Shown here: in pieces, positions 1-64,000 of the stretch
How the letters are laid out: the number at the start of each line of letters is the position of its first letter
Position numbering within the stretch: the stretch's first letter is position 1
From: Desulfocicer vacuolatum DSM 3385
GTDB taxonomy: Bacteria > Desulfobacterota > Desulfobacteria > Desulfobacterales > Desulfobacteraceae
Assembly (NCBI RefSeq): GCF_900176365.1
Contig: NZ_FWXY01000014.1
Location: 62,001-126,000 of the forward strand
Length of the DNA: 64,000 nucleotides
Direction of reading: 5' to 3'
Notes under the pieces: generated by a model
Database searches by the model: none
What the model was told of the DNA's origin: nothing
What the model saw: the letters and a program-made list of their open reading frames with translations, nothing else
Position numbers and translations under genes: made by a program

Positions 1-1213
1 CATCCAGAAACAGGGTGCCCCCCCGTGCCATCTCAAAAAGCCCTATTTTCCCCCGTTCTCCGGCACCGGTAAAGGCGCCTTTTTCATAGCCGAACAGTTC
101 AGCTTCAATGAGAGATTCAGGAAGGGCCGCACAGTTGATTTGCACAAAGGGCCCCTTGTTTCTCCGGGAATGGATAAACTTGGCAAGAAATCCCTTGCCT
201 GTGCCGGATTCCCCCATGATAAGGATATTGGAAATTTTCAGGTTGGCAAGTTTCTGGCATGTCAGCAGTATATGCTGCATCTCTTTGCTTTGTGCAACAA
301 TCTCCTGTTCTTTGAGTTCCCTGAGGTTGAGTTGTGTGAGTTCATCCTTTATCTGTTTACTCTCCAGACGCACCAGTTCCAGCTCTTCATGGAGATCATT
401 GAGTTGGGTCATATCCCGTTCATTGGTGATCACCATGGAAATGGATCCATCATCATCAAATACCGGTGTACCGGTGACAAGGAGCTGTTTATTTGTCTTG
501 GCCGTTTTCTGGATGATATTGACCTGACACTTACGATTGAGCACCTCCCGGGTGACAGAGCGATCCATTAAGTCTTTTTTAACCAGATCATCGATTTTTT
601 TACCCACCACCTCTTGGGCAGAAATACCAAGGAGATTTTCCGTGGCACGGTTGATGCGAAGCACAATTCCCTGTCCATCGCAGATCCATATGCTTTCCGA
701 TGAGGCATTGAGAATGGTTTCCAGCTGGCGGTTGGTTTTTTCAAGGTTATCGGTCTGTCTGGAAAATTTCATCTCAAGCATTTTTTCATGCTCAAGATGG
801 GCCATTTCCTTGATTTTTTTTTGGGAGATATCCTGTAAAACCGTTACCATGGCAATGGTTTCTCCGGCATTGTCCAACACCGGAGAGGCACTGAGCAGGG
901 CATGGATTTTTTTCCCCCCGGGTTGTTGCACCAGGGTTTCAACATTTTTAACAATCACATGTGATCGGGACAGGAGATTGGGATCAAAAATTGTATTGTT
1001 AAGAATTCTTTTATCCGGGTAAAACAGTTTTCCCCCGGCATCAAAGAAAAGTTCTTTAAAAGAAAGCTTACCCAATTGAGGGGTGGGGTCAAGGCCCAGA
1101 ATTCGCCATGCTTCATTATTGATGCATAGTATTTTATTGTCTGCCTGGCGGGAGATCAAAAGACCTGTCAGCATCTGTTCCATTGCCGTTTGAAATATGT
1201 TGATTTTTTTCAT
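1..1213 (-). CDS. PAS-domain sigma-54-dependent transcriptional regulator (3' part cut by window edge)
   Basis: The visible 404 codons begin with ATG at 1213 and run off the left edge. Two PAS-like segments (about residues 10-120 and 145-260) with a helical linker precede the start of an AAA+ sigma-54 interaction module. Its Walker A GESGTGKG is near residue 333 and the sigma-54 contact signature GAFTGA is near residue 378. By family knowledge such proteins sense a signal through PAS and activate RpoN promoters from a distance; the C-terminal Fis-type DNA-binding domain lies outside the window. No receiver domain is present, so input is probably through the PAS domains. The gene lies downstream of the Hsp70 gene on the same strand, separated by a palindromic repeat. 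Confidence 0.9.
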
Positions 1214-1228
1214 TTTAGAATCTCCCAT

Positions 1229-1265
1229 ACTGGGTACTGGGTACTGGGTACTGGGTGCTGGGTGT
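1229..1265. repeat. Short tandem repeat, unit GGGTACT
   Basis: Four to five near-perfect copies of a 7-bp unit, the last degenerating to GGGTGCT, lie just upstream of the regulator start at 1213. Because the unit sits in the 5' region of that gene, copy-number change could alter its expression. That is inference; only the repeat itself is seen. Confidence 0.75.
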
Positions 1266-1315
1266 TCACAGCAACTACTTTTCTATTAGAAAATAAAACT
1301 TCCGGGCAAGCTAAG

Positions 1316-1420
1316 GCAGAGCCGCCCCCCCCGATGGGCAATAGGAACCGGACAATTGAGCTGTCTACAGTTCCGGGCCGGGCCCATTGCCCATCGGGGG
1401 GGCGGCGGCATGATACCATC
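1316..1420 (+). repeat. Family C palindromic repeat, copy 1
   Basis: Roughly 105 bp with long GC-rich arms: GCCGCCCCCC followed by a TGGGCAAT core on the left, and the reverse complement on the right. The inner part carries a smaller inverted pair (GGAACCGG / GTTCCGG). The same sequence occurs inverted at 59881-59984 with only a few substitutions. As RNA it would fold into one long hairpin, so it may terminate or stabilise transcripts between the Hsp70 and regulator genes. Confidence 0.85.
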
Positions 1421-1434
1421 TGTCAATATTCGTT

Positions 1435-2712
1435 TTAAATCATGGAACCATGAAGACCCAGGCCGTAGGCAACGCTGGTAAATGCATCGGCGGTGCGTAT
1501 TTTGTCTGCTCCCATGCGTTGGTCAAACAAGCTTCGAATCAAAGGAATATAGGATGATCCCCCGGTTAAAAACACCACGTCAATATCTGAGGATGTCAAT
1601 CCTGCATCCCTTAAGGTTGAATCAATGCAGGTGTTAATACTGCTTACCTTTTCGCGAATAAAGCCTTCAAACTCATCCCGGGTGATTAACTCATCAATGC
1701 AGATCTCATAATCATTGAAATAGACATGGGATGACTCTTTGTGGGACAGTTCGCATTTTGATTTCTCAATGGATTGGAAAAGCAGATACCCATAATTGGA
1801 CTCAATGAGGTTTTCCAGATTTTCCAGAAGTTTCTGGTCTTTGAGACCGGCATTCACTTTGAGTTCCTTAATATTTTTTAAGGTACTGGGTAACCGCAGC
1901 TGGGGAATGAGGTGCCATTGGGTCAATTTGCTGATAACAATGGGAGAAAGACCGAAAAAATTATCACTCCACATGGATTTGGCCTTAACATTTTTTCCAT
2001 AGTAGGTGGCCACTTTTTCCCGCATGATTTGAGAATCAAAAATATCCCCCCCAATATAAACACCCCCCACAGAAAGGATGTCCTTTTCTCTATTGCTTTT
2101 GCTATTGTTCCCTGCTTTATGGATGGTGAAGTCTGAGCTGCCGCCCCCAAAATCCCCCACCAGCACCAGTTGTTCTTTTCCGTCTTTTATGGTTTTTTCG
2201 TAGGCCAGGGCCGCTGCTATGGGCTCCAGTTGAAAGGAGATGTTTTTAAATCCCGCAAGCTTTGCGGCCCGAATCAGACGATCCTGGGCAAGTTGATCCC
2301 TTTCCGGGTCCTGAGAGAAGATCACCGGACGCCCCAATACCAGATCCGACACCTCCTGATTGATGATTTTCTCCCCCCGTTCTTTCATCACCGTAAGAAA
2401 TATGGAAATCAATGCCTCCAGGGTATATTGTTTTCCATAGATGGAGGTTCTATCAAATTCTTTATTGGGCAAGAATGTTTTTATGGACTGTATATACCTT
2501 CCATCTGCCTCATTTTCAATGTATTTTTGAACCCCTTCATGGCCGACATAGGAATTGGCCCGGCCATCTTCCTTTAAAAAATAGAGGATGGATTTTAATG
2601 AGTTTGAAATGGGATTTTCTTTGTCCACATTTAATAATTTTACCTCGTTGTTCATGCTTACAGACAATGCCGAATTGGATGTCCCAAAATCAATACCAAA
2701 TATGGCAGACAT
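1435..2712 (-). CDS. Hsp70-family protein, YegD-like
   Basis: 425 residues that cover the Hsp70/actin-fold ATPase domain and little else. Visible are phosphate-1 motif GIDFGTSNSAL (residues 6-16), phosphate-2 motif GDFGGGSSDF near residue 186, and the adenosine-binding LTGGSSYIPLI near residue 380. DnaK is about 640 residues with a substrate-binding domain and lid; here the C-terminus ends just after the ATPase fold, as in E. coli YegD (about 450). A specialised chaperone or ATP-sensing role is inferred; the partner is unknown, and no DnaJ or GrpE gene is adjacent. The start ATG at 2712 opens directly into the conserved first strand. Confidence 0.9.
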   Translation of the reverse strand: MSAIFGIDFGTSNSALSVSMNNEVKLLNVDKENPISNSLKSILYFLKEDGRANSYVGHEGVQKYIENEADGRYIQSIKTFLPNKEFDRTSIYGKQYTLEALISIFLTVMKERGEKIINQEVSDLVLGRPVIFSQDPERDQLAQDRLIRAAKLAGFKNISFQLEPIAAALAYEKTIKDGKEQLVLVGDFGGGSSDFTIHKAGNNSKSNREKDILSVGGVYIGGDIFDSQIMREKVATYYGKNVKAKSMWSDNFFGLSPIVISKLTQWHLIPQLRLPSTLKNIKELKVNAGLKDQKLLENLENLIESNYGYLLFQSIEKSKCELSHKESSHVYFNDYEICIDELITRDEFEGFIREKVSSINTCIDSTLRDAGLTSSDIDVVFLTGGSSYIPLIRSLFDQRMGADKIRTADAFTSVAYGLGLHGSMI

Positions 2713-3026
2713 ATTTTAACCGCTCCCTGTGATTTTTCATGTAAAATATTGTAAATAAGGTGCTTTTTCAAGCCCGCCCTGCTCATTTAAAACCGAGCAC
2801 CATACATGAGAATTAAGACCATGTACAGAAAATTATGAAAGAAGCTCAATTCACATTTGATTTCAAAAACAATTCAATGTACCATTGATAAATGGCCTGA
2901 TTCATCACCCTTTTTTTCATCATTAAGAACCATGCCCGGAGAATCGAAACAGCAGCCGATAATGGGGAATGGTGCAATACCGATCCCGACTTACTTCATT
3001 CCCGCCCGGGTCTGCCCCAAAGTCAT
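2713..3026. other. Intergenic stretch without recognised gene
   Basis: This divergent region lies between the Hsp70 gene (minus) and the hydrolase gene (plus), up to the family A element. I see no coding potential, strong hairpin or RNA gene. Promoters for both genes should lie in or near it, but none is clear enough to mark. Confidence 0.5.
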
Positions 3027-3033
3027 TCATTAA

Positions 3034-3217
3034 CTTAACTTTCGGTGTTGGCATTTCGTGGTGGGGTCAGGCTTTCGTTATTGACATTATCGTGGCTTTT
3101 TTCGTTGGCAAAGGCCTTGGTCGATAACATCAATAACAAAAGCCTGACCCCGTCGGCACATTGAGCCCATCGGTACATTTAAAAATGCCGGCTTTGAAAT
3201 GAAGCCCGAAAGTTGAG
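3034..3217 (+). mobile_element. Family A miniature element, copy 1 (forward)
   Basis: 184 bp. The left terminus CTTAACTTTCGG (one change from the family's CTCAACTTTCGG) and right terminus CCGAAAGTTGAG form terminal inverted repeats. The element is flanked by the direct repeat TCATTAA at 3027-3033 and 3218-3224. An internal inverted pair built on GGGGTCAGGC / GCCTGACCCC surrounds the centre. It has no transposase coding capacity. It lies about 50 bp upstream of the metallo-hydrolase start. Confidence 0.93.
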
Positions 3218-3266
3218 TCATTAACTTGTGATTGCGAACCACACCAAAAAGGAGAGTAAAAATTAA

Positions 3267-3917
3267 ATGATTGATCCAACATTTGTTGAAAAAATTCATT
3301 GGCTGGGACATGACTGCATCCGCATTGACAGTGATCCTGTGATCTATTTTGATCCCTATGAGATTGATCCCGGGGTTGAAGCAGGTATTTTACTCATCAC
3401 CCATGATCATTATGACCATTGTTCAGTGGATGATGTTAAAAAAATTCTGGGTAAAGACACGGTGATTGTCACGGAAAAGGGTTCTGCCGCCACCCTTACC
3501 CATGCCCTTGGACCTTCCATTGAAGGTCAAATTAATATTCTTGCACCTGGGGAAAAAATTGAAATTAAAGGGGTTTCCATCTTCGCAGTGCCTTCATACA
3601 ATTTAAACAAAGAGTTTCATCCCAAAGAGAAAAACTGGCTGGGGTTTGTGGTGGATGTGGAGGGGAGGACTGTATACCATGCCGGGGATACGGATTTGAT
3701 TCCTGAAATGGCGGATGTCTCCTGTGATATTGCTCTGCTGCCTGTTTCCGGTACCTATGTGATGACGGCAGACGAAGCTGTGCAGGCCGCATTGAAGATT
3801 GCGCCCAAACTTGCCATTCCCATGCATTACGGCTCCCTTGTGGGGGATGAAGGGGACGCGGCTGCTTTTCAAAAGGGCCTTGATGGAAAGGTTGCTGTGA
3901 AGGTTTTATCGAAATAA
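3267..3917 (+). CDS. MBL-fold metal-dependent hydrolase (UlaG-like, COG2220 type)
   Basis: 216 residues, the whole length of a small metallo-beta-lactamase-fold hydrolase. The metal ligands are visible as THDHYDH (about residues 45-51), HAGDTD near residue 137 and the late His in PMHYGS near residue 185. By family these are Zn/Mn-dependent hydrolases of phosphoester or lactone substrates; the substrate here cannot be told. A ribosome-binding site (AAGGAGAG) precedes the ATG. The gene stands alone, with a family A element immediately upstream, so its promoter may lie in or beyond that element. Confidence 0.9.
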   Translation: MIDPTFVEKIHWLGHDCIRIDSDPVIYFDPYEIDPGVEAGILLITHDHYDHCSVDDVKKILGKDTVIVTEKGSAATLTHALGPSIEGQINILAPGEKIEIKGVSIFAVPSYNLNKEFHPKEKNWLGFVVDVEGRTVYHAGDTDLIPEMADVSCDIALLPVSGTYVMTADEAVQAALKIAPKLAIPMHYGSLVGDEGDAAAFQKGLDGKVAVKVLSK

Positions 3918-3930
3918 GTAATTATTTCTA

Positions 3931-4431
3931 TTATCCTTGGGGAAACTGGCGGCAATATTCATAAAGTGCCATGTTGGCTGCCGACGCCGCATTGTAACTA
4001 TGGGGCATTCCCCATACAGGGATCTCAATGACATCATCCAATTGATTTAAAATTTCATCATTGATGCCAAGGCGTTCATTACCGATGACCAGGACGGTGC
4101 GACGATGAAATGAAAAATCATGTATATTGTGGGAGTTGGATGTCTGTTCTATTCCAACAAGACGGTAGCCGTTTTGTTTTAATTTTTTAAGCACAGGAGC
4201 CAACGATCTGTGTGTTGAAACAGAAAGTTCAGAAGTGGCATCCCTGGCAATTTTAGAGATCAAAGAGGCATTTCCGCAGATAATCATTTTTTCCACGGCA
4301 CAGGCACTGGCTGTGCGGGCTATCTGGGAGATGTTGACATTGCTTCGCATGGGTACACAGGCAACAATCAATTCCCGGGGCCGGGTCAGGTGGGTGGGGG
4401 ACTTATGCCGCTGGTGGACAAATTTGTTCAT
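3931..4431 (-). CDS. SpoU/TrmH-family RNA 2'-O-methyltransferase
   Basis: 166 residues, a stand-alone SPOUT catalytic domain. The three SpoU motifs are visible: motif 1 NVNISQIARTA (about 33-43), motif 2 VIGNERLGI (about 115-123) and motif 3 with MPHSYNAASAAN near the C-terminus, which form the trefoil knot and bind S-adenosylmethionine. The likely reaction is 2'-O-methylation of a tRNA or rRNA nucleotide; the site cannot be assigned from sequence alone. Its start lies 2 nt after the truA stop, so the two RNA-modification genes are almost certainly co-transcribed. Confidence 0.88.
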   Translation of the reverse strand: MNKFVHQRHKSPTHLTRPRELIVACVPMRSNVNISQIARTASACAVEKMIICGNASLISKIARDATSELSVSTHRSLAPVLKKLKQNGYRLVGIEQTSNSHNIHDFSFHRRTVLVIGNERLGINDEILNQLDDVIEIPVWGMPHSYNAASAANMALYEYCRQFPQG

Positions 4432-4433
4432 GG

Positions 4434-5261
4434 TTACTTTTTATTCTCCCGGTTTCTTTTGACGGCTGCATTCATGGTGTCTTGATCATAAAAAACAGAA
4501 TCAAGGTAAAGTCCCGATGCCGGGGCCGTACCGGGCGCTGCATTACGATTTTTTGCTTTTATAATACGAGGGAGCTCTTTAATTGGAGTTCTTCCCTCTC
4601 CCACCTTGACCAGTGCACGGACAATATTTCGCACCATTTTGTATAAAAAACCGTCTGCTATGATTGAAAAAGTTAAAAGATCCTCATCCCGGTTTAGATT
4701 CAGGGCGTGCACTGTTCGTATGGTGGTGGCTCTTTTATAGTTGGGAACCTTTGCAAAGGATGCATAGTCCATGGTTCCCACAAAAAAAGGACAGGCTTTC
4801 TGCATGGCCTTTACATTGAGTTTTCCGGGAATGTACCACACCTTGCCGTCCATGGCTTGTGGCAAATCAGGATGGTTCCATATCTTATAACAATAGCACT
4901 TGCCCTGGGCAGAATCCCTTGCATGGAAATTATCTTCCACTCTTTGAAGAAGGGTAATTTCAATGGGATCATCCAGGGCCTTGTTAAGGCTTCTCAAGGC
5001 TTTTTTTTCATCAACTTCTTTGGGGAGACGAACGGTGGCCACCTGTCCCAGTGCATGGGTCCCGCGGTCTGTGCGTCCGGAGCCCTCCACATTGCACCGC
5101 AATCCAAAGCACTCTGTTACGGCATTTTCCAAAGCCCCCTGGATGGTTGGTTTTTCTTTATGGCGTTGCCATCCGTAATAATCTTGTCCATCATATCGGA
5201 TATCCATCCTGTAATTGGCAAGGGGTGTTTCTTCTGCTGTATTATGTTGAGAGTGTGTCAT
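4434..5261 (-). CDS. truA: tRNA pseudouridine(38-40) synthase TruA
   Basis: 275 residues, the usual TruA length. After an N-terminal strand (RMDIRYDGQDYYGWQ) comes the catalytic signature GSGRTDRGTHA, with the active-site aspartate at residue 65. The C-terminal half includes the KMVRNIVRALVKVG segment typical of TruA. The enzyme isomerises uridines 38-40 in the anticodon stem of several tRNAs. It is the first gene of a two-gene minus-strand operon with the SpoU methyltransferase. The start ATG at 5261 lies inside a 12-bp sequence that is repeated 44 bp upstream. Confidence 0.96.
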   Translation of the reverse strand: MTHSQHNTAEETPLANYRMDIRYDGQDYYGWQRHKEKPTIQGALENAVTECFGLRCNVEGSGRTDRGTHALGQVATVRLPKEVDEKKALRSLNKALDDPIEITLLQRVEDNFHARDSAQGKCYCYKIWNHPDLPQAMDGKVWYIPGKLNVKAMQKACPFFVGTMDYASFAKVPNYKRATTIRTVHALNLNRDEDLLTFSIIADGFLYKMVRNIVRALVKVGEGRTPIKELPRIIKAKNRNAAPGTAPASGLYLDSVFYDQDTMNAAVKRNRENKK

Positions 5262-5613
5262 TAAATAATATCCAGAGATTGGGGCGCACTTGGCGCAGTC
5301 ACCATTAAATAATAAGGGTCATTAACGCGCCCACTGTTAGCACAACTCTTAATCGAAAACAAGGGCGGAACTGTGGGGGCCGTCTGGATGGATGCCGAAA
5401 GTTGAGTATATTACAGAAGGCTATTTGTTTTCAATGTTGCCTGTATGCCCATATTTTGGTACCGTCCTGAGAATCTAAGATAATCGACATTGTCTATCTT
5501 TTTTTTCCTGCTTTGCGGGGTGGTTTCAGGGAAAAGGAGCTGGTATTATGCCGCCCCCTCCTTAGGTAAACTTGAAGGCGAGCTTTTCATATATAAAAAA
5601 TGATACGGAAAAA
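5262..5613. other. Intergenic region with repeat remnants
   Basis: This divergent spacer lies between truA and the PBP1b gene. It contains a second copy of CATTAAATAATA (5303-5314; the first is at 5259-5270), a lone family A right end (CCGAAAGTTGAG near 5395-5406) and a short stretch near 5540-5556 that resembles one edge of family C. No gene is seen. A T-rich run follows near 5500-5510. Confidence 0.55.
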
Positions 5614-7914
5614 ATGAAAAAAAAAATTTTAATACTGCTTCTCATGGGATGTACAGCCCTTTTTCTGGGGTATTTTTATAAATTCAATACAGTGGTTCAA
5701 GAGCGGTTCCAGGGTAGGTTGTGGGAGCTGCCGGCCCAGATTTATGCCCGTCCCCTGGAGATTTATCCTGCCATGCATCTGGTGCCGGATCTGTTTGAAA
5801 AAGAGCTGCGCCTCATGGGATACCGCCGGAAAAAGGATTGGAAGGGCCTTGAAAATCCCGGCAGTTATGTTCGAATGAAAAACACCTTTGATCTGTTTTG
5901 CAGATCCTTTAATTTCGGGGATGATCAGGCCCTTGCCCGCCATATACGGATACGCATAAAAAACAATGAAGTGGTTGATGTGAGAAACCCAAAATCCGGA
6001 TCAGCCGTAAAAATGGTTCGACTGGACCCGGTGGTGATCGGGCGGTTTTATCCCTCATCCATGGAAGACCGGGTTCTGGTTAAATTGGATCAACTTCCTC
6101 CCTTGCTGGTCAAGGCCATTGTGGCCGTGGAAGATCGGACTTTTTACACACATTACGGCATTGATCCGAAATCCATTCTCCGGGCCATGGTGGTCAATGT
6201 GAAAAAAAAGCGTTTGTCCCAGGGGGGCAGTACTTTGACCCAGCAATTGGCCAAAAATTTTTTTTTGACCCGGGAAAAATCCTTTGTTCGGAAAATCAAT
6301 GAAGTGTTCATGGCCGCAGCTTTGGAACTTCATTTCACCAAAGAGCAGATTCTTGAAGCCTACATGAACGAAGTTTATCTGGGTCAGGACGGGAAACGGG
6401 CCATCCACGGTTTTGGACTGGCAGCTGATTTTTATTTTGGTAAATCCCCGGCAGACCTTGCCCCCCAGGAGATGGCTTTGCTGGTGGGCATGCTAAAAGG
6501 ACCGTCCGGTTATAATCCCAGGCTCCATCCGGACCGTGCAAAGGAGCGCCGAAATCTTGTATTAAACCTGATGGCAGATCAGAACCTGCTTTCCCCATCC
6601 GAACTTAAACGTGCTCTGGCAGCCCCTTTGAATGTAATTGAAAAAACACGCCTGGGCCATTCTCCCTTCCCCTATTATCTGGATCTGGTTAAGCGTCAAT
6701 TGTTAAAAGAGTATAATGAAGCAGATCTCAGGGCCATGGGATTGCGGATTTTTACCACCCTGGATCCCCAGGTTCAACTGGCTGCGGAACAGGCAGTGGC
6801 AGGATTTCTGAATAAAAGGAATAAAAAAATTCAGACCGGTCTTGTGGTGACTTCCAGGGCTTCCAATGAGATCCAGGCCTTGGTGGGGGGAAGAGCATCA
6901 GCAAAGGGGGGATTTAATCGGGCCCTGGACGCCACACGTCCCATCGGTTCCCTGGTGAAACCGGCCATCTATTTCACTGCTTTGGACCGCCCGGATATCT
7001 ACAGCATGATTTCCCGGATCAATGATAATTCCATAAAAATAAAAAATGCCGATGGCACCATGTGGCAACCCCAAAATTTTGATAAAAAATCCCACGGCAC
7101 TGTTACCCTTTATAAGGCCCTGGCCAATTCCTATAATGTATCCACTGTGAGGTTGGGCATGGCTCTGGGAGTTGATGCTGTTGCAGATACCCTGGAAAGA
7201 ATGGGTCAGGCACCCCCAAAGCCATGGCTGCCCTCCATGTTGCTTGGAAGCATTGAGATGTCACCGGTGCAGGTGGCAAGGATTTATCATACCCTGGCTT
7301 CAGGGGGATTTTACACCCCGGCCCGGGCCATTCGGGTGATTTATACACCGGACGGAGAACGTCTTCAGCGGTATCCACTGACCATTGAACAGCGTCTGAA
7401 TCCCGGGGCCGTATTTTTATTGAACAAAATACTCCAGGGTGCCGTTCTCCAGGGAACCGGGAAATCGCTTTCCCGATGGGTCTCTTCAAACCTTGCCTTT
7501 GCCGGGAAAACCGGTACTTCCAATGGTTACAGGGACAGCTGGTTTGCCGGGTTTTCAGGCAGCCGACTGGCAGTGGTGTGGGTTGGACGGGACGACAATC
7601 GTTCCTGTGGACTCACCGGAGCCACCGGTGCCTTGCAGATATTTGGAAGGGTTATGTCAAAAATTTCCAATGCGCCACTGGTTCTGGCGGTTCCGGAAAA
7701 TGTTGAGTGGGGAATCATTGATCCTGCAACCGGTGCCCGGACAGATGAAAATTGTTCCGGGGCGATGTCTGTTCCTTTTATCCGGGGATTTGTTCCGGAA
7801 AAATATCGTCCCTGTACCCGGGGGAACCAGATTCGGGAAAAAGAAAAAACACAACCATCCAGAAAACTGAAACCGGCCAATTTAATGGACTGGTTAAAGG
7901 AGGTTTTAAAATGA
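5614..7914 (+). CDS. mrcB: Penicillin-binding protein 1B, bifunctional glycosyltransferase/transpeptidase
   Basis: 766 residues from ATG 5614; an in-frame TTG at 5572 would add 14. It is a class A PBP anchored by one N-terminal transmembrane helix (KKKILILLLMGCTALFLGYF). The GT51 domain shows EDRTFYTHYGID near residue 172 and GGSTLTQQLAKN. The transpeptidase shows the active-site serine in GSLVKP near residue 445, SYN near 506 and KTGT near 631. It polymerises lipid II and cross-links peptidoglycan in the periplasm. The UB2H-like segment between the helix and GT51 fits PBP1b rather than PBP1a. The stop overlaps the next start by 4 bp (ATGA), which implies translational coupling to the lipoprotein gene. 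Confidence 0.93.
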   Translation: MKKKILILLLMGCTALFLGYFYKFNTVVQERFQGRLWELPAQIYARPLEIYPAMHLVPDLFEKELRLMGYRRKKDWKGLENPGSYVRMKNTFDLFCRSFNFGDDQALARHIRIRIKNNEVVDVRNPKSGSAVKMVRLDPVVIGRFYPSSMEDRVLVKLDQLPPLLVKAIVAVEDRTFYTHYGIDPKSILRAMVVNVKKKRLSQGGSTLTQQLAKNFFLTREKSFVRKINEVFMAAALELHFTKEQILEAYMNEVYLGQDGKRAIHGFGLAADFYFGKSPADLAPQEMALLVGMLKGPSGYNPRLHPDRAKERRNLVLNLMADQNLLSPSELKRALAAPLNVIEKTRLGHSPFPYYLDLVKRQLLKEYNEADLRAMGLRIFTTLDPQVQLAAEQAVAGFLNKRNKKIQTGLVVTSRASNEIQALVGGRASAKGGFNRALDATRPIGSLVKPAIYFTALDRPDIYSMISRINDNSIKIKNADGTMWQPQNFDKKSHGTVTLYKALANSYNVSTVRLGMALGVDAVADTLERMGQAPPKPWLPSMLLGSIEMSPVQVARIYHTLASGGFYTPARAIRVIYTPDGERLQRYPLTIEQRLNPGAVFLLNKILQGAVLQGTGKSLSRWVSSNLAFAGKTGTSNGYRDSWFAGFSGSRLAVVWVGRDDNRSCGLTGATGALQIFGRVMSKISNAPLVLAVPENVEWGIIDPATGARTDENCSGAMSVPFIRGFVPEKYRPCTRGNQIREKEKTQPSRKLKPANLMDWLKEVLK

Positions 7915-8396
7915 GAGCCGTTTTAACATCCACTCAATGGATTTTTTTTGTAATTGTTTTGTTTTTTACAGCTTCCTGCGCCGATCACCGGGTGGCATCC
8001 ATTCCCCAGACCCATCTACCTCCGGAAATCGGCACCCCTTCGTCAAAGACCATACCGGCCGGGTATCATCATAAAAAAAGTCGGCCGGGTATTGTGGAGA
8101 GCCTTATCCGCACCGCCCGGAAAGAATTGCACCATGGGCAGCCTGAAGCCGCTTTTCAGACATTGGAACGTGCCCTCAACATTGATGGACAGGATTCTCT
8201 GGTCTGGCACCTCATGGCAAAGACAAGGTCTGTGCAGGGACAATACGGCCAGGCTGAATCCCTGGCAAGAAAGTCCAATACCCTGTCAGCGGATAATGCC
8301 TCACTTAGAAAGAAGAACTGGAGGTTGATTGCCAATGCATTGGAAAAACAGGGACGCATTCAGGAAGCGAGTCTGGCTAAACAAAAATCCATGTAA
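7911..8396 (+). CDS. TPR-containing lipoprotein, probable PBP1b activator (LpoP-like)
   Basis: 161 residues. The start ATG at 7911 has a strong ribosome-binding site (AAGGAGG). A lipoprotein signal peptide ends at the lipobox TASC with the lipidated cysteine at residue 23. A low-complexity linker of about 50 residues leads to a TPR-like helical region (about 75-160). In Pseudomonas a TPR lipoprotein, LpoP, activates PBP1b from the outer membrane. The same arrangement and the 4-bp overlap with mrcB suggest this is the equivalent regulator. Function is inferred from domain type and context; the sequence itself gives no catalytic motif. Confidence 0.8.
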   Translation: MRAVLTSTQWIFFVIVLFFTASCADHRVASIPQTHLPPEIGTPSSKTIPAGYHHKKSRPGIVESLIRTARKELHHGQPEAAFQTLERALNIDGQDSLVWHLMAKTRSVQGQYGQAESLARKSNTLSADNASLRKKNWRLIANALEKQGRIQEASLAKQKSM

Positions 8397-8947
8397 TTTT
8401 TTTTGAATCATTCTATTGAAATTAACTTTAGATGGTGGTTTTACTTTTTCTTTTGTGACGTTTGTTCTTGAGAGGTAAGACTATATTTTGTTCCCGTGCA
8501 GTCAGTCTACTTTTGAAGGGTTGACTGTGTAATGATCGGTGTCTGTCAAGAATCCTGTCGCATTTTTTATTAAGGATTTTGTGATTAATACGAGATGATT
8601 TTCATCATCTTGATTTTCAATCGCTTTTTTTGAAATTTGTCTTGGGTACTCCAATTTTTGGTGTTGGCATTTGATAGTAAAATGTTATTTTGGCTCTATT
8701 TGTGTAATATGGATTCTCTAATGCTTTTTCCTTTATCCAACTGGCTGATTGGTTTGGAATGTGGTGGTATTATTTTTTGATTACGGCTTCTTTTTTTCGG
8801 GTGCATATCGTATAAATACCTAATTGGGGAGGTCACGTGAACTAATTATCTTCTGAGCCCTGTAGTAGCTGTTTAAAATCCATGTGGCAACAAGTATTCT
8901 GGCACAGGGGAGGGCTGATATTGTTCAATTCCCGCACAAAGAAACAT
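8397..8947. other. AT-rich intergenic stretch between convergent genes
   Basis: About 550 bp between the lipoprotein gene (plus) and the sulfotransferase gene (minus). It holds T-runs after the lipoprotein stop and a small inverted repeat near 8593-8610 (AGATGAT / ATCATCT). No gene is seen. It marks the border between the GC-richer left part and the AT-rich biosynthetic block. Confidence 0.5.
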
Positions 8948-10075
8948 TTATTGATCGTTTGTTTTAAAATTATATTTTTCAAAAATTTGTTTTAGATCTT
9001 GTTGTATTAACTCTGGTGTTATTTCAAGCATTTCGAAACTTAAGTTGACATGATTTGGTTTATATGATTTTTGTCGGCGTGCTTGTTTTTCCCAATGTGC
9101 TTGAAGGTCTTTATCTACATTAATGCCAGTAAAATCAACTATGCGGTTCATTGTCATTTCCAAATTATCTCTTAAATCTTCATAACGAATTTCTAAAAAA
9201 CATTTTTCATCTATTATGCCTTGTGATCGTAAATTTTCAAATTGCAACAAGGCTTCACAATTATAGCGATAACGATACTTCAAAAAGGTAGAAATAGCTT
9301 GTGAGCTAACACCCGGATTAAATTTTTCACTCACTTTCTTGTGTAGAGTCATATGTGAGGGAATTGCATCAAGAGGAGATCTAATCAGATGAATAAATTT
9401 TGCATCTGGAAAAATTTCTAAAAGTGTTTTTAAACGAAAAGTAGAGAATACAGCTTTTGATATGACTTGATTTTTTTTTAAGAATTTAATTTGCCTTTGA
9501 AGATAAGCTTTTAGAAATTTGACTGCTTCGCGTCTGTGAGGTTGCTGGTCATGATAAACGAGCTCATCAAATCCATCTGGATGCAATCCAAGTGATGTTG
9601 AAAATGATAAATGCTGGGTATCCATTATGTGCCCGAGAACCATTTCATCTTCCTCAAATGTAGTCAATGTTGTTTTATGGCCTTCCCCACTTCCTAAAAC
9701 TTCATAATTCACATTAGATTCCTTTCGCTCAATAAAGTGAATAAGGGGATGAAGTAATACTCTTAGTGTAAGTGACGGTATAAGAATATGCCAAAATTTT
9801 GAAGCCACATAATCATTATGACGATTAATAAGTCTATAAAGAAAAGTGGATCCTGTTCTGCCAGCACCCATGATGAATATAGGCTGTTTGATATTTATTT
9901 TATTAATATTAGGAAAAAAAAATTGGTCAAGGACCATACTAAAACGTACTAAAAGCATCCAAAGATACATTCCCGTAGCAACCGCTACTCTACTCAATCC
10001 AAGTTCACGGTAAGTGGTGAGAATGTTTCTTTTTGAAATTTTATAAATATGTTGTCTAAGTTTGCGATTGAACAT
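8948..10075 (-). CDS. Sulfotransferase-family protein
   Basis: 375 residues. The 5'-phosphosulfate-binding loop GAGRTGSTFL lies at about residues 70-79 and the 3'-phosphate-binding segment FIHLIRSPLDAIPS near residue 225, the two PAPS contacts of this fold. By family it would transfer sulfate from PAPS to a hydroxyl or amine of a small molecule or lipid. A hydrophobic segment at about 35-55 may hold it at the membrane. It is the last gene of the minus-strand polyketide/lipid block, 264 bp after the VTT-domain gene, so sulfation of that pathway's product is a reasonable guess. Its own substrate is not shown by the sequence. Confidence 0.87.
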   Translation of the reverse strand: MFNRKLRQHIYKISKRNILTTYRELGLSRVAVATGMYLWMLLVRFSMVLDQFFFPNINKINIKQPIFIMGAGRTGSTFLYRLINRHNDYVASKFWHILIPSLTLRVLLHPLIHFIERKESNVNYEVLGSGEGHKTTLTTFEEDEMVLGHIMDTQHLSFSTSLGLHPDGFDELVYHDQQPHRREAVKFLKAYLQRQIKFLKKNQVISKAVFSTFRLKTLLEIFPDAKFIHLIRSPLDAIPSHMTLHKKVSEKFNPGVSSQAISTFLKYRYRYNCEALLQFENLRSQGIIDEKCFLEIRYEDLRDNLEMTMNRIVDFTGINVDKDLQAHWEKQARRQKSYKPNHVNLSFEMLEITPELIQQDLKQIFEKYNFKTNDQ

Positions 10076-10339
10076 TTTACTCTCCTGAATTCTAACCTGG
10101 AGAAGCCAGAAACCAAAAAATTAGTTGATTAAAAATTATGAGTTTGGTCATAACGTGGGTCATTTTGTGATAAAAATTTAGTGTTAGAGATTATTTTCTG
10201 TAATTACAGTCCCCTTGCGGTTGATCAGATTTTATCTAACGCATAGTGGCCCAGCTTATGATCAACCCCAAAATTAAATTCTGTGGTGTTATAGCTTTCC
10301 AAGCTATGGCTGATTTTCCCGCAGTTTTTGATTCAATTT

Positions 10340-11026
10340 TTAAAGTTTGTTCGGTGGAATTTGAAATTTTTTGCGTAAATATTTCATTAAAAGAAAGCAA
10401 CTGGTCAGGATCGTTACCCCTATTCCAATATACCATCCAGCTTTATTCACATCGTTTGTTTGTACAAGACCTGCACCAATTAAGCTATAGGCCGCAGCCC
10501 CTGGGAGTGCCCCCCAAAATGTCAGTAGAGCCAATTTGATTAATCCTATAGGAGTCAAAGCTAAAATTAAATTTTGTAATAAATATGGAACAATGAATAT
10601 AAGGCGTATTATTATTACCATTATTGATCCATGTTTTGATAATAATAAATATATTTCTTGAGCATTAGGATTTTTTTTAATAGAAAATTGGATTTCTTTA
10701 AAAACATATCGAACGGAAATTGTTGAAGCCATACTACCTAAGGTTATTCCTGATATCGATATGATGGTTCCTATATATGGTCCATAAAGAGCACCTGAAA
10801 TAATATTCAACAGGATAAGTATCGGGATAAAAAAGAAGGCAGAAAGCACATACGTGCCAGTTACGATAAAATAACTCCAGAATCCAAGTAAGCTTAAAGG
10901 ATTTTGCAAGTCTGAAGTTAGTGATTCGTTATTGTATTCTGGAAAAAATATAAATTTTCCTAATAATAGGAGGATTTGTAATCCTAAAAAAAGGGCAAAA
11001 AAAATTTTTCGATTGTTTTTTTGCAT
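10340..11026 (-). CDS. VTT-domain (TVP38/TMEM64, DedA-related) membrane protein
   Basis: 228 residues with about five to six hydrophobic segments. The VTT/SNARE-associated core is visible as FFFIPILILLNIISGALYG followed by a G-rich loop and the RLIFIVPYLLQNLILA segment. Members of this superfamily are integral membrane proteins, several of them lipid scramblases or undecaprenyl-phosphate flippases. Here it sits between the old yellow enzyme and the sulfotransferase, so a role in moving a lipid product or precursor across the inner membrane is possible. That is inference from context. Confidence 0.83.
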   Translation of the reverse strand: MQKNNRKIFFALFLGLQILLLLGKFIFFPEYNNESLTSDLQNPLSLLGFWSYFIVTGTYVLSAFFFIPILILLNIISGALYGPYIGTIISISGITLGSMASTISVRYVFKEIQFSIKKNPNAQEIYLLLSKHGSIMVIIIRLIFIVPYLLQNLILALTPIGLIKLALLTFWGALPGAAAYSLIGAGLVQTNDVNKAGWYIGIGVTILTSCFLLMKYLRKKFQIPPNKL

Positions 11027-11105
11027 TTATTGGCTCTCAATCAAAATAATTCTGATAGTTTCATATTTTACAATATAGAGCGATTCGATCGGTTTTATAA
11101 ATTTA

Positions 11106-12497
11106 TCATATTTGGGGTAGATTCTTTATTTTTTCCTTAAATTGCTTGATTTTTTTAGTGAGTTTAGGCGTGTCCAAGAAAAGTTCTGGATACATTTTCT
11201 CTCGTCCAACAATCGGATTGACTGAGCAACGTAGCCAATTTGATGTCATGAGGTCCATAAAACAACGTTGACATCTTTTGCATTTGACAATATCTTCAAC
11301 TCGCCCTTCTTTTACTTTTACTGGCCAGAATGGATCTGCAATGGCCTGTCGGCCCAAAGAAATGATATCGGTTTCCCCTGAAAGAATAGCCTTTTCAGCA
11401 GTTTCTGGATTGATAAAGCTTGGGGTTATCACCGGCATTCCCCCAGAGGCCTGCTTGAAACCAGGTGCCCACTGTGTGAATTCTCCTTCGCCATCGGGTG
11501 CAAATGCTGCACCTGGATTTTCTGCTGATCCCTGTGATATGTTAAAAAAATTAGCCCCTGCATCCTTACATAATCCAATAACTTTTTTGACTTCATCATG
11601 GGGTATTCCACCAGGCATTAACTCATCTCCAGATAAGCGCACACCAAATGCTTTATCATGTCCAATTTTTTCTCGTGTTTTGATGATAATATTGCTTAAA
11701 AATCTGACTCTGTTATTAATTGTTCCTCCATATTCATCATGACGTTTGTTGGACCGGGGTGATAAAAATTGATGTAATAAATAACCGTGGGGAGCGTGAA
11801 TTTCTATGGCATCGTATCCAAGTTTAAAAGCTGCTTGAGCTTGGACAGCAAATCTATCTTCAAGATCAACAATCTCTGCTTTTGTGAGTTCACGGGGAGT
11901 ATCTCCGCAGATGAGATGCAGCATTTCTGGAAATTTATCTGCCATGTAATCAACTACCAAGTTTTTAAAAGCAATATATTCATCCCCCTTCATTCCCTGT
12001 AATGTTTCCAAATCCGGTAACAGAGTAGATGCTTCCGGTGCTATTCGTTTTATTTGTTTTATCCATCCTTGGTTGAGTTTTCGCATATCAACCTCCAATG
12101 GAATGGCCGATGGAGCACCAGCTGGGCAGTCTTTGGAGTTGACGTGTGGATGACCTTGCCTTCCCCATCCGGGGCTAAGCTGAAGGCAGAGCTTGCATCC
12201 CGAGTACTGATGAATAGTTTCTGTTAATTCGCTGTGAAAGCGGTAGTAACGTTCATCAATCAAAAGCGGTGGGTTGAGAGCTTCGTGACCAGCCCACCTG
12301 TGAGGGTTCATCACAACGCATTCCGTCATTATTAATCCAAATCCACCTCTCGCACGCATGGCATACCAAGCAAGGCTCTGTTCACTGGGATATCCGTTGG
12401 GACCCGTATAGCCTACATTCATGGGGGCCATGGCAATTCTATTTTTAATTTCAATATCACCAATTTGAATGGGTTTAAACAATGCAGCATGATTCAT
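11106..12497 (-). CDS. Old yellow enzyme-family NADH:flavin oxidoreductase with 4Fe-4S motif
   Basis: 463 residues. An FMN-binding TIM barrel begins at once (LFKPIQIGDIEIKNRIAMAPM) and carries the AHGYLLHQFLSPRSNKR segment typical of OYE-type enoate reductases. Near residue 404 a CxxCxxC-x11-C array (CKRCQRC ... LRCSVNP) matches the 4Fe-4S site of 2,4-dienoyl-CoA reductase and enoate reductase. The large C-terminal FAD/NAD(P) domain of those enzymes (about 670 residues) is absent, so electrons must come from another protein. It probably reduces a C=C bond in an enoyl-type substrate. Upstream is the outer-membrane barrel gene, separated by a family A element; the VTT gene follows after 79 bp. 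Confidence 0.88.
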   Translation of the reverse strand: MNHAALFKPIQIGDIEIKNRIAMAPMNVGYTGPNGYPSEQSLAWYAMRARGGFGLIMTECVVMNPHRWAGHEALNPPLLIDERYYRFHSELTETIHQYSGCKLCLQLSPGWGRQGHPHVNSKDCPAGAPSAIPLEVDMRKLNQGWIKQIKRIAPEASTLLPDLETLQGMKGDEYIAFKNLVVDYMADKFPEMLHLICGDTPRELTKAEIVDLEDRFAVQAQAAFKLGYDAIEIHAPHGYLLHQFLSPRSNKRHDEYGGTINNRVRFLSNIIIKTREKIGHDKAFGVRLSGDELMPGGIPHDEVKKVIGLCKDAGANFFNISQGSAENPGAAFAPDGEGEFTQWAPGFKQASGGMPVITPSFINPETAEKAILSGETDIISLGRQAIADPFWPVKVKEGRVEDIVKCKRCQRCFMDLMTSNWLRCSVNPIVGREKMYPELFLDTPKLTKKIKQFKEKIKNLPQI

Positions 12498-12640
12498 TTT
12501 TTTCTCCTTTAGAAATGAACAAATTAAACATTGAAAATAATATGATTAATAATCAAGTTGCTATTTTAATCTTTGTTTATGGAGGCTGGCCTATACAATA
12601 TTTCCAGCCATTATGTCGGGGTATTTGAATAATGTATTAA

Positions 12641-12824
12641 CTCAACTTTCGGGCTTCATTTCAAAGCCAGCATTTTTAAATGTACCGATGGGGTCAGTGT
12701 ACCGACGGGGTCAGGCTTTTGTTATTGATGTTATCGACCAAGGCCTTTGCCAACGAAAAAAGCCTCGATAATGTCAATAACGAAAGCCTGACCCCACCAC
12801 GAAATGCGAACACCGAAAGTTGAG
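12641..12824 (-). mobile_element. Family A miniature element, copy 2 (reverse)
   Basis: 184 bp with perfect CTCAACTTTCGG / CCGAAAGTTGAG ends, flanked by GTATTAA at 12634-12640 and 12825-12831. It sits between the barrel gene and the old yellow enzyme gene of the minus-strand block, where its long internal inverted repeat could act as an RNA hairpin and uncouple the downstream three genes. Confidence 0.94.
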
Positions 12825-12873
12825 GTATTAAATCATGATGCCTTGGCAATGATATCAATTTTTTTATTATTGC

Positions 12874-14103
12874 TCAATACGTCAGTTCCATACCTAAATA
12901 TGCTGAATAGCTGTTAAGGCTACCAAATTCATCATCAGTATCACCAATAAAAACATCTCCGATGGTAAAAAATTTAAAATGATCACCTAATTCGTATTCC
13001 AGTATACACATGGTTCTGCTTGAAGAGTCATCCAAATCTTGTATCCAACGAATAAGATAATTGAAACAGTCGTTAATATTGGAATCGAACACCTGTAGAA
13101 GGCTATAATTTTTACGAATAAGAACATCGTCAAAATTTACGTTTCCAATGGGTGAGAGAGATTCTTCAATTGGACCTGTAAATCCGTTTTCATTGTAGTA
13201 ATATTCAAAAGCAAAAGTGGGACCCAGTTCTAACGTGTATGAAATTCCTAACAAAAAGTTCAGATCTGTAGAGTCTTCATCAACGATTTCATTCGCGACA
13301 CTTCCTTCTCCATATAACCGAATTGCATCTGCAATACTCCAGTTTGCAAATAAACCTAAGGTTTCACCTTGAGATTCTTTATGAGAGAGAATTAGACTAA
13401 AGTATTTTTCGTATCCGGTGTAGTCAATTTTCATGGCGTATGTTTTTTCAAAATCGTTGTGAAAACGATATTCCCCATCATCTGTATTGACTATCAGGGA
13501 TGTGCTCCAGTTATAATGGGGTATCCATACAAGGCGTCCATAGCCTAACCCTGAAACTTCTATTTTAGGGTTGTCACGACCGTTATCCTTTATAAACGGA
13601 TTAGATGGGGATATCAGAAAAGAGGGACCCCATTGGATATTTTCACGCCCATAGGACACGAATAATTTCTCTGTTACCATTATTTGGGCCAGCCATTCAT
13701 TAAAATAAAATTCATCCGTTGTGTCGCTTGTATTTTTTTTTGATCCTTCTGTCCATTTTTCATATTGTAAGCGCCAGCGGGGTTTCATTGATAAATGTAC
13801 TGAAGGGCCTAAATCCAGATCAAAATCGGGTCTTATGTTGACTTCTGCTTGATATTTATTAATGTTTTGTTGATTGTTGAAATTGATAATTGAATTGGTT
13901 TCAGGTTCTCTTATAATTCCAAGTGTCATAAGGTTAAGTCGCCACGAGAAATTATCAATGAGTTGACTACTGAATTTTGGGGATTCAGTTACTTCTTTTT
14001 GCGATGGAAGAGCTGTTTTATTTTCTACAGCTATCGCTGTAGTAGTCAATGATAAAGACAGTAAAGCAATAATAAAAAATTTGGGAATGATTAGTCTTTT
14101 CAT
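12874..14103 (-). CDS. Predicted outer-membrane beta-barrel protein
   Basis: 409 residues. A clear signal peptide ends near TTTAIA (about residue 25). The rest alternates short amphipathic strands with aromatic girdles, and the chain ends in a tyrosine (LGMELTY), the usual C-terminal signature for BAM-dependent insertion. I do not recognise a named family; it resembles porin- or DUF1302-type proteins found beside LolA-like proteins. It follows the LolA-like gene by 40 bp, so both are probably translated from one mRNA. In context it may be the outer-membrane end of a lipid or polyketide export route. Confidence 0.75.
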   Translation of the reverse strand: MKRLIIPKFFIIALLSLSLTTTAIAVENKTALPSQKEVTESPKFSSQLIDNFSWRLNLMTLGIIREPETNSIINFNNQQNINKYQAEVNIRPDFDLDLGPSVHLSMKPRWRLQYEKWTEGSKKNTSDTTDEFYFNEWLAQIMVTEKLFVSYGRENIQWGPSFLISPSNPFIKDNGRDNPKIEVSGLGYGRLVWIPHYNWSTSLIVNTDDGEYRFHNDFEKTYAMKIDYTGYEKYFSLILSHKESQGETLGLFANWSIADAIRLYGEGSVANEIVDEDSTDLNFLLGISYTLELGPTFAFEYYYNENGFTGPIEESLSPIGNVNFDDVLIRKNYSLLQVFDSNINDCFNYLIRWIQDLDDSSSRTMCILEYELGDHFKFFTIGDVFIGDTDDEFGSLNSYSAYLGMELTY

Positions 14104-14143
14104 AATGTTTCCTCATATCAGACTTTATATTGCACTGAAAATA

Positions 14144-14920
14144 TTATTTTTTTAACAAGTTACGATTGAAAATATGGTTTGGAATATCTTTTATCTGAGC
14201 GTTCTCAAACAAAAGTGTGGTCATGTTTTGTTTTATTAGAATATCACGAATTATAATTTTAGAAATAAAAGGCTGACTCTTTCCATCAATTTCTACAAAA
14301 TTATCGTATTTCATTTCTGCAGATTTCAATTTTTTACCTGATACCGTAAAATATATGCTTTTAATGCCCAACCCACTATCTCTACTAATCCAATAGTGAA
14401 TATGATCATATGTGGCATTTTTAGTTTTTGCTTTTAAAAGAAAAACGTGACAGACTTCTTGATTAACGATGTCATCAGGCATGGGCGTTGCTTCATAATC
14501 TTCAGCATAGTTCGTGGCGGCAATATCACCATATGCAGCATTTCCAATAAGCTTTTGGCGTTGTGATATAGGAACGGCTTTATTTAAACCTGGTTTGTAA
14601 AACCACATATTCCCATTGACCATAAGTATCTTGTTTCCTTTGTCCTTGGCGGGAGCAATTGATTCTGCCAGTGTGTCAAAGCCACGTGCACTTACATTAA
14701 AAGCCATTTTTGATTTTTTTTTATTTTCAGAAGAAAGGATGGAAACTTCCCAGGATATGCCATCACGGTTTCCACGGGCTTTATCTGCTTTTTCTAAAAT
14801 TTTTTGAATGGAAAGGTCCATCGTGTGGCCATTTTTTTCCGTTGAAAAACTGTTCGTATTAAAAAAGACAATAAATATAAAGAGAATTATTCCTGTTTTT
14901 TTACTTGATATCCATTTCAT
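14144..14920 (-). CDS. LolA-like outer-membrane lipoprotein-sorting family protein
   Basis: 258 residues with an N-terminal signal peptide (hydrophobic run up to about residue 27), then a LolA_like fold. The segments DTLAESIAPAKDKGNKILM, NMWFYKPGLNKAVPIS and the YWISRDSGLGIKSIYF strand pair are typical of this uncharacterised branch of the LolA/LppX/RseB superfamily. The fold carries acyl chains of lipoproteins or glycolipids through the periplasm. The gene lies between a LolC/E-type permease gene and a barrel gene, which suggests a periplasmic carrier for a lipid other than ordinary lipoproteins. The housekeeping LolA is normally shorter and not in such a cluster. Confidence 0.85.
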   Translation of the reverse strand: MKWISSKKTGIILFIFIVFFNTNSFSTEKNGHTMDLSIQKILEKADKARGNRDGISWEVSILSSENKKKSKMAFNVSARGFDTLAESIAPAKDKGNKILMVNGNMWFYKPGLNKAVPISQRQKLIGNAAYGDIAATNYAEDYEATPMPDDIVNQEVCHVFLLKAKTKNATYDHIHYWISRDSGLGIKSIYFTVSGKKLKSAEMKYDNFVEIDGKSQPFISKIIIRDILIKQNMTTLLFENAQIKDIPNHIFNRNLLKK

Positions 14921-15056
14921 TTTTGCACCTCTTTTTTTGATTATAATTGAACTAATTAAGACTTAGAGTTTTACTTTTTTAAAGACTTGATGTTAACTTT
15001 ATAAATTTTTGATTGAAAATATAATAAGTAATTAGTTTCTATTATATTTTTAATAT

Positions 15057-16319
15057 TTAAGTGTGACCAAGTGCATCAACAATATTTTTATATGCTGCTT
15101 TTTTTGCAGGAATTATTGATATTATTGATGATAACAAAACGAGAAATAAAAGCGTCCAGTACATATAAACCGGCACCATGAAAATTTCCAGAGGAATTTT
15201 AATCACATAGTTAGGAGGCATCCATTGAGGTTCGAATAGTTTTATCAGCAACCAGTTCAGAATGGTTATCAAAATTCCAAAAAATGATCCGACCAGTCCT
15301 AACATGCCACTCTCCATGGCAAATAATCCGATTATTCCTTTACGTTTTAGGCCAAGTGCCCGAAGTGTACCGATTTCTCTGGTTCTTTCAATTACAGACA
15401 TACTGAGGGTGTTTACAACACTTGTAACGACAATGATGAATACTATAATAAAGATGAAGATAAAGATAATATCGAACATATCTTTTACTTTTCTATAAAA
15501 AGGTGAAAGCTCTTTCCAGGTTTTGACCTCCATTTCTAATTTGTTTTTTTTAAAAGCTGTTTGGAGTAATTTCTTTATGGGAGTAATCAGTTTTTCATCA
15601 GTCAGCAAAAGCGATAATCTGTCTATGCTTTTTGTATCGTAGAGAGACTGGGCAAATTTTAATGGAAGCCTCATAACTTTATCATTGAGCTCTTCCACAG
15701 GAACATCGTACCGTTGAAAAACTTCAACATCCAGTGCATTAATTCTGCCATCAACTGTTGGGGACATAACCACAGCGTCTGATCCTATGTCGATATTTAA
15801 TTTTTCTGCTAACCCATTGGTAAGGCCCACGCCATAAGGAATGTCATCTTGTAAGGCTTTACCATTGTGTAACTTTAAATTTCCACCTATCCCAGTGGCT
15901 TGTCTCTGTATTTCCTGGGTTTGGGATGGAACTCTACCGGAACCGATAAACACAGTGGAAACTTCTCCATTACTGATGAGTCCTGTGATTTGCATTTGGG
16001 GGGTTGCTATGAGAATTTGTGGAATTTTTGCGCATATATCATCAATTAAAGCGTATTCTTGAGAAGTGATAAGATATTTGGTGGGATCAATTCGTCCTTC
16101 AGTTAAAAAACCTTTCTTGAAAATAGTTAAATGTCCATTGGCATGTGAGTAAATGAATGAATCTTTCAGATTCGTAAATATATATGAGGTAAATCCTCCA
16201 AATATATTTACTGCTGCATATCCGATGGCAATTGCTATAATTGTATAAAAAGAACGCCTTCCGTTCCTAAGAAGATTGGCCATGGCAAATTTGATCCAGA
16301 CAATAAACTTTGAATTCAC
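15057..16319 (-). CDS. ABC transporter permease, FtsX/MacB/LolE type
   Basis: 420 residues with the four-helix FtsX topology: one transmembrane helix near residues 20-45, a large periplasmic MacB-PCD-like domain, then three C-terminal helices (about 280-310, 335-360 and 385-410). The cytoplasmic loop ERTREIGTLRALGLKRKGI is the characteristic coupling segment of this family. Such permeases use ATP to extrude lipids or lipoproteins from the inner membrane rather than pumping through a channel. It follows its ATPase gene by 139 bp, a gap that contains a short family B repeat, and precedes the LolA-like gene. Confidence 0.92.
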   Translation of the reverse strand: MNSKFIVWIKFAMANLLRNGRRSFYTIIAIAIGYAAVNIFGGFTSYIFTNLKDSFIYSHANGHLTIFKKGFLTEGRIDPTKYLITSQEYALIDDICAKIPQILIATPQMQITGLISNGEVSTVFIGSGRVPSQTQEIQRQATGIGGNLKLHNGKALQDDIPYGVGLTNGLAEKLNIDIGSDAVVMSPTVDGRINALDVEVFQRYDVPVEELNDKVMRLPLKFAQSLYDTKSIDRLSLLLTDEKLITPIKKLLQTAFKKNKLEMEVKTWKELSPFYRKVKDMFDIIFIFIFIIVFIIVVTSVVNTLSMSVIERTREIGTLRALGLKRKGIIGLFAMESGMLGLVGSFFGILITILNWLLIKLFEPQWMPPNYVIKIPLEIFMVPVYMYWTLLFLVLLSSIISIIPAKKAAYKNIVDALGHT

Positions 16320-16369
16320 TGTTGTCTCCTGATATTATATAAAGAAAGTCCCCGCAACCTGGGAGGCGT

Positions 16370-16437
16370 TTTTATATCTGTTGTGGGTAGACCAAAACCG
16401 AAATAGATTTTGGTCCGTCCGTGGCGGTTGTATAGAA
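16370..16437 (-). repeat. Family B repeat, short form, reverse
   Basis: The reverse complement begins ACAACCGCCACGGACGGACC and ends near CCCACAACAGATATAAA, a shortened family B unit. The arms GACCAAAAC and ATTTTGGTC can form a stem. It lies directly downstream of the ABC ATPase stop. Confidence 0.7.
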
Positions 16438-16458
16438 AAAAGTTTGATCGTATCTATC

Positions 16459-17211
16459 CTATAGCATTTGTTTTGTCTCGAAGTTAGTGTTTTTATTAGT
16501 CTCTACATTATCATTATTTTTTTTATCTGCCTTAGAGTCATTGGTAATAAAACCGTCCTGCAGATTAATTTGACGATTAACACGATCCAGAAGACGTTGG
16601 TCATGGGTTGAAAAGACAAATGTTGTTTTTTTAGAAATATTTATTTTACGCATTAAATCAATTATTTTAAGGGCGTTTTCAGAGTCAAGGTTTGCGGTGG
16701 GCTCATCTGCTATGATAAGGTCAGGGGCTGTGATCAATGCCCGGGCAATTGCCACCCTTTGCTGTTGCCCTCCAGATAATTTATGGGGTCTGTGAAGGAA
16801 ATAATCTCCAATTCCCAATTCAAAAAGCAGACTTTTGGCGGCGTTAATGCTGGATTTTTCAAATTCACCTTTAATAAGAAGGGGCAACGTTACATTGTCA
16901 AGTGCGGTAAGAACAGGAATAAGATTGAAATTTTGAAAGATAAATCCAAGATGTTGATTTCTCATTTCACTTTTTTGGTTGTCAGAAAGGGATGTGACCT
17001 CCGTTCCCTGAAACAAGAGCGTACCTGAGGTATGGTTGTCTGTCAGTCCCATGAGGTTGCACAGTGTGGATTTGCCAGATCCGGATGGACCCCAGACCGC
17101 AACGAACTCACCGTTTTGTATTGACAGGTTAATGCTTTTTAATGCTGTAATACGTGTCTCTCCCAGGTAGTAATCTTTTTTTATATTCTTCATTTCAACA
17201 AGTGATGACAT
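16459..17211 (-). CDS. ABC transporter ATP-binding protein, LolD/MacB type
   Basis: 250 residues from ATG 17211. That start is chosen over the in-frame TTG at 17220 because AAGGAAGG is correctly spaced for it. Walker A GPSGSGKST is at residues 41-49, the Q-loop region is FQNFNLIPVLTALDN, the signature is LSGGQQQRVAIARAL, and Walker B plus D-loop is LIIADEPTANLD. The protein is closest to the LolD/MacB-type ATPases that energise FtsX-like permeases, which is the partner gene just downstream. The last 25 or so residues are rich in Asn and Lys and look unstructured. It probably powers extraction of the block's lipid product from the inner membrane. Confidence 0.94.
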   Translation of the reverse strand: MSSLVEMKNIKKDYYLGETRITALKSINLSIQNGEFVAVWGPSGSGKSTLCNLMGLTDNHTSGTLLFQGTEVTSLSDNQKSEMRNQHLGFIFQNFNLIPVLTALDNVTLPLLIKGEFEKSSINAAKSLLFELGIGDYFLHRPHKLSGGQQQRVAIARALITAPDLIIADEPTANLDSENALKIIDLMRKINISKKTTFVFSTHDQRLLDRVNRQINLQDGFITNDSKADKKNNDNVETNKNTNFETKQML

Positions 17212-17357
17212 AGTCTTCAATCCTTCCTTAATAATAATTGGGCGTAATGAAATTTTTCATTCTGGGAGTATATTTTCGTCTCTTTCCTTCATTTTTTGTG
17301 ATGGCATATAAGAGAGGTTTGTTAACCCCATTTTAAAAAGATTGGTTTGCAAAAAGA

Positions 17358-18737
17358 CTACTCTCTTTGTGCAATGGCAATTATACTGTTTTTTAAAATT
17401 TTTGTAACCACTGTTGGGGTGGTTGTCTGATCTGGAATATGCGTGATTGAAAAAGTTTTCTCTTTTTTTGTTGAAAGCGCAAAACTTGCCGGATGAATCA
17501 TAGAATGAGAAGTTTTGGTTATTATCCAATGTCTTGCAGCATCTTTGGCCACCAGACGTTGAAGTAACCAATCTTGAATCTCAGGAGAATTTTCTTTTAT
17601 ATTTTTGAATATAGAAAGCTCTTCTTTATGGAGAATGGTTCTGGCAAGCCATTCTATATTTATGTCCCGGAGGATGGATTTGGAGATTTCAAAGGTAATT
17701 GTGTTTTCAGAAGAATCTGGCAACTTAGTTGATGCAAAAAAAACTTCAGGAAGTCTTAAAAAATTTGACATGGATTCGCAATGCCGAAAAATGACATATT
17801 TCCAGTTTTCTATGCGCATCCATACATTTTCTTTGCCATCATGAATTTCCAGATTTACTGAAATGGTTTTGTATTTTTGTTCGCTTATTTGAAGATAAAC
17901 CGCTAAATCTTGATCCAGTTTTGGTATTGGGCAATATAATTCAATGTTATCAATACCAATGGGAAGAGCATTGAATTCTTTGTCTATAAACCAGGCTACC
18001 ATTAGTTGTGCCAGGCCATCCATAAAGCTCGGATGCGTTAAAAGTTCGGGGGTGTCTGTAGATCTAAATAAATTATCTGTTTTAAAAAGTTTTACTTCTG
18101 CAATGAGGCCATTTTTTCCCACAGCATGAATTTTAGAAATGCACTGTAGAAGGGGACCATGGAAAAGAAATCGCTCACTGTATAATTGCTCCACACTGAT
18201 GGGAAGTGGTTGGGGGGTTACAAGTTCTGAAAAAATTAAAGAGACACTTAGAAGATATTTTTTCCCAAAAATAACATCGCATCTCATTGCCGGAAAGTCG
18301 TATCCTTTCTTGAAAAGTTCTACTTTTATTTTACGACTCATCTGCATGGAATTATCTTCTTGAAATCGTGCAGATAAGGTAATAGGAAGGGTTGTAATAT
18401 CTTCCAGCCCCACCCAGTTTGATGCTGTAACGTTTTTAAAACCGATGAGCCCAAGACCTGGGGCCAGACAGGCTGCCGCCTCACCCATCATTTCCAGGCC
18501 AAATGTCATCGGCAATACAGGAAGACAAGAAGAGATATTTCTGACTTCAGATGCGTGGATCAAAGTATGGTCTTTGAGGTATAAGTCTTCATCAAGGTCA
18601 AGTGTATAGCCTATTTTTATCATGACATCTGGTTGGTATTCAAGGATGTCTCCCACGTAAGGCATACGTTGGGCAGTGTTTTCATTGAAGTCTGTTGAGC
18701 GTTGGGTTTCAACTGTTGGGATATCACCAAAATGCAC
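17358..18737 (-). CDS. Polyketide-synthase-type dehydratase protein with PPTase-like C-terminal segment
   Basis: 459 residues. The N-terminal two thirds look like a double-hot-dog PKS dehydratase: a candidate His in LKDHTLI near residue 55 with the LPVLPMTFGLEMMGEAA helix, and a candidate Asp in HPSFMDGLAQLM near residue 233. The helix sequence resembles dehydratases of PUFA- and heterocyst-glycolipid-type synthases. After about residue 340 comes RTILHKEEL followed by WLLQRLVAKDAARHW, like the W-K-E-A helix of Sfp-type phosphopantetheinyl transferases, but I see no GVDIE metal site. It would remove water from beta-hydroxyacyl-ACP. The gene follows the ketoreductase gene by 73 bp. Confidence 0.78.
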   Translation of the reverse strand: MHFGDIPTVETQRSTDFNENTAQRMPYVGDILEYQPDVMIKIGYTLDLDEDLYLKDHTLIHASEVRNISSCLPVLPMTFGLEMMGEAAACLAPGLGLIGFKNVTASNWVGLEDITTLPITLSARFQEDNSMQMSRKIKVELFKKGYDFPAMRCDVIFGKKYLLSVSLIFSELVTPQPLPISVEQLYSERFLFHGPLLQCISKIHAVGKNGLIAEVKLFKTDNLFRSTDTPELLTHPSFMDGLAQLMVAWFIDKEFNALPIGIDNIELYCPIPKLDQDLAVYLQISEQKYKTISVNLEIHDGKENVWMRIENWKYVIFRHCESMSNFLRLPEVFFASTKLPDSSENTITFEISKSILRDINIEWLARTILHKEELSIFKNIKENSPEIQDWLLQRLVAKDAARHWIITKTSHSMIHPASFALSTKKEKTFSITHIPDQTTTPTVVTKILKNSIIAIAQRE

Positions 18738-18810
18738 TTTGTTATTTTCCTTTATACTTTTTGTGATGATTGAACAATCGTTGTGATGTGTTTGCTCTGC
18801 AATTTAATTT

Positions 18811-20691
18811 TTATTGAATTGCATTTGTCAGATCAAGACTTCCAGAAATAACAACCTCTGATGCTGGTTTATTATAGAAAAATAACTCTTCAAAAAACAT
18901 TTTAACACCTTCATCCACAGATATCATCTGAATTCCTTTTGTTGTAAAAAATTTACGAAGATCTTCAGAAATCATACCATAATCCCATGGTCCCCAGTTA
19001 ATTGAGACAATTCTTCCTGGCCATTTACTGTCAAGTCGATTGGCAAATTTGTTCAATATTTCGTTGGCAGCACAATAGTCGGTCTGGCCAATATTTCCCA
19101 ATCGGCTTGCAATTGATGAGAAAAAAACCATAAACTTCAAATGGTCTGGACGGATCATTTTTTCAAGTACAGCTGCTGGCAAAACCTTTGTCTCAAATAC
19201 CCTTGAAAACGACTCAAGAGATTTTGATTCAAGGCGCTTATCCTCTATAATGCCAGCACCATGGATGACTCCGTCAATTCGTCCCCATCGTTCATAAATA
19301 TTATTAATTAAAAATTCAAGTTTTGTGTTATTTCTTACATCCAGGGGATGGTATTTAACAGCAGCACATCTTTTTTTAAGGAGACGCATATTCCGACGAA
19401 TTTGTCTGGCTTTTAAAATATTTTTAACCTGGTTTAGTATAGTGCTTGGAGATAAAATAGAATTTTGTTTTTTTGCTTTTTTAATGAGGAATTGTTGGAG
19501 GTCCGTAAAAGTTTGAAACTCTTTTGTTTCTGGTGATTCTGCTTCTGGTAAAGGAGATCTGCCCAGAATGATAATTTTTGAACCATACCTTGCTGCAATT
19601 TCCAAAAGAATTTCTGAAACAATACCATATGCTCCTCCAGTAGCCAAGATAACGGAGTCAGAATCCAACTCACAGGTCATGCCCAAATCAGGAGAGGGTT
19701 CCTCTTTTTTAAGATCCAACTTCCAGCGATTTTTTCCATCCAGGCCGATCTCAATTTCTTCATCAAATGCAGCAAACTCTTGTCGTAGTCTGGCAATAAC
19801 ATACAAAGGAGATGCGGAAGGATCCACATCAATACATTTTACTTTAATTTGAGGATATTCTCTGGCCAAAGCCTTGGTCAAACCAATTGATCCTGCCTGT
19901 CCCAGAGAATAGTCGTGTTCTTTTTTTAAACCAAATTGTCCATCCATAAATGAAAAATTCACCAAGCACGCATCTTCTTGCTCTGAATTTTTTTTAAGCT
20001 CTTTTATAAAGAATTTTAGAAAAAGAAACCATTTTATGGCATCCTGTAGATTTCCATCATGGCTTTGCCTCATCAAAGGCTTATGCTCGGATGTGTCTTT
20101 TTTTTCTTCAGGCCTGGGTATGTAGGCCCCCAAAAGTCCTTTCCCCTCATATGGCTTTGTCATACCCAGCAAGTTGATAATAGCTGCAATTCCCGGAAAA
20201 GAGTTGTTGATTAAGTTCTTTAGTGATTTTATTGATTCAGGTGAGAGCAGGTCCACCTGATAACAATTATTTCCCAGAATTTTTGTATTATCTCCAGGGA
20301 CAATATGAATGAATGGATTTTTAAAATCCGAGAGAGATTTCTTAATTAAATGAATAAGATCAGGATTTTCCCCAATAAGTAATATCGCTTTTTCTGGAGA
20401 AAAATGTAAATTTTTTTTATTTTTTTTTATGCCTGCAAGAAACGGTTTAAGGACCAGGCGGTGCACTGGTTCCTTTAGATTGTCAATATTTTTTTGATTT
20501 GTGTTCAGTGCCGCTGCCACCATATTTTTCTGAAGATTAATGATTCTTTGAATTAGCTTATCTTGGTGGCATTGCATATCAAAAAAAAGGGCTGCCATGC
20601 GCTGGTACTCTTCCAATATTTTTGAAACATCTTGGTTGATTTTGCATTGCTCGCTAATATGGGGCTGGGCAATGTATGATTTTTTTTTCAT
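18811..20691 (-). CDS. Stand-alone PKS ketoreductase (KR) with N-terminal docking helix
   Basis: 626 residues. Residues about 20-60 form a helix (YQRMAALFFDMQ, QKNMVAAAL) closely similar to one in the large synthase. Residues about 100-330 look like the catalytically dead structural half of a PKS KR. The active Rossmann half begins at ILATGGAYGIVSEI near residue 349, with the catalytic serine in FFSSIASRLGN (about 527) and tyrosine in YCAANE (about 539). It reduces the beta-keto group on ACP with NADPH. It is encoded 86 bp after the synthase stop and must act in trans on the synthase's ACP; the shared helix is the likely contact. Confidence 0.9.
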   Translation of the reverse strand: MKKKSYIAQPHISEQCKINQDVSKILEEYQRMAALFFDMQCHQDKLIQRIINLQKNMVAAALNTNQKNIDNLKEPVHRLVLKPFLAGIKKNKKNLHFSPEKAILLIGENPDLIHLIKKSLSDFKNPFIHIVPGDNTKILGNNCYQVDLLSPESIKSLKNLINNSFPGIAAIINLLGMTKPYEGKGLLGAYIPRPEEKKDTSEHKPLMRQSHDGNLQDAIKWFLFLKFFIKELKKNSEQEDACLVNFSFMDGQFGLKKEHDYSLGQAGSIGLTKALAREYPQIKVKCIDVDPSASPLYVIARLRQEFAAFDEEIEIGLDGKNRWKLDLKKEEPSPDLGMTCELDSDSVILATGGAYGIVSEILLEIAARYGSKIIILGRSPLPEAESPETKEFQTFTDLQQFLIKKAKKQNSILSPSTILNQVKNILKARQIRRNMRLLKKRCAAVKYHPLDVRNNTKLEFLINNIYERWGRIDGVIHGAGIIEDKRLESKSLESFSRVFETKVLPAAVLEKMIRPDHLKFMVFFSSIASRLGNIGQTDYCAANEILNKFANRLDSKWPGRIVSINWGPWDYGMISEDLRKFFTTKGIQMISVDEGVKMFFEELFFYNKPASEVVISGSLDLTNAIQ

Positions 20692-20777
20692 TGTCCGGGT
20701 ACCCTCTCTCGGGTTTATGGATTAAATAGTATCTGTTCTGAGAAAATACATACACTGTTAGTTTCTAAAAGATATAC

Positions 20778-23700
20778 CTAACTTTGTGAGCTCATTGACT
20801 TGGAGCTTAAAAGATCTTCTCTTTTCTTTTCATACCATTCAATAATTTCTCCCAAGGAATTTATGGCCGATAATTCATCAATAATCATTTCCTCATTGTC
20901 AGTTCCTATGAGTTGATATTGTTCGTCTAATGCGCTGAATATTTCCAGTTTTTTGATGGAGTCAATTCCCAAATCTACTTCCATATTCATGTTTAAGTCC
21001 AGCATATCTTCAGGAAACCCCGTGTACTCACAGGTGGTTTCCATAAGTTTTTGCTTAAACTCATTTATATCAGGTAGCTTTGAAAATTGTCGGGTTGTTT
21101 TTTTTCCTTCAGTGGGTGTTGTATTTTTTTCTGGAGAAGTTACGACATCATCGGATTTCACTTCAGTTTGAAATGTTCGGGATGGCTCATTGTATGGTGT
21201 ATTGTGTTTTTCATCCGGGGTTGCATCCGGCCAGGTCTTTTCCAGTGTTGGAAGGGTGGGGCTGGGAGGAACTGCCTGGGTTACAATGATTGGGTTTTCA
21301 TGTTCAAACTGCGCTGGGATATTGTCTTGTTGATTAATATTTTGCTCAGAATTACTATTGGAATTTCCGTGGATAGTTGCTTGGATCATACTTTCCTGCA
21401 TGCGCAGGAATTGTTGCGTTGTTCGATGTTGTTCTTTTTGCATTTCAAAAAGATGTGCCATCGTTTTGTTGCATTGGTCCAAAACTCTTAAAACCTCGTT
21501 GCCTGGAATGTTTGTCTGAGCAGCATTGGGGGAGTAAGTTGTCGTTTTTTGTGAGGACATGATGCGCTCCTTATTTTGTATAATAGTTGAGTTTTGTTTT
21601 GAAAACGATTGCTTTGCCCGCTGTTTTTTTATAGGCGCTTCATTTTTTATGGTGTGTTTAACAATTTTGACGTCTTTTTTCTTAACTGGAGGATCTTTCC
21701 TAAGGTCGCGATGATAGGGTTCTGCACGACCGCCGAATATTCTCCATGCCATGGGCCCTGGGGTGGAATTGGACCGAGCTTCTTGGATTAAATTTTTTGT
21801 ACTGATAGATTTCAAACCCCGCCCTTTAAAGCAAGGGGCCAAATCCACCGGAATACCCAATGTTTTAACCGAGGCCAACAAGTGGGATAATTGGTCCCAT
21901 GCAGAACGTCCTTGTGCATCCATGGATACCATGGAGAAAGGGGCATCTCCCAGAATCGCCTTGACCAGTCCGGTGAGCACCCGGCCTGGACCCACTTCAA
22001 TAAATAAACGTGCTCCGGCATCATACATATTTTGAATCATTTTTTCAAATCTTACCGCTTGTGAGCCATGGTTTTTAATGTGGTTTAATATTTCATCATT
22101 TTTGTGGGGATAGGGCTGCGATGTCGCATTACTGAATACTTTTATATCAGGCTTGTTTAAAGTGATTTTTTTAAGGCTTTTTTCCAGATTGGTACTGATA
22201 CTGTCCATGGCATTGGTGTGGAAAGCTGCCGTAACGGGGATTTTTTTGATTGGAATTCTTTGTGCTGTAATGGCTGCAACCGCTTTGTCAATGGCGTCCA
22301 CAGAACCGCTGATTACATTTTGTATTGGAGAATTGTAATTTGCGATGGAAACATCAAGGCCCAGTTTTTCAATAAGGTGGGAGGTCGTTTCAGAATCAGC
22401 CCTGATGGCTGCCATGGTGCCGGGAGTCTGGGGGGATAAATTTGCAATCAATTTGCCACGATTTTCAGACAATTGGATTAAATCTTTGCGTGAAAGTACT
22501 CCTGCGGTGCAAAGGGCAACATATTCTCCATAGCTATGTCCTGCGACCATATCTGGCTTGATTCCAAATAATTTAAGAATATCATGTGAAAGAAGGTTAA
22601 TTAAACCCAAAGCGGGTTGTGCTATTTGTGTCTGGTTCAGTTCCTGCTGCTGTTTACGTCTATCCTTATCAGAGAAGACAGGTGTGGGAAATATGAAGTT
22701 GGAAAGTGGACGATCATAAGCTCCATGGGTGAGTTTATCTCCATACTCAATCAGTTTATATGTTTCAGGCATGGAGATTATTAAATCCTTAAACATGTTG
22801 ATTTTCTGGGAACCTTGGCCTGGATACAGGAAACATATGCGTTTCAATGGGGCTGTGGAGTCATTGAAAAAAGATTTTTCTGAGTAGTAAATACCCAAAT
22901 GTGCTTGCTCTATGTCGTTATTTCCATCCAGATTCGATTTTACCATTTTAAGCTTGTTCCTCAAATCATCCAGCGACATGGCAACAATATTTAATCGGCA
23001 ATCGGGTTTTGGGGGCTGATATTGGTACGAATCAAGAAATACACTGTAAGCCAATTGGTTTAACTCAACCCCTTGGGCCCCTTCTAAGAGAATAAGTAAA
23101 TTTTGAATTTTAGTTTGCAGCTGGGCACGTGTTTGGGTGGAAAATGTAAAAATTTCCACATCACGAGGAATTAAGTTTTTTGCATTACTTTTTTTGTTAT
23201 TTTGGACATATTCCTCCATTACAATATGAAAATTGGTGCCACCAAACCCAAAACAGCTCAAACCTGCCTTTCGTGTGTCTTCAGGTTTGTTTAAAATCCA
23301 TGGGCGGGTTTCGGTATTGATGTAAAAAGGTGAGTCAGTAAAGTTTACTTTTGTGTTAGGTTTCTTGACACCCATGGTTGGTGGAAGAATTTTATGTTCC
23401 AATGCCAAGGATGTTTTTATTAACGCGGCCAAGCCTGCTGTGATTTTTGTATGCCCAATCATTGATTTTACCGAACCCACGGCACAATGTTTTTTTGTTG
23501 TTATGTCATTTTGCATGAATAAATCCCGATAGGATTGCATCTCAACTCTATCTCCAACAATGGTGCCTGTTCCGTGCATTTCCAATAGATCAACGGAGTC
23601 TGGATTGATACCCGCATCTTTATATGCTATTTTCATGGCGCGTACCTGTCCTGCTGCATTGGGAGAGACCAGACTTTTTTTCCGTCCATCACTGCTACCA

Positions 23701-26666
23701 CCAATGCCCTTAATAACGGCATAAATGCGATCTTTATCCCGCTCTGCATCAGTCAATCTTTTCAATACGATGGCCGCCGCCCCTTCGCTGAGAACTATTC
23801 CATCTGCCCTGTCATCCAATGGAAGACTCTGCCCCTTAGGAGATAACACTTGTGCCCGGGAAAACATTATATATTCAAAAGGATGGTTTCCAGTATCAAC
23901 TGCGCCCACAAGTGCTGCATCACATGCCTGTGTTCTGAGTTGCCTTACGGCAATATCCAGTGCAGCAAAAGATGATGCACATGCCGCATCGCAGGTAAAG
24001 TTCATACCACCAAGGTCAAATCGATTGCTGATACGACCGGCAATCACGTTGCCCAAGACACCTGGAAATGTGTCTGATGTCCATTTTGGTAGCCTGGCAT
24101 GAAGGTTGTTTAGTAAGTTTTTTTTCAGTGTTTCAGGGATATCGGAAACCATACCAGCATAATAGTTTGACATGGCACGGGCACCATAATCCATCCCCAG
24201 GCTGTTGATCCCCCCGGCACCAAATATGACTGCTGTGTTTTTGCGAGGGAATTCTGGTTTATTATATCCCGCATCGGACAAGGCGTGGCTGGCAACTTTC
24301 AGGGCCAGCAGCTGGCTGGAGTCTATGGATTCGAGACTTTTGGGGGCCATGGAGTATTTAACCGGATCAAAGGTTATATCTTTTAAAAAACCTCCCCATT
24401 TAGAGTAGCTTTTTTCAATGGATCGGCGATCTGGATCAAAAAAAATATCGATATCCCATCTGTTCCCAGGGATTTCCCGTATAGCACACACTTGATTCAG
24501 AATATTGTGCCAATATTCCTTGTTGTTGTTAGACTCTGGCAGAAAAGAAGCCATTCCAATAATAGCAATGTCTTCATTTTCAGCCGCAGACAAAGGTGCT
24601 TTTTCCATTGAAATATCATGCTTGGGGTTGGGATTTGAGGTGAAGGCATCAAAGCTTGCAAGGCTTTTTTCTGTGACATCTGTGTGAAGTTTTTTAATGG
24701 AAAAAGTTTTATCATGGAGTCTGGCAATTTGTCCTATCATGAACAGTCCCTCTTCTCGTTGAGTCTTATCATCCACCTCTGTTTCTTCAACTTGAATATG
24801 GGACACATCATTTTTGTCTGGGGACTTTTTGTAAGAAGTAGCGATTCCTTTGGAAGCAATCTTAAGGCGTCCCAGATTCATTAATTCAAGTTCCTGTAGG
24901 ATTTCCATATCCTTTTTTCCACTTAATATCAGCGCTTGCTTTTTTTTATAGAATTTTTCAATGAATGGAGTTGCCATGCAGCAAGAAGCATGTCCGATTC
25001 CAGATTGAAGTAAATGTGTGGTGTCACAGGCAAGGGCCTGTTTTTGATATTCAGGGGTGATGGCATTATAATTAACAGCTTCTCTGCTGAAAAGATACGC
25101 ACTCCCCATGATAATACCCAATTTTACCCCTGATGCAGCAAGTGGGGCTGCAAGGGTTTGAACCATGGCTGACGAAAGGGCATCATGAATACCGCCTGCA
25201 AAAATAACATGAATTTGTTTTAAATCAGCAATCTCGTTGGATAACAACGTATGAATTATTGATTCCCATAGAACAAAACTCGAAAGTGGACCCACGTGTC
25301 CTCCACACTCTCTTCCTTCAAAAATAAATTTAGAACATCCCTTTTTGATGAATTGAGTAAGAAGACCAGGGGAGGGCACATGGAGATAAGTTGAAATTCC
25401 TTCTTTTTCATATGCCATTGCCAAGCTGGGACGGCCACCGGCGACAATGGCAAATGGGGGCTTAAATTTTTTAAAAACCTCAAACTGTTTTTGGCGAAGC
25501 TCTCCAGGAAGAAATCCCAATGTTCCTATTCCCCAGGGATAATTTTTCACTTCATTGCGTACCTCTTTCAAAATCTCTTTGATGCGGTCACCAGGAAGGG
25601 CAGAAAGTGCAACAAAGGGAAGAGCCCCTTCATTGGCAACTTTGAGACTGAATTTACCAACATCGCTTATGTTGGCCATGGGGCCCTGGAGAATGGGATA
25701 AGTAGTTCCATGAATTTTGGCAAGGGGAGAGTGTTTTGCAAGCGAACAATGTTTTTTTGCTTTTTTGATGTGTTCCACACAGTTCTTTTCAATGGCAGCA
25801 AGAATTGTTTCTGTACTTCCAAAGGTTTTGGAGAGGTGGGATGCCAAGCCGATGTCTTGTCCACAAGGTATAAATATATTATTTTCATTTGCATCCAGCA
25901 GAAGTTGAGTCATGGTGACGCGCCAATTGTCGCTTTTTGCCAGCAGGCTCTCATATTCGCGTATTTTGTATCGTCCGGTACGGCTAAATAATCTGAAAAA
26001 ACAATCTTTATGTCCCAGGCATATTGTTTCACTGCCGTCCATATTCTCCCAGAATTTTTTTTCCTCCATAGAAAAAGGAGATTCATCAGAAAGCCAGAGT
26101 TGTTCGCAAAAAACGCCTCCTTCTGCTCCAGCTAAACAGGCTGCTGCAGTGGTATGAACACCCATACCTCCCCATATCCAATACGGAATATCTATTTTTT
26201 CTTTGAGTTGTTGGAGTAGAATAAAAGAAGACTCGCTGCCTATATAACCTCCAGCTTCGTTTCCTTTAAGAATGACACCGTTAAATTTTGCTTCTTGGGC
26301 GGATTTTGCCTCTTTTTGAGTTGTTACTTCCAGAAAAACTTTTGAGGAGTATTGTTGTGTTATCTGGCGTGCCTTTTCCATTTCTGAAGGCAATATTCCC
26401 GCAAGAATTATTATTGGTATTGGAATATTAATTTTTTCTAATAATAATTGGGGGGAGCGAAGTGGTGATCCTAAGGAATCCCAACGAATACCCCAATTTT
26501 TATTGTTTCCTACAGAATATTTCAGTAAATCAATGGACCGCAGTATGTTTTTCATATTGCTTCCATATCCTAAATCAAGAATACCTGTTTCACCTGAGTT
26601 AATTGCGGCGATGGCAATTTTCGAGTCGCAAATGTGTGACGGTGTAACCACAATATGTGAACCCAT
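20778..26666 (-). CDS. Large iterative-type synthase: tandem NMO/PfaD-like domains, KS, AT, ACP
   Basis: 1962 residues; an excellent ribosome-binding site (AGGAGG) precedes ATG 26666. Domain order: a first nitronate-monooxygenase-like FMN barrel (about 1-230, GNEAGGYIG); a second, better conserved one (about 310-640, ILQGPMANISD, GRECGGHVGP); KS from about 698 with cysteine in DAACASSF (about 893) and histidines in EMHGTGT (about 1032) and SMIGHTK (about 1067); AT from about 1279 with GHSYGEY (about 1375); a helical segment at about 1720-1760; and one ACP with serine in DLGIDSIKKLEI (about 1900). KR and DH are separate downstream genes. FMN domains of this type act as enoyl reductases (PfaD) in PUFA synthases, but fusion in tandem at the N-terminus is unusual. 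No thioesterase is seen. Confidence 0.93.
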   Translation of the reverse strand: MGSHIVVTPSHICDSKIAIAAINSGETGILDLGYGSNMKNILRSIDLLKYSVGNNKNWGIRWDSLGSPLRSPQLLLEKINIPIPIIILAGILPSEMEKARQITQQYSSKVFLEVTTQKEAKSAQEAKFNGVILKGNEAGGYIGSESSFILLQQLKEKIDIPYWIWGGMGVHTTAAACLAGAEGGVFCEQLWLSDESPFSMEEKKFWENMDGSETICLGHKDCFFRLFSRTGRYKIREYESLLAKSDNWRVTMTQLLLDANENNIFIPCGQDIGLASHLSKTFGSTETILAAIEKNCVEHIKKAKKHCSLAKHSPLAKIHGTTYPILQGPMANISDVGKFSLKVANEGALPFVALSALPGDRIKEILKEVRNEVKNYPWGIGTLGFLPGELRQKQFEVFKKFKPPFAIVAGGRPSLAMAYEKEGISTYLHVPSPGLLTQFIKKGCSKFIFEGRECGGHVGPLSSFVLWESIIHTLLSNEIADLKQIHVIFAGGIHDALSSAMVQTLAAPLAASGVKLGIIMGSAYLFSREAVNYNAITPEYQKQALACDTTHLLQSGIGHASCCMATPFIEKFYKKKQALILSGKKDMEILQELELMNLGRLKIASKGIATSYKKSPDKNDVSHIQVEETEVDDKTQREEGLFMIGQIARLHDKTFSIKKLHTDVTEKSLASFDAFTSNPNPKHDISMEKAPLSAAENEDIAIIGMASFLPESNNNKEYWHNILNQVCAIREIPGNRWDIDIFFDPDRRSIEKSYSKWGGFLKDITFDPVKYSMAPKSLESIDSSQLLALKVASHALSDAGYNKPEFPRKNTAVIFGAGGINSLGMDYGARAMSNYYAGMVSDIPETLKKNLLNNLHARLPKWTSDTFPGVLGNVIAGRISNRFDLGGMNFTCDAACASSFAALDIAVRQLRTQACDAALVGAVDTGNHPFEYIMFSRAQVLSPKGQSLPLDDRADGIVLSEGAAAIVLKRLTDAERDKDRIYAVIKGIGGSSDGRKKSLVSPNAAGQVRAMKIAYKDAGINPDSVDLLEMHGTGTIVGDRVEMQSYRDLFMQNDITTKKHCAVGSVKSMIGHTKITAGLAALIKTSLALEHKILPPTMGVKKPNTKVNFTDSPFYINTETRPWILNKPEDTRKAGLSCFGFGGTNFHIVMEEYVQNNKKSNAKNLIPRDVEIFTFSTQTRAQLQTKIQNLLILLEGAQGVELNQLAYSVFLDSYQYQPPKPDCRLNIVAMSLDDLRNKLKMVKSNLDGNNDIEQAHLGIYYSEKSFFNDSTAPLKRICFLYPGQGSQKINMFKDLIISMPETYKLIEYGDKLTHGAYDRPLSNFIFPTPVFSDKDRRKQQQELNQTQIAQPALGLINLLSHDILKLFGIKPDMVAGHSYGEYVALCTAGVLSRKDLIQLSENRGKLIANLSPQTPGTMAAIRADSETTSHLIEKLGLDVSIANYNSPIQNVISGSVDAIDKAVAAITAQRIPIKKIPVTAAFHTNAMDSISTNLEKSLKKITLNKPDIKVFSNATSQPYPHKNDEILNHIKNHGSQAVRFEKMIQNMYDAGARLFIEVGPGRVLTGLVKAILGDAPFSMVSMDAQGRSAWDQLSHLLASVKTLGIPVDLAPCFKGRGLKSISTKNLIQEARSNSTPGPMAWRIFGGRAEPYHRDLRKDPPVKKKDVKIVKHTIKNEAPIKKQRAKQSFSKQNSTIIQNKERIMSSQKTTTYSPNAAQTNIPGNEVLRVLDQCNKTMAHLFEMQKEQHRTTQQFLRMQESMIQATIHGNSNSNSEQNINQQDNIPAQFEHENPIIVTQAVPPSPTLPTLEKTWPDATPDEKHNTPYNEPSRTFQTEVKSDDVVTSPEKNTTPTEGKKTTRQFSKLPDINEFKQKLMETTCEYTGFPEDMLDLNMNMEVDLGIDSIKKLEIFSALDEQYQLIGTDNEEMIIDELSAINSLGEIIEWYEKKREDLLSSKSMSSQS

Positions 26667-26978
26667 GATACCTCCTATGGTTTGTTATTAATTTTGTCAG
26701 GTGTACTGCTTCACTCTCGTGAGCCATATAGGGAGGCAGGCGTTTTCAATATACCACCTCAGCTTTCGGTGAAGGCCGGTTATTAGAATCTATTGTTCTT
26801 TCAAATGGATGCAATTAAGTAAGCATCGGCTCTATAATTCAAAATTTGGACATTAAAACTAAATTGGATATATTGTAGCTGCAAATGCTTTAAATAAAGA
26901 TGCGTATGATATATTGTTGAAAATTTAAATAGCATTTGACAGCAGTAGGTTATTAATAAAACCCGCTTCCTTATAAAC

Positions 26979-27161
26979 TCAACTTTCGGTGTTCGCATTT
27001 CGTGGTGGGGTCAGGCTTTCGTTATTGTCATTATCGAGGCTTTTTTCGTTGACAAAGGCCTTGGTCGATAACATCAATAACAAAAGCCTGACCCCGTCGG
27101 CACACTGACCCCATCGGTACATTTAAAAATGCCGGCTTTGAAATGAAGCCCGAAAGTTGAG
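26979..27161 (+). mobile_element. Family A miniature element, copy 3 (forward)
   Basis: 183 bp, one T shorter than the other copies (GCATTCGTGG in place of GCATTTCGTGG). The termini are CTCAACTTTCGG / CCGAAAGTTGAG and the target duplication is TTATAAA at 26972-26978 and 27162-27168. It lies about 310 bp upstream of the synthase start, so the cluster promoter may be on either side of it. A degenerate lone left end (CTCAGCTTTCGGTG) lies nearby at about 26758-26771. Confidence 0.94.
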
Positions 27162-27872
27162 TTATAAATATATTAAATCAAAGTTCATATTCAACTTGAA
27201 AAGAAGATAGCAGAGAAACTATTACAGCATAAATAAGACCTTCGGGGTAATTTGTTTTTAATAAAAATAAAGATGAAGGATAATAATAAGCCGCATAGAA
27301 ATAAATGACTTTTCTTTTTGTTTTGAAACTACTGAATTTTAAAGGAATATAAATAAAAAGTCATGCTTTTTATTGTCACGAGACTCCTAAGGGAAATTTA
27401 ATCTATTGTAAAAGCAGGGTGCATAGCTCATCATTGATGAATGTCAGGTAAAATAGGGTGAAAACAATCAGTCTGTACAGAAAGTGTGTGATTTATAAGG
27501 CATATTAAAGACTCCGGATCAAAGATAGTATGAGATATTAAAATAATGGGCGCTTCTGGAAATATACTTCAATAAAACAGTGGTTTGTATATGTAAATCT
27601 TTAAAAAACAAACTTATGCAAAGATCTCAGTGTGATCTGCTGAGCCTATGCAAGAGAGGCCTTTTCTAAAAAAATGTAATTATAAGCATTCATATCTAAA
27701 GTCTCCACCCATGTCAAGATAGATTTCCACTGTTTTTTGTGAAGTGATTTTGAGCCATTTTTTAGGATCATTGGCTATAACCGATCAAACCAAGGATTTT
27801 TGGGGTTTAAATAAAATTAAATGGCAAAATTGTTTTTGAATAAATACCTATGGAAGTATTCTGAAATAAAGC

Positions 27873-27895
27873 ATTTTCATGTGTGCCATGAAAAT
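27873..27895. promoter_or_regulatory. Perfect 9-bp inverted repeat, possible operator
   Basis: ATTTTCATG, five spacer bases, then CATGAAAAT. The dyad is symmetrical and not followed by a T-run, so it looks more like a protein-binding site than a terminator. The binding protein is unknown. Confidence 0.4.
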
Positions 27896-28023
27896 ATTGG
27901 TGCTGAATCAATGATGGGTCATTTGTTGAGTCACACGCTTAACCATGTGACTCCTTTTCTGTAGGCCAGGAAAACTATAGACATGGAAAAGTTGCGGTGG
28001 ATTATTTTTGAATTTCTTATAAA

Positions 28024-28048
28024 TTTTGTCATATATGGCATGACAAAA
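28024..28048. promoter_or_regulatory. Perfect 9-bp inverted repeat, possible operator
   Basis: TTTTGTCAT, seven spacer bases, then ATGACAAAA. It lies about 300 bp upstream of the large membrane protein gene. Like the site at 27873 it contains an ATG/CAT dyad core; whether they bind the same factor is unknown. Confidence 0.4.
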
Positions 28049-28340
28049 GACAACCCCATGGTATAATTGAAAACTGTTATGATCAATTTTTGATTTTCAG
28101 CTTTCATTTTTGAGAGATTTGACTTCTTTCATTTTGCAGCGGGGAGTAACTTTAACCATTCAAAGAAACTCTATTGCTTTATGGGCATGTCTATTATCAT
28201 TTGGCTTGGCTTGGCTTGGCGTTTAACTGCCACAGGCAGATTATATTTTAACCTGTTTCTGTCCATAATAAAACTTGAAAATTTGCCCGACTTAGGTCTT
28301 CTTATAAAAAATGTGCTAAATTGAAAACCTATGACTCCCT

Positions 28341-31300
28341 ATGGTAAGGAATAAAAAGGTGAACACTTTAATGGATCAAAAATCGTTACAGCGGCAAGGA
28401 AACTCCCTTTTGCCTCTCCGTTTCTTCTTTGACACCAGGGATCATGATCTCATTAAGATCGTCAATGATCTCTATGACAGCCCGCTCTCTCTTGGGTATA
28501 CCCGAAAATTGTATTATCCCTTTTTTCATCCCTTGGGAATCAAGGAATTGGCAGAGTCCAAGGGACTTCGCATTGCCTATTCCGTTGTGCATCTGCTCAA
28601 TTCCCTGGAGCGGGGAGATGAGGAAAATCGTATCCAGGCATTAAAAGGATTGCGCGATGAGGTGATTGATACCAGTACCGGTCCCATGCCCATGAATTCG
28701 GCCCGGGTGTTGCTGCAGTTGATGAAAGAAATGGTAAGGGCCAGGGGGCACTATGTCCGCCAGCTGGAATTGGCCCATGATTTTCGGAAGACCGCATCGG
28801 GCAAGCCCGGCCTGATTCGTCGACAGCTTCAGAAATATCATTTGTTAGAGATGCCAGAAGAGTGGAATCAACTTACCTTTGACGATCATGTCCATGATGC
28901 CAACAGCAAGGGCCGTAAAACCCCCACCCATCTTATAATGGATGCCTGGATAAAAGGAATTCGCAGGCTCAGGGTGATTTACTATCAATATCTGGAGCCC
29001 CGGTTTGTGGCAGAGCTTGTGGAAGCTGCAGAGATCATGGGCATTGATACACGCATCGGCATTGAATTCAGTGCCCTTTACAGAGATCGGTATGTGTCAT
29101 TGATATGGGTTTCCAGGGGCTTTATGGATTCCCAGTCTTTTTTGTGTTTTTTGGCCGAACCCCATGTGATGGCGTTCATGGAAAAAGGCAGGGCTGTGAT
29201 GCAGTATCAGCAAAAATATGTACTGCAATTATTAAAAGCGTTTAACCGCGATCATCGTAATCGATTTGTAAAGGAAACCGGCATTGATATCCCCCCCCTG
29301 GATCCTGACCGGTTTTTGAAATTTGTTTTGCCGGGTCAGGCATCCATTCTTCATTTGGGGGAATATGTTTATCATTTGTGTGTAAAGCTTGTTAGCCAGC
29401 AATCATCCCCAGGGGATGACTTTTCTACAGGGGATGCTGATGTTGTTGAAACAGTGCACACTCCCCACCGGGAAGACAATACCACCCCGTCAGCGGGGCA
29501 GGAGAATGCATCCGGGGAACAAAGGGTGAAATCTTATGCCGATGTGCTGGAAAACCTCACCACCGCAAGCATTGTTGCCAATTATTTTTCCGCTGAACAT
29601 TATCCTGACATCCCCTGTCCCTGGATTCCCTGCAACGGCGATGATGTGCCCGAACGCTTGACCCTTTCCGTGGAAGAGCTGATGGCCCGGATTGCCAAAC
29701 TTCATTACAGTTTTAAAATAACTCTGAATCTGAGCAATCTAAAGGTGGAGGATGTTCTGGAGCTGCTCTATGACGGGGGAGGACTCATCACTCGTCTGGA
29801 AATATTGAATCTTAAAGATTATGCAGCAGGGCACCATGATCACATTCCCCCCATCAATGAGCTCCAGCAGGCCATTAATGACGGGAGTCTCATTCGTCTT
29901 AAGCGGGTGGTTCGCCATGTGATCCAGGGCATGGAAAAAAAAGAGTATAAAGATGGTGCCCATCGCCGGGAAAAACTTGTCAATATCCTCCATGATCTTG
30001 CCACCTTCAAGAATATGTACAAAGGTGTTCCTTTGAAATCACGGGTTGGCAGTGATTCCACAGGCCGATCCTTACTGGCCTATGGCATGGGCGTGGGCAT
30101 TGTGGACTCCCTTCCCCCCAGGGCCCGCAGGGAGGTGTACCGCAGTGCCTCTTCCCGTTTGATTCTTCCGCTGCACATCAAGACCTATCCCAGCGTGACA
30201 TCCATTCCGGTGAGCCGTACCCATGGGTTCATTGCCCGGGTACGAAATATGTTGAGTGCCCTTCCCGGGCTGGAGTATTTGGGGGCAAAAAAGGTGAAAA
30301 AATGGATTCTGGAGGAATATTCCACCACCATGAAAAGCCCGGGCAATATTGTGACCCTTGGGGGAGGGCGTCAACATGCCCGGGAAGAGCTGGCCCTTTC
30401 CCTTTCTTTACCCCTGCGTGAAAAACAGGATGCACCGCCCCAAAAATCCTGGGGCAACCTTAACACCGGGGTTAAAAACAGCCTCAAAGTTCTCATTGGG
30501 TTTATTCCGGCCTTTGCCACCTTTGCCTTAACTAAAGATTGGTGGGTCCTGGCTTATTTTGGCGCTTTTATCTGGTTTGGCATCACCGGTTTAAGAAACA
30601 TTGTCCAGGCAGTTCTCGGGGGGGGAGGCATCATTCGATCTCCGCTGATGCGGTGGAATGATTATGTCAGCTGGGAGCGAATCACAGACTCTTTGTTATT
30701 TACGGGATTTTCTGTTCCATTGCTGGATTATTTTATTAAAACGCTTTTACTGGATCATGGACTTGGCATTACGGTGTCAAGCAGCCCCATAGCACTTTAT
30801 GCCATCATGGCCACGGCCAATGGTATTTATCTTGCCAGCCATAATGCTTTCAGGGGATTTCCCCGTTCCGCCATCATCGGTAACCTGTTTCGAAGCCTTT
30901 TTTCCATTCCCATTGCCATTTTATTCAGTGCTGTGACAGGTGGTGTCCTCAACGGAATGGGGGTGATCGGGGTTGAAAATATTCTTCAAAAATGGGCTGC
31001 GGTTATTTCCAAAGCCGCCTCTGATCTGGTGGCGGCTTTGATTGAAGGACCTGCGGATCGTATGCAGAACATTGCCCTCAGGACCCGGAATTACCGGCGT
31101 AAATTTGCTGAGATTCTGGATGCCTATTCCCGGTTGGAATTGCTTTATCCTGATGTTGACGAACTTGCCTTGCTGGAAGCACCCGAACGGTTGTTGAACA
31201 GTAATAATGCCCAAGTGCGGGATCTCATGGCTGTGCTCATTATTAATGCCCTTGATATGCTCTATTTCTGGATGTACCAGCCCAGGGCCCGCATAACTCT

Positions 31301-31490
31301 CAGGGAGATGATGGGGCGATTCACCCCTGAGGAGCGAAAAATTATTTTGTTGTCTCAAGGGTTGTTGGGGTATGAGCAACATGTGAGCAGGATGTTTGTG
31401 GATGGGATTCTTGGCAGAAAATTTTCACGGCCCTTGTCTTTTTATCTCATGCGGTATGAGGAATATCTTCGTGATTTAAAAAATCTATAA
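28341..31490 (+). CDS. Large unrecognised membrane protein with degenerate PHP-like segment
   Basis: 1049 residues from ATG 28341; ATG 28371, preceded by AAAGGTG, is an alternative start. I do not recognise the family. Residues about 180-255 (FDDHVHDANSKGRKTP ... GIDTRIGIEFSA) have the layout of a PHP phosphoesterase core, with its HxH and a later Glu, but the TDH metal motif is replaced by IYYQY, so catalysis is doubtful. Residues about 375-410 are a hydrophilic linker. Four or more transmembrane segments lie between about 715 and 880 (for example KVLIGFIPAFATFALT and SLFSIPIAILFSAVTGG), followed by a helical C-terminus. The stop codon lies at the edge of a family B repeat. The lipid-kinase-type gene follows on the same strand. 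Confidence 0.85.
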   Translation: MVRNKKVNTLMDQKSLQRQGNSLLPLRFFFDTRDHDLIKIVNDLYDSPLSLGYTRKLYYPFFHPLGIKELAESKGLRIAYSVVHLLNSLERGDEENRIQALKGLRDEVIDTSTGPMPMNSARVLLQLMKEMVRARGHYVRQLELAHDFRKTASGKPGLIRRQLQKYHLLEMPEEWNQLTFDDHVHDANSKGRKTPTHLIMDAWIKGIRRLRVIYYQYLEPRFVAELVEAAEIMGIDTRIGIEFSALYRDRYVSLIWVSRGFMDSQSFLCFLAEPHVMAFMEKGRAVMQYQQKYVLQLLKAFNRDHRNRFVKETGIDIPPLDPDRFLKFVLPGQASILHLGEYVYHLCVKLVSQQSSPGDDFSTGDADVVETVHTPHREDNTTPSAGQENASGEQRVKSYADVLENLTTASIVANYFSAEHYPDIPCPWIPCNGDDVPERLTLSVEELMARIAKLHYSFKITLNLSNLKVEDVLELLYDGGGLITRLEILNLKDYAAGHHDHIPPINELQQAINDGSLIRLKRVVRHVIQGMEKKEYKDGAHRREKLVNILHDLATFKNMYKGVPLKSRVGSDSTGRSLLAYGMGVGIVDSLPPRARREVYRSASSRLILPLHIKTYPSVTSIPVSRTHGFIARVRNMLSALPGLEYLGAKKVKKWILEEYSTTMKSPGNIVTLGGGRQHAREELALSLSLPLREKQDAPPQKSWGNLNTGVKNSLKVLIGFIPAFATFALTKDWWVLAYFGAFIWFGITGLRNIVQAVLGGGGIIRSPLMRWNDYVSWERITDSLLFTGFSVPLLDYFIKTLLLDHGLGITVSSSPIALYAIMATANGIYLASHNAFRGFPRSAIIGNLFRSLFSIPIAILFSAVTGGVLNGMGVIGVENILQKWAAVISKAASDLVAALIEGPADRMQNIALRTRNYRRKFAEILDAYSRLELLYPDVDELALLEAPERLLNSNNAQVRDLMAVLIINALDMLYFWMYQPRARITLREMMGRFTPEERKIILLSQGLLGYEQHVSRMFVDGILGRKFSRPLSFYLMRYEEYLRDLKNL

Positions 31491-31582
31491 CTGCCATGGG
31501 TAGACCATATTCTGGCCTTGGCCTGCCCACAACAAAGCTTGAAATACACCTCCGGTTTGCGGAGTATTTCATATAAAAAAAA
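31486..31582 (+). repeat. Family B repeat, full length, forward
   Basis: The unit begins ATAACTGCCATGGGTAGACC, has the central GCCCACAACAAAGCTTGAAAT block and ends TTTGCGGAGTATTTCATATA. The TAA stop of the 1049-residue protein is formed by the first bases of the repeat. Confidence 0.88.
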
Positions 31583-31652
31583 CCACACAGGTGGACTTCT
31601 TTGTCACCTTTGAGGGTACTTGAACACCATTTTTTCATAAGGATGTCAGAGC

Positions 31653-32525
31653 ATGAATATATTAATAATCGGAAATCCCATTGCCAGCGGTGGTGATGGC
31701 GAGAAGAAAATCTGTGAACTTCAAAGTATCCTTGAAAACCGGGGCCATACTGTGGAACCTTATCTCACACAATATGCCGGTGATGGAAAAGAGCGCATAT
31801 CCCAGGTGACTTCTGAGGTGGATCGGGTGGTTATCGTTGGTGGAGATGGGACAGTGAATGAAATCATCAATGGTATTCCCCAGGGGTTTTCCATACCCAT
31901 TATTCAGATGCCCATGGGAAATGCAAATCTTCTGGCCCATGATCTTGATTTGCCCGAATCTGCCGTCAAGGTGGCAGATATTTTGGAAAAGGGCAGGGTG
32001 GTGATGGCAGATGTGGCAAAGATGAACAATGATTCTTTTATCATGGTGGCCGGGGCCGGATTTGATGCCCGGGTGACCGAAGAGGTTAAAAAAATAAGAC
32101 GGGGAAGGGTGAGCAATTTAAGCTATATCATGCCCATTTTTCGGGCTTTGATAAATCCTGCCCATTCCCGGTTTGATGTGGTGGTTGATGGTGCAAAATG
32201 CACCCGGGGTGCCATGGTGCTTGTGTGCAATGTGCGTAATTATGGGGGGATTTGTGACATCGCTTTTGATGCCGGTGTGGACACTCGAGTCCTTGATATT
32301 ATTGTGTTCCCCCACATGAATCTGTTGTCTTTATTGAGATACGGTGTTTATGCAAAATTCAGCCGTGTGACCCGGTTGAGGGGGGTGAAATATTTCAAGG
32401 GAAAAATCGTTGACATTGATTCTGTAACCCCCATACCAGTTGAACTTGATGGTGATTTTAAAGGGTGGCATTCCCATGTCAGCATCCAGTTAGAATCGGG
32501 ATGTGTTCCCCTTTTGATTCCATAA
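31653..32525 (+). CDS. Diacylglycerol kinase-family lipid kinase (DagK/YegS/LCB5 type)
   Basis: 290 residues, the normal length for the bacterial DAGK-catalytic family. The nucleotide-binding GGDGTVNE motif is at residues 63-70, followed by PMGNANLLAHDL, corresponding to the conserved P-x-GT-x-N-D-x-A segment but with MGNAN. The C-terminal domain carries the beta-sandwich typical of YegS. Members phosphorylate diacylglycerol, ceramide-like or other lipid alcohols using ATP. The MGNAN variation is uncommon, so the substrate may not be diacylglycerol. The gene lies about 160 bp after the 1049-residue membrane protein with a family B repeat between them. Confidence 0.87.
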   Translation: MNILIIGNPIASGGDGEKKICELQSILENRGHTVEPYLTQYAGDGKERISQVTSEVDRVVIVGGDGTVNEIINGIPQGFSIPIIQMPMGNANLLAHDLDLPESAVKVADILEKGRVVMADVAKMNNDSFIMVAGAGFDARVTEEVKKIRRGRVSNLSYIMPIFRALINPAHSRFDVVVDGAKCTRGAMVLVCNVRNYGGICDIAFDAGVDTRVLDIIVFPHMNLLSLLRYGVYAKFSRVTRLRGVKYFKGKIVDIDSVTPIPVELDGDFKGWHSHVSIQLESGCVPLLIP

Positions 32526-32668
32526 ATACGGTGTTAAAACTATCCTTGGAAGATACCCCTTAGGGATTCATACCTTAGTGATTTACCATTTAATAATCTA
32601 TGGTTGTTATTTCCCGTGAATGAGACCCCGAATAAACGGTAAATTTAAAATTGCTGATGCCCCTATGA

Positions 32669-33673
32669 TCATTGCTTGACCATGGGCAGGGCCTGTTTTT
32701 TTTGCCGGGGCAGGTGGAGGTGTACCACCATGATTCCGGTGGCAATGAGAATTATGGACATGATCAATGCCGCAGTCAAGGGTTCTCCCAGAAGAGATAC
32801 GCCAAAAAAAACGCCGGAAACAGGCATAATAAAAACAAAAGTGTGCATGGCCGTGGCTCCGAATTTCTGGAGCATGAGATTCCAGGAAATAAAGCCATAT
32901 GCAGCGGTGACAAGTGATTGGTAGAGTATGGATAAAAAAACAGAGGTGTCAATGGTGCCCACCATGGGGGCGTCCCAGAACCATCCAGCCATAAAAAAGA
33001 AGGGAATGGAAAAGAGCATGGGATAGACGGTGACCTGAACTGCATGATAATCGGCAATGATCCTTTTGAGATAAACGGCATTGCATCCCCATAAAGAGAC
33101 CGCCACAAACACAAAGAAATCTCCCCTGTGAATCTCTCCGGAAAACCCTCCCTGGTCCAGCAACAGGCATAACACCCCACTGAATCCAAAAACGATACCA
33201 ATGCTTTTTTTCATGGTAATGCGATCTCCGGGGATATAAAAGTGGGCCAGAATCAATACAATAAACGGCAGCAGATTGGCGATTAAGGTGCCATGTGAGG
33301 CGGTGGTTTTGCTCAAGCCGGTATAAAAACAGGTGATTTGTGTAATGAAAATCAAGGCAAGTTTGCCCATTTGCAATACCTGTTTTTTGCTTTTCAATGC
33401 CAGGGGGCGTCGGGTGAGGGCAGCCCACAAAATGAGAGCCAGGGCCGCAATGGAAAATCTGAGTCCAGCCACGGTGAATATTCCAAATCCTTCAAGGCTT
33501 ATTTTAATGGCTGTTGGATTGGCTCCGAATAGAATACACAAAAATGTTGCATAGAGTGAGGCCCCCAGGGGAAGGTTATTTATGGGCCCTTGGCAGGGGC
33601 TAACGGTGGTGTCGGTTTTCATGTCAGGGTTACTCCGGATGACGCCTTCTGGCAGTTCTTTTGTTCTTAGCAT
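32669..33673 (-). CDS. DMT-superfamily (EamA) transporter
   Basis: 334 residues from ATG 33673, chosen because GGAGG lies 8 nt upstream; a GTG at 33697 would add eight residues without a good site. Ten hydrophobic helices arranged as two EamA repeats are visible (first GASLYATFLCILFGANPTA, second GDFFVFVAVSLWGCNAVYL). Such proteins export amino acids or other small metabolites by proton exchange in the inner membrane. The substrate cannot be told. About 30 hydrophilic residues precede the first helix. It is convergent with the lipid kinase gene. Confidence 0.9.
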   Translation of the reverse strand: MLRTKELPEGVIRSNPDMKTDTTVSPCQGPINNLPLGASLYATFLCILFGANPTAIKISLEGFGIFTVAGLRFSIAALALILWAALTRRPLALKSKKQVLQMGKLALIFITQITCFYTGLSKTTASHGTLIANLLPFIVLILAHFYIPGDRITMKKSIGIVFGFSGVLCLLLDQGGFSGEIHRGDFFVFVAVSLWGCNAVYLKRIIADYHAVQVTVYPMLFSIPFFFMAGWFWDAPMVGTIDTSVFLSILYQSLVTAAYGFISWNLMLQKFGATAMHTFVFIMPVSGVFFGVSLLGEPLTAALIMSIILIATGIMVVHLHLPRQKKQALPMVKQ

Positions 33674-33791
33674 ATCTGGCGCCTCCGGGCAATACACCTT
33701 CTGAAATACACGGGAAAGGCACTTCAGGAGAAATAGTGGGGGGATTTCTCCTGAAGAGTAATTGAATTATCAAGTCATGCAGGCATGTTCA

Positions 33792-34232
33792 TTAAAATTT
33801 TTCAGTAAATGCTTTTCCGTACTGCTGGCAGGACTTTACACCTTCGTCGGTTTCCATCATGGCCTCTGTGAGATTTAAAGCACCAAGATCCACGGTATCC
33901 ATTTTAAAAACATATTGCATGGTATCAAATATCATGGGGGCCGCTTCACCGCTGTGGGTATGGGAACCAAAGGCACCGCCTATTTTTCCGGTGAGATTGG
34001 CTTTTTCTGCCAGAAAGAGGAATTGTTTCATGCCCGAGGTCATATCCTTATGATAGGTGGGGCATCCAAAAATGAATCCATCAAAACCGCCCAGTTCTTT
34101 TTCGTTCTTAATGGAGGCGGTTTTTTTCAAAGTTACGTCGTGTCCGGCAATGCGAATGCCTTCTGCCAGATAGTTAGCCATTTTTTCTGTCACACCGGTT
34201 CTGCTCACGTAGGCGATTAAAACTTTTTTCAT
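33792..34232 (-). CDS. Flavodoxin-family protein
   Basis: 146 residues from ATG 34232, which is preceded by AAGGGGACAAA. An in-frame upstream extension to 34478 is rejected because it reads through a family B repeat. The FMN phosphate loop is SRTGVTEKMA near residues 10-19; the 60-70 region (GCPTYHKDMTSGMKQF) and the 90s loop (AFGSHTHSGEAA) follow the flavodoxin/WrbA pattern. It is a soluble electron carrier or small quinone/flavin reductase. Its partner is unknown; no ferredoxin or hydrogenase gene is adjacent. Confidence 0.9.
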   Translation of the reverse strand: MKKVLIAYVSRTGVTEKMANYLAEGIRIAGHDVTLKKTASIKNEKELGGFDGFIFGCPTYHKDMTSGMKQFLFLAEKANLTGKIGGAFGSHTHSGEAAPMIFDTMQYVFKMDTVDLGALNLTEAMMETDEGVKSCQQYGKAFTEKF

Positions 34233-34261
34233 TTTGTCCCCTTTTGTTGAATTATTACTGG

Positions 34262-34356
34262 TATAAACCGCCACGGGCGGACCGTATTCTGATCCGGTTC
34301 CACCCACAACGAAGCTTGAAATACGCCCCTCATTTGCGGAGTGTTTCATATAAAAC
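34262..34356 (+). repeat. Family B repeat, full length, forward
   Basis: It starts TATAAACCGCCACGGGCGG, contains CCCACAACGAAGCTTGAAAT and ends TTTGCGGAGTGTTTCATATA. It lies upstream of the flavodoxin gene and, read on the minus strand, keeps a frame open that falsely lengthens that gene. Confidence 0.88.
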
Positions 34357-34603
34357 ATCAGATAAATGAATCTTATTAAAATAAAGATTCGGGCGTTAAA
34401 TTTATTGTTTCTAAAAAGCAAAAGATGTGCCATATATGTAAGATATTTTGAAATAAATATCTTTAATTTGATGTTCAAGTTTTTTATGTGATAAAAATGG
34501 AGGGGGTGGGGATTACTTCGTCGTGATTGACGATATTTTTTCCAGGAAAGTATAAATGTGTATCATAAAATGTGCACAAAAGTGTCTCATGAAACATAAG
34601 CGG

Positions 34604-34697
34604 TCCGGCAACCATATACACGGATGGTCCATTGCTCAAACGGTTTAACTATTATGCTTATATAATAATATGTCCATCCGTGTATATGGTTGCCGGA
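34604..34697. repeat. 24-bp perfect inverted repeat with 46-bp spacer
   Basis: The left arm (34604-34627) begins TCCGGCAACCATATAC and the right arm (34674-34697) is its exact reverse complement, ending GGTTGCCGGA. The spacer is AT-rich with its own small dyad (TATTAT / ATAATA). It is unrelated to families A-C and lies about 45 bp left of a family A insertion. It could be a miniature element, a recombination site or a long RNA hairpin. Confidence 0.85.
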
Positions 34698-34743
34698 ATA
34701 TTTATGACTGTCTTAAGGCTGCCAATGATTTTTTAAGTATTAA

Positions 34744-34927
34744 CTCAACTTTCGGTGTTCGCATTTCGTGGTGGGGTCAGGCTTTCGTTATTGACATTAT
34801 CGAGGCTTTTTTCGTTGGCAAAGGCTTTGGGCGATAACATCAATAACAAAAGCCTGACCCCGTCGGCACACTGAGCCCATCGGTACATTTAAAAATGCCA
34901 GCTTTGAAATGAAGCCCGAAAGTTCAG
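34744..34927 (+). mobile_element. Family A miniature element, copy 4 (forward), at the glnA stop
   Basis: 184 bp. Left end CTCAACTTTCGG; right end CCGAAAGTTCAG (one change). Target duplication GTATTAA at 34737-34743 and 34928-34934. The right-hand duplication contains the TAA stop of glutamine synthetase (34931-34933), so insertion happened at the stop codon and kept it intact. Confidence 0.95.
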
Positions 34928-34930
34928 GTA

Positions 34931-36265
34931 TTAATAAATATCAAGGTAGTGTTTTATTTCCCAATCTGTGACAGCAATTCGATAGGAATCCCATTCTTTA
35001 TTTTTGTTGAAAACATATTTTTCAAATATATGATCCCCAAGTGTCTCTTTGGAAATGGGATTGGCGATCATTTCATCCATGGCCTCACGCAGACACGAGG
35101 GCAGGGCCGCGATACATGCCTCATCTTTTTCTGCAGCGTCCATGGCAAAAATATCAATGTCCGTTGAAGGGGCCGGTGTCAGTTTATTTTTAATGCCGTC
35201 CAGACCGGCATTGAGCATCATGGCAAATGCCAGATAGGGATTGCATGCCGGATCCGGGCATCTGACTTCCACACGGGTACCGATACCCCGGGATGCAGGA
35301 ATTCTTAACAGAGCACTTCTGTTGGACGCAGACCAGGCAATGTATACTGGTGCTTCGTATCCGGCCACAAGACGTTTATAAGAGTTGACCAGGGGGTTGG
35401 TGACAGCACAAAAGCTTTTGGCATTTTTCATTAGGCCTGCAATGTACTGATACGCCACTTCACTGAGTTTCAGTGGACCGGATTCATCGGCAAAGGCATT
35501 GGTGCCATCCAGGTTAAAAAGGGACTGGTTGCAGTGCATGCCGGAGCCGTTGACCCCAAAAATGGGTTTGGGCATGAATGTGGCATGGAGGCCATGTTGT
35601 TTTGCAATGGATTTAACCACCCATTTAAAGGTCAGTGTATTGTCTGCACAGGTCAGGGCATCGGCATATTTAAAGTTAATTTCGTGCTGTCCCTCGGCCA
35701 CTTCATGGTGGGAGGCTTCAATTTCAAAACCCATCTTTTCCAGGGTTTCAATGATTTCCCGACGGCAGTTGAGACCTGTATCTTCGGGATCAAGGCTGAA
35801 ATAACCTGCATTGTCATCGGTTTGTGTGGTACTTTTACCTTCGGCATCCAGTTTAAAGAGAAAAAATTCTGCTTCCGTACCCACATTCATTGTGTATCCC
35901 ATTTGTCTGGCCTCTGCCAGCACCCGTTTCAGGTTGACACGGGGACATCCGGGAAAGGGGGTGCCGTCAGATTTATAAACATCGCAGATGATTCTGGCTG
36001 CAGCAACCCCGGCCTTGTTTCTCCAGGGTAACACACAAAAGGTGTTGTAGTCGGGTACCAGATACATGTCTGATTCATGGATACGTGCAAAACCGTCAAT
36101 GGAAGAGCCGTCAAACATCATTTTGCCGTCCAGGGCCTTTTCAATTTGACTTTTGGGAACTGCAACATTTTTCATAAACCCATTGATGTCACAGAACTGC
36201 ATTCTAAAAAAATTAACATTTTCTTTTTCAATAATTTTGAGGATATCTTCTTTGCTCATGCTCAT
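34931..36265 (-). CDS. glnA: Glutamine synthetase type I (GSI-alpha-like)
   Basis: 444 residues, the length of the short GSI-alpha form. Visible are DGSSIDGFARIHESDMYLVPD, the metal-ligand segment GTEAEFFLF, HEINFKYADAL, GSGMHCNQSLF and the arginine-containing SRGIGTRVEVRCPDP. The C-terminus (ALPSCLREAMDEM ... DWEIKHYLDIY) follows the Bacillus/Clostridium pattern, and the NLYDLP adenylylation loop of enteric GSI-beta is not present. It condenses glutamate and ammonia with ATP. It stands alone, and its stop codon lies within the target duplication of a family A element. With no adenylylation site, control is probably by feedback or at transcription. Confidence 0.96.
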   Translation of the reverse strand: MSMSKEDILKIIEKENVNFFRMQFCDINGFMKNVAVPKSQIEKALDGKMMFDGSSIDGFARIHESDMYLVPDYNTFCVLPWRNKAGVAAARIICDVYKSDGTPFPGCPRVNLKRVLAEARQMGYTMNVGTEAEFFLFKLDAEGKSTTQTDDNAGYFSLDPEDTGLNCRREIIETLEKMGFEIEASHHEVAEGQHEINFKYADALTCADNTLTFKWVVKSIAKQHGLHATFMPKPIFGVNGSGMHCNQSLFNLDGTNAFADESGPLKLSEVAYQYIAGLMKNAKSFCAVTNPLVNSYKRLVAGYEAPVYIAWSASNRSALLRIPASRGIGTRVEVRCPDPACNPYLAFAMMLNAGLDGIKNKLTPAPSTDIDIFAMDAAEKDEACIAALPSCLREAMDEMIANPISKETLGDHIFEKYVFNKNKEWDSYRIAVTDWEIKHYLDIY

Positions 36266-36489
36266 GATATTACTCCAATGCTTAGATGTTGTTGTATGTA
36301 AAATAATCGTGATTAACTTTTTTAAATTGTTATCTTCTCAATAAGCATTATGCGTGCCACACTAAAAAAATAAATACAAAATATTGATTTTTAAAGGTAT
36401 ATTATTAAATTGTGATTTTTGATTGCTTTTAAAAGGATTACAAAATTGAATTTATTGTCTTTGGTAAATTGCAATAATGTTATTTTTTC
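36266..36489. other. AT-rich spacer between divergent genes
   Basis: This is the upstream region of glnA (minus strand) and, beyond a family B repeat, of the first cyclase gene (plus). It should contain the glnA promoter. I see no clear operator, hairpin or small gene. Confidence 0.4.
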
Positions 36490-36586
36490 ATATAACCGCC
36501 ATGGGCGGACCGTATTCTGATCCGGCTCTGCCCACAACAAAGGTAGAAATATTCCACAGATTTGCGGAGTATTTCATATAAAAAAG
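36490..36586 (+). repeat. Family B repeat, full length, forward
   Basis: It starts ATATAACCGCCATGGGCGG, contains CTGCCCACAACAAAGGTAGAAAT and ends TTTGCGGAGTATTTCATATA. It is between glnA and the first cyclase gene. Confidence 0.87.
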
Positions 36587-36700
36587 ACTCACATGCCTGT
36601 AATACGTATGCTATGATGCCGCCATGATCAGATAAAATCATTTGAAAAAAAGTCAATTCATTAAAATCACAGGTAATAGAAGTTGAAACGGTGATGATAT

Positions 36701-38131
36701 ATGGCTGGAAAAATGGAACAACAAAGGACTCCCGGGGTTCGAAAAATTCTTTTAAGGGGAGTGTTTTGGAGAATTCTTTTTATTGAGGGGGTGTTGCTGG
36801 TTTTCTCTCTTTTAGTCAGGGCCGTCACAGAAGATGCCGGTGCCATGGATCTCTTCTGGTACGGGGTGCGGATTGTTGCCCTGGTGGCTGTGATCATCTC
36901 CTTTATGATGATAAGTCTCAGACGATTTCTCACCCAGAGGATTATTTTTCCCCTGGAACAGATTGATCGTGCCAACAGGGCTTTGCACCGGGAGATAGAA
37001 TCCTTTCATCCTGTGCTGCTTCCGGGGGATGCCCCCCGGGAAATCCAGCGCATTGCGTGGTCCAGGGAAGAGATGTTAAAAAAAATTCTAAATGTTTCCC
37101 AGGAGCGTTTGAATCTTATTGATTTTATACGTCAAACCTTTGGTAAATACCTTTCTTCCAAGGTGGTGGATGAAATTTTGGAATCCCCGGATGGACTGAA
37201 AATCGGGGGAAGCAGGAAAAAGGTGACCATACTCATGTCTGATCTGCGGGGGTTTACCTATGTGTCTGAAAATAGAGACCCCCATGAAATGGTCCTTTAT
37301 TTAAATCGATATCTTGAAAAAATGTCTGAAATCATTTTAAAGTATGACGGTATCATTGATGAAATCATCGGGGATGCCATCCTTGCCGTGTTTGGGGCTC
37401 CAGAAAGCCATGGCAATGATCCCGAACGAGCCGTTGCCTGTGCCATTGAGATGCAGAACAGCTTGAATCTTCTTAACCGTTCTGTTGAATCCCAGGGGTT
37501 TCCCCCCATGGAGATGGGGATCGGGATTAATACAGGAGATGTGATTGTGGGTAATATCGGCTCGGAATTACGCATGAAATACGGCATTGTGGGTGCCACG
37601 GTGAATGAGGCCTCCCGCATAGAATCAAATACCGTTGGGGGAGAAATTTTGATGGGAGAGAGGACCCACAGATATGTGGAATCCATTGCTACTGTCACGC
37701 CACCCAAAACTGTTATGATGAAGGGCATGAGATCCCCCCTTGTTTTTTATGGGGTGTCTGCCATTGCAGGTTTCTATAATGTTGTCCTTGATGTTGTTGC
37801 AACTCCTGGAGAGGCCTTGTCAATAAGGCTTCCCTTTCAATATTGGCAAATTCATGACAAAAAGGTTAACAAGACTCCATTGATTGGCCATACACTTTCC
37901 ATAACAGATACACACATGGAGGTGATCCTTTTACCGAAACCGGCTCTTTTTACAAATTTGAAACTCAAATTTCAGTTTTGCCGGGAATTTCATTGTTTTA
38001 AAGATATTTATGCCAAGGTGGTTGAAATAAAAGAAAATAACAATCATACTGTGACCAAGCTTGCTATAACCACCATGTCCCCCGGTGACAGGGAAGTGAT
38101 CCAAAAGTGGACCTGGGAATTTTCCAACTAA
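36701..38131 (+). CDS. Membrane class III adenylate/guanylate cyclase
   Basis: 476 residues. Two transmembrane helices (about 20-40 and 55-75) lead through a HAMP-like linker to the cyclase homology domain. The metal aspartates are in MSDLRGF (about residue 178) and IGDAILAVFG (about 223), and the late N/R pair is in TVNEASRIES. The base-recognition position usually Asp in bacterial enzymes (IGDTVN) reads VGATVN, so nucleotide specificity is uncertain. After about residue 370 follows a roughly 100-residue beta-rich domain, perhaps PilZ-like but without an RxxxR motif that I can see. It is the first gene of a group with an FGE-like protein, a cyclic-nucleotide-binding transporter and a second cyclase. 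Confidence 0.9.
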   Translation: MAGKMEQQRTPGVRKILLRGVFWRILFIEGVLLVFSLLVRAVTEDAGAMDLFWYGVRIVALVAVIISFMMISLRRFLTQRIIFPLEQIDRANRALHREIESFHPVLLPGDAPREIQRIAWSREEMLKKILNVSQERLNLIDFIRQTFGKYLSSKVVDEILESPDGLKIGGSRKKVTILMSDLRGFTYVSENRDPHEMVLYLNRYLEKMSEIILKYDGIIDEIIGDAILAVFGAPESHGNDPERAVACAIEMQNSLNLLNRSVESQGFPPMEMGIGINTGDVIVGNIGSELRMKYGIVGATVNEASRIESNTVGGEILMGERTHRYVESIATVTPPKTVMMKGMRSPLVFYGVSAIAGFYNVVLDVVATPGEALSIRLPFQYWQIHDKKVNKTPLIGHTLSITDTHMEVILLPKPALFTNLKLKFQFCREFHCFKDIYAKVVEIKENNNHTVTKLAITTMSPGDREVIQKWTWEFSN

Positions 38132-38139
38132 CTTGATAA

Positions 38140-38172
38140 GGTTATTGGCCCGCCCGTGGCGGTTATATCTTA
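38140..38172 (-). repeat. Family B repeat, edge fragment, reverse
   Basis: Only the AACCGCCACGGGCGG edge is present (read on the minus strand), directly after the first cyclase stop. Its CCGCC/GGCGG arms can form a small hairpin. Confidence 0.6.
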
Positions 38173-38192
38173 AATCCAATGTTCATGAATGA

Positions 38193-38376
38193 CTCAACTT
38201 TCGGTGTTCGCATTTCCTGGTGGGGTCAGGCTTTCGTTATTGACATTATCGAGGCTTTTTTCCTTGGCAAAGGCCTTGGTGGATAACATCAATAACAAAA
38301 GCCTGACCCCGTCGGCACACTGAGCCCATCGGTACATTTAAAAATGCTGGCTTTGAAATGAAGCCCGAAAGTTGAA
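38193..38376 (+). mobile_element. Family A miniature element, copy 5 (forward)
   Basis: 184 bp. Left end CTCAACTTTCGG, right end CCGAAAGTTGAA, target duplication TGAATGA at 38186-38192 and 38377-38383. It lies between the first cyclase and the FGE-like gene, about 30 bp upstream of the latter's start. Confidence 0.94.
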
Positions 38377-38407
38377 TGAATGATTTAAACCTAAGGAGTA
38401 TAAAATT

Positions 38408-39295
38408 ATGATAGTTCATGGAAAGGGATTCAATTTTATGGAATTTTTTCTCCAGAAGCATATGATTTTCCAGAGAAAAATTTTCATAGGCCTTATATCC
38501 ATAATATTGTTTGCCCCGGTGTTGCAAACAGACGATATCTGTGCCCTGGAAGCGTCCTTTGTCAATGAAGTGGGCATGGAATTTATTTTGGTTCATCCGG
38601 GGGGGTACATCATGGGAAGCCCGGTGGACGAACCTTTCCGGAGCCGCAATGAACCCCAGCACCGGGTGGAGATAAAAAAAGCATTTTACATGCAGGCAAC
38701 GGAGGTGACCCTGAAACAGTGGCACAGTATCATGCCCAAAAAAAGTTTTATTCTTCGAAAAGGGGCAGATGATATGCCGGTGACCCGGGTTTCCTATTAT
38801 AATTGCCGACGGTTTGTTGGGAAACTCAGCCGCAGAACCAATCAAACCTATCGATTGCCCACGGAGGAAGAGTGGGAATATGTGTGCCGGGCGGGCACCA
38901 CCACTGCCTATAGTTTTGGTGACACCGTGGACTGCACAAAGGCCATGTTTGGCAATAACAGCCTGAAATGCACCGACTGCATTGAAGAATCCAGATCCAG
39001 GGGACTTGAACTGGACAAACCGGCTCCGGTGAAGAGCTATCCTCCCAATCCCTGGGGCTTTTATGACATGCATGGTAATGTATGGGAATGGGTGTCTGAT
39101 GCATATCATGGCTATCTGGCCCAGGATGACGGGGTGCTGCCAGGCAGAGAACGATCCTGGGATACCCGTATCAAACGGGGGGGCAGCTGGTTTATGTACG
39201 GACATTATTGTCGCAGCGCCAACAGAGCCTGGGCCCACCCCGGCGGGAAATTTAAAACCACGGGATTCCGGGTGGTGCTTGAGGTAGCCAAATGA
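38408..39295 (+). CDS. Exported SUMF1/FGE-family (formylglycine-generating-enzyme-like) protein
   Basis: 295 residues. An N-terminal hydrophobic segment (FQRKIFIGLISIILFAPVL) fits a signal peptide or anchor. The SUMF fold is clear: FVNEVGMEFILVHPGG, RLPTEEEWEYVCRAG, GFYDMHGNVWEW, RGGSW and TTGFRVV. In true formylglycine-generating enzymes a Cys pair follows RGGS; here the stretch reads FMYGHYC, with the first Cys replaced by Met, so canonical oxidase activity is unlikely. It may be a structural or ligand-binding relative. The stop overlaps the transporter start by 4 bp (ATGA), so the two are translationally coupled. Confidence 0.88.
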   Translation: MIVHGKGFNFMEFFLQKHMIFQRKIFIGLISIILFAPVLQTDDICALEASFVNEVGMEFILVHPGGYIMGSPVDEPFRSRNEPQHRVEIKKAFYMQATEVTLKQWHSIMPKKSFILRKGADDMPVTRVSYYNCRRFVGKLSRRTNQTYRLPTEEEWEYVCRAGTTTAYSFGDTVDCTKAMFGNNSLKCTDCIEESRSRGLELDKPAPVKSYPPNPWGFYDMHGNVWEWVSDAYHGYLAQDDGVLPGRERSWDTRIKRGGSWFMYGHYCRSANRAWAHPGGKFKTTGFRVVLEVAK

Positions 39296-42200
39296 CAAAA
39301 AAATTTCTCAACATGTTTAAGGTGTACGAAGATGAGATTGCCCTTCTGTTATGGACGGTGGCTCTTTTATTCATCATTCGAAGCGCCGGAACCCTGCTGA
39401 ATAATTTTGCTGAAACCGCTTTTCTCAAACGTTATGGCGTGGAATATCTTCCGGTGGTGAACATGATCAATGCGGTGGTTACTTTTTTTATCACCGGAGT
39501 GCTCACGGCGTTCACCGGTCGCATGGCAGCCACACGGCTGCTTTCCCGGGTGTTTATTATCTGCGGTGTCTGCATCACACTCATGCGTCTTGCCATTCCA
39601 TTGGGATTTGAAATCATCTATCCTGTATTGTTTATGATGAAAAGTCAGTTTGAGATGCTCCAGGCCCTGATGTTCTGGAACCTGGCCAATGATCTTTACA
39701 ATACCCGGCAATCCAAACGGCTTTTTCCCCTGGTCACCGCCGGCGGGGTGGTGGGGATGATTCTGGGAAGTTTTTTAACCCCCTGGATGGCCTCTGTTTT
39801 TCGCATGGATAACTTGCTTTATGTCTACCTGGCCTTAACACTGTCCGGGGCTTTTTTGGTCAATGCCATGACTTCCCGCTTTCCCACGCTGATTTTTTCT
39901 GATCATAAAACCGGTGGTGCCAAGGGCCGTACTCCCATGATTGAGGAGATTAAGCGAGTGGTTCCTCTGATAAAAGAGTCCACCTTGTTTAAAATTGTGC
40001 TGGTGTTGACATTCATGCCCAATGTGGTGATTCCCATTCTCAATTATCAGTTTAACTATGCCATTGACAGTCAGTTTGCCAGTGAATCCGGTATGATTCA
40101 TTTTTTTGGTTATTTCAGAGGTTTTTTAAACATTATCAGTCTTTTTATTTTGCTGTTTGTGGGAAGGATTTACGGTCGCTGGGGAATCTCTGTGGCTTTG
40201 ATGTTTCATCCCTTTAACTATGCCATTGCCCTGCTGGGATTCTTGTTCAGGTTTGATATCTTTGCGGCCATGTATGCCAGGATGTCCATTAATGTGATTC
40301 GAACCACCATAAATGTGCCTGCCAATGCCATTTTAATGGGATTGTTTCCCGATTCTTACCGCGCCATGGTGCGTCCATTTCTACGGGGAACAGTGGTAAG
40401 GGCAGCCCTTTTCCTGGGTTCCGGCTTGATTCTTATTTCCACCCACTACTTTGATCTTCATCCCCGCTATCTGACTTTGGTGGCCCTTCCCTTTGTCATT
40501 GCCTGGGCTGCGGCTCCCTTTGTGTTGAAGTCTGCCTATACACGGATTTTGATGGATCTGATGAAAACCGACATGTTTGAATTCAAACAGTTTGACGGCA
40601 AACAGCTTGCCCAGATATTCAAGGGCGGTAAAATCCAGGAAGCCCTTATCAACGCATTCTTAAAGGCCGACGGTAAAAATACCGTGTGGTATGCCAGGTT
40701 GCTTAAACATTTCGGTATAGAAAATTTTGATTCCCTGATACTGGAAAAACTGCCCTCCCAAAAGGAATCCGTGCAAATCGCCCTTGTGAATATGCTTTCC
40801 AAAGAGTTGGAACAAGAGGCCATGAAACAACTTTTGGGGCAGGCTCATCCAGACGCCCACGGTGTTTCCATCGCTGCATTCAGCCATCTTATCCAGTGTG
40901 AAAATCATTGCAGGATAGATGCCCTGGAAAAGGTGCCCATGGAGATGTTTCTCAACAGTGCCAATGCCGGGGTCCGGGGTCATGCTTTGGCGTGCCTGTG
41001 GCCAAAAGAACCGGAAAAATGTGCAGCCACCCTTAATGCGTGGCTTGCATCTCCAGAAGACGATGATCAAAGGGCCGGTGCCGTGTGTGCCGGATTTGTG
41101 GGGGATGATGTGGTTACCCCCATGCTGCTGAACCTTTTATATGCGTCTCCTTCTCCGGGTCTCATTGCCGATCTTCTGGTGTCATTGTCAAAACTTGGCA
41201 TGGAAGATATCAATGATGTGATTTTTCCTTATCTTATCCATGGGGATAAAAGAATTAGGAAAGCCGCTGTTACAGCCCTGGATATTAATGATGAAACAGC
41301 CTTTGGCCACGCCCTTCAACGGGTGGGGGACAGTGATGAATCCATCCGGGAACTGGCTGCACAACGCATCCGTGACGCCAAATATCAGAACAACCGCATT
41401 GTGGTGGAATCCCTTGCCGTTCCCGACACCCGGCTGCGCAAAGGGCTTTTTGAACTGTTGGAACATCTGGATATAAAAGATGGGGATATTTACCATTTTG
41501 CCAGAAAAGGCCTTGAAAATTGTTATCTCTATATTGCCATGGGGCTCAATATTGACTCTTTGCCCACCACCCCTGTGAGGGAACTTGTGAAAACCCATTT
41601 ATTCCAGAAAAAAGAATTGATTCTGGAAAATGTGATCCGGGTACTGGTGATTCGTGATGAAACAGGTCGCATGAAAACCGCATGGAAAGGGATCTTTTCT
41701 TTGAATCAAAAACACAATGCCAATGCCATTGAGTTGTTGGGAGATCTTCTGGATCGTCGGTTGTTTGATACCATGCGTCCCCTTCTGGAAAGCCCCACGC
41801 CTGAAGTTGCCGTGATGGAGGGTCGCCCCTTTGTAACCATTCCGGAATTTGATTCAAAGGGAGTGGAGGTGTTTCACCGACTGGTGCTGTCCAAGGACTG
41901 GGTGGATGTTGTCATGGGGCTTGATTTAAGTCTGGAAGATCCTGAACTTAAGGAACCGGTAAGCTTCTGGGAGACCCATGATGCCTTTACATCCCATCAT
42001 ATCATAAAGGAAATTGAAATGATCAAACACAAAAAAGCCGCAGATGTTAAGGAAAAGAAAGGGAGCTCCAGACAGGAGATTTCCCTTGCTGAAAAAATTA
42101 TGCTTTTGCGGGAAATTGATATTTTTTCAGATCTTAAAGTGGCTGAACTTGCAGCCATTGCCGCAGTGACAGAGGAAGTTTCCTATCCGCCGGATGAAAA

Positions 42201-42516
42201 AGTGTTTAAGCAGAATGATGTGGGTGATTCGGTGTTTATGGTGATTTCCGGTCTTGTGGAGGTGGTGCGGGAGCTGTCTTTGGAGGATCGGGTTGTTCTG
42301 GATACCATTAACCGGGGCGGTGCCTTTGGAGAGATGGCCCTTTTAGATGATTCCCCCCGGTCGGCAACCATACAGACGGTGGAATTTTCCCGGTTTTTGA
42401 CCCTTCACAAACAGGCCTTTAACGAAACCGTGATGGAGTATCCCCGGATTGCATTACAGATATGTTCCATACTCAGCCAGCGTATCCGGCATCTGCACGG
42501 TAAAATTGATCAGTGA
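39292..42516 (+). CDS. NTT/MFS-like transporter fused to HEAT-like repeats and a cyclic-nucleotide-binding domain
   Basis: 1074 residues. The first 420 or so contain about 12 transmembrane helices in an MFS/NTT (ATP:ADP antiporter-like) pattern. Residues about 430-830 are helical pairs resembling HEAT repeats (for example RIRKAAVTALDIND and ESIRELAAQRIRD). Residues about 935-1060 form a CRP-type cyclic-nucleotide-binding domain whose phosphate cassette GEMALLDDSPRSAT keeps the Glu and Arg that bind cNMP (about residues 1011-1023). By context the ligand could come from the cyclases on either side. Transport substrate unknown. Its start overlaps the FGE-like gene, and the second cyclase starts about 140 bp after its stop. 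Confidence 0.88.
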   Translation: MTKKFLNMFKVYEDEIALLLWTVALLFIIRSAGTLLNNFAETAFLKRYGVEYLPVVNMINAVVTFFITGVLTAFTGRMAATRLLSRVFIICGVCITLMRLAIPLGFEIIYPVLFMMKSQFEMLQALMFWNLANDLYNTRQSKRLFPLVTAGGVVGMILGSFLTPWMASVFRMDNLLYVYLALTLSGAFLVNAMTSRFPTLIFSDHKTGGAKGRTPMIEEIKRVVPLIKESTLFKIVLVLTFMPNVVIPILNYQFNYAIDSQFASESGMIHFFGYFRGFLNIISLFILLFVGRIYGRWGISVALMFHPFNYAIALLGFLFRFDIFAAMYARMSINVIRTTINVPANAILMGLFPDSYRAMVRPFLRGTVVRAALFLGSGLILISTHYFDLHPRYLTLVALPFVIAWAAAPFVLKSAYTRILMDLMKTDMFEFKQFDGKQLAQIFKGGKIQEALINAFLKADGKNTVWYARLLKHFGIENFDSLILEKLPSQKESVQIALVNMLSKELEQEAMKQLLGQAHPDAHGVSIAAFSHLIQCENHCRIDALEKVPMEMFLNSANAGVRGHALACLWPKEPEKCAATLNAWLASPEDDDQRAGAVCAGFVGDDVVTPMLLNLLYASPSPGLIADLLVSLSKLGMEDINDVIFPYLIHGDKRIRKAAVTALDINDETAFGHALQRVGDSDESIRELAAQRIRDAKYQNNRIVVESLAVPDTRLRKGLFELLEHLDIKDGDIYHFARKGLENCYLYIAMGLNIDSLPTTPVRELVKTHLFQKKELILENVIRVLVIRDETGRMKTAWKGIFSLNQKHNANAIELLGDLLDRRLFDTMRPLLESPTPEVAVMEGRPFVTIPEFDSKGVEVFHRLVLSKDWVDVVMGLDLSLEDPELKEPVSFWETHDAFTSHHIIKEIEMIKHKKAADVKEKKGSSRQEISLAEKIMLLREIDIFSDLKVAELAAIAAVTEEVSYPPDEKVFKQNDVGDSVFMVISGLVEVVRELSLEDRVVLDTINRGGAFGEMALLDDSPRSATIQTVEFSRFLTLHKQAFNETVMEYPRIALQICSILSQRIRHLHGKIDQ

Positions 42517-42659
42517 TAAACTTTTCCCCGTGGAATTAACCAAAAGCTCATCAGTATGCCAAGTGTGTCTGTTGCAACTTTTGGTTGGAAGGCAAGCGCT
42601 GTGACTCCTTCCAACAAGGTGTATCAACATTGGAACCGGATCTGTTAAGGATTGTTTGC

Positions 42660-43580
42660 ATGGCATTAGACAGCAATAATAAATTGTATGAAATTTTATT
42701 GGATGTGGCAAAAAAAGTGTCCATGGGAGATTATGACAACGTAGACAACCTCATGGAGCTGACCACCCGGGGTAAATATCCTCCCCAGGTGTCAGAGCTT
42801 GCCGAAGCCTTTGGCATGATGGTGGTTAAGATTGAATCCCGTGAATTTAACCTTCAACAATTGCTTGAAAAGATAAAAAGTAAAAATAAAAAACTGGAAG
42901 AAACCCTCCAACGGGTCCAGTTATTGGAAGGTGTTCAGAGCCATTTGAGTAAATTTGTACCCAAATCAGTGCAGGATATCATTGAGGATAACCCTGAAAA
43001 TCCGGATTTGAACAAACATGAAAAAGATTTGTCTGTATTGTTTCTTGATATTGCCGGGTACACCAAAATGAGTGAAAATATCTCCCAGGAAAAAATGAAT
43101 TATCTCATTGAAACTTATTTCAGCGAATTTTTGAACATTATTGCCGAAAATAAAGGCGATATCAATGAAACCGCCGGTGACGGCCTCATGATTCTTTTCC
43201 AGGATGAAAATCCCCGGACCCATGCCGTTAATGCGGTTTCCGCCGCCATCGGTATCCAGAAAAAAACGCTTGTTATCAATGAATCCTTAAAGAAAAAATA
43301 TGATCCGGTGATGGTGAACATGGGCATTAATTCCGGTAAAGCGTCCGTGGGTTCCACCCGTTTCAAGGGGGTTGCCGGAGATCGATGGACCTATACGGCA
43401 TCCGGACCTGTCACCAATATTGCGGCCCGGGTCTGTTCAGTGTCAAAGGGAGGTGAGATTCTGGTGACATCTTCAACATCGCGTCACATTGAAGACAGAT
43501 TTAAACTGGGATCACCCAGGGAACAGGCCTTGAAAAATGTCAGTAAGCCCATTCAGCTCCGGGAGATCATTGTTGAGTAA
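42660..43580 (+). CDS. Soluble class III adenylate/guanylate cyclase
   Basis: 306 residues from ATG 42660 (TAAGG ten bases upstream); an in-frame TTG 25 codons earlier has no ribosome-binding site. An N-terminal helical region ending in a coiled coil (about 65-90, KIKSKNKKLEETLQRVQLLE) leads to the cyclase domain. Metal aspartates are in LFLDIAGYT (about residue 130) and AGDGLMILF (about 172); the N/R pair is in VTNIAARV. No transmembrane segment is seen. It probably makes cAMP or cGMP in the cytoplasm for the cyclic-nucleotide-binding transporter upstream. A strong terminator follows the stop, which closes the four-gene group. Confidence 0.91.
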   Translation: MALDSNNKLYEILLDVAKKVSMGDYDNVDNLMELTTRGKYPPQVSELAEAFGMMVVKIESREFNLQQLLEKIKSKNKKLEETLQRVQLLEGVQSHLSKFVPKSVQDIIEDNPENPDLNKHEKDLSVLFLDIAGYTKMSENISQEKMNYLIETYFSEFLNIIAENKGDINETAGDGLMILFQDENPRTHAVNAVSAAIGIQKKTLVINESLKKKYDPVMVNMGINSGKASVGSTRFKGVAGDRWTYTASGPVTNIAARVCSVSKGGEILVTSSTSRHIEDRFKLGSPREQALKNVSKPIQLREIIVE

Positions 43581-43610
43581 TTGACGGGGGCAAAAAATTG
43601 TGATTATCCA

Positions 43611-43644
43611 CACCCCCTGGGCTGAAGGCCCAGGGGGTGTTTTG
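43611..43644 (+). terminator. Rho-independent terminator after the second cyclase gene
   Basis: A perfect 12-bp stem CACCCCCTGGGC / GCCCAGGGGGTG with a TGAAG loop, followed by TTTT. It ends the cyclase-transporter group and lies just before the convergent small membrane protein gene at 43654, so it may serve both. Confidence 0.92.
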
Positions 43645-43653
43645 ATTCACATT

Positions 43654-43857
43654 CTATGAACCTTCTATTTCACACTTATCGTTGAGATGAACCCGGATAA
43701 AGTAAACGCCAAGTGCTGCCACCGGGATTGCAAGCAAAAAGCCCACCACCGGAAGCAGGGTAAAACCGATGATCACAAGGGCCAGGGCGCCTATTAATAA
43801 AAGCGATCCAATCATTAATTTTGACATTCTTTCGGGAAGACATTCATTCATTTTCAT
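43654..43857 (-). CDS. Small two-helix membrane protein
   Basis: 67 residues with two hydrophobic helices (about 14-32 and 36-52) separated by a short Pro turn, and charged ends. AAGGAGT precedes the ATG at 43857, which supports a real gene. I recognise no family. It is a single-gene unit between the cyclase terminator and a family A element. Confidence 0.7.
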   Translation of the reverse strand: MKMNECLPERMSKLMIGSLLLIGALALVIIGFTLLPVVGFLLAIPVAALGVYFIRVHLNDKCEIEGS

Positions 43858-43982
43858 GGGCGACTCCTTTTTTATAAAATAGATGGCAGATTTGTCTGCC
43901 TCAGTAAAAAAATGAAACGCTTATGACTCCTGTCGGCTGGATGGTGTTTCAATGTGGCCGGCCAGCCAGACAAGGTGGTTTA

Positions 43983-44166
43983 CTCAACTTTCGGGCTTCA
44001 TTTCAAAGGCGGCATTTTTAAATGTACCGATGGGCTCAGTGTGCCGACGGGGTCAGGCTTTTGTTGTTGATGTTATCGACCAAGGCCTTTGCCAACGAAA
44101 AAAGCCTCGATAATGTCAATAACGAAAGCCTGACCCCACCACGAAATGCGAACACCGAAAGTTGAG
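43983..44166 (-). mobile_element. Family A miniature element, copy 6 (reverse)
   Basis: 184 bp with perfect CTCAACTTTCGG / CCGAAAGTTGAG ends. The flanking duplication is GTGGTTTA (8 bp) at 43975-43982 and 44167-44174. It lies between the small membrane protein gene and the 3' end of the PP-loop ATPase gene. Confidence 0.94.
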
Positions 44167-44239
44167 GTGGTTTAAAAGTTCAACTTTAATGATTTTTAAT
44201 GCAATTAAGATGCCAATGGTTGCTTTTTCCCGGATAATG

Positions 44240-45379
44240 TTAAAGCTTAAGGCTTTTTTGTTTGTTCAGTAATTTTTCAATGGTGTTAACCAGATCCATA
44301 CGCCCCTGTTTTCTCAATAGCGGTAACACCGCCTGATAATAGGGCGGACGTTTACGGATGGTGATGTCATATTTGGCGATCATATCCGGGGTAACATCAT
44401 TTTCCACAAAGGCGTCTGTTTTATCAAGGGCACCAATGGCCAGAAGTTCAATCATGGTGCGCACGCATTTTTCGCACACCCCGCAGTTCAGGCGATGGGG
44501 CACATTGGCAAGACACACCCTGAAATTGTTCAGCGCCACCTCCCAGCCTGCCACAATTTTTATTTTATCCAGCCGGGACTGATCATGGTCCCGGTGGCGG
44601 ATGCGCATGTCATGGCTGGAGTATTCCGGATCCCTTAACGGGTGGGATGCATTGGGATGAAGATAGGAAACATCGTAGCAGGAGCCGATGTAAACCATGT
44701 GCAGAACTTTTGCAAAGGCGTGGGAGATGGAAGCCAGCACAGCACCGAAAAAATTTTCCAGCCACAAAACCCGGTTGTCGCAAAGATGCCGGATGTTGGT
44801 GTACACTGGTACCAGCTCAACATCTGCGGCATCGGTGATCCGGGTGATGGCGGTGACAGCCCGGTCGTACACATGATATTTCATGCCCCGCTCCACCACA
44901 CCGCCAATGTCAAATCCATGGATAAAAAGTCCCTCTTTAATTGAACCCGGGTGGGAGGCAGGGTAGCGCAGTCGGTTAAGTCGCAGGGCTGCCAGGGAAT
45001 CCATACCCCCGGACATGACCATGCCGGCATGCCTGTTATCGGAAAACAGTGCGTGATCCAGCACATCGGTTTCAATTTTCAGCGGAGTATAATCCCCCTT
45101 GCTCCACACCTGGGTGATGGCCATGGCAATGTTAAGCCCCTCCAGCAGGGTGGGGCAGATTTTTTCATCCATTTTAATTCTTTTTTCATGGAAATGCATG
45201 GCCGGGATGAGGCATCCCACCAGAAAGGCATGGGGATTTAATGACAGCTTATCTGCTGTGGCATGGGGGGTTTTGATGAAAATGGTTTTTCCGGGATGGT
45301 CACTTTCTTCAAATTGCACCCTGGCACTGATCTGGGTGAATGCATGGTCTTTTGTCCGGTTCAGTTGCGAGATAATCAT
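44240..45379 (-). CDS. PP-loop ATP pyrophosphatase (asparagine-synthase-C-like)
   Basis: 379 residues. The PP-loop MSGGMDSLAAL is at about 122-132, the adenylate-forming signature of asparagine synthetase C domains and tRNA-modifying relatives. Near residue 296 a NCGVCEKC cluster could bind metal. No N-terminal glutaminase domain is present, so any amide nitrogen must come from ammonia or another donor. The specific reaction is not recognisable. It is the third gene of a tight operon: 15 bp after the ATP-grasp gene, which overlaps the GNAT gene. This fits adenylation of an acid followed by amide formation on a small peptide-like product. Confidence 0.82.
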   Translation of the reverse strand: MIISQLNRTKDHAFTQISARVQFEESDHPGKTIFIKTPHATADKLSLNPHAFLVGCLIPAMHFHEKRIKMDEKICPTLLEGLNIAMAITQVWSKGDYTPLKIETDVLDHALFSDNRHAGMVMSGGMDSLAALRLNRLRYPASHPGSIKEGLFIHGFDIGGVVERGMKYHVYDRAVTAITRITDAADVELVPVYTNIRHLCDNRVLWLENFFGAVLASISHAFAKVLHMVYIGSCYDVSYLHPNASHPLRDPEYSSHDMRIRHRDHDQSRLDKIKIVAGWEVALNNFRVCLANVPHRLNCGVCEKCVRTMIELLAIGALDKTDAFVENDVTPDMIAKYDITIRKRPPYYQAVLPLLRKQGRMDLVNTIEKLLNKQKSLKL

Positions 45380-45394
45380 AGACGGCCTTTTAAA

Positions 45395-46297
45395 TTATTC
45401 ATTATTTGTCCGCTTGTGGCGGTTTATACGGTGGCACACATGCTCAATGATTTTTCCGGCAATATCAATATGGGTGGCCTCTTCCAGTCCCCGGAACCCC
45501 GGGGAATAGTTTACCTCCATAATATATGGTCTTCCCTCTGCCGTAATAATCAGATCCACCCCGGAAATTTCCAGATGACACGCCCTGGTGGCCTTGATGG
45601 CCATTGTTTTCCATTCAGCGGATAGATCTACGCATTGGGCCTTGCCGTTAAGATGAAAATTACTTCTGAATTCTCCCTTTCCCGGGGATAAGGCCATGGC
45701 CCCGATGACCTCATTTCCCACCACCAGAATGCGCAGATCCCTGCGGTTTTCCGGTGGAATAAAACGCTGGACCACGGCACCTTTTTTTTCTTTTAGCAAT
45801 GTGTGGCAAAGCTTGGAAATATCATCGTTCCCGGTGATTTTAAAAACCCCTTCACCTCCCATACCGTCCATTTTTTTGGCAATGACCGGATAGCCGCCCA
45901 AAAGTGTCACGGCCCGGTGGAACCCCTCTTCGGCAGTAATAAAAAAGGTGTCTGGTACCGGCAGGTCTGCCGCAGCCAGGGTCTGGAGGGTGATGTACTG
46001 GTTTCTGGCAATGGTGATGCCTTCAACTCCGTTGATCAGAGGAATATTCAGGTGCATCAATTGGCGGAGCAGGGCCATACCATACTCCCCCATGGGTGAA
46101 CCTTGTCTGGGTAACACCACATCCAGAGGAGAAACAAGGTCATTAACGGTGTATTGAAATTTACCTTTACCAATGCCGGACAACATTTTGTAAGGATTGA
46201 TCAGGCAAATCTTGCATCCCTGTTGTTCTGCGGCCTGGGCAAGTCGCATGGTGGGATGAAATGAATAATCATTAACGGTCATGATGCCGATGTTCAT
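45395..46297 (-). CDS. RimK-type ATP-grasp ligase
   Basis: 300 residues with the RimK layout: a Rossmann-like N-domain (MNIGIMTVND ... INPYKML), the central ATP-grasp segment VIAKKMDGMGGEGV, the RDLRILVVGNEVIGAM strands and the metal-binding MEVNYSPGF near residue 265. Such ligases join a carboxylate, activated as acyl phosphate, to an amino acid or peptide amine. The start overlaps the GNAT stop (ATGA). The C-terminal INRHKRT is encoded by a fragment of family B repeat, so this end has been remodelled by the repeat. Confidence 0.9.
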   Translation of the reverse strand: MNIGIMTVNDYSFHPTMRLAQAAEQQGCKICLINPYKMLSGIGKGKFQYTVNDLVSPLDVVLPRQGSPMGEYGMALLRQLMHLNIPLINGVEGITIARNQYITLQTLAAADLPVPDTFFITAEEGFHRAVTLLGGYPVIAKKMDGMGGEGVFKITGNDDISKLCHTLLKEKKGAVVQRFIPPENRRDLRILVVGNEVIGAMALSPGKGEFRSNFHLNGKAQCVDLSAEWKTMAIKATRACHLEISGVDLIITAEGRPYIMEVNYSPGFRGLEEATHIDIAGKIIEHVCHRINRHKRTNNE

Positions 46298-47667
46298 TTG
46301 TGTAATTTTTCCATGTTGCTGTTAATCATCTGTTCCGGCATCCAGATACCGGCGGGTTTTCCCATTTGTTCACTGTAATAGGTGACCACTTTGCGGGTTT
46401 TGTTTCGTATGGCAATTTTCTGGGTGGCAGTGTTATCCTCACTGATGATGGAAAAAATTTTGTGATCTTCTGCCCGGGCCGTCAATCCTTCCAGAAGTTT
46501 TGCCCCCACCCCCAATGCCCGGTATTCCGGCCTCACCGAGGTATACCCCCGTTCCAGAAAATGGGTAAAATCCATGTTTGATATTTTATTAATTCGTTCA
46601 ATAAAGGGTTTTCTGGGGCGTTTTAAACTGGAATTCCCCACAATTACCCCGTTTTCCATGGCATAGGCAATGAGAAAGGCCCGCTCCAGGTTGTATCTCA
46701 CCCATTTTGTGGCCACAGATCCACCCGCCTCCACCATTTTGCATATTTCATCTAAATATTTCGGCGGCAGGTTTTCCGGTTTTTCAAAATAAAAGGTGAT
46801 ATCCTTTCCCAGGGAAAAAATTGTTCCACAGGCCGTATCCACCCGCATGGGAAAAAGTTCTTTGCGGGAATAGCAGGTGAGGTAACCCAGTAAACGGGTG
46901 GGATCATTCAGGGCCTGCCACAGGGGAATCCCCGGCAGTTGTTCAACATCGCTGTAAGGTATTTCCATGTCAAGCCTGGGACGGGCATTAAAATCATCAT
47001 TTTTTTTTGTTGCCCGGGAGATTACTGCCATTTCATGGGAATGGGCAATGTTGGGGTTGGAAAGGACAAAGGAGAAAAAGGGGGGTGTTTTTGAAATATT
47101 TTCATTAAAGCCAAGAATAAAGTGATTCCATATTCCTTTTTTGGACAGTTGCCATAACGCTTTGGTCTCCAATTTTTTTTCCGGATGGGGAATCTGCCAT
47201 TGGATCATGCAAAGGGTGGAAATGGTAAAAAAATTTTCTGCAAGCTCAAACGGGGGCTTTCCATCCCGGATTACCCGGGTAATACCCATGGTAATATTTT
47301 TTTTGCGGTGAATTGCTTCCAACACCCGGAATAGAAAATCGTCACTTTCAAAAGGCATTTCAAAGAAAAGCGCATCTGCCCGGGTGGCATCAATACTTTG
47401 GATGATGTTGTTGATAAAAGAATCAATGTCCGGGTGGAAATCTTCTTTTTTGGTGCAATAGGGTGTTGGGGACGGTTCGGGAATTTTTTTTCTGGAATTT
47501 TCCGGTGGGCAGTCAGGAAGATGATGATCCATGGCGACATCATGGGAGATAAGGCTCATTTGGGTGGTTGCCGGGGGAAAAATCGGCTGGAATTTATCCA
47601 GGGGAGGATCAATTTCCGGGGGTTGTTTTGAATGGATCAATAAAATATTTTTTTTTATATGTTTCAT
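46294..47667 (-). CDS. GNAT-family N-acetyltransferase with large N-terminal extension
   Basis: 457 residues. The C-terminal third carries a GNAT core: YTSVRPEYRALGVGAKLLEGL is the acetyl-CoA pyrophosphate-binding region (R-x-x-G-x-G/A pattern), followed by IISEDNTATQKIAIRNKTRKV. The N-terminal 290 or so residues are unrecognised and start with a Pro/His-rich stretch. It probably acylates an amine of the product joined by the next gene. It is the first gene of the three-gene GNAT / ATP-grasp / PP-loop operon, whose composition recalls the N-acetylglutaminylglutamine amide cassette, though the domains are distributed differently. Confidence 0.8.
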   Translation of the reverse strand: MKHIKKNILLIHSKQPPEIDPPLDKFQPIFPPATTQMSLISHDVAMDHHLPDCPPENSRKKIPEPSPTPYCTKKEDFHPDIDSFINNIIQSIDATRADALFFEMPFESDDFLFRVLEAIHRKKNITMGITRVIRDGKPPFELAENFFTISTLCMIQWQIPHPEKKLETKALWQLSKKGIWNHFILGFNENISKTPPFFSFVLSNPNIAHSHEMAVISRATKKNDDFNARPRLDMEIPYSDVEQLPGIPLWQALNDPTRLLGYLTCYSRKELFPMRVDTACGTIFSLGKDITFYFEKPENLPPKYLDEICKMVEAGGSVATKWVRYNLERAFLIAYAMENGVIVGNSSLKRPRKPFIERINKISNMDFTHFLERGYTSVRPEYRALGVGAKLLEGLTARAEDHKIFSIISEDNTATQKIAIRNKTRKVVTYYSEQMGKPAGIWMPEQMINSNMEKLHK

Positions 47668-47879
47668 GGTGAGAGTATGTTACTTTATTTTTACGTGATT
47701 TTCAATGGATTAAACAGGTTAAAAGCGTTTTATGTAAATTCTCAATAACCTCGGGTTGATACCCCCTGACAGTGCTTTAAATGCCGGATGATATTCAGAA
47801 CGGATACTTGAATACCCGGACTTATTGAGATCTTACCGTTTTATCGTCTGATGAATCAAAAAGATTTTTTGGGAACCTT

Positions 47880-48860
47880 ATGAAAATAGCTTTTTTAATG
47901 GATCACCTGCGCAGTATTGATCCTGTCTGGGAGACCACCTCCCATTTAATGTATGAGTGCAACCAGCGTGGACACACTGTTTTTTTTCTGGAACCCCATG
48001 ACCTTTATATAAGAGATAACGGGGTGGTGGCCAGGATGCACAACATCACCGTGCAAAAGGATTTATCCATTAAAGCTTACTGGGATGCCCTTATTGACTG
48101 CCTGGTCCAGGATGAGCTTATTTTTGAAACGGTCATTGAACTGGATGTTATTTTTTTAAGAAAAGATCCTCCCATCAATTATCAGGTCATGGAGTTCTTA
48201 GGCCCTGTGTGTGATCGGGTTTTTGTCATGAATCGTCCCATGGGTCAAATCAAAGGTAACAGTAAAGTCTATACCTTGAATTTTGCCCATATTATCCCCC
48301 AGACCCATATTTCAAGGGATCCCAAACGTCTGCGGCGAATTATTGATAATTTCGGGGGTGACATGATTATAAAGCCCCTTCAGGGACATGGCGGGGAGGG
48401 AGTCATCAAGGTAAGCAATCGTGACCCTGAAAATTTAAATTCCTTGATTAACTATTATATCCGGGCCAATCGACCCTATCCCCAGCGTCAGCCCATCATG
48501 GTGCAGGAATACCTGGAAGATGTTAAAAAGGACGGGGACGTAAGAATACTGCTGCTTAACGGGGATATCCTCGGTGCCATGAAACGTAAATCCGTGTCCG
48601 AAGATTTCAGAACCAATGTTCATGCCGGGGCCGAAGTGCTTTTCCATGAAATAACACCTGCCCAGAAATCAATCTGCGATATCATTAAGCCCAGACTCAT
48701 GGAAGATGGGCTTTATTTTGTGGGGATTGATGTCATTGGAGACAAACTTCTTGAAATTAATTGTGTCAGTCCCGGTGGCATTCCCCGGATCAATCAACTC
48801 ACCGGGCAGAAGATTGAAACCCGGGTGATTGATTTTATTGAGCATAAGATTTTTAAATAA
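47880..48860 (+). CDS. Glutathione synthetase-like ATP-grasp ligase (GshB family)
   Basis: 326 residues against about 315 for E. coli GshB. Matching blocks include MKIAFLMDHL, DVIFLRKDPPINYQ, IIKPLQGHGGEGV, KDGDVRILLLNGD, LYFVGIDVIGDKLLEIN and SPGGIPRIN. The family joins glycine to gamma-glutamylcysteine; no gamma-glutamylcysteine ligase is nearby, and the context of peptide-ligase and peptide-transport genes suggests a related but possibly different dipeptide product. It is divergent from the GNAT operon, 212 bp away. The TAA stop is formed by a family B repeat edge. Confidence 0.88.
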   Translation: MKIAFLMDHLRSIDPVWETTSHLMYECNQRGHTVFFLEPHDLYIRDNGVVARMHNITVQKDLSIKAYWDALIDCLVQDELIFETVIELDVIFLRKDPPINYQVMEFLGPVCDRVFVMNRPMGQIKGNSKVYTLNFAHIIPQTHISRDPKRLRRIIDNFGGDMIIKPLQGHGGEGVIKVSNRDPENLNSLINYYIRANRPYPQRQPIMVQEYLEDVKKDGDVRILLLNGDILGAMKRKSVSEDFRTNVHAGAEVLFHEITPAQKSICDIIKPRLMEDGLYFVGIDVIGDKLLEINCVSPGGIPRINQLTGQKIETRVIDFIEHKIFK

Positions 48861-48925
48861 CCGCCACGGGCAGACCGTGCCTGATTCGGTTTTGCCCATA
48901 ATTTTTTCGGATTTTTTTATATGAA
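48858..48925 (+). repeat. Family B repeat, short variant
   Basis: It starts TAACCGCCACGGGCAGACC with the stop codon of the GshB-like gene as its first bases, keeps TTTTGCCCATAA and then ends in TTTTTTATATGAAA. The substrate-binding-protein reading frame opens inside its last bases. Confidence 0.75.
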
Positions 48926-50702
48926 AACAATGCTGTCCAGTGCCGACATTACTTCCATTGATCTGTATCACACCTGGGTACGGGTGCGTCTGAAGGCTTT
49001 TTTTATGATCACTGTTTTCATGGTGTTTTGTTTGCTTTCCTGTCAGGAGAAATCCACAAAAGAGATTTTAAAAATAGGGCTTCCAGAAGAGCCGCGCACC
49101 CTTAATGTGTGGCTGGCAAGTGACTCCAACTCTTGGAAAATTTTATCCCAGATTTACCAGCCCATGTACCTGCGGGACCCGGACACCCTGGAACTTATTC
49201 CCTGGCTGGCAAAGGATATGCCGGTGCTGGACAGGGAAAACATGAGTTACCTTGTGACATTAAAGGCGGCAAAATGGTCCGACGGTACCCCTTTTACTGC
49301 CCATGACGTGGCCTTCACCGCCGGGGTGTTTCACGATTTTAAAGTCCCCCGGTACTACAGCAAATGGAAGGCCGTTGAAAAAATTGAAGTGGTGGATGAT
49401 CACACAGTGCGTTTTTTCCTGAAAAAACCCTCTGCCATTATTTTATCCCGGGTGTTCACTGCTCCCATGGTTTCCCAAAAACGATGGCAGCCGGTGGTGG
49501 ATGCGGCATTAAAAACCCGGAAACCCCTGCGGACCCTGCAGAATCATAAAATTGAATCCCCCCTGGGCACAGGCCCTTTTGTGCTTTCGCAATATCAAAA
49601 GGGCACTTTTATTTACATGGAGAAAAATCCCCGGTTTTTCGGCACAGGGCGCACCATGGCCCACCGTCGTCTGGGGCCATGGGTGGACGGCGTGATCTAC
49701 AGAATGTACGGCACCGGTGATGTGGCCATTCTTGCCCTGCAAAAGGGAGAAATTGATATGTACTGGTGGGGTATTCAACCGGGATATGTGGCCCAGTTGA
49801 CTCAAACCCCGGACATTGAACTGTTCCATAACCACAAAAGTGCCCTGTACTTCATGGGATTTAATGTAAGAAAAGCCCCCTTTGATGACAGGGCACTCCG
49901 GCGGGCCGTTGCCACCCTCATTGATAAAGAATTCATTGTCACCCGTCTTCTTCAAAATTACGGCATTGCCATGCACTCCATTGTACCCCCGGGCAATGCA
50001 TTCTGGCATAATCGTGATGTGCCCCGGTACAGTGAGGGGTTAAACCGTGATCAGCGCATTGCAAAGGCCCATGACCTTTTAAAACAGGCAGGATACACCT
50101 GGGAAACTCCTCCGGTGGACGAAAATGGAAACATCCAAACGGCCCGCAATATCCGTCTTCCCAATGGGAATCCCATGGAAAAAATGATTATCCTGACCCC
50201 ACCGGCGGACTATGATCCCAAACGGGCCTTTGCCGGTATGATGATACAGGAATGGATGCGGGAGATGGGGATTCCCGCCTTTGCCCGGCCCATGTCCTTT
50301 GGGGCGCTCCTGGACAAGGTCAAGGGAAAGCATGATTTTGATGCCTTTGTTCTGGGATACGGCAGACTCAATCTGGACCCCGATTATGTGAGAACCTTTT
50401 TTTATTCTAAAAATGACAAGCCCCGGGGATGGAATATGAGTGGATATAAGAATCCTCTGTTTGATGACCTGGCCAACCGGCAGCGGGCTGAAATGGATCG
50501 AAACAGGCGAAGAGAACTGTTGATTGAAATGCAGCGCATTATCCTTGATGATGTGCCCTATATTCCTTTGTATAATCCTGATATCCTGGAGGCATCCTCC
50601 CGGAAGCGCTTTAACGGATGGGTGGAAAGCCTGGAAGGCATCGGTAATATCTGGTCCCTTTGCATGGTTAAACCTGTAACGGCAACGGAACTTAATCCAT
50701 GA
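48921..50702 (+). CDS. Peptide ABC transporter substrate-binding lipoprotein (DppA/OppA, SBP_bac_5)
   Basis: 593 residues as drawn; starts at GTG 48984 or ATG 49006 (preceded by GAAGG) would give a normal lipoprotein signal peptide ending at LLSC. The SBP_bac_5 fold is visible: LKIGLPEEPRTLNVW, KWSDGTPFTAHDVAFTAG, FMGFNVRKAPFDDRALRRAV and PYIPLYNPD. It binds oligopeptides or similar ligands outside the inner membrane and delivers them to the two permeases that follow. Its stop overlaps the first permease start by 4 bp. The true start is uncertain. Confidence 0.92.
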   Translation: MKTMLSSADITSIDLYHTWVRVRLKAFFMITVFMVFCLLSCQEKSTKEILKIGLPEEPRTLNVWLASDSNSWKILSQIYQPMYLRDPDTLELIPWLAKDMPVLDRENMSYLVTLKAAKWSDGTPFTAHDVAFTAGVFHDFKVPRYYSKWKAVEKIEVVDDHTVRFFLKKPSAIILSRVFTAPMVSQKRWQPVVDAALKTRKPLRTLQNHKIESPLGTGPFVLSQYQKGTFIYMEKNPRFFGTGRTMAHRRLGPWVDGVIYRMYGTGDVAILALQKGEIDMYWWGIQPGYVAQLTQTPDIELFHNHKSALYFMGFNVRKAPFDDRALRRAVATLIDKEFIVTRLLQNYGIAMHSIVPPGNAFWHNRDVPRYSEGLNRDQRIAKAHDLLKQAGYTWETPPVDENGNIQTARNIRLPNGNPMEKMIILTPPADYDPKRAFAGMMIQEWMREMGIPAFARPMSFGALLDKVKGKHDFDAFVLGYGRLNLDPDYVRTFFYSKNDKPRGWNMSGYKNPLFDDLANRQRAEMDRNRRRELLIEMQRIILDDVPYIPLYNPDILEASSRKRFNGWVESLEGIGNIWSLCMVKPVTATELNP

Positions 50703-51673
50703 ATCGCATTGTGTTTATATCCAAAAAAGCGGTGGAACTGTTTATTTTGTTTTTTTTGATTCTCACCGTTCTTTTCTTTTTATTTCGCCTGGCTCCGGGG
50801 GACCCTGTGACCCGCATGGTGGACCCCATGCTCACCCCCGAAGATGCCGCCCATATTATAGAACAGATGGGCCTTGATAAACCCCTGACCACCCAGTATA
50901 TGATTTATGTTAAAAATTTTTTTACGGGTAATTTTGGATTTTCCTTTCACTATGGAGAGCCCGTGGCCCGGGTGATCATGGCAAGATTGCCCTGTACGCT
51001 CTTACTATTTACCACATCCACCCTTCTGGCGGCCCTGGCCGGGGTGTTTCTGGGAAAAATTTCTGCCTGGAAAAAGGGGTCCCGCATGGATGGGGTGCTT
51101 TCCATCTCTGCCTTGGTGTGTCATACGCTTTTTGTGCCGTGGTTTGCCTTGATGATGTTATGGATGCTGGGATTTCAAGTGGGATGGTTTCCCCTGGGGG
51201 GCATTATTTCTCCTGAGCTCTGGATCGAAGATGCCCCCTTTGGCCTGAAGGTCCTGGATGTGATCCATCATATGATACTGCCCCTTTTAACCCTTTTTAT
51301 TATCCATGTGGGCAGTTATCTCTTATTAATGCGAAGCAGCATGCTGTCGGTGTTAAAGGAAGATTATATTTTAACGGCCCGGGCCAAGGGCCTTACAGAC
51401 CGGGTGATTCGCAACCGCCATGCGGCAAAAAATGCAGCCCTTCCCGTGGTGACAAGTGTGGGGTTAAGCCTTGCGTTCTCCATTAACGGCGGGGCCTTGA
51501 CCGAGCAGATTTTCACATGGCCCGGTATTGGGCGGGAGCTGATTTTTGCCGTGAGTAACAATGATTATCCGCTGGCCCAGGGCTGTTTTCTGCTCATTGC
51601 TGCGGTGGTGCTGTCAGCCAATTTTATTGTGGATCTGCTCTATGCCTGGCTGGACCCCCGGATTCATTATTAA
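50699..51673 (+). CDS. Peptide ABC transporter permease, DppB/OppB type
   Basis: 324 residues, six transmembrane helices, with the ABC-permease coupling loop near residues 225-245 (DYILTARAKGLTDRVIRNRHAAKNA, EAA motif). The N-terminal signature FLFRLAPGDPV matches DppB/OppB. It forms the channel with the following permease. It is translationally coupled to the substrate-binding protein. A T-rich family B tail lies just after the stop. Confidence 0.93.
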   Translation: MNRIVFISKKAVELFILFFLILTVLFFLFRLAPGDPVTRMVDPMLTPEDAAHIIEQMGLDKPLTTQYMIYVKNFFTGNFGFSFHYGEPVARVIMARLPCTLLLFTTSTLLAALAGVFLGKISAWKKGSRMDGVLSISALVCHTLFVPWFALMMLWMLGFQVGWFPLGGIISPELWIEDAPFGLKVLDVIHHMILPLLTLFIIHVGSYLLLMRSSMLSVLKEDYILTARAKGLTDRVIRNRHAAKNAALPVVTSVGLSLAFSINGGALTEQIFTWPGIGRELIFAVSNNDYPLAQGCFLLIAAVVLSANFIVDLLYAWLDPRIHY

Positions 51674-51725
51674 GATTATTTTTTTTATATGAAATACTCC
51701 TCAAATCAATGGATACCCTGTCAAT

Positions 51726-52619
51726 ATGAGTTATTATTTTGGTTTTATGCATCGGTTTTCATCCAACTGGAAAATTTTTATTCAAAATCCACTGGGAAAA
51801 GCCGGGTTAGCTCTTTTGTCTTTGTTTGCTCTCATGGCCGTGGCCAGTTTTGGGCTGCACCTGCTGGGCCCCATGTATGATCCCATGACCGGTGTGGACC
51901 CTGTGGTTTCGCGCTCTGTGGGGCCAAGTACATCCCATTGGCTGGGTACCGATTTTATTGGCAGAGATATTTTATGTCAATTGCTGGAAGGGGCCAAAAT
52001 TGCCTTTATTGTTGGACTGGCTTCGGCATTTATCAGCATCATCATCGGCACTGTGGTGGGCATGGTGTCAGGATATGCCGGAGGGATTGTGGATATTCTT
52101 CTCATGCGTCTGGCTGATATGGTCATGGTGTTGCCCTCCCTTGTGATTCTGCTCATCATTGCAGCGCTTTTTGGCCAGCTTAACATCTGGATGATTGTTT
52201 TTTTAATTGCCATATTGCGATGGCCGGCAGTGGCCAGGGTGATCCGGTCCCAGACCCTGTCTTTGAAACAACGTCCCTTTATTGAAGCGTCCCGGGTGGC
52301 CGGGGCCTCTGATATCCGTATTATATTTAAGCACATCATGCCCAATGTATTGCCCCTTGCCTTTCTTTACATGACATTTCGGGTCACCTCCGCCATTCTG
52401 GTGGAGGCTTCTTTATCATTTCTCGGGTTTGGTGATCCCGGTCAGATCAGCTGGGGTATGATGCTGCAATGGGTGTGGAGTTCCGGCCACATGTTCCAGG
52501 CCCCTTACTGGCTGTTGCCCCCGGGGATCTGTATTTCCCTTCTCACCCTTTCCTTTTATATGGTGGGACGGGCCATGGACGAGGTGCTGGATCCAAGGTT
52601 GAGAAGGGAGGGGCAATAA
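51726..52619 (+). CDS. Peptide ABC transporter permease, DppC/OppC type
   Basis: 297 residues with six helices. The N-terminal anchor helix (KAGLALLSLFALMAVASFG), HWLGTDFIGRDILCQLLEGAK and the coupling loop QRPFIEASRVAGASDIRII are typical of DppC/OppC. It pairs with the DppB-type permease. It starts 53 bp after that gene and is followed 2 bp later by the first ATPase gene. Confidence 0.94.
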   Translation: MSYYFGFMHRFSSNWKIFIQNPLGKAGLALLSLFALMAVASFGLHLLGPMYDPMTGVDPVVSRSVGPSTSHWLGTDFIGRDILCQLLEGAKIAFIVGLASAFISIIIGTVVGMVSGYAGGIVDILLMRLADMVMVLPSLVILLIIAALFGQLNIWMIVFLIAILRWPAVARVIRSQTLSLKQRPFIEASRVAGASDIRIIFKHIMPNVLPLAFLYMTFRVTSAILVEASLSFLGFGDPGQISWGMMLQWVWSSGHMFQAPYWLLPPGICISLLTLSFYMVGRAMDEVLDPRLRREGQ

Positions 52620-52621
52620 GC

Positions 52622-53584
52622 ATGGCATTACTCACCGTGGACAACCTGACCGTGGGATATGACAGTGCAACGGGCATGACCCGGGCTGTGGACGATGTTT
52701 CTTTTACCATAGAATCCGGTACTTCCCTGGGCTTTGTGGGGGAGTCGGGATGCGGCAAAACCACCATTGGCATGGCTTTGATGGGACTTTTGCCGGATAA
52801 TGCCCGGATTTTACATGGCAATATCATTCTGGACGATCAAAATCTTATAAAAATTTCCCAGGAAGATTTTAGAGAGATACGGGGCAGAAAAATTGCCATG
52901 ATTTTCCAGGCAGCCATGAATGCGCTGAATCCCGTTGTCCGGGTGGGGGATCAGGTGGCGGAGATGATTACCACCCACCAGACCGCTGTCTCTCCTGTGG
53001 AAATATCGGTGAAAATAGAAGAGTTATTTGATCTTGTGGGAATACCCGGGGATCGCATCAACGATTATCCCCATCAGTACAGCGGCGGCATGAAACAGCG
53101 GGCCATCATTGCCATGGCCCTGGCCTGTAATCCCCGTTTGATCATTGCAGATGAACCCACCACGGCCCTGGATGTGGTGGTTCAGGATCAGATATTAAAG
53201 GAGATCATAAAAATACAAAATCTGCTTGATACCGGTTTTGTGTTTATCTCCCATGATATTGCGGTGGTGGCCCGGGTGTGTGAAAAAATATGTGTGATGT
53301 ATGATGGAAAGATTGTGGAGACCGGCACCAGGGAAGAAGTGTTCCAGGCACCGGTGCATCCCTATACCCGGCAGTTGCTGGGCTCCTACCTCACACTGGA
53401 TAATTGTAATAATATTAAAGTTCCTTATATTAACTCCCGGTTGGGACAAAAGGGGTGGGAACATGGATGTGCACTTGCACCTTTATGCGATAACCCCATG
53501 GATAAATGTGATCGTCTGTGCCCAGGCTGGCGGCAATTATCCCCCACCCACGGGGTTCGGTGTTTTAAGAAATCAACCATATAA
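52622..53584 (+). CDS. Peptide ABC transporter ATPase, DppD/OppD type
   Basis: 320 residues from ATG 52622 (GGGAGGGG upstream). Walker A GESGCGKTT, Q-loop IFQAAMNALNP, signature YSGGMKQRAIIAMAL and Walker B LIIADEPTTALD. The C-terminal oligopeptide/dipeptide region carries a Cys array (CALAPLCDNPMDKCDRLCP), which in this family can hold an Fe-S cluster. Its TAA stop is supplied by a family B repeat, after which the partner ATPase gene follows 190 bp later, an unusually long gap for this operon. Confidence 0.95.
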   Translation: MALLTVDNLTVGYDSATGMTRAVDDVSFTIESGTSLGFVGESGCGKTTIGMALMGLLPDNARILHGNIILDDQNLIKISQEDFREIRGRKIAMIFQAAMNALNPVVRVGDQVAEMITTHQTAVSPVEISVKIEELFDLVGIPGDRINDYPHQYSGGMKQRAIIAMALACNPRLIIADEPTTALDVVVQDQILKEIIKIQNLLDTGFVFISHDIAVVARVCEKICVMYDGKIVETGTREEVFQAPVHPYTRQLLGSYLTLDNCNNIKVPYINSRLGQKGWEHGCALAPLCDNPMDKCDRLCPGWRQLSPTHGVRCFKKSTI

Positions 53585-53704
53585 CCGCCACGGGCGGACC
53601 ATATTCTGGCCTTGGCCTGTCCACAACAAAACTTGAAATACACCCCCGGTTTGCGGAGTGTTTCATATAAAACAAACCACATGTCCTGGCGGACACAACA
53701 AGTA
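53581..53704 (+). repeat. Family B repeat, full length with extension, forward
   Basis: It starts ATAACCGCCACGGGCGGACC, contains CCACAACAAAACTTGAAATACACC and TTTGCGGAGTGTTTCATATA, and extends through CCTGGCGGACACAACAAGTA, an extension shared with the copy at 59738. It provides the stop codon of the DppD-type gene and separates it from the DppF-type gene. Confidence 0.88.
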
Positions 53705-53774
53705 TAGAAAATGACGATGATGGGGCATTGGCCAGATATTACCAACCCGAATATGTACATTTTTGGAAAAAATA

Positions 53775-54596
53775 ATGAAAAAACAACAAAATGCCATCAT
53801 TGAGCTGGCGGATATTTCAAAAATTTATTATCAAAAATCCCAGCTCTTTCATACCGGTGCCGGTGATGTGGTGGCTTTAAAAGATATTAATCTCACCATT
53901 AACAAGGGAGAAATATTTGGGCTTGTGGGGCAGAGCGGCAGCGGGAAAACCACTGCAGGGCGCTTGCTGGTGAAACTTGAAAATCCCACCCGGGGAGAGA
54001 TTTACTTAAAGGGTGCTCCGGTGTCCGGGTTAAAGGGCAGGGAACTAAAAGAATACCGAAAACAGGTTCAAATGATTTTCCAGGATCCTTATCAATCATT
54101 AAATCCCCATCTTTCCATTGCGGAAACCGTGATGGAGCCCCTGATTGTGCATGGTGCGGGCACCCGGGAAAGCCGACGGCAAAAGGTTCTGGATACCCTG
54201 GAAACCACAGGCCTTGTGCCGGCAACTGATTTTTATGATCGATATCCCCACCGGCTCAGCGGGGGGCAGCGCCAGCGGGTGGCCATTGCCCGGGCCATTG
54301 TTCTGGAACCGGAGTTCATTGTGGCAGATGAGCCCAGCTCCATGCTGGATGCCACCATTGCCATACAATTGTTCCAGGTACTGCTCAACATCCGGGAACG
54401 ATTGGGCATGACATTTTTGTTTATCACCCATAACCTGGCTGCGGCAAAATACCTGTGCGACCGCATTGCTGTCATCCAAAATGGCGTCATTGTGGAGACA
54501 GGTCACACCCGGGATGTTATTGATCACCCTTCACACCCCTACACCAAAACCCTTATTGCGTCCCAGCCCAGTTTTGATATCTGTCCCATTTTGTAA
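53775..54596 (+). CDS. Peptide ABC transporter ATPase, DppF/OppF type
   Basis: 273 residues from ATG 53775; the upstream TTG at 53763 is unlikely. Walker A GQSGSGKTT, IFQDPYQSLNPH, signature LSGGQRQRVAIARAI and Walker B FIVADEPSSMLD. It is the second ATPase of the importer, forming a heterodimer with the DppD-type protein. The C-terminus ends soon after HPYTKTLIASQPS and lacks the Cys-rich tail of its partner. It is convergent with the aldehyde dehydrogenase gene. Confidence 0.94.
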   Translation: MKKQQNAIIELADISKIYYQKSQLFHTGAGDVVALKDINLTINKGEIFGLVGQSGSGKTTAGRLLVKLENPTRGEIYLKGAPVSGLKGRELKEYRKQVQMIFQDPYQSLNPHLSIAETVMEPLIVHGAGTRESRRQKVLDTLETTGLVPATDFYDRYPHRLSGGQRQRVAIARAIVLEPEFIVADEPSSMLDATIAIQLFQVLLNIRERLGMTFLFITHNLAAAKYLCDRIAVIQNGVIVETGHTRDVIDHPSHPYTKTLIASQPSFDICPIL

Positions 54597-54597
54597 A

Positions 54598-54648
54598 AAA
54601 ATGTGGGCAGACCAAAGTCAGAATGCGGTCCGCCCGTGGCGGTTATTT
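54598..54648. terminator. Hairpin between convergent genes, built from a family B edge
   Basis: GGGCAGACC and GGTCCGCCC (one mismatch) form a stem around AAAGTCAGAATGC, and the right part is the family B edge AACCGCCACGGGCGGACC in reverse. It lies between the DppF-type gene and the aldehyde dehydrogenase gene and may terminate both. Confidence 0.65.
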
Positions 54649-56073
54649 TAAAGAAAATCCCCCAAGTTTTGTTTCCAAATATTCTTCAATGCCTTCAATG
54701 GCACCTTCTCTTCCCAGGCCGCTTTCCTTCATACCGCCAAAGGGGGCCGCAGCAGAGGTGGGATTGATGTCATTGATGCCGATGATGCCAAAATTAAGCC
54801 CCTCAAAAAGCAGCATGGCCTTGGATAGATTCTGGCTGTAAACATAGGCTGCCAGGCCATAACGGGTATCATTGGCCATGGTTAACAGCTCTTTTTCATC
54901 CTGATAGGAAATAACAGGGGCCACAGGTCCAAAGGTTTCTTCCCGGTAAATGAGCATCTCCGGGGTAACATTATCCAAAATGGTGGGGGCATAAAAATGA
55001 CCTTTATCAAGGCCGTTTTCCATGAGCCTGAAACCACCTGTGACAAGCTTGGCACCCTTTGCCACAGCATCTTTCACCTGGTTATCCACCTTTTCAACGG
55101 CAGTGTCATTGACCAGGGGGCCAATGCTCACACCGGCCTCACTGCCGGGACCTGCCTTCATTTTAAATACCCGGCTGGACAATTCCTTTAAAAACGGTTC
55201 TTTCATGCTTTCATGGACAAAAATCCGGTTGGGACTGATGCAGGCCTGGCCCGTGTTTAAGAATTTTAACAGAGAAAGTCCCTTGGCCGCATGCACAGGG
55301 TCAGCATCTTTGCATACAATAAAAGGGGCATGCCCACCCAGTTCCAGGGAAACCCGTTTCATCTGGGCCGCCGCTTCCCGGGCCAGCATTTTCCCCACCT
55401 GTGTGGAACCGGTGAAGGTCAGTTTCCGCACCCTTTCATCTGTTAAAAACACTTCTCCCACAGGATTGGGGTCCCGGGCGGTCACAAGATTGGCCACCCC
55501 TGCGGGAAGCCCTGCTTTTTCCAGCAGTTTGAACACTTCAATGGCGCAAAGGGGCGTGGCTTCGGCGGGTTTGAGAACAATGGTGCATCCTGCGGCCAGG
55601 GCCGGGGCCACTTTTCTTGTGATCATGGACACCGGATAGTTCCAGGGGGTAATGGCCCCCACCACCCCCACGGGCTGTTTTAATACCATGAACCGTTGAT
55701 CTGATCGGGCTGAGGGGATGGTTCTGCCATATACTCTTTTTGCCTCTTCGGCAAACCACAACAGAAAATCAGCGCCGTATTTCACTTCATTGCGGGCAGC
55801 TTTAATGGGTTTTCCCTGCTCCAGGGTCATGGTCTGGGCCAGGTGTTCGAGATTGTCCATCATAAGAGTGTGGGCACGGTAAAGAAAATCCGAGCGCCGG
55901 TAGGCTGTGGCTGCGGCCCATGTATCCAAAGCATCATGGGCCGCTGTTACAGCCAGGCGTGTTTCTTTTTCGCCACCGTCGGGAACCGTGGCAATGGTTT
56001 CACCCGTGGCGGGGTTTAATACGGTAAATGTGTTTTTTTTTTCTGGAATTGCCCATTGGCCGTTGATGAACAT
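54643..56073 (-). CDS. gabD: NAD(P)-dependent aldehyde dehydrogenase (succinate-semialdehyde dehydrogenase-like)
   Basis: 476 residues from ATG 56073, which has AAGGAGTG upstream; GTG 56079 is less well placed. The ALDH signatures are complete: TPWNYPVSM, FTGSTQVGK, the general-base glutamate in LELGGHAP and the catalytic cysteine in NTGQACISPNR near residue 279, then EETFGPVAPV. It is closest in pattern to GabD-type succinate-semialdehyde dehydrogenases; other aldehydes are possible. It oxidises an aldehyde to the acid in the cytoplasm. No transaminase is adjacent. Confidence 0.9.
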   Translation of the reverse strand: MFINGQWAIPEKKNTFTVLNPATGETIATVPDGGEKETRLAVTAAHDALDTWAAATAYRRSDFLYRAHTLMMDNLEHLAQTMTLEQGKPIKAARNEVKYGADFLLWFAEEAKRVYGRTIPSARSDQRFMVLKQPVGVVGAITPWNYPVSMITRKVAPALAAGCTIVLKPAEATPLCAIEVFKLLEKAGLPAGVANLVTARDPNPVGEVFLTDERVRKLTFTGSTQVGKMLAREAAAQMKRVSLELGGHAPFIVCKDADPVHAAKGLSLLKFLNTGQACISPNRIFVHESMKEPFLKELSSRVFKMKAGPGSEAGVSIGPLVNDTAVEKVDNQVKDAVAKGAKLVTGGFRLMENGLDKGHFYAPTILDNVTPEMLIYREETFGPVAPVISYQDEKELLTMANDTRYGLAAYVYSQNLSKAMLLFEGLNFGIIGINDINPTSAAAPFGGMKESGLGREGAIEGIEEYLETKLGGFSLK

Positions 56074-56395
56074 AATCACTCCTTTGAATTTTTATGAATC
56101 ATGAATTTGTGGCTATTTTTTGTCATAAAGATAAAAATTTATCAAGCATTGTATGTTCTTTCATTTGACCATTGATTTTGTTTTCAGTATATCATCAAGT
56201 GTTATCCAAAAGTCAGTTGATGAAATAAGGAGTTTCATGACAATAAAAGGTATGACCTTTTTGTTTGTATTTATTTAAAATTCAGCAGGTTCCAAATAAA
56301 AAGAGCAGCCATTTATTTCTATGCGGCTTCTAAGTGAGTAAACGGGGTGTCATTGTCAAAAATCAACTTAATGGATTCCCTGGTTTGCAAAATTC
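56074..56395. other. AT-rich spacer between divergent genes
   Basis: It separates the aldehyde dehydrogenase (minus) and sensor kinase (plus) genes and should hold promoters for both. I see no strong dyad, repeat family member or small gene. Confidence 0.4.
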
Positions 56396-59059
56396 ATGGG
56401 TAAAGCATGTACTGCATTGCATTTTCAAAGGGGCTTGAATTTGTCTATTCCCATTGTCAGTGATATTTTACATTTTTTTGCAAACTTGAAAATCAAGACA
56501 AAACTGCTGGGCGCTTATACCCTGATTTCCGTGTTGGCCATTTTTCTGGGCGGTGCAGTGATTTATCACCAGGTGCGCATCACCATTGAAGCCAATATTG
56601 AAAGTGAACTGACCAATGCCACAGCTGCCATTCAGAACATGGTAAGAACGGCAGCTGCCACCTCCATTAAAAATCATCTAAGGGCCATTGCCGAAAAAAA
56701 CAAAGAGATTGTGACAAACATTTACGCAGATTTTCTCAAAGGCCTGATGACGGAGGAAGAAGCCAAACTTTTATGCCGGAAAATTCTCTTTAGCCAGTCC
56801 ATTGGTAAAACCGGATATATTTTTTGTGTCACTTCATCGGGTATAGCCACGGAACATCCCAATCCCGGGGTGGTGGGAAAAAATTTTTTAAACCGGCAAT
56901 TTGTCAAAAAAATGATAGAGATGAAAACCGGCTATCTTGAGTATGACTGGAAAAATCCAGAAGATGTGGCCTTAAAGCCCAAAGCCATGTACATCTCCTA
57001 TTTTAAACCATGGGACTGGGTCATTGCCGCCTCCTCCTATAGGGAAGAGTTTGCAGAATTGATCAATATCTCTGATTTTAGGAAAAGTATTCTGAGCCTG
57101 ACCTTTGGGAAAAGCGGGTATACTTATATTAAAGACAGCCTTGGAAATCTCATTGTTCATCCTTTTATGACAGGTAATTACTTTGATGCAAAGGACAAAT
57201 ACGGTGAATATTTTGTTCGAAAAATCTGTCGGTTAAAAAACGGAAAGGCTGTCTATACTTGGAAAAATCCCGGGGAGACCATTGAGCGCGATAAAATGGT
57301 GATTTTTAAATATATTCCGGAATATGACTGGATTGTGGCATCCACCACATATCTTGACGAAATTTTTGCCCCGTTAAACACGGTTCGAAACATTGTCTTC
57401 ACCATTATCCTTTTAATCTGTGTCTTTGTTTTTTGCACATCTTTGTGGATTAATGCCGGTGTTATAAGGCCGTTGCAGAATTTTATGAAGCAGTTTGCCC
57501 TGGGCGCATCCGGGGATTTTAATATTCGCATGCCTGTAAAATCCACCGATGAAATCGGGCAACTTGCAGATTATTTTAATAGATTCATGGATACCCTGAA
57601 TAACTATGCCACCAATTTGCACCTGGAAATGAATCAGCATAAAATGACGGCCCAGGCCCTTCGTTCCAGCGAGGAAAAATATCGCACCATTCTGGAGCGC
57701 ATGGAAGAAGGGTATTTTGAAGTGGATCTGTCCGGATCTTTCAGCTTTTGCAACCATGCCATGGTCAGGATGCTGGGGAAAAAGGAAGATGAGATCATGG
57801 GTACCCGTATTTATAATTGCATGAATCTTAAAAATTGCCAGGCCCTGGAAAAAATTTTTACCATTGTGAGGCAGTCTGGCAAGGCAAAACAATTGAGCGA
57901 TCTTGAGTTGATCCGGTCAGACTGCACCCTTTGTACAGTGGAGGCTTCAGTATCTTTAAGAAAATCTTCAGACAATACACCCAAAGGGTTCAGCGGAGTG
58001 CTTCGGGATATCAGTGAGCGGAAAAAAAATGAAAAAGCCCTTCGTCTGTCAGAAGAGATGTTTTCAAAGGCTTTTAGGAGCAGCCCTTCTGCCATGTTCA
58101 TTGCCGCTTTAAAGGACAGCCGTATTATCAATGTCAATGATCGTTTTCTGGCGGTCACCGGCCACAGCCTGTTTGAACTCATCGGCAAAGAATTGTCAGG
58201 GAATCATTTTTTTTACCATTCCATGGACTGGAAAAAAATGATGGCATCCTTGTCAGAAAAAGCGTTGATTAAAAATCGGGAAATCACATTTTTAACGGCC
58301 GCCGGAGAAAAACGCACGGGAATGATTTCCATGGAACAGATCTTTTTGTGGGGTGAATCATGTATTCTCGGGGCCATTGAGGACATGACCGATTCCAGAC
58401 GATTGGAGCGGGAAATTCTCATCATCAGCGAAAGGGAACGTCAGAAGCTTGCCATGGAACTGCACGATGATCTTTGCCCCCAGCTCATCGGCATTGAGGT
58501 GATGACCAAAATGCTGCAACAACGCCTCCATGGAAACAAAGGTGATGGTTGCCTGGACAATGAGGCAGATCGCGCGGGTAAAATTCGTTCTTTGATTCTG
58601 GACAGCATTGAAAAAACCCGTCGTATGTCCAGGGGACTTTCCCCTGTGAATCTCACAGAACTGGGATTTGATGCTTCCCTGGAAGAACTGGCCACATATG
58701 TCAGGGAGGTTTTTAATATTTCCTGCACCCTTTGCTATGATGTAAGCCCGCCCTTTGAAGATATCACCATCGCCACCCATGCCTATTACATCGTCCATGA
58801 AGCCGTTCACAATGCAGTGAAACATGCCCGGGCAAAAAACATATATATTTCCTTGACCAATGAAGATGAAACCGCCAGATTAGAGGTTAGAGATGACGGC
58901 ATGGGATTTAAGACATCTGCTGTGTTCCGGGGCATGGGCATGCAGATCATGAGGTACCGGGCAGGCAGGATCGGTGCGGTGCTTGATGTTAAGGCAGCCC
59001 CCAACGGCGGTACCATTGTGGGACTGACCCTGGAAATAGACGTGTCAACCGGAGTGTAA
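56396..59059 (+). CDS. Cache-HAMP-PAS sensor histidine kinase (NarL-type, HisKA_3)
   Basis: 887 residues. An N-terminal transmembrane helix (LLGAYTLISVLAIFLGGAVIY), then two tandem single-Cache repeats in the periplasm (IGKTGYIFCVTSSG ... and FGKSGYTYIKDSLG ...), a second helix near residue 340 and a HAMP domain. Two PAS domains follow (about 420-550 and 555-680), then the HisKA_3 phospho-acceptor in AMELHDDLCPQ near residue 690 and a HATPase with NAVKHARA and DDGMGF. Cache pairs usually bind small organic acids or amino acids. It is followed 3 bp later by its NarL-type response regulator, the likely partner. Confidence 0.95.
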   Translation: MGKACTALHFQRGLNLSIPIVSDILHFFANLKIKTKLLGAYTLISVLAIFLGGAVIYHQVRITIEANIESELTNATAAIQNMVRTAAATSIKNHLRAIAEKNKEIVTNIYADFLKGLMTEEEAKLLCRKILFSQSIGKTGYIFCVTSSGIATEHPNPGVVGKNFLNRQFVKKMIEMKTGYLEYDWKNPEDVALKPKAMYISYFKPWDWVIAASSYREEFAELINISDFRKSILSLTFGKSGYTYIKDSLGNLIVHPFMTGNYFDAKDKYGEYFVRKICRLKNGKAVYTWKNPGETIERDKMVIFKYIPEYDWIVASTTYLDEIFAPLNTVRNIVFTIILLICVFVFCTSLWINAGVIRPLQNFMKQFALGASGDFNIRMPVKSTDEIGQLADYFNRFMDTLNNYATNLHLEMNQHKMTAQALRSSEEKYRTILERMEEGYFEVDLSGSFSFCNHAMVRMLGKKEDEIMGTRIYNCMNLKNCQALEKIFTIVRQSGKAKQLSDLELIRSDCTLCTVEASVSLRKSSDNTPKGFSGVLRDISERKKNEKALRLSEEMFSKAFRSSPSAMFIAALKDSRIINVNDRFLAVTGHSLFELIGKELSGNHFFYHSMDWKKMMASLSEKALIKNREITFLTAAGEKRTGMISMEQIFLWGESCILGAIEDMTDSRRLEREILIISERERQKLAMELHDDLCPQLIGIEVMTKMLQQRLHGNKGDGCLDNEADRAGKIRSLILDSIEKTRRMSRGLSPVNLTELGFDASLEELATYVREVFNISCTLCYDVSPPFEDITIATHAYYIVHEAVHNAVKHARAKNIYISLTNEDETARLEVRDDGMGFKTSAVFRGMGMQIMRYRAGRIGAVLDVKAAPNGGTIVGLTLEIDVSTGV

Positions 59060-59062
59060 TAG

Positions 59063-59722
59063 ATGATTCGCATATTTATTGTTGAAGATCACCCCATTTT
59101 TCGCATGGGAATAGAGGAAATGATCAATCAGGAACCTGATATGACCATATGCGGCCATGCCGAGGATGTGCCGGGGGCCATAAAACTCATAAACATTGAA
59201 AAACCTGATCTTGTTATTGTGGATCTTTCTTTAAAAGAGAGTAACGGTCTGGATCTTATTAAAGAAATTCATCTCCGCCATAAACCCATGGCATCCCTTG
59301 TGCTTTCCATGCATGATGAAGCCATGCATGCTGAACGCTGCATCATGGCCGGGGCCAAGGGCTATATCATGAAGCAGGAAGCCTCTGAATCCGTTGTCAC
59401 CGCCCTGCGTCGTATCATGGACGGTCATATTCATGTCAGTCCTAATATCATGAGTCAGATTCTCCATGCCTTTCAAAAGACGCCAAGCCTGGTGCATGAA
59501 TCCCGTTTAAAGCAGATTACTGATAGAGAGCTTGAAATTTTTCAACTCATAGGTGCGGGACTTTCTTCCAAGGAAATTGCAGGCCAGCTCAATATCAGCA
59601 TTAAGACCATCGGCACCCACCGGGAACGTATTAAAGAAAAATTGCATTTAAAAAATGCCAGCGAATTGGTTCGATATGCTGTGATCTGGGTGGAGACCGG
59701 TATTTTCAAGGGCGATGCATAA
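59063..59722 (+). CDS. NarL/FixJ-family response regulator
   Basis: 219 residues. The receiver domain (about 1-120) has the acidic pair in VEDHP, the phospho-acceptor aspartate in LVIVDLSL (about residue 53) and the lysine in GAKGYIMK. A LuxR-type helix-turn-helix follows (about 150-210; LTSKE-like stretch LSSKEIAGQLNISIKTIGTHR). It is activated by phosphorylation from the sensor kinase encoded just upstream and probably binds DNA as a dimer. Its target genes are not shown; the fatty-acid genes downstream are candidates only by proximity. A family B repeat follows the stop. Confidence 0.96.
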   Translation: MIRIFIVEDHPIFRMGIEEMINQEPDMTICGHAEDVPGAIKLINIEKPDLVIVDLSLKESNGLDLIKEIHLRHKPMASLVLSMHDEAMHAERCIMAGAKGYIMKQEASESVVTALRRIMDGHIHVSPNIMSQILHAFQKTPSLVHESRLKQITDRELEIFQLIGAGLSSKEIAGQLNISIKTIGTHRERIKEKLHLKNASELVRYAVIWVETGIFKGDA

Positions 59723-59737
59723 TCGCCTGGGATTTTC

Positions 59738-59860
59738 ATATAACCGCCACGGGCGGACCGTACTCTGATCCCGTTCCGCCCACAACAAAGCTTGGAATAC
59801 ACCCCTGATCTGCGGAGTATTTCATAAAACGGGCATTTCCTGTCGGACACAACAATATAG
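59738..59860 (+). repeat. Family B repeat, full length with extension, forward
   Basis: It starts ATATAACCGCCACGGGCGG, contains CGCCCACAACAAAGCTTGGAA, ends GCGGAGTATTTCATAA and extends through CTGTCGGACACAACAATATA as in the copy at 53581. It lies 15 bp after the response regulator stop and just before family C copy 2. Confidence 0.88.
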
Positions 59861-59880
59861 GGTCGTAGACGCGGAGCCAA

Positions 59881-59984
59881 ATGGTATTATACCGCCGCCC
59901 CCCGACGGGCAATGGGCCCGGACCGGAACTGTAGACAGCTCGATTGTCCGGTTCCTATTGCCCGTCGGGGGGCGGCTCTGCTGA
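59881..59984 (-). repeat. Family C palindromic repeat, copy 2 (inverted relative to copy 1)
   Basis: The reverse complement matches 1316-1420 almost base for base, including AGAGCCGCCCCCC, CAATAGGAACCGGACAAT and GCTGTCTACAGTTCCGG. Long arms GCCGCCCCCCGACGGGCAAT and their complement make one large hairpin. Substitutions in one arm are matched in the other (GATGGGC/GCCCATC in copy 1, GACGGGC/GCCCGTC in copy 2), which suggests the pairing is kept. Confidence 0.87.
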
Positions 59985-60246
59985 GGTGACTCAGAATCCC
60001 TAAAAAAATCTATTTTAACGATACAGTAGGTAAATTACCTACAGGGTTTTCTGTTTTTCACCCACCTCATTATGGTGTTTACACCGATTTTATTATCTCC
60101 ATTGATTCATTATAATTAAGAAAATTCCATAATCCCATTGATCTTCAAAAACGCCTTCGGCGTATCCGGATTCCTTCCCGGCAATGGAAATGACAATCTG
60201 AAAAGGTCTGTATGGCCCCAAATGAATAATGGATAAAGGAGAGATG
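59985..60246. other. Upstream region of the acyl-CoA ligase gene
   Basis: Contains a 17-bp perfect palindrome GTAGGTAAATTACCTAC at 60026-60042, listed separately, and otherwise AT-rich sequence without coding potential. The promoter of the acyl-CoA ligase should lie here. Confidence 0.5.
60026..60042. promoter_or_regulatory. 17-bp perfect palindrome, possible operator
   Basis: GTAGGTAA, one central A, then TTACCTAC. It lies about 205 bp upstream of the fatty-acyl-CoA ligase start. The size and symmetry suit a TetR/FadR-like repressor site for fatty-acid genes, but no regulator gene is in the window to link to it. Confidence 0.5.
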
Positions 60247-61905
60247 ATGACAACACAACTCATTACCCCCACCCAGAGTGCCTATGCCTACCCCCTTCTT
60301 ATAAAGCATCTTTTAAACACCCCCCTTATTTATTCTCCGGATCAGGAAATTGTATACCGGGACTGCTTTCGCTATGATTATAAAACCCTTGGAAAACGGA
60401 TAAAACAGCTTGCATCCATGCTCAAAGCCCAGGGGGTTAAGCCCGGGGATACCATTGCCGTCATGGACTGGGATTCCCATCGTTACCTGGAATGTTTTTT
60501 CGCCGTACCCATGATGGGGGCTGTGCTTCACACTGTGAATATTCGTCTGACATCAGAACAGCTTATTTACACCATTAACCATGCCGAAGATGATATCATT
60601 CTTGTTAATGAAGAATTTTTACCCCTGCTTGAATCGGTGAAAGACAGATTTGAGACAGTGAAAAAGGTCATTGTTTTATCTGACAAGGGTGCAATTCCTG
60701 CCTCCTCCATTGAGTTCAGCGGTGAGTACGAAGCCCTGGTGTCTGATGCTGTTCCTGAGTATACTTTTCCCGATTTTGACGAAAACACAATGGCAACCAC
60801 TTTTTATACCACAGGCACCACCGGTCTTCCCAAGGGAGTGTTTTTCAGCCATCGTCAGATCGTACTTCATACCTATGGGGTTATGGCAGGACTTACTGCC
60901 TATAAATCCCAGGCCAATATCTCGTCGGCGGATGTTTATATGCCCATGACCCCCATGTTCCATGTCCATGCCTGGGGCATGCCTTATCTCATGACGCTGC
61001 TGGGAGCAAAGCAGGTGTATCCGGGACGATATGAACCCGAAACCTTGTTAAAGCTCATTGTTGGAGAACAGGTGACATATTCCCATTGTGTTCCCACCAT
61101 CATGAACATGCTGATCACAAGCCCATCCATAAAAGATGTGGATCTTAAGGGCTGGAAGGTCATCATCGGGGGATCTGCCCTTTCCAAGGGGCTTTGCAAG
61201 GAAGCCCTTGGTCATGGCATTAACCTTTTTACCGGATACGGCATGTCAGAAACCTGCCCCATTTTGACCCTTTCCAACCTTAAACCCCACATGCTGGAAT
61301 GGGGGGAAGATGAGCAGGTGGAGATTCGTTGCAAAACAGGTCTTCCCATACCCGAGGTTCAATTGGAGGTGGTTGATGTTGAGGGTAATCCCGTTGCCCA
61401 TGACGGCCAGACCCCCGGGGAGGTGGTTACCCGGACACCCTGGCTTACCCAGGGCTATGTCAAATCCGGGGAGCAAAGTGAAGAGCTGTGGAAAGACGGT
61501 TGGCTTCACACCGGTGATATCGGTGTCATTGATCAGGAAGGCTATTTAAGAATAACCGATCGCCTTAAAGATGTGATCAAGACCGGTGGTGAATGGATCT
61601 CCTCCCTGGAGCTGGAAGATATCATCAGCCAGCATGAAGCCGTCAATGAAGTTGCGGTGGTGGGGATTACAGATGAAAAATGGGGGGAGCGTCCCATGGC
61701 AATGGTGGTTCTCAAAGAGGAGTTCCAGGGTAAAATTTCTGAAAAAGATATCCAGGAGTTCTGCATGACCTTTGTGGAAAAAGGGCAGATCCCCAAATAC
61801 GGGGTTCCCGGTAAAATCGTATTGGATGCCGTTATCCCCAAAACTTCGGTGGGTAAAATCAGTAAAAAGGATATCAGAGGTACATACGGAGAGAACTTAA
61901 ATTAA
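60247..61905 (+). CDS. Fatty-acid--CoA ligase (AMP-forming)
   Basis: 552 residues from ATG 60247, the best placed of three candidate ATGs after AAAGGAGAG. The ANL-superfamily motifs are clear: the P-loop YTTGTTGLPKGV, GYGMSETCP, the TGDIG motif and YLRITDRLKDVIKTGGEW, and the C-terminal lysine in SVGKISKKD. It activates a medium- or long-chain fatty acid to the acyl-CoA via acyl-AMP for beta-oxidation. The pattern is near the AlkK/FadD-like medium-chain group. Convergent with the thiolase gene. Confidence 0.93.
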   Translation: MTTQLITPTQSAYAYPLLIKHLLNTPLIYSPDQEIVYRDCFRYDYKTLGKRIKQLASMLKAQGVKPGDTIAVMDWDSHRYLECFFAVPMMGAVLHTVNIRLTSEQLIYTINHAEDDIILVNEEFLPLLESVKDRFETVKKVIVLSDKGAIPASSIEFSGEYEALVSDAVPEYTFPDFDENTMATTFYTTGTTGLPKGVFFSHRQIVLHTYGVMAGLTAYKSQANISSADVYMPMTPMFHVHAWGMPYLMTLLGAKQVYPGRYEPETLLKLIVGEQVTYSHCVPTIMNMLITSPSIKDVDLKGWKVIIGGSALSKGLCKEALGHGINLFTGYGMSETCPILTLSNLKPHMLEWGEDEQVEIRCKTGLPIPEVQLEVVDVEGNPVAHDGQTPGEVVTRTPWLTQGYVKSGEQSEELWKDGWLHTGDIGVIDQEGYLRITDRLKDVIKTGGEWISSLELEDIISQHEAVNEVAVVGITDEKWGERPMAMVVLKEEFQGKISEKDIQEFCMTFVEKGQIPKYGVPGKIVLDAVIPKTSVGKISKKDIRGTYGENLN

Positions 61906-62063
61906 TTTTCAATTATCCCATGGGAGCGAGAATCAACTTTCTTAGATTCTTGTTGATCGCCGGACAATTGACCGAAAATTGGGGCCGTTCCCATATTCTT
62001 TAAACCGATTGTGAGGCTGTCGGGCCATCTTGATTAATGATTTCTGGGTTGTTAAACCATTCA

Positions 62064-62094
62064 ATGGTGGGGGCATGGAACATGCACCCACCAT
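62064..62094. terminator. Bidirectional hairpin between convergent acyl-CoA ligase and thiolase genes
   Basis: ATGGTGGG-G-GCATG pairs with CATGC-A-CCCACCAT around a GAA loop (one mismatch), followed by ATTTGT. A 13-14 bp stem in the gap between two convergent genes fits a shared terminator. Confidence 0.65.
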
Positions 62095-62126
62095 ATTTGT
62101 CTGAAGGATTACTGAAGGATTATGGG

Positions 62127-63377
62127 TTAAAGCATTTCAATGGCACATGCAAGTGACACACCGCCCCCGCCGCACAATGTGGCAAGTCCCAGTGTGTTGC
62201 CCCGTTTTTTCATGGCATGGATCAGGGTGACCATGATTCTTGAGCCTGTGGAACCGATGGGATGTCCAAGGCCGATGCCGGAACCGTTAATATTGGTGAT
62301 CTCACGGTTCAACCCCAACTCTTTTTCACATCCAAGATATTGCGCGGCAAAGGCTTCATTGACCTCTGCCAGTTCAAAATCTTTTATGGAAAGGCCGCTT
62401 TTATCCATGAGCTGTTTCACGGCAGGTACCGGCGAAAGCCCCATAACGGTGGGGTGACAGGCACCCATGCCCGTGGCTTTTATTTTGGCAATGGGGGTCA
62501 GTCCCAGCTCTTTTGCCTTGTCCAGCGACATGATGATCATACCGGACGATCCATCGTTGAGGCCGCTTGCATTACCAGCTGTTATTTTTCCGGTTTTGGG
62601 TACAAAGGCCGATGGGAGACCGGCCAGTTTTTCCATTGTCATGCCGGGTCGGAAGTGCTCGTCTTTATCAAAAATAATGGGATCTTTTTTTCGCTGGGGC
62701 ACTTCAATGGGTACGATCTCTTCTTTAAAAGAGCCGTCCTTTGTTGCCCTTTCACTGTTGTTATGGCTTCGCAGGGCAATCTCATCCATCTCTTCCCTTG
62801 AAATTCCCAAATGCTGGGCCACAAATTCCGCAGTATGCCCCATGATATACGGTTTTCCCATGAAATAGCTTGCCGGTGCTTCATTTGTATTTAAAGGTGT
62901 TTCACCATCCATGGGAAGAAGATGGGAACCGCAGTGTAGCGCATGGATCATGCCGTCCACAAATTGCTGATCCTGGAGTCGGCATCCCCACCTTGCATTG
63001 GGAACGGAGTAGGGGACACCTGACATATGTTCCACACCCCCTGCAAGGATGATTTCAGCCATGCCTGCCTGGATCATGGCGGCCCCGGAAAGAGCTGCTT
63101 CCATTCCTGAGATACAGACTCTGTTTATGGTGACTGCCGGAACCGTATTGGGGATATTGGCCATGAGTGCAGCAACCCTTGCCACATTCAAGGTATCATG
63201 GTGCTCAAGGCAGCAGCCGTATCGAACATCATCAATCAGGGCCGGATCTATTTTGGCTCTTTTTATGGCCTCTTTCATGGTAACGGCTGCAATGGCCGCA
63301 CCGTTCATGGTTTTCAGGGTACCGCCAAATCCCCCGATTGCTGTCCTACAGGCGGAAACTATGACAATTTCTTTCAT
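62127..63377 (-). CDS. Thiolase (acetyl-CoA C-acyltransferase)
   Basis: 416 residues from ATG 63377 (AGGAT upstream); the extension to 63404 runs into a family B repeat and is rejected. The acyl-enzyme cysteine is in NRVCISGMEA (residue 88). The late motifs are EVNEAFAAQ, GSGIGLGHPIGSTGSRI with the general-base histidine, and the second cysteine in ATLCGGGGVSLA. It cleaves 3-ketoacyl-CoA or condenses two acetyl-CoA. It follows the 3-hydroxyacyl-CoA dehydrogenase gene in the same direction, so the two probably act in sequence in beta-oxidation or butyrate-type metabolism. Confidence 0.94.
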   Translation of the reverse strand: MKEIVIVSACRTAIGGFGGTLKTMNGAAIAAVTMKEAIKRAKIDPALIDDVRYGCCLEHHDTLNVARVAALMANIPNTVPAVTINRVCISGMEAALSGAAMIQAGMAEIILAGGVEHMSGVPYSVPNARWGCRLQDQQFVDGMIHALHCGSHLLPMDGETPLNTNEAPASYFMGKPYIMGHTAEFVAQHLGISREEMDEIALRSHNNSERATKDGSFKEEIVPIEVPQRKKDPIIFDKDEHFRPGMTMEKLAGLPSAFVPKTGKITAGNASGLNDGSSGMIIMSLDKAKELGLTPIAKIKATGMGACHPTVMGLSPVPAVKQLMDKSGLSIKDFELAEVNEAFAAQYLGCEKELGLNREITNINGSGIGLGHPIGSTGSRIMVTLIHAMKKRGNTLGLATLCGGGGVSLACAIEML

Positions 63378-63386
63378 TTTTATCCT

Positions 63387-63448
63387 ATAAACTGCCGCAG
63401 GCAACTCTTATTTTTGATCGGGTCTGCCCACAGCAAAGCTTGAAAAAA
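63387..63448 (-). repeat. Family B repeat, shortened
   Basis: Contains TATAAACTGCCGCAGGCAAC, then GGTCTGCCCACAGCAAAGCTTGAAA. It sits in the 98-bp gap between the dehydrogenase and thiolase genes, next to the thiolase ribosome-binding site. Confidence 0.75.
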
Positions 63449-63475
63449 TTAAGTTCAGGAGTTCCGGGGCCACGA

Positions 63476-64000
63476 TTATTTTGTGTAATCGTAAAACCCT
63501 TTGCCGGTTTTTCTGCCAAGATGGCCTGCACGTACCATTTTTCTGAGCAACGGAGCAGGACGATATTTATCTTCTCCAAGTTCTTTATGGAATCCTTCCA
63601 ATACCATGAGCATGGTATCCAGCCCCACCATGTCTGCCAAGGCAAGGGGACCTATGGGGTGGTTGGCTCCCAGGGTCATTGCCTTGTCAATATCCCTTGC
63701 AGAGGCAATGTCTTCTGCAAGGACAAAAATAGCCTCGTTTATCATGGGACAAAGTATGCGGTTAACAGCAAAACCCGGAGCCTCTTTGACTTCAATGGGT
63801 GTTTTTTTAATGGTGTTAACGTAAGCTGTGGCAATTTTAAGGGTTTCATCTGATGTGGTAAACCCTTTGATCAGTTCAATCAGCTTCATCACAGGCACCG
63901 GATTGAAAAAATGCATGCCGATTACTTTGTCAGGTCTTGTGGTGACGCTTGCCATTTCAGTGATGGAAAGACCGGATGTATTGGATGCGAAAATAGTTTC
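63476..64000 (-). CDS. 3-hydroxyacyl-CoA (3-hydroxybutyryl-CoA) dehydrogenase, N-terminus cut by window edge
   Basis: The visible 174 codons enter from the right edge without a start. They cover the end of the NAD-binding domain ([14 protein letters not shown]) and the whole C-terminal dimerisation domain, with the catalytic histidine segment [50 protein letters not shown] and [10 protein letters not shown]. The family oxidises 3-hydroxyacyl-CoA with NAD. The C-terminus ends after one such domain, so it is the single-function short form (about 285 residues) and not the fused FadB type. The thiolase gene follows. Confidence 0.94.

Follow-up and report, generated by a model that had tools for sequence, protein, structure and literature searches.

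A probable small-molecule cassette in Desulfocicer vacuolatum

Within the window analysed, a stretch of 64,000 nucleotides from Desulfocicer vacuolatum DSM 3385, genes for a GNAT acyltransferase, two ATP-grasp ligases (RimK-like and GshB-like), a carboxyl-activating PP-loop enzyme and a transporter are, almost certainly, functionally linked and constitute one co-inherited unit. Because these genes are shared and lost as one set, they very probably make and move one undescribed small molecule; no description of a cassette of such make-up was found in the literature. The reading that we favour, with a probability of roughly 0.45, is the synthesis and regulated transport of a small N-acylated, ligase-built peptide whose carboxylate would be capped as an amide. 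The central features are as follows.

39292..42516, plus strand: transporter of 1074 aa with an NTT-type (TLC) domain, HEAT repeats and a cyclic-nucleotide-binding domain (Pfam)
44240..45379, minus strand: QueC/QatC-type PP-loop ATP pyrophosphatase of 379 aa, third and final in the operon (ORF, model and structural alignment)
45395..46297, minus strand: RimK-like ATP-grasp ligase, 300 aa (PF08443, 2e-37)
46294..47667, minus strand: GNAT protein of 457 aa, at the head of the operon (ORF and Pfam)
47668..47879, no strand: 212 bp of intergenic DNA separating the operon from the divergently read GshB-like gene (from ORF coordinates)
47880..48860, plus strand: GshB-like ATP-grasp ligase, 326 aa (GSH-S_ATP, 5.5e-51; GSH-S_N, 1.7e-20)

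An operon of GNAT, RimK-type ATP-grasp and PP-loop genes had been proposed in a sequence-only reading of this DNA and is real, with open reading frames, strands and families in agreement. According to the ORF calls, the three genes are read in the order GNAT, RimK-like, PP-loop, all on the minus strand and as one operon, and the tight coupling described earlier was reproduced in both its parts, a 4-bp overlap between the GNAT and RimK-like genes (46294-46297) and a 15-bp gap between the RimK-like and PP-loop genes (45380-45394). As that reading also stated, the cassette proteins contain no glutaminase domain, and the second ATP-grasp ligase it saw adjoining the operon is GshB-like and part of the conserved, co-inherited unit, its gene lying head to head (divergent) rather than convergent with the operon. 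While the four enzymes of the proposed set stand, its extent was drawn too narrowly, since the linkage of the transporter gene equals that of the ligases.

Co-inheritance and gene order across genomes

A survey of 194 genomes of the same order found the GNAT gene and cassette-type PP-loop genes in one identical set of 24 genomes, which represent 12 families. The GshB-like ligase was present in 22 and the NTT-HEAT-cNMP transporter in 23 of these carriers, and both occurred in the same single non-carrier (G390). In one carrier without the GshB-like and transporter genes (G315), the GNAT gene is in pieces with stops and the PP-loop gene contains a stop as well. The hypergeometric p of 3e-31 for the co-occurrence is too optimistic given the phylogenetic non-independence of the genomes, even though the distribution of the cassette within families is patchy. 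GNAT, RimK-like and PP-loop genes lay on one strand in all 39 loci holding the three, and the recurrence of the same order and strand rules out chance adjacency. Conservation of the neighbourhood, which the sequence-only reading had named as a check, was thus found; separate occurrence of the genes in relatives, which by that reading would have spoken against a pathway, was not the pattern seen in the survey of 194 genomes.

Three genomes from other families of the phylum carry NTT, GNAT, PP-loop and GshB-like genes in a cluster without RimK. This suggests that the GshB-like ligase belongs to the core and that the RimK-like enzyme contributes an added step, so that not all steps are universal. 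No viral or plasmid relatives of the GNAT protein were found. A contig scan with the PP-loop protein returned distant relatives only, none of them above 36% identity over an extended stretch; since it works with exact peptide patterns, which overlook members of the cassette, it says nothing on absence elsewhere.

The PP-loop enzyme

The comparison of the PP-loop enzyme with an asparagine synthetase lacking its glutaminase domain, which the sequence-only reading had drawn, does not hold, the enzyme being of the QueC/QatC type. Two of its motifs are placed as follows.

44465..44515, minus strand: Cys4 motif C289-x9-C299-G-x-C302-x2-C305 (sequence conservation)
44996..45013, minus strand: SGGMDS pyrophosphate-binding loop, residues 123-128 (sequence)

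The protein matched no Pfam or NCBIfam family even at E<=1, PF06508 (QueC) included, and 7 of 31 relatives gave weak matches to PF06508 (best 6e-4). VIA-align placed its AlphaFold model (pLDDT 91.8) closest to QatC (9y02_B; Z 15.5, rmsd 4.5, 293 residues, model 1..374), with QueC (Z 12.4) and Cap9 (Z 12.0) behind. For this model only VIA-align was informative, as Foldseek returned nothing with E <0.001 and mostly unrelated folds. A profile comparison with QueC gave a probability of 89%. An asparagine-synthetase-like assignment was dropped, there being no family match and the model being closest to QatC/QueC.

With QueC the protein shares the core fold, the SGGxDS loop (S123, G124, G125, D127 and S128 are at least 95% conserved in 41 aligned proteins) and the Cys4 motif (C-x9-C-x2-C-x2-C), which is invariant in 31 diverse relatives, is also kept in the cassette family and by analogy with QueC is likely a zinc site. 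It differs in being about 150 residues longer, in its C-x9 spacing compared to the x8 of canonical QueC (PMC13329287), and in the absence of the YPDC motif. In the sequence-profile alignment HPLR stands over the YPDC positions, with S-H-P-L conserved at the equivalent positions in nearly all 41 proteins, and the CDG-recognising Tyr and Asp of QueC and Cap9 align with His246 and Leu248. A separate canonical QueC is encoded in the same genome at C41. QatC (qatABCD defence) and Cap9 (type IV CBASS) have the SGGxDS loop and QueC-type core in common with the cassette protein, QatC the fold over its whole length, but identity is only about 10-16% and the substrate-pocket residues differ. Neither QatA, QatB or QatD nor CBASS genes lie nearby, and none of these Qat partners was seen among the conserved cassette neighbours.

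The two ATP-grasp ligases

The RimK-like protein belongs to the TIGR00768 subfamily (181 bits, cut-off 143.4) and is probably, judging from its family and conserved stretches, an amino acid (L-glutamate-like) ligase. Its substrate-side stretches (E/D)FRSN(F/L)H and MEVNxSPG are kept in common with solved RimK proteins (PDB 7qyr and 5zct, E<=2e-37). Unlike the RimK alpha-L-glutamate ligases it is set in a GNAT/PP-loop cassette, and it falls far under the S6-ligase equivalog NF007764 (149.7 bits, cut-off 331).

The GshB-like protein just exceeded PRK05246 (274.1, cut-off 272) and fell short of TIGR01380 (249.7, cut-off 299) and PRK12458 (284, cut-off 408). It shares with glutathione synthase GshB about 32-37% identity and the ATP-, Mg- and arginine-site residues, which are kept in nearly all of 19 proteins. 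The cassette proteins nevertheless form a separate branch (59-75% identity to the present protein) with group-specific changes at the positions of E. coli T285, R291 and E292. The GshA families PF04107 and PF04262 are absent from the genome, which makes glutathione synthesis alone, an outcome the sequence-only reading had allowed for, unlikely. PF04107 was detected in 4 of 15 genomes tested, with three strong matches; glutathione synthase annotations in the GshA-less genomes of the group are probably wrong.

The GNAT protein and its radical-SAM relic

What had been described as an acyltransferase is one in its C-terminal part, while the N-terminal half is a decayed radical-SAM domain.

46303..46815, minus strand: GNAT acyltransferase domain (alignment of relatives, standalone forms)
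46816..47445, minus strand: what is left of a B12-binding/radical-SAM domain, its C-terminal part without the FeS motif (profile match)

Acetyltransf_1 (23.6 bits, cut-off 20.7) matched only the C-terminal third, and eight relatives consist of the GNAT domain alone (about 170-200 aa). The alignment of this domain has 19 invariant columns and the motif RxxGxG; the CoA-binding motif A (RxxGxG/A) is present here as PEYRALGVGAKLL and is conserved in that alignment. The remnant matches positions 278-486 of an N-terminal profile of 487 positions, and the same profile also matches intact radical-SAM proteins with CYWxKCxFC (cysteine-motif search pattern C-x3-5-C-x2-C). From these profile matches the N-terminal part is judged to be a relic of a B12/radical-SAM domain, not an acyltransferase.

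The transporter and its neighbours

The NTT-HEAT-cNMP protein unites its three domains in a single chain (PF03219 24.0 bits, cut-off 21; PF13646 41.6; PF00027 70.8), and its gene was within the retrieved stretch in 32 of 46 cassette neighbourhoods. Fusions of the same three-domain architecture are widespread in bacteria and uncharacterised, and the known substrates of NTT proteins are nucleotides rather than peptides (PMC5381601), a point against the peptide reading. While those fusions were described without a partner pathway, the present one is co-inherited with a ligase/acyltransferase cassette. Further genes lie around it.

36701..38131, plus strand: class III nucleotidyl cyclase, 476 aa (PF00211, 1.1e-26)
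38408..39295, plus strand: FGE/sulfatase-modifying-factor-like protein with an N-terminal signal-like stretch (PF03781, 1.5e-45)
42585..43580, plus strand: 331-aa protein with a class III nucleotidyl cyclase domain (PF00211, 2.9e-17)
48921..50702, plus strand: solute-binding protein of a peptide-type ABC transporter (PF00496, 9e-65)

The FGE-like gene shares 4 bp with the transporter gene, and members of its family lie close to the cassette in 20 loci, as do cyclases of the cluster of the 331-aa protein in 19. An Opp/Dpp-like set extends from 48921 to about 54596, ATPase subunits included, and is a looser associate of the cassette (solute-binding gene in 15 loci). No short precursor peptide gene of the kind expected for a graspetide-type RiPP was conserved among 402 short intergenic ORFs near cassettes; the recurrent ones were ribosomal protein genes and their shadows only, in at most four loci.

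A proposed pathway and its alternatives

In the pathway that we favour, the GshB-like and RimK-like ligases would form amide bonds from amino acids and ATP via acyl-phosphates, the GNAT domain would acylate the free amine with acyl-CoA as donor, and the QueC/QatC-type enzyme would adenylate the carboxylate and couple ammonia or another amine, a step that would need no glutaminase on the model of QueC, which uses free ammonia. Membrane passage of the product, or of a precursor, would fall to the NTT-HEAT-cNMP protein, controlled by cyclic nucleotides from the adjoining cyclases. While the linkage and co-inheritance of the genes, their families and the intactness of catalytic residues are observed, the order of the steps, the substrates, the amide product and the direction of transport are what we infer; an acyl-peptide amide, an osmolyte or a thiol are plausible products. 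A bolder proposal, which we regard with considerable doubt, is that the genes stand for an undescribed class of metabolite, which a GNAT would assemble together with the pair of ATP-grasp ligases and a carboxyl-activating enzyme of QatC type, and which an NTT-fold carrier would move under cyclic-nucleotide control.

The cassette might instead modify a protein. The PP-loop enzyme would activate a carboxylate and join it to a partner protein at its N-terminus, while the RimK-like enzyme would glutamylate, and the GNAT acylate, that protein or tag. Speaking against the peptide amide and for such a modification, the closest structural relatives, QatC and Cap9, seem to work on the N-terminus of a protein and not on a small peptide, a coupling proposed for QatC and shown for Cap9 (PMC13279940); QatC is the best, whole-length structural match, and RimK-type enzymes act on protein ends. 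We consider this unlikely, as neither a QatB-like partner nor a conserved short ORF lies near the cassette, PADLOC matched none of the four enzymes (Qat models included), the Tyr and Asp of YPDC are replaced in the sequence-profile alignment, and small peptides are the substrates of GshB homologues.

Less probable again is the decoration of the cell surface, in which a polysaccharide or lipid would receive an acylated amino acid or peptide that the transporter moves outward. As a counterpoint to the peptide amide, other PP-loop relatives are located in polysaccharide and O-antigen-type loci, the N-sugar amidotransferase WbpG belongs to cluster 5 of the QueC family (PMC13329287), and the FGE-like protein with its signal-like N-terminus adjoins the transporter. 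These relatives, however, represent another branch (25-44% identity) without cassette-type GNAT or GshB, and the conserved neighbours of the cassette include no recurrent glycosyltransferase or polysaccharide gene.

A peptide joined to a nucleotide or 7-deazapurine would explain why an NTT-fold carrier and a QueC-type ligase are inherited together, but is improbable: the CDG-recognition residues of QueC are not conserved, queD and queE are not recurrent near cassettes, and uncharacterised NTT-HEAT-cNMP fusions also exist in organisms and contexts without the cassette (PMC5381601).

The sequence-only reading had likened the genes to a split N-acetylglutaminylglutamine amide (NAGGN) osmolyte cassette (ngg TIGR03103, asnO TIGR03104). 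Both unite an acetyltransferase domain with an enzyme for ATP-grasp ligation and one of PP-loop type for carboxyl amidation, three activities equal in principle. In the NAGGN cassette, however, GNAT and ATP-grasp are fused and the AsnB-type enzyme carries a glutaminase, whereas here separate proteins with RimK- and GshB-type ligases and a QueC/QatC-type PP-loop enzyme are accompanied by a transporter. The RimK-like protein scored 27.6 bits against TIGR03103 (cut-off 569), its GNAT being separate, and TIGR03104 is among the NCBIfam models that the PP-loop protein did not match. An intact canonical pair elsewhere in the same genome, at C46 (TIGR03103 790 bits, TIGR03104 952 bits), shows that the present cassette is not its split version, and this idea is now largely refuted. 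Together with the separate QueC and the absence of a recognisable GshA, this pair leads us to discard both the split NAGGN cassette and glutathione synthesis in its plain form. A glutathione synthase and an S6-type RimK lying side by side by accident are just as hard to credit, since the narrow pass of PRK05246 is set against the missing GshA family, the missed TIGR01380 and S6-ligase cut-offs and the strict co-occurrence and synteny.

If the peptide amide that we favour is the product, it would be a metabolite common in the order yet unrecognised, with carriers in 12 families and making up 24 of the 194 genomes sampled. It would also provide a first functional context for NTT-HEAT-cNMP transporters and show QatC-like enzymes in a setting other than defence. 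Should the bolder proposal of an undescribed metabolite class hold true, the NTT-HEAT-cNMP family would gain its first natural pathway, and a QatC-like enzyme would for the first time have a role in small-molecule chemistry.

Gene organization and synteny

The cassette comprises an operon encoding a GNAT, a RimK-like ligase and a PP-loop enzyme, joined by a GshB-like ligase gene in divergent orientation, 212 bp from the operon, and by an NTT-HEAT-cNMP transporter gene. ORF coordinates bear out the positions proposed in the sequence-only reading for the following four genes, and the 4-bp overlap and the 15-bp gap that it gave hold exactly.

44240-45379, minus strand: PP-loop gene, ORF without any match in Pfam or NCBIfam
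45395-46297, minus strand: RimK-like gene, ORF with a RimK match (Pfam, NCBIfam)
46294-47667, minus strand: GNAT gene, ORF with an Acetyltransf_1 match confined to the last third
47880-48860, plus strand: GshB-like gene, ORF with GSH-S_N/GSH-S_ATP matches (Pfam, NCBIfam)

Regions of up to 20 kb at 45 places in relatives were compared using family HMMs built in this analysis. The neighbourhood conservation that the same reading had proposed to check was evident, with GNAT, RimK and PP-loop genes following each other in that order on the same strand in all 39 loci holding all three (window counted), usually spaced by 0-50 bp. In three genomes from other families of the phylum (L086-L088), NTT, GNAT, PP-loop and GshB genes cluster with no RimK between them; the run in L087 and L088 reads transporter, GNAT, PP-loop, GshB-like on one strand. 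In L085 (3392-4849) and L159 (9014-10468) a PAS/sigma-54 activator gene, assigned by sequence similarity and Pfam, respectively, lies directly 3' of a standalone GNAT, between it and the RimK and PP-loop genes, and is a possible regulator of the cassette.

The window also contains six copies of a palindromic element of 89 bp whose outer arms read GGGGTCAGGCTTT(C/T)GTT (12 arm matches observed vs 0.06 expected), which looks like a REP/MITE-type element.

3063-3151: copy of the element
12707-12795: copy of the element
27007-27095: copy of the element
34773-34861: copy of the element
38222-38310: copy of the element
44049-44137: copy of the element

Co-inheritance

A search of the same 194 genomes of the order with four proteins placed cassette-type PP-loop proteins (at least 370 bits) in 24, spread over 12 families; non-carriers are present in some of these families, and the distribution is therefore patchy. 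GNAT was found in the identical 24 genomes, with none missing and none extra, and the separation of the genes in relatives that the sequence-only reading had named as counter-evidence was not seen. The GshB-like ligase was detected in 22 and the NTT-HEAT-cNMP protein in 23 of the 24 carriers, each also in G390. The hypergeometric p for co-occurrence (3e-31) gives an order of magnitude only, as shared ancestry is ignored. The exceptions to the full set include G502, a 75% complete genome, and G315 (contigs C4, C54), which lacks the GshB-like ligase and the transporter, carries a GNAT split in two pieces with stops and a stop in the PP-loop gene, and thus holds a decaying cassette. GNAT, PP-loop, GshB and NTT are almost certainly functionally linked.

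Relationship to the NAGGN cassette

A complete canonical N-acetylglutaminylglutamine amide (NAGGN) cassette is located on another contig of the same genome (G000:C46:14000-26000, locus L233; TIGR03104 952 bits, TIGR03103 790 bits), where its neighbours are a glutamine-synthetase-like gene and other large ORFs. The likeness to NAGGN seen earlier therefore does not extend to identity; the window cassette was rejected as a NAGGN cassette and is an additional system.

GNAT and ligases

The acyltransferase domain of GNAT is well conserved in the alignment, RxxGxG motif included, while its N-terminal part ranges from 0 to ~535 residues across relatives. The N-terminal profile matches ordinary B12/radical-SAM proteins of the same genomes (best E 2.6e-15) that bear CYWxKCxFC, the match ending just short of this iron-sulfur motif; a motif search found C-x3-5-C-x2-C in none of the fusion N-termini. 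With the motif gone and only the last part of the domain left in the window protein (46816-47445), the N-terminal domain is, judged by sequence, a decayed B12/radical-SAM relic, and it is dispensable because eight GNATs stand alone. Such fusions, which persist in many genomes with widely differing lengths, also occur in L150, L154, L164, L167, L170-L172 and L176.

K125, K160, R210, R225, R233, D273, E281 and N283 (E. coli GshB numbering) are conserved in every or nearly every one of the 19 cassette GshB-like proteins, which form a single group apart from the sampled canonical GshBs (support 85/91), a modest test because only five canonical sequences were included. Neither GshA family (PF04107, PF04262) was found in the source genome; among the other genomes tested, PF04107 matched in four. 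Two glutamate-ligase stretches, (E/D)FRSN(F/L)H and MEVNxSPG, are retained in the RimK-like ligase. Modification of a protein, one of three chief rivals to a small acyl-peptide-amide product, is unlikely; no recurring short precursor ORF was found near the cassettes.

Conserved neighbours

Clustering of all genes flanking the cassettes identified the following neighbours.

36701-38131 and 42585-43580: class III nucleotidyl cyclases (19 loci)
38408-39295: FGE-sulfatase-like protein with signal-like N-terminus, 4-bp overlap with the transporter gene (20 loci)
48921-50702: Opp-type solute-binding protein (15 loci)

Fusions of the NTT-HEAT-cNMP type were reported earlier, with a proposed link to adenylate cyclase (PMC5381601). 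The source genome encodes a second paralogue (G000:C47:174435-177608), which shares 35% identity with the window copy. Surface decoration, another chief rival, is rather doubtful, and this clustering revealed no recognizable polysaccharide or glycosyltransferase genes in the set of broadly shared neighbours. L089, L166 and L184 lack GNAT and each carry two PP-loop paralogues in tandem; these are a different branch and adjoin ABC-type polysaccharide-export-like, GMC-oxidoreductase-like and iron-sulfur/NrfD-like genes (sequence-based names only), which suggests a distinct function, the modification of surface polysaccharides.

PP-loop enzyme and predicted product

An AlphaFold model built from 31 diverse relatives (pLDDT 91.8) matched QatC best in VIA-align (Z 15.5, rmsd 4.5, 293 residues, model 1..374), followed by QueC (12.4) and Cap9 (12.0), with tRNA thiolases and lysidine synthetases ranking below; at the profile level, comparison with QueCs from these genomes gave 89% probability. 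Both SGGxDS and C-x9-C-x2-C-x2-C vary little or not at all in the family. QueC and Cap9 recognise 7-carboxy-7-deazaguanine through a YPDC stretch (PMC13279940, PMC13329287); it aligns with a conserved SHPL region of the family, so this substrate is unlikely, and a canonical QueC is separately encoded on contig C41. A nucleotide-linked product, the third chief rival, is improbable. The most likely reaction of the PP-loop enzyme, by analogy with its superfamily, is adenylation of a carboxylate followed by its transfer to ammonia or another amine.

The window cassette is a single operon and a single co-inherited set with intact active sites, and no published account of such a cassette was found in a search of an open-access literature library. 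Its product is tentatively a small acyl-peptide-amide (probability roughly 0.45): two ATP-grasp steps would form amide bonds, GNAT would cap an amine and the PP-loop enzyme a carboxylate, and the NTT protein would move the product or a precursor under cyclic-nucleotide control.
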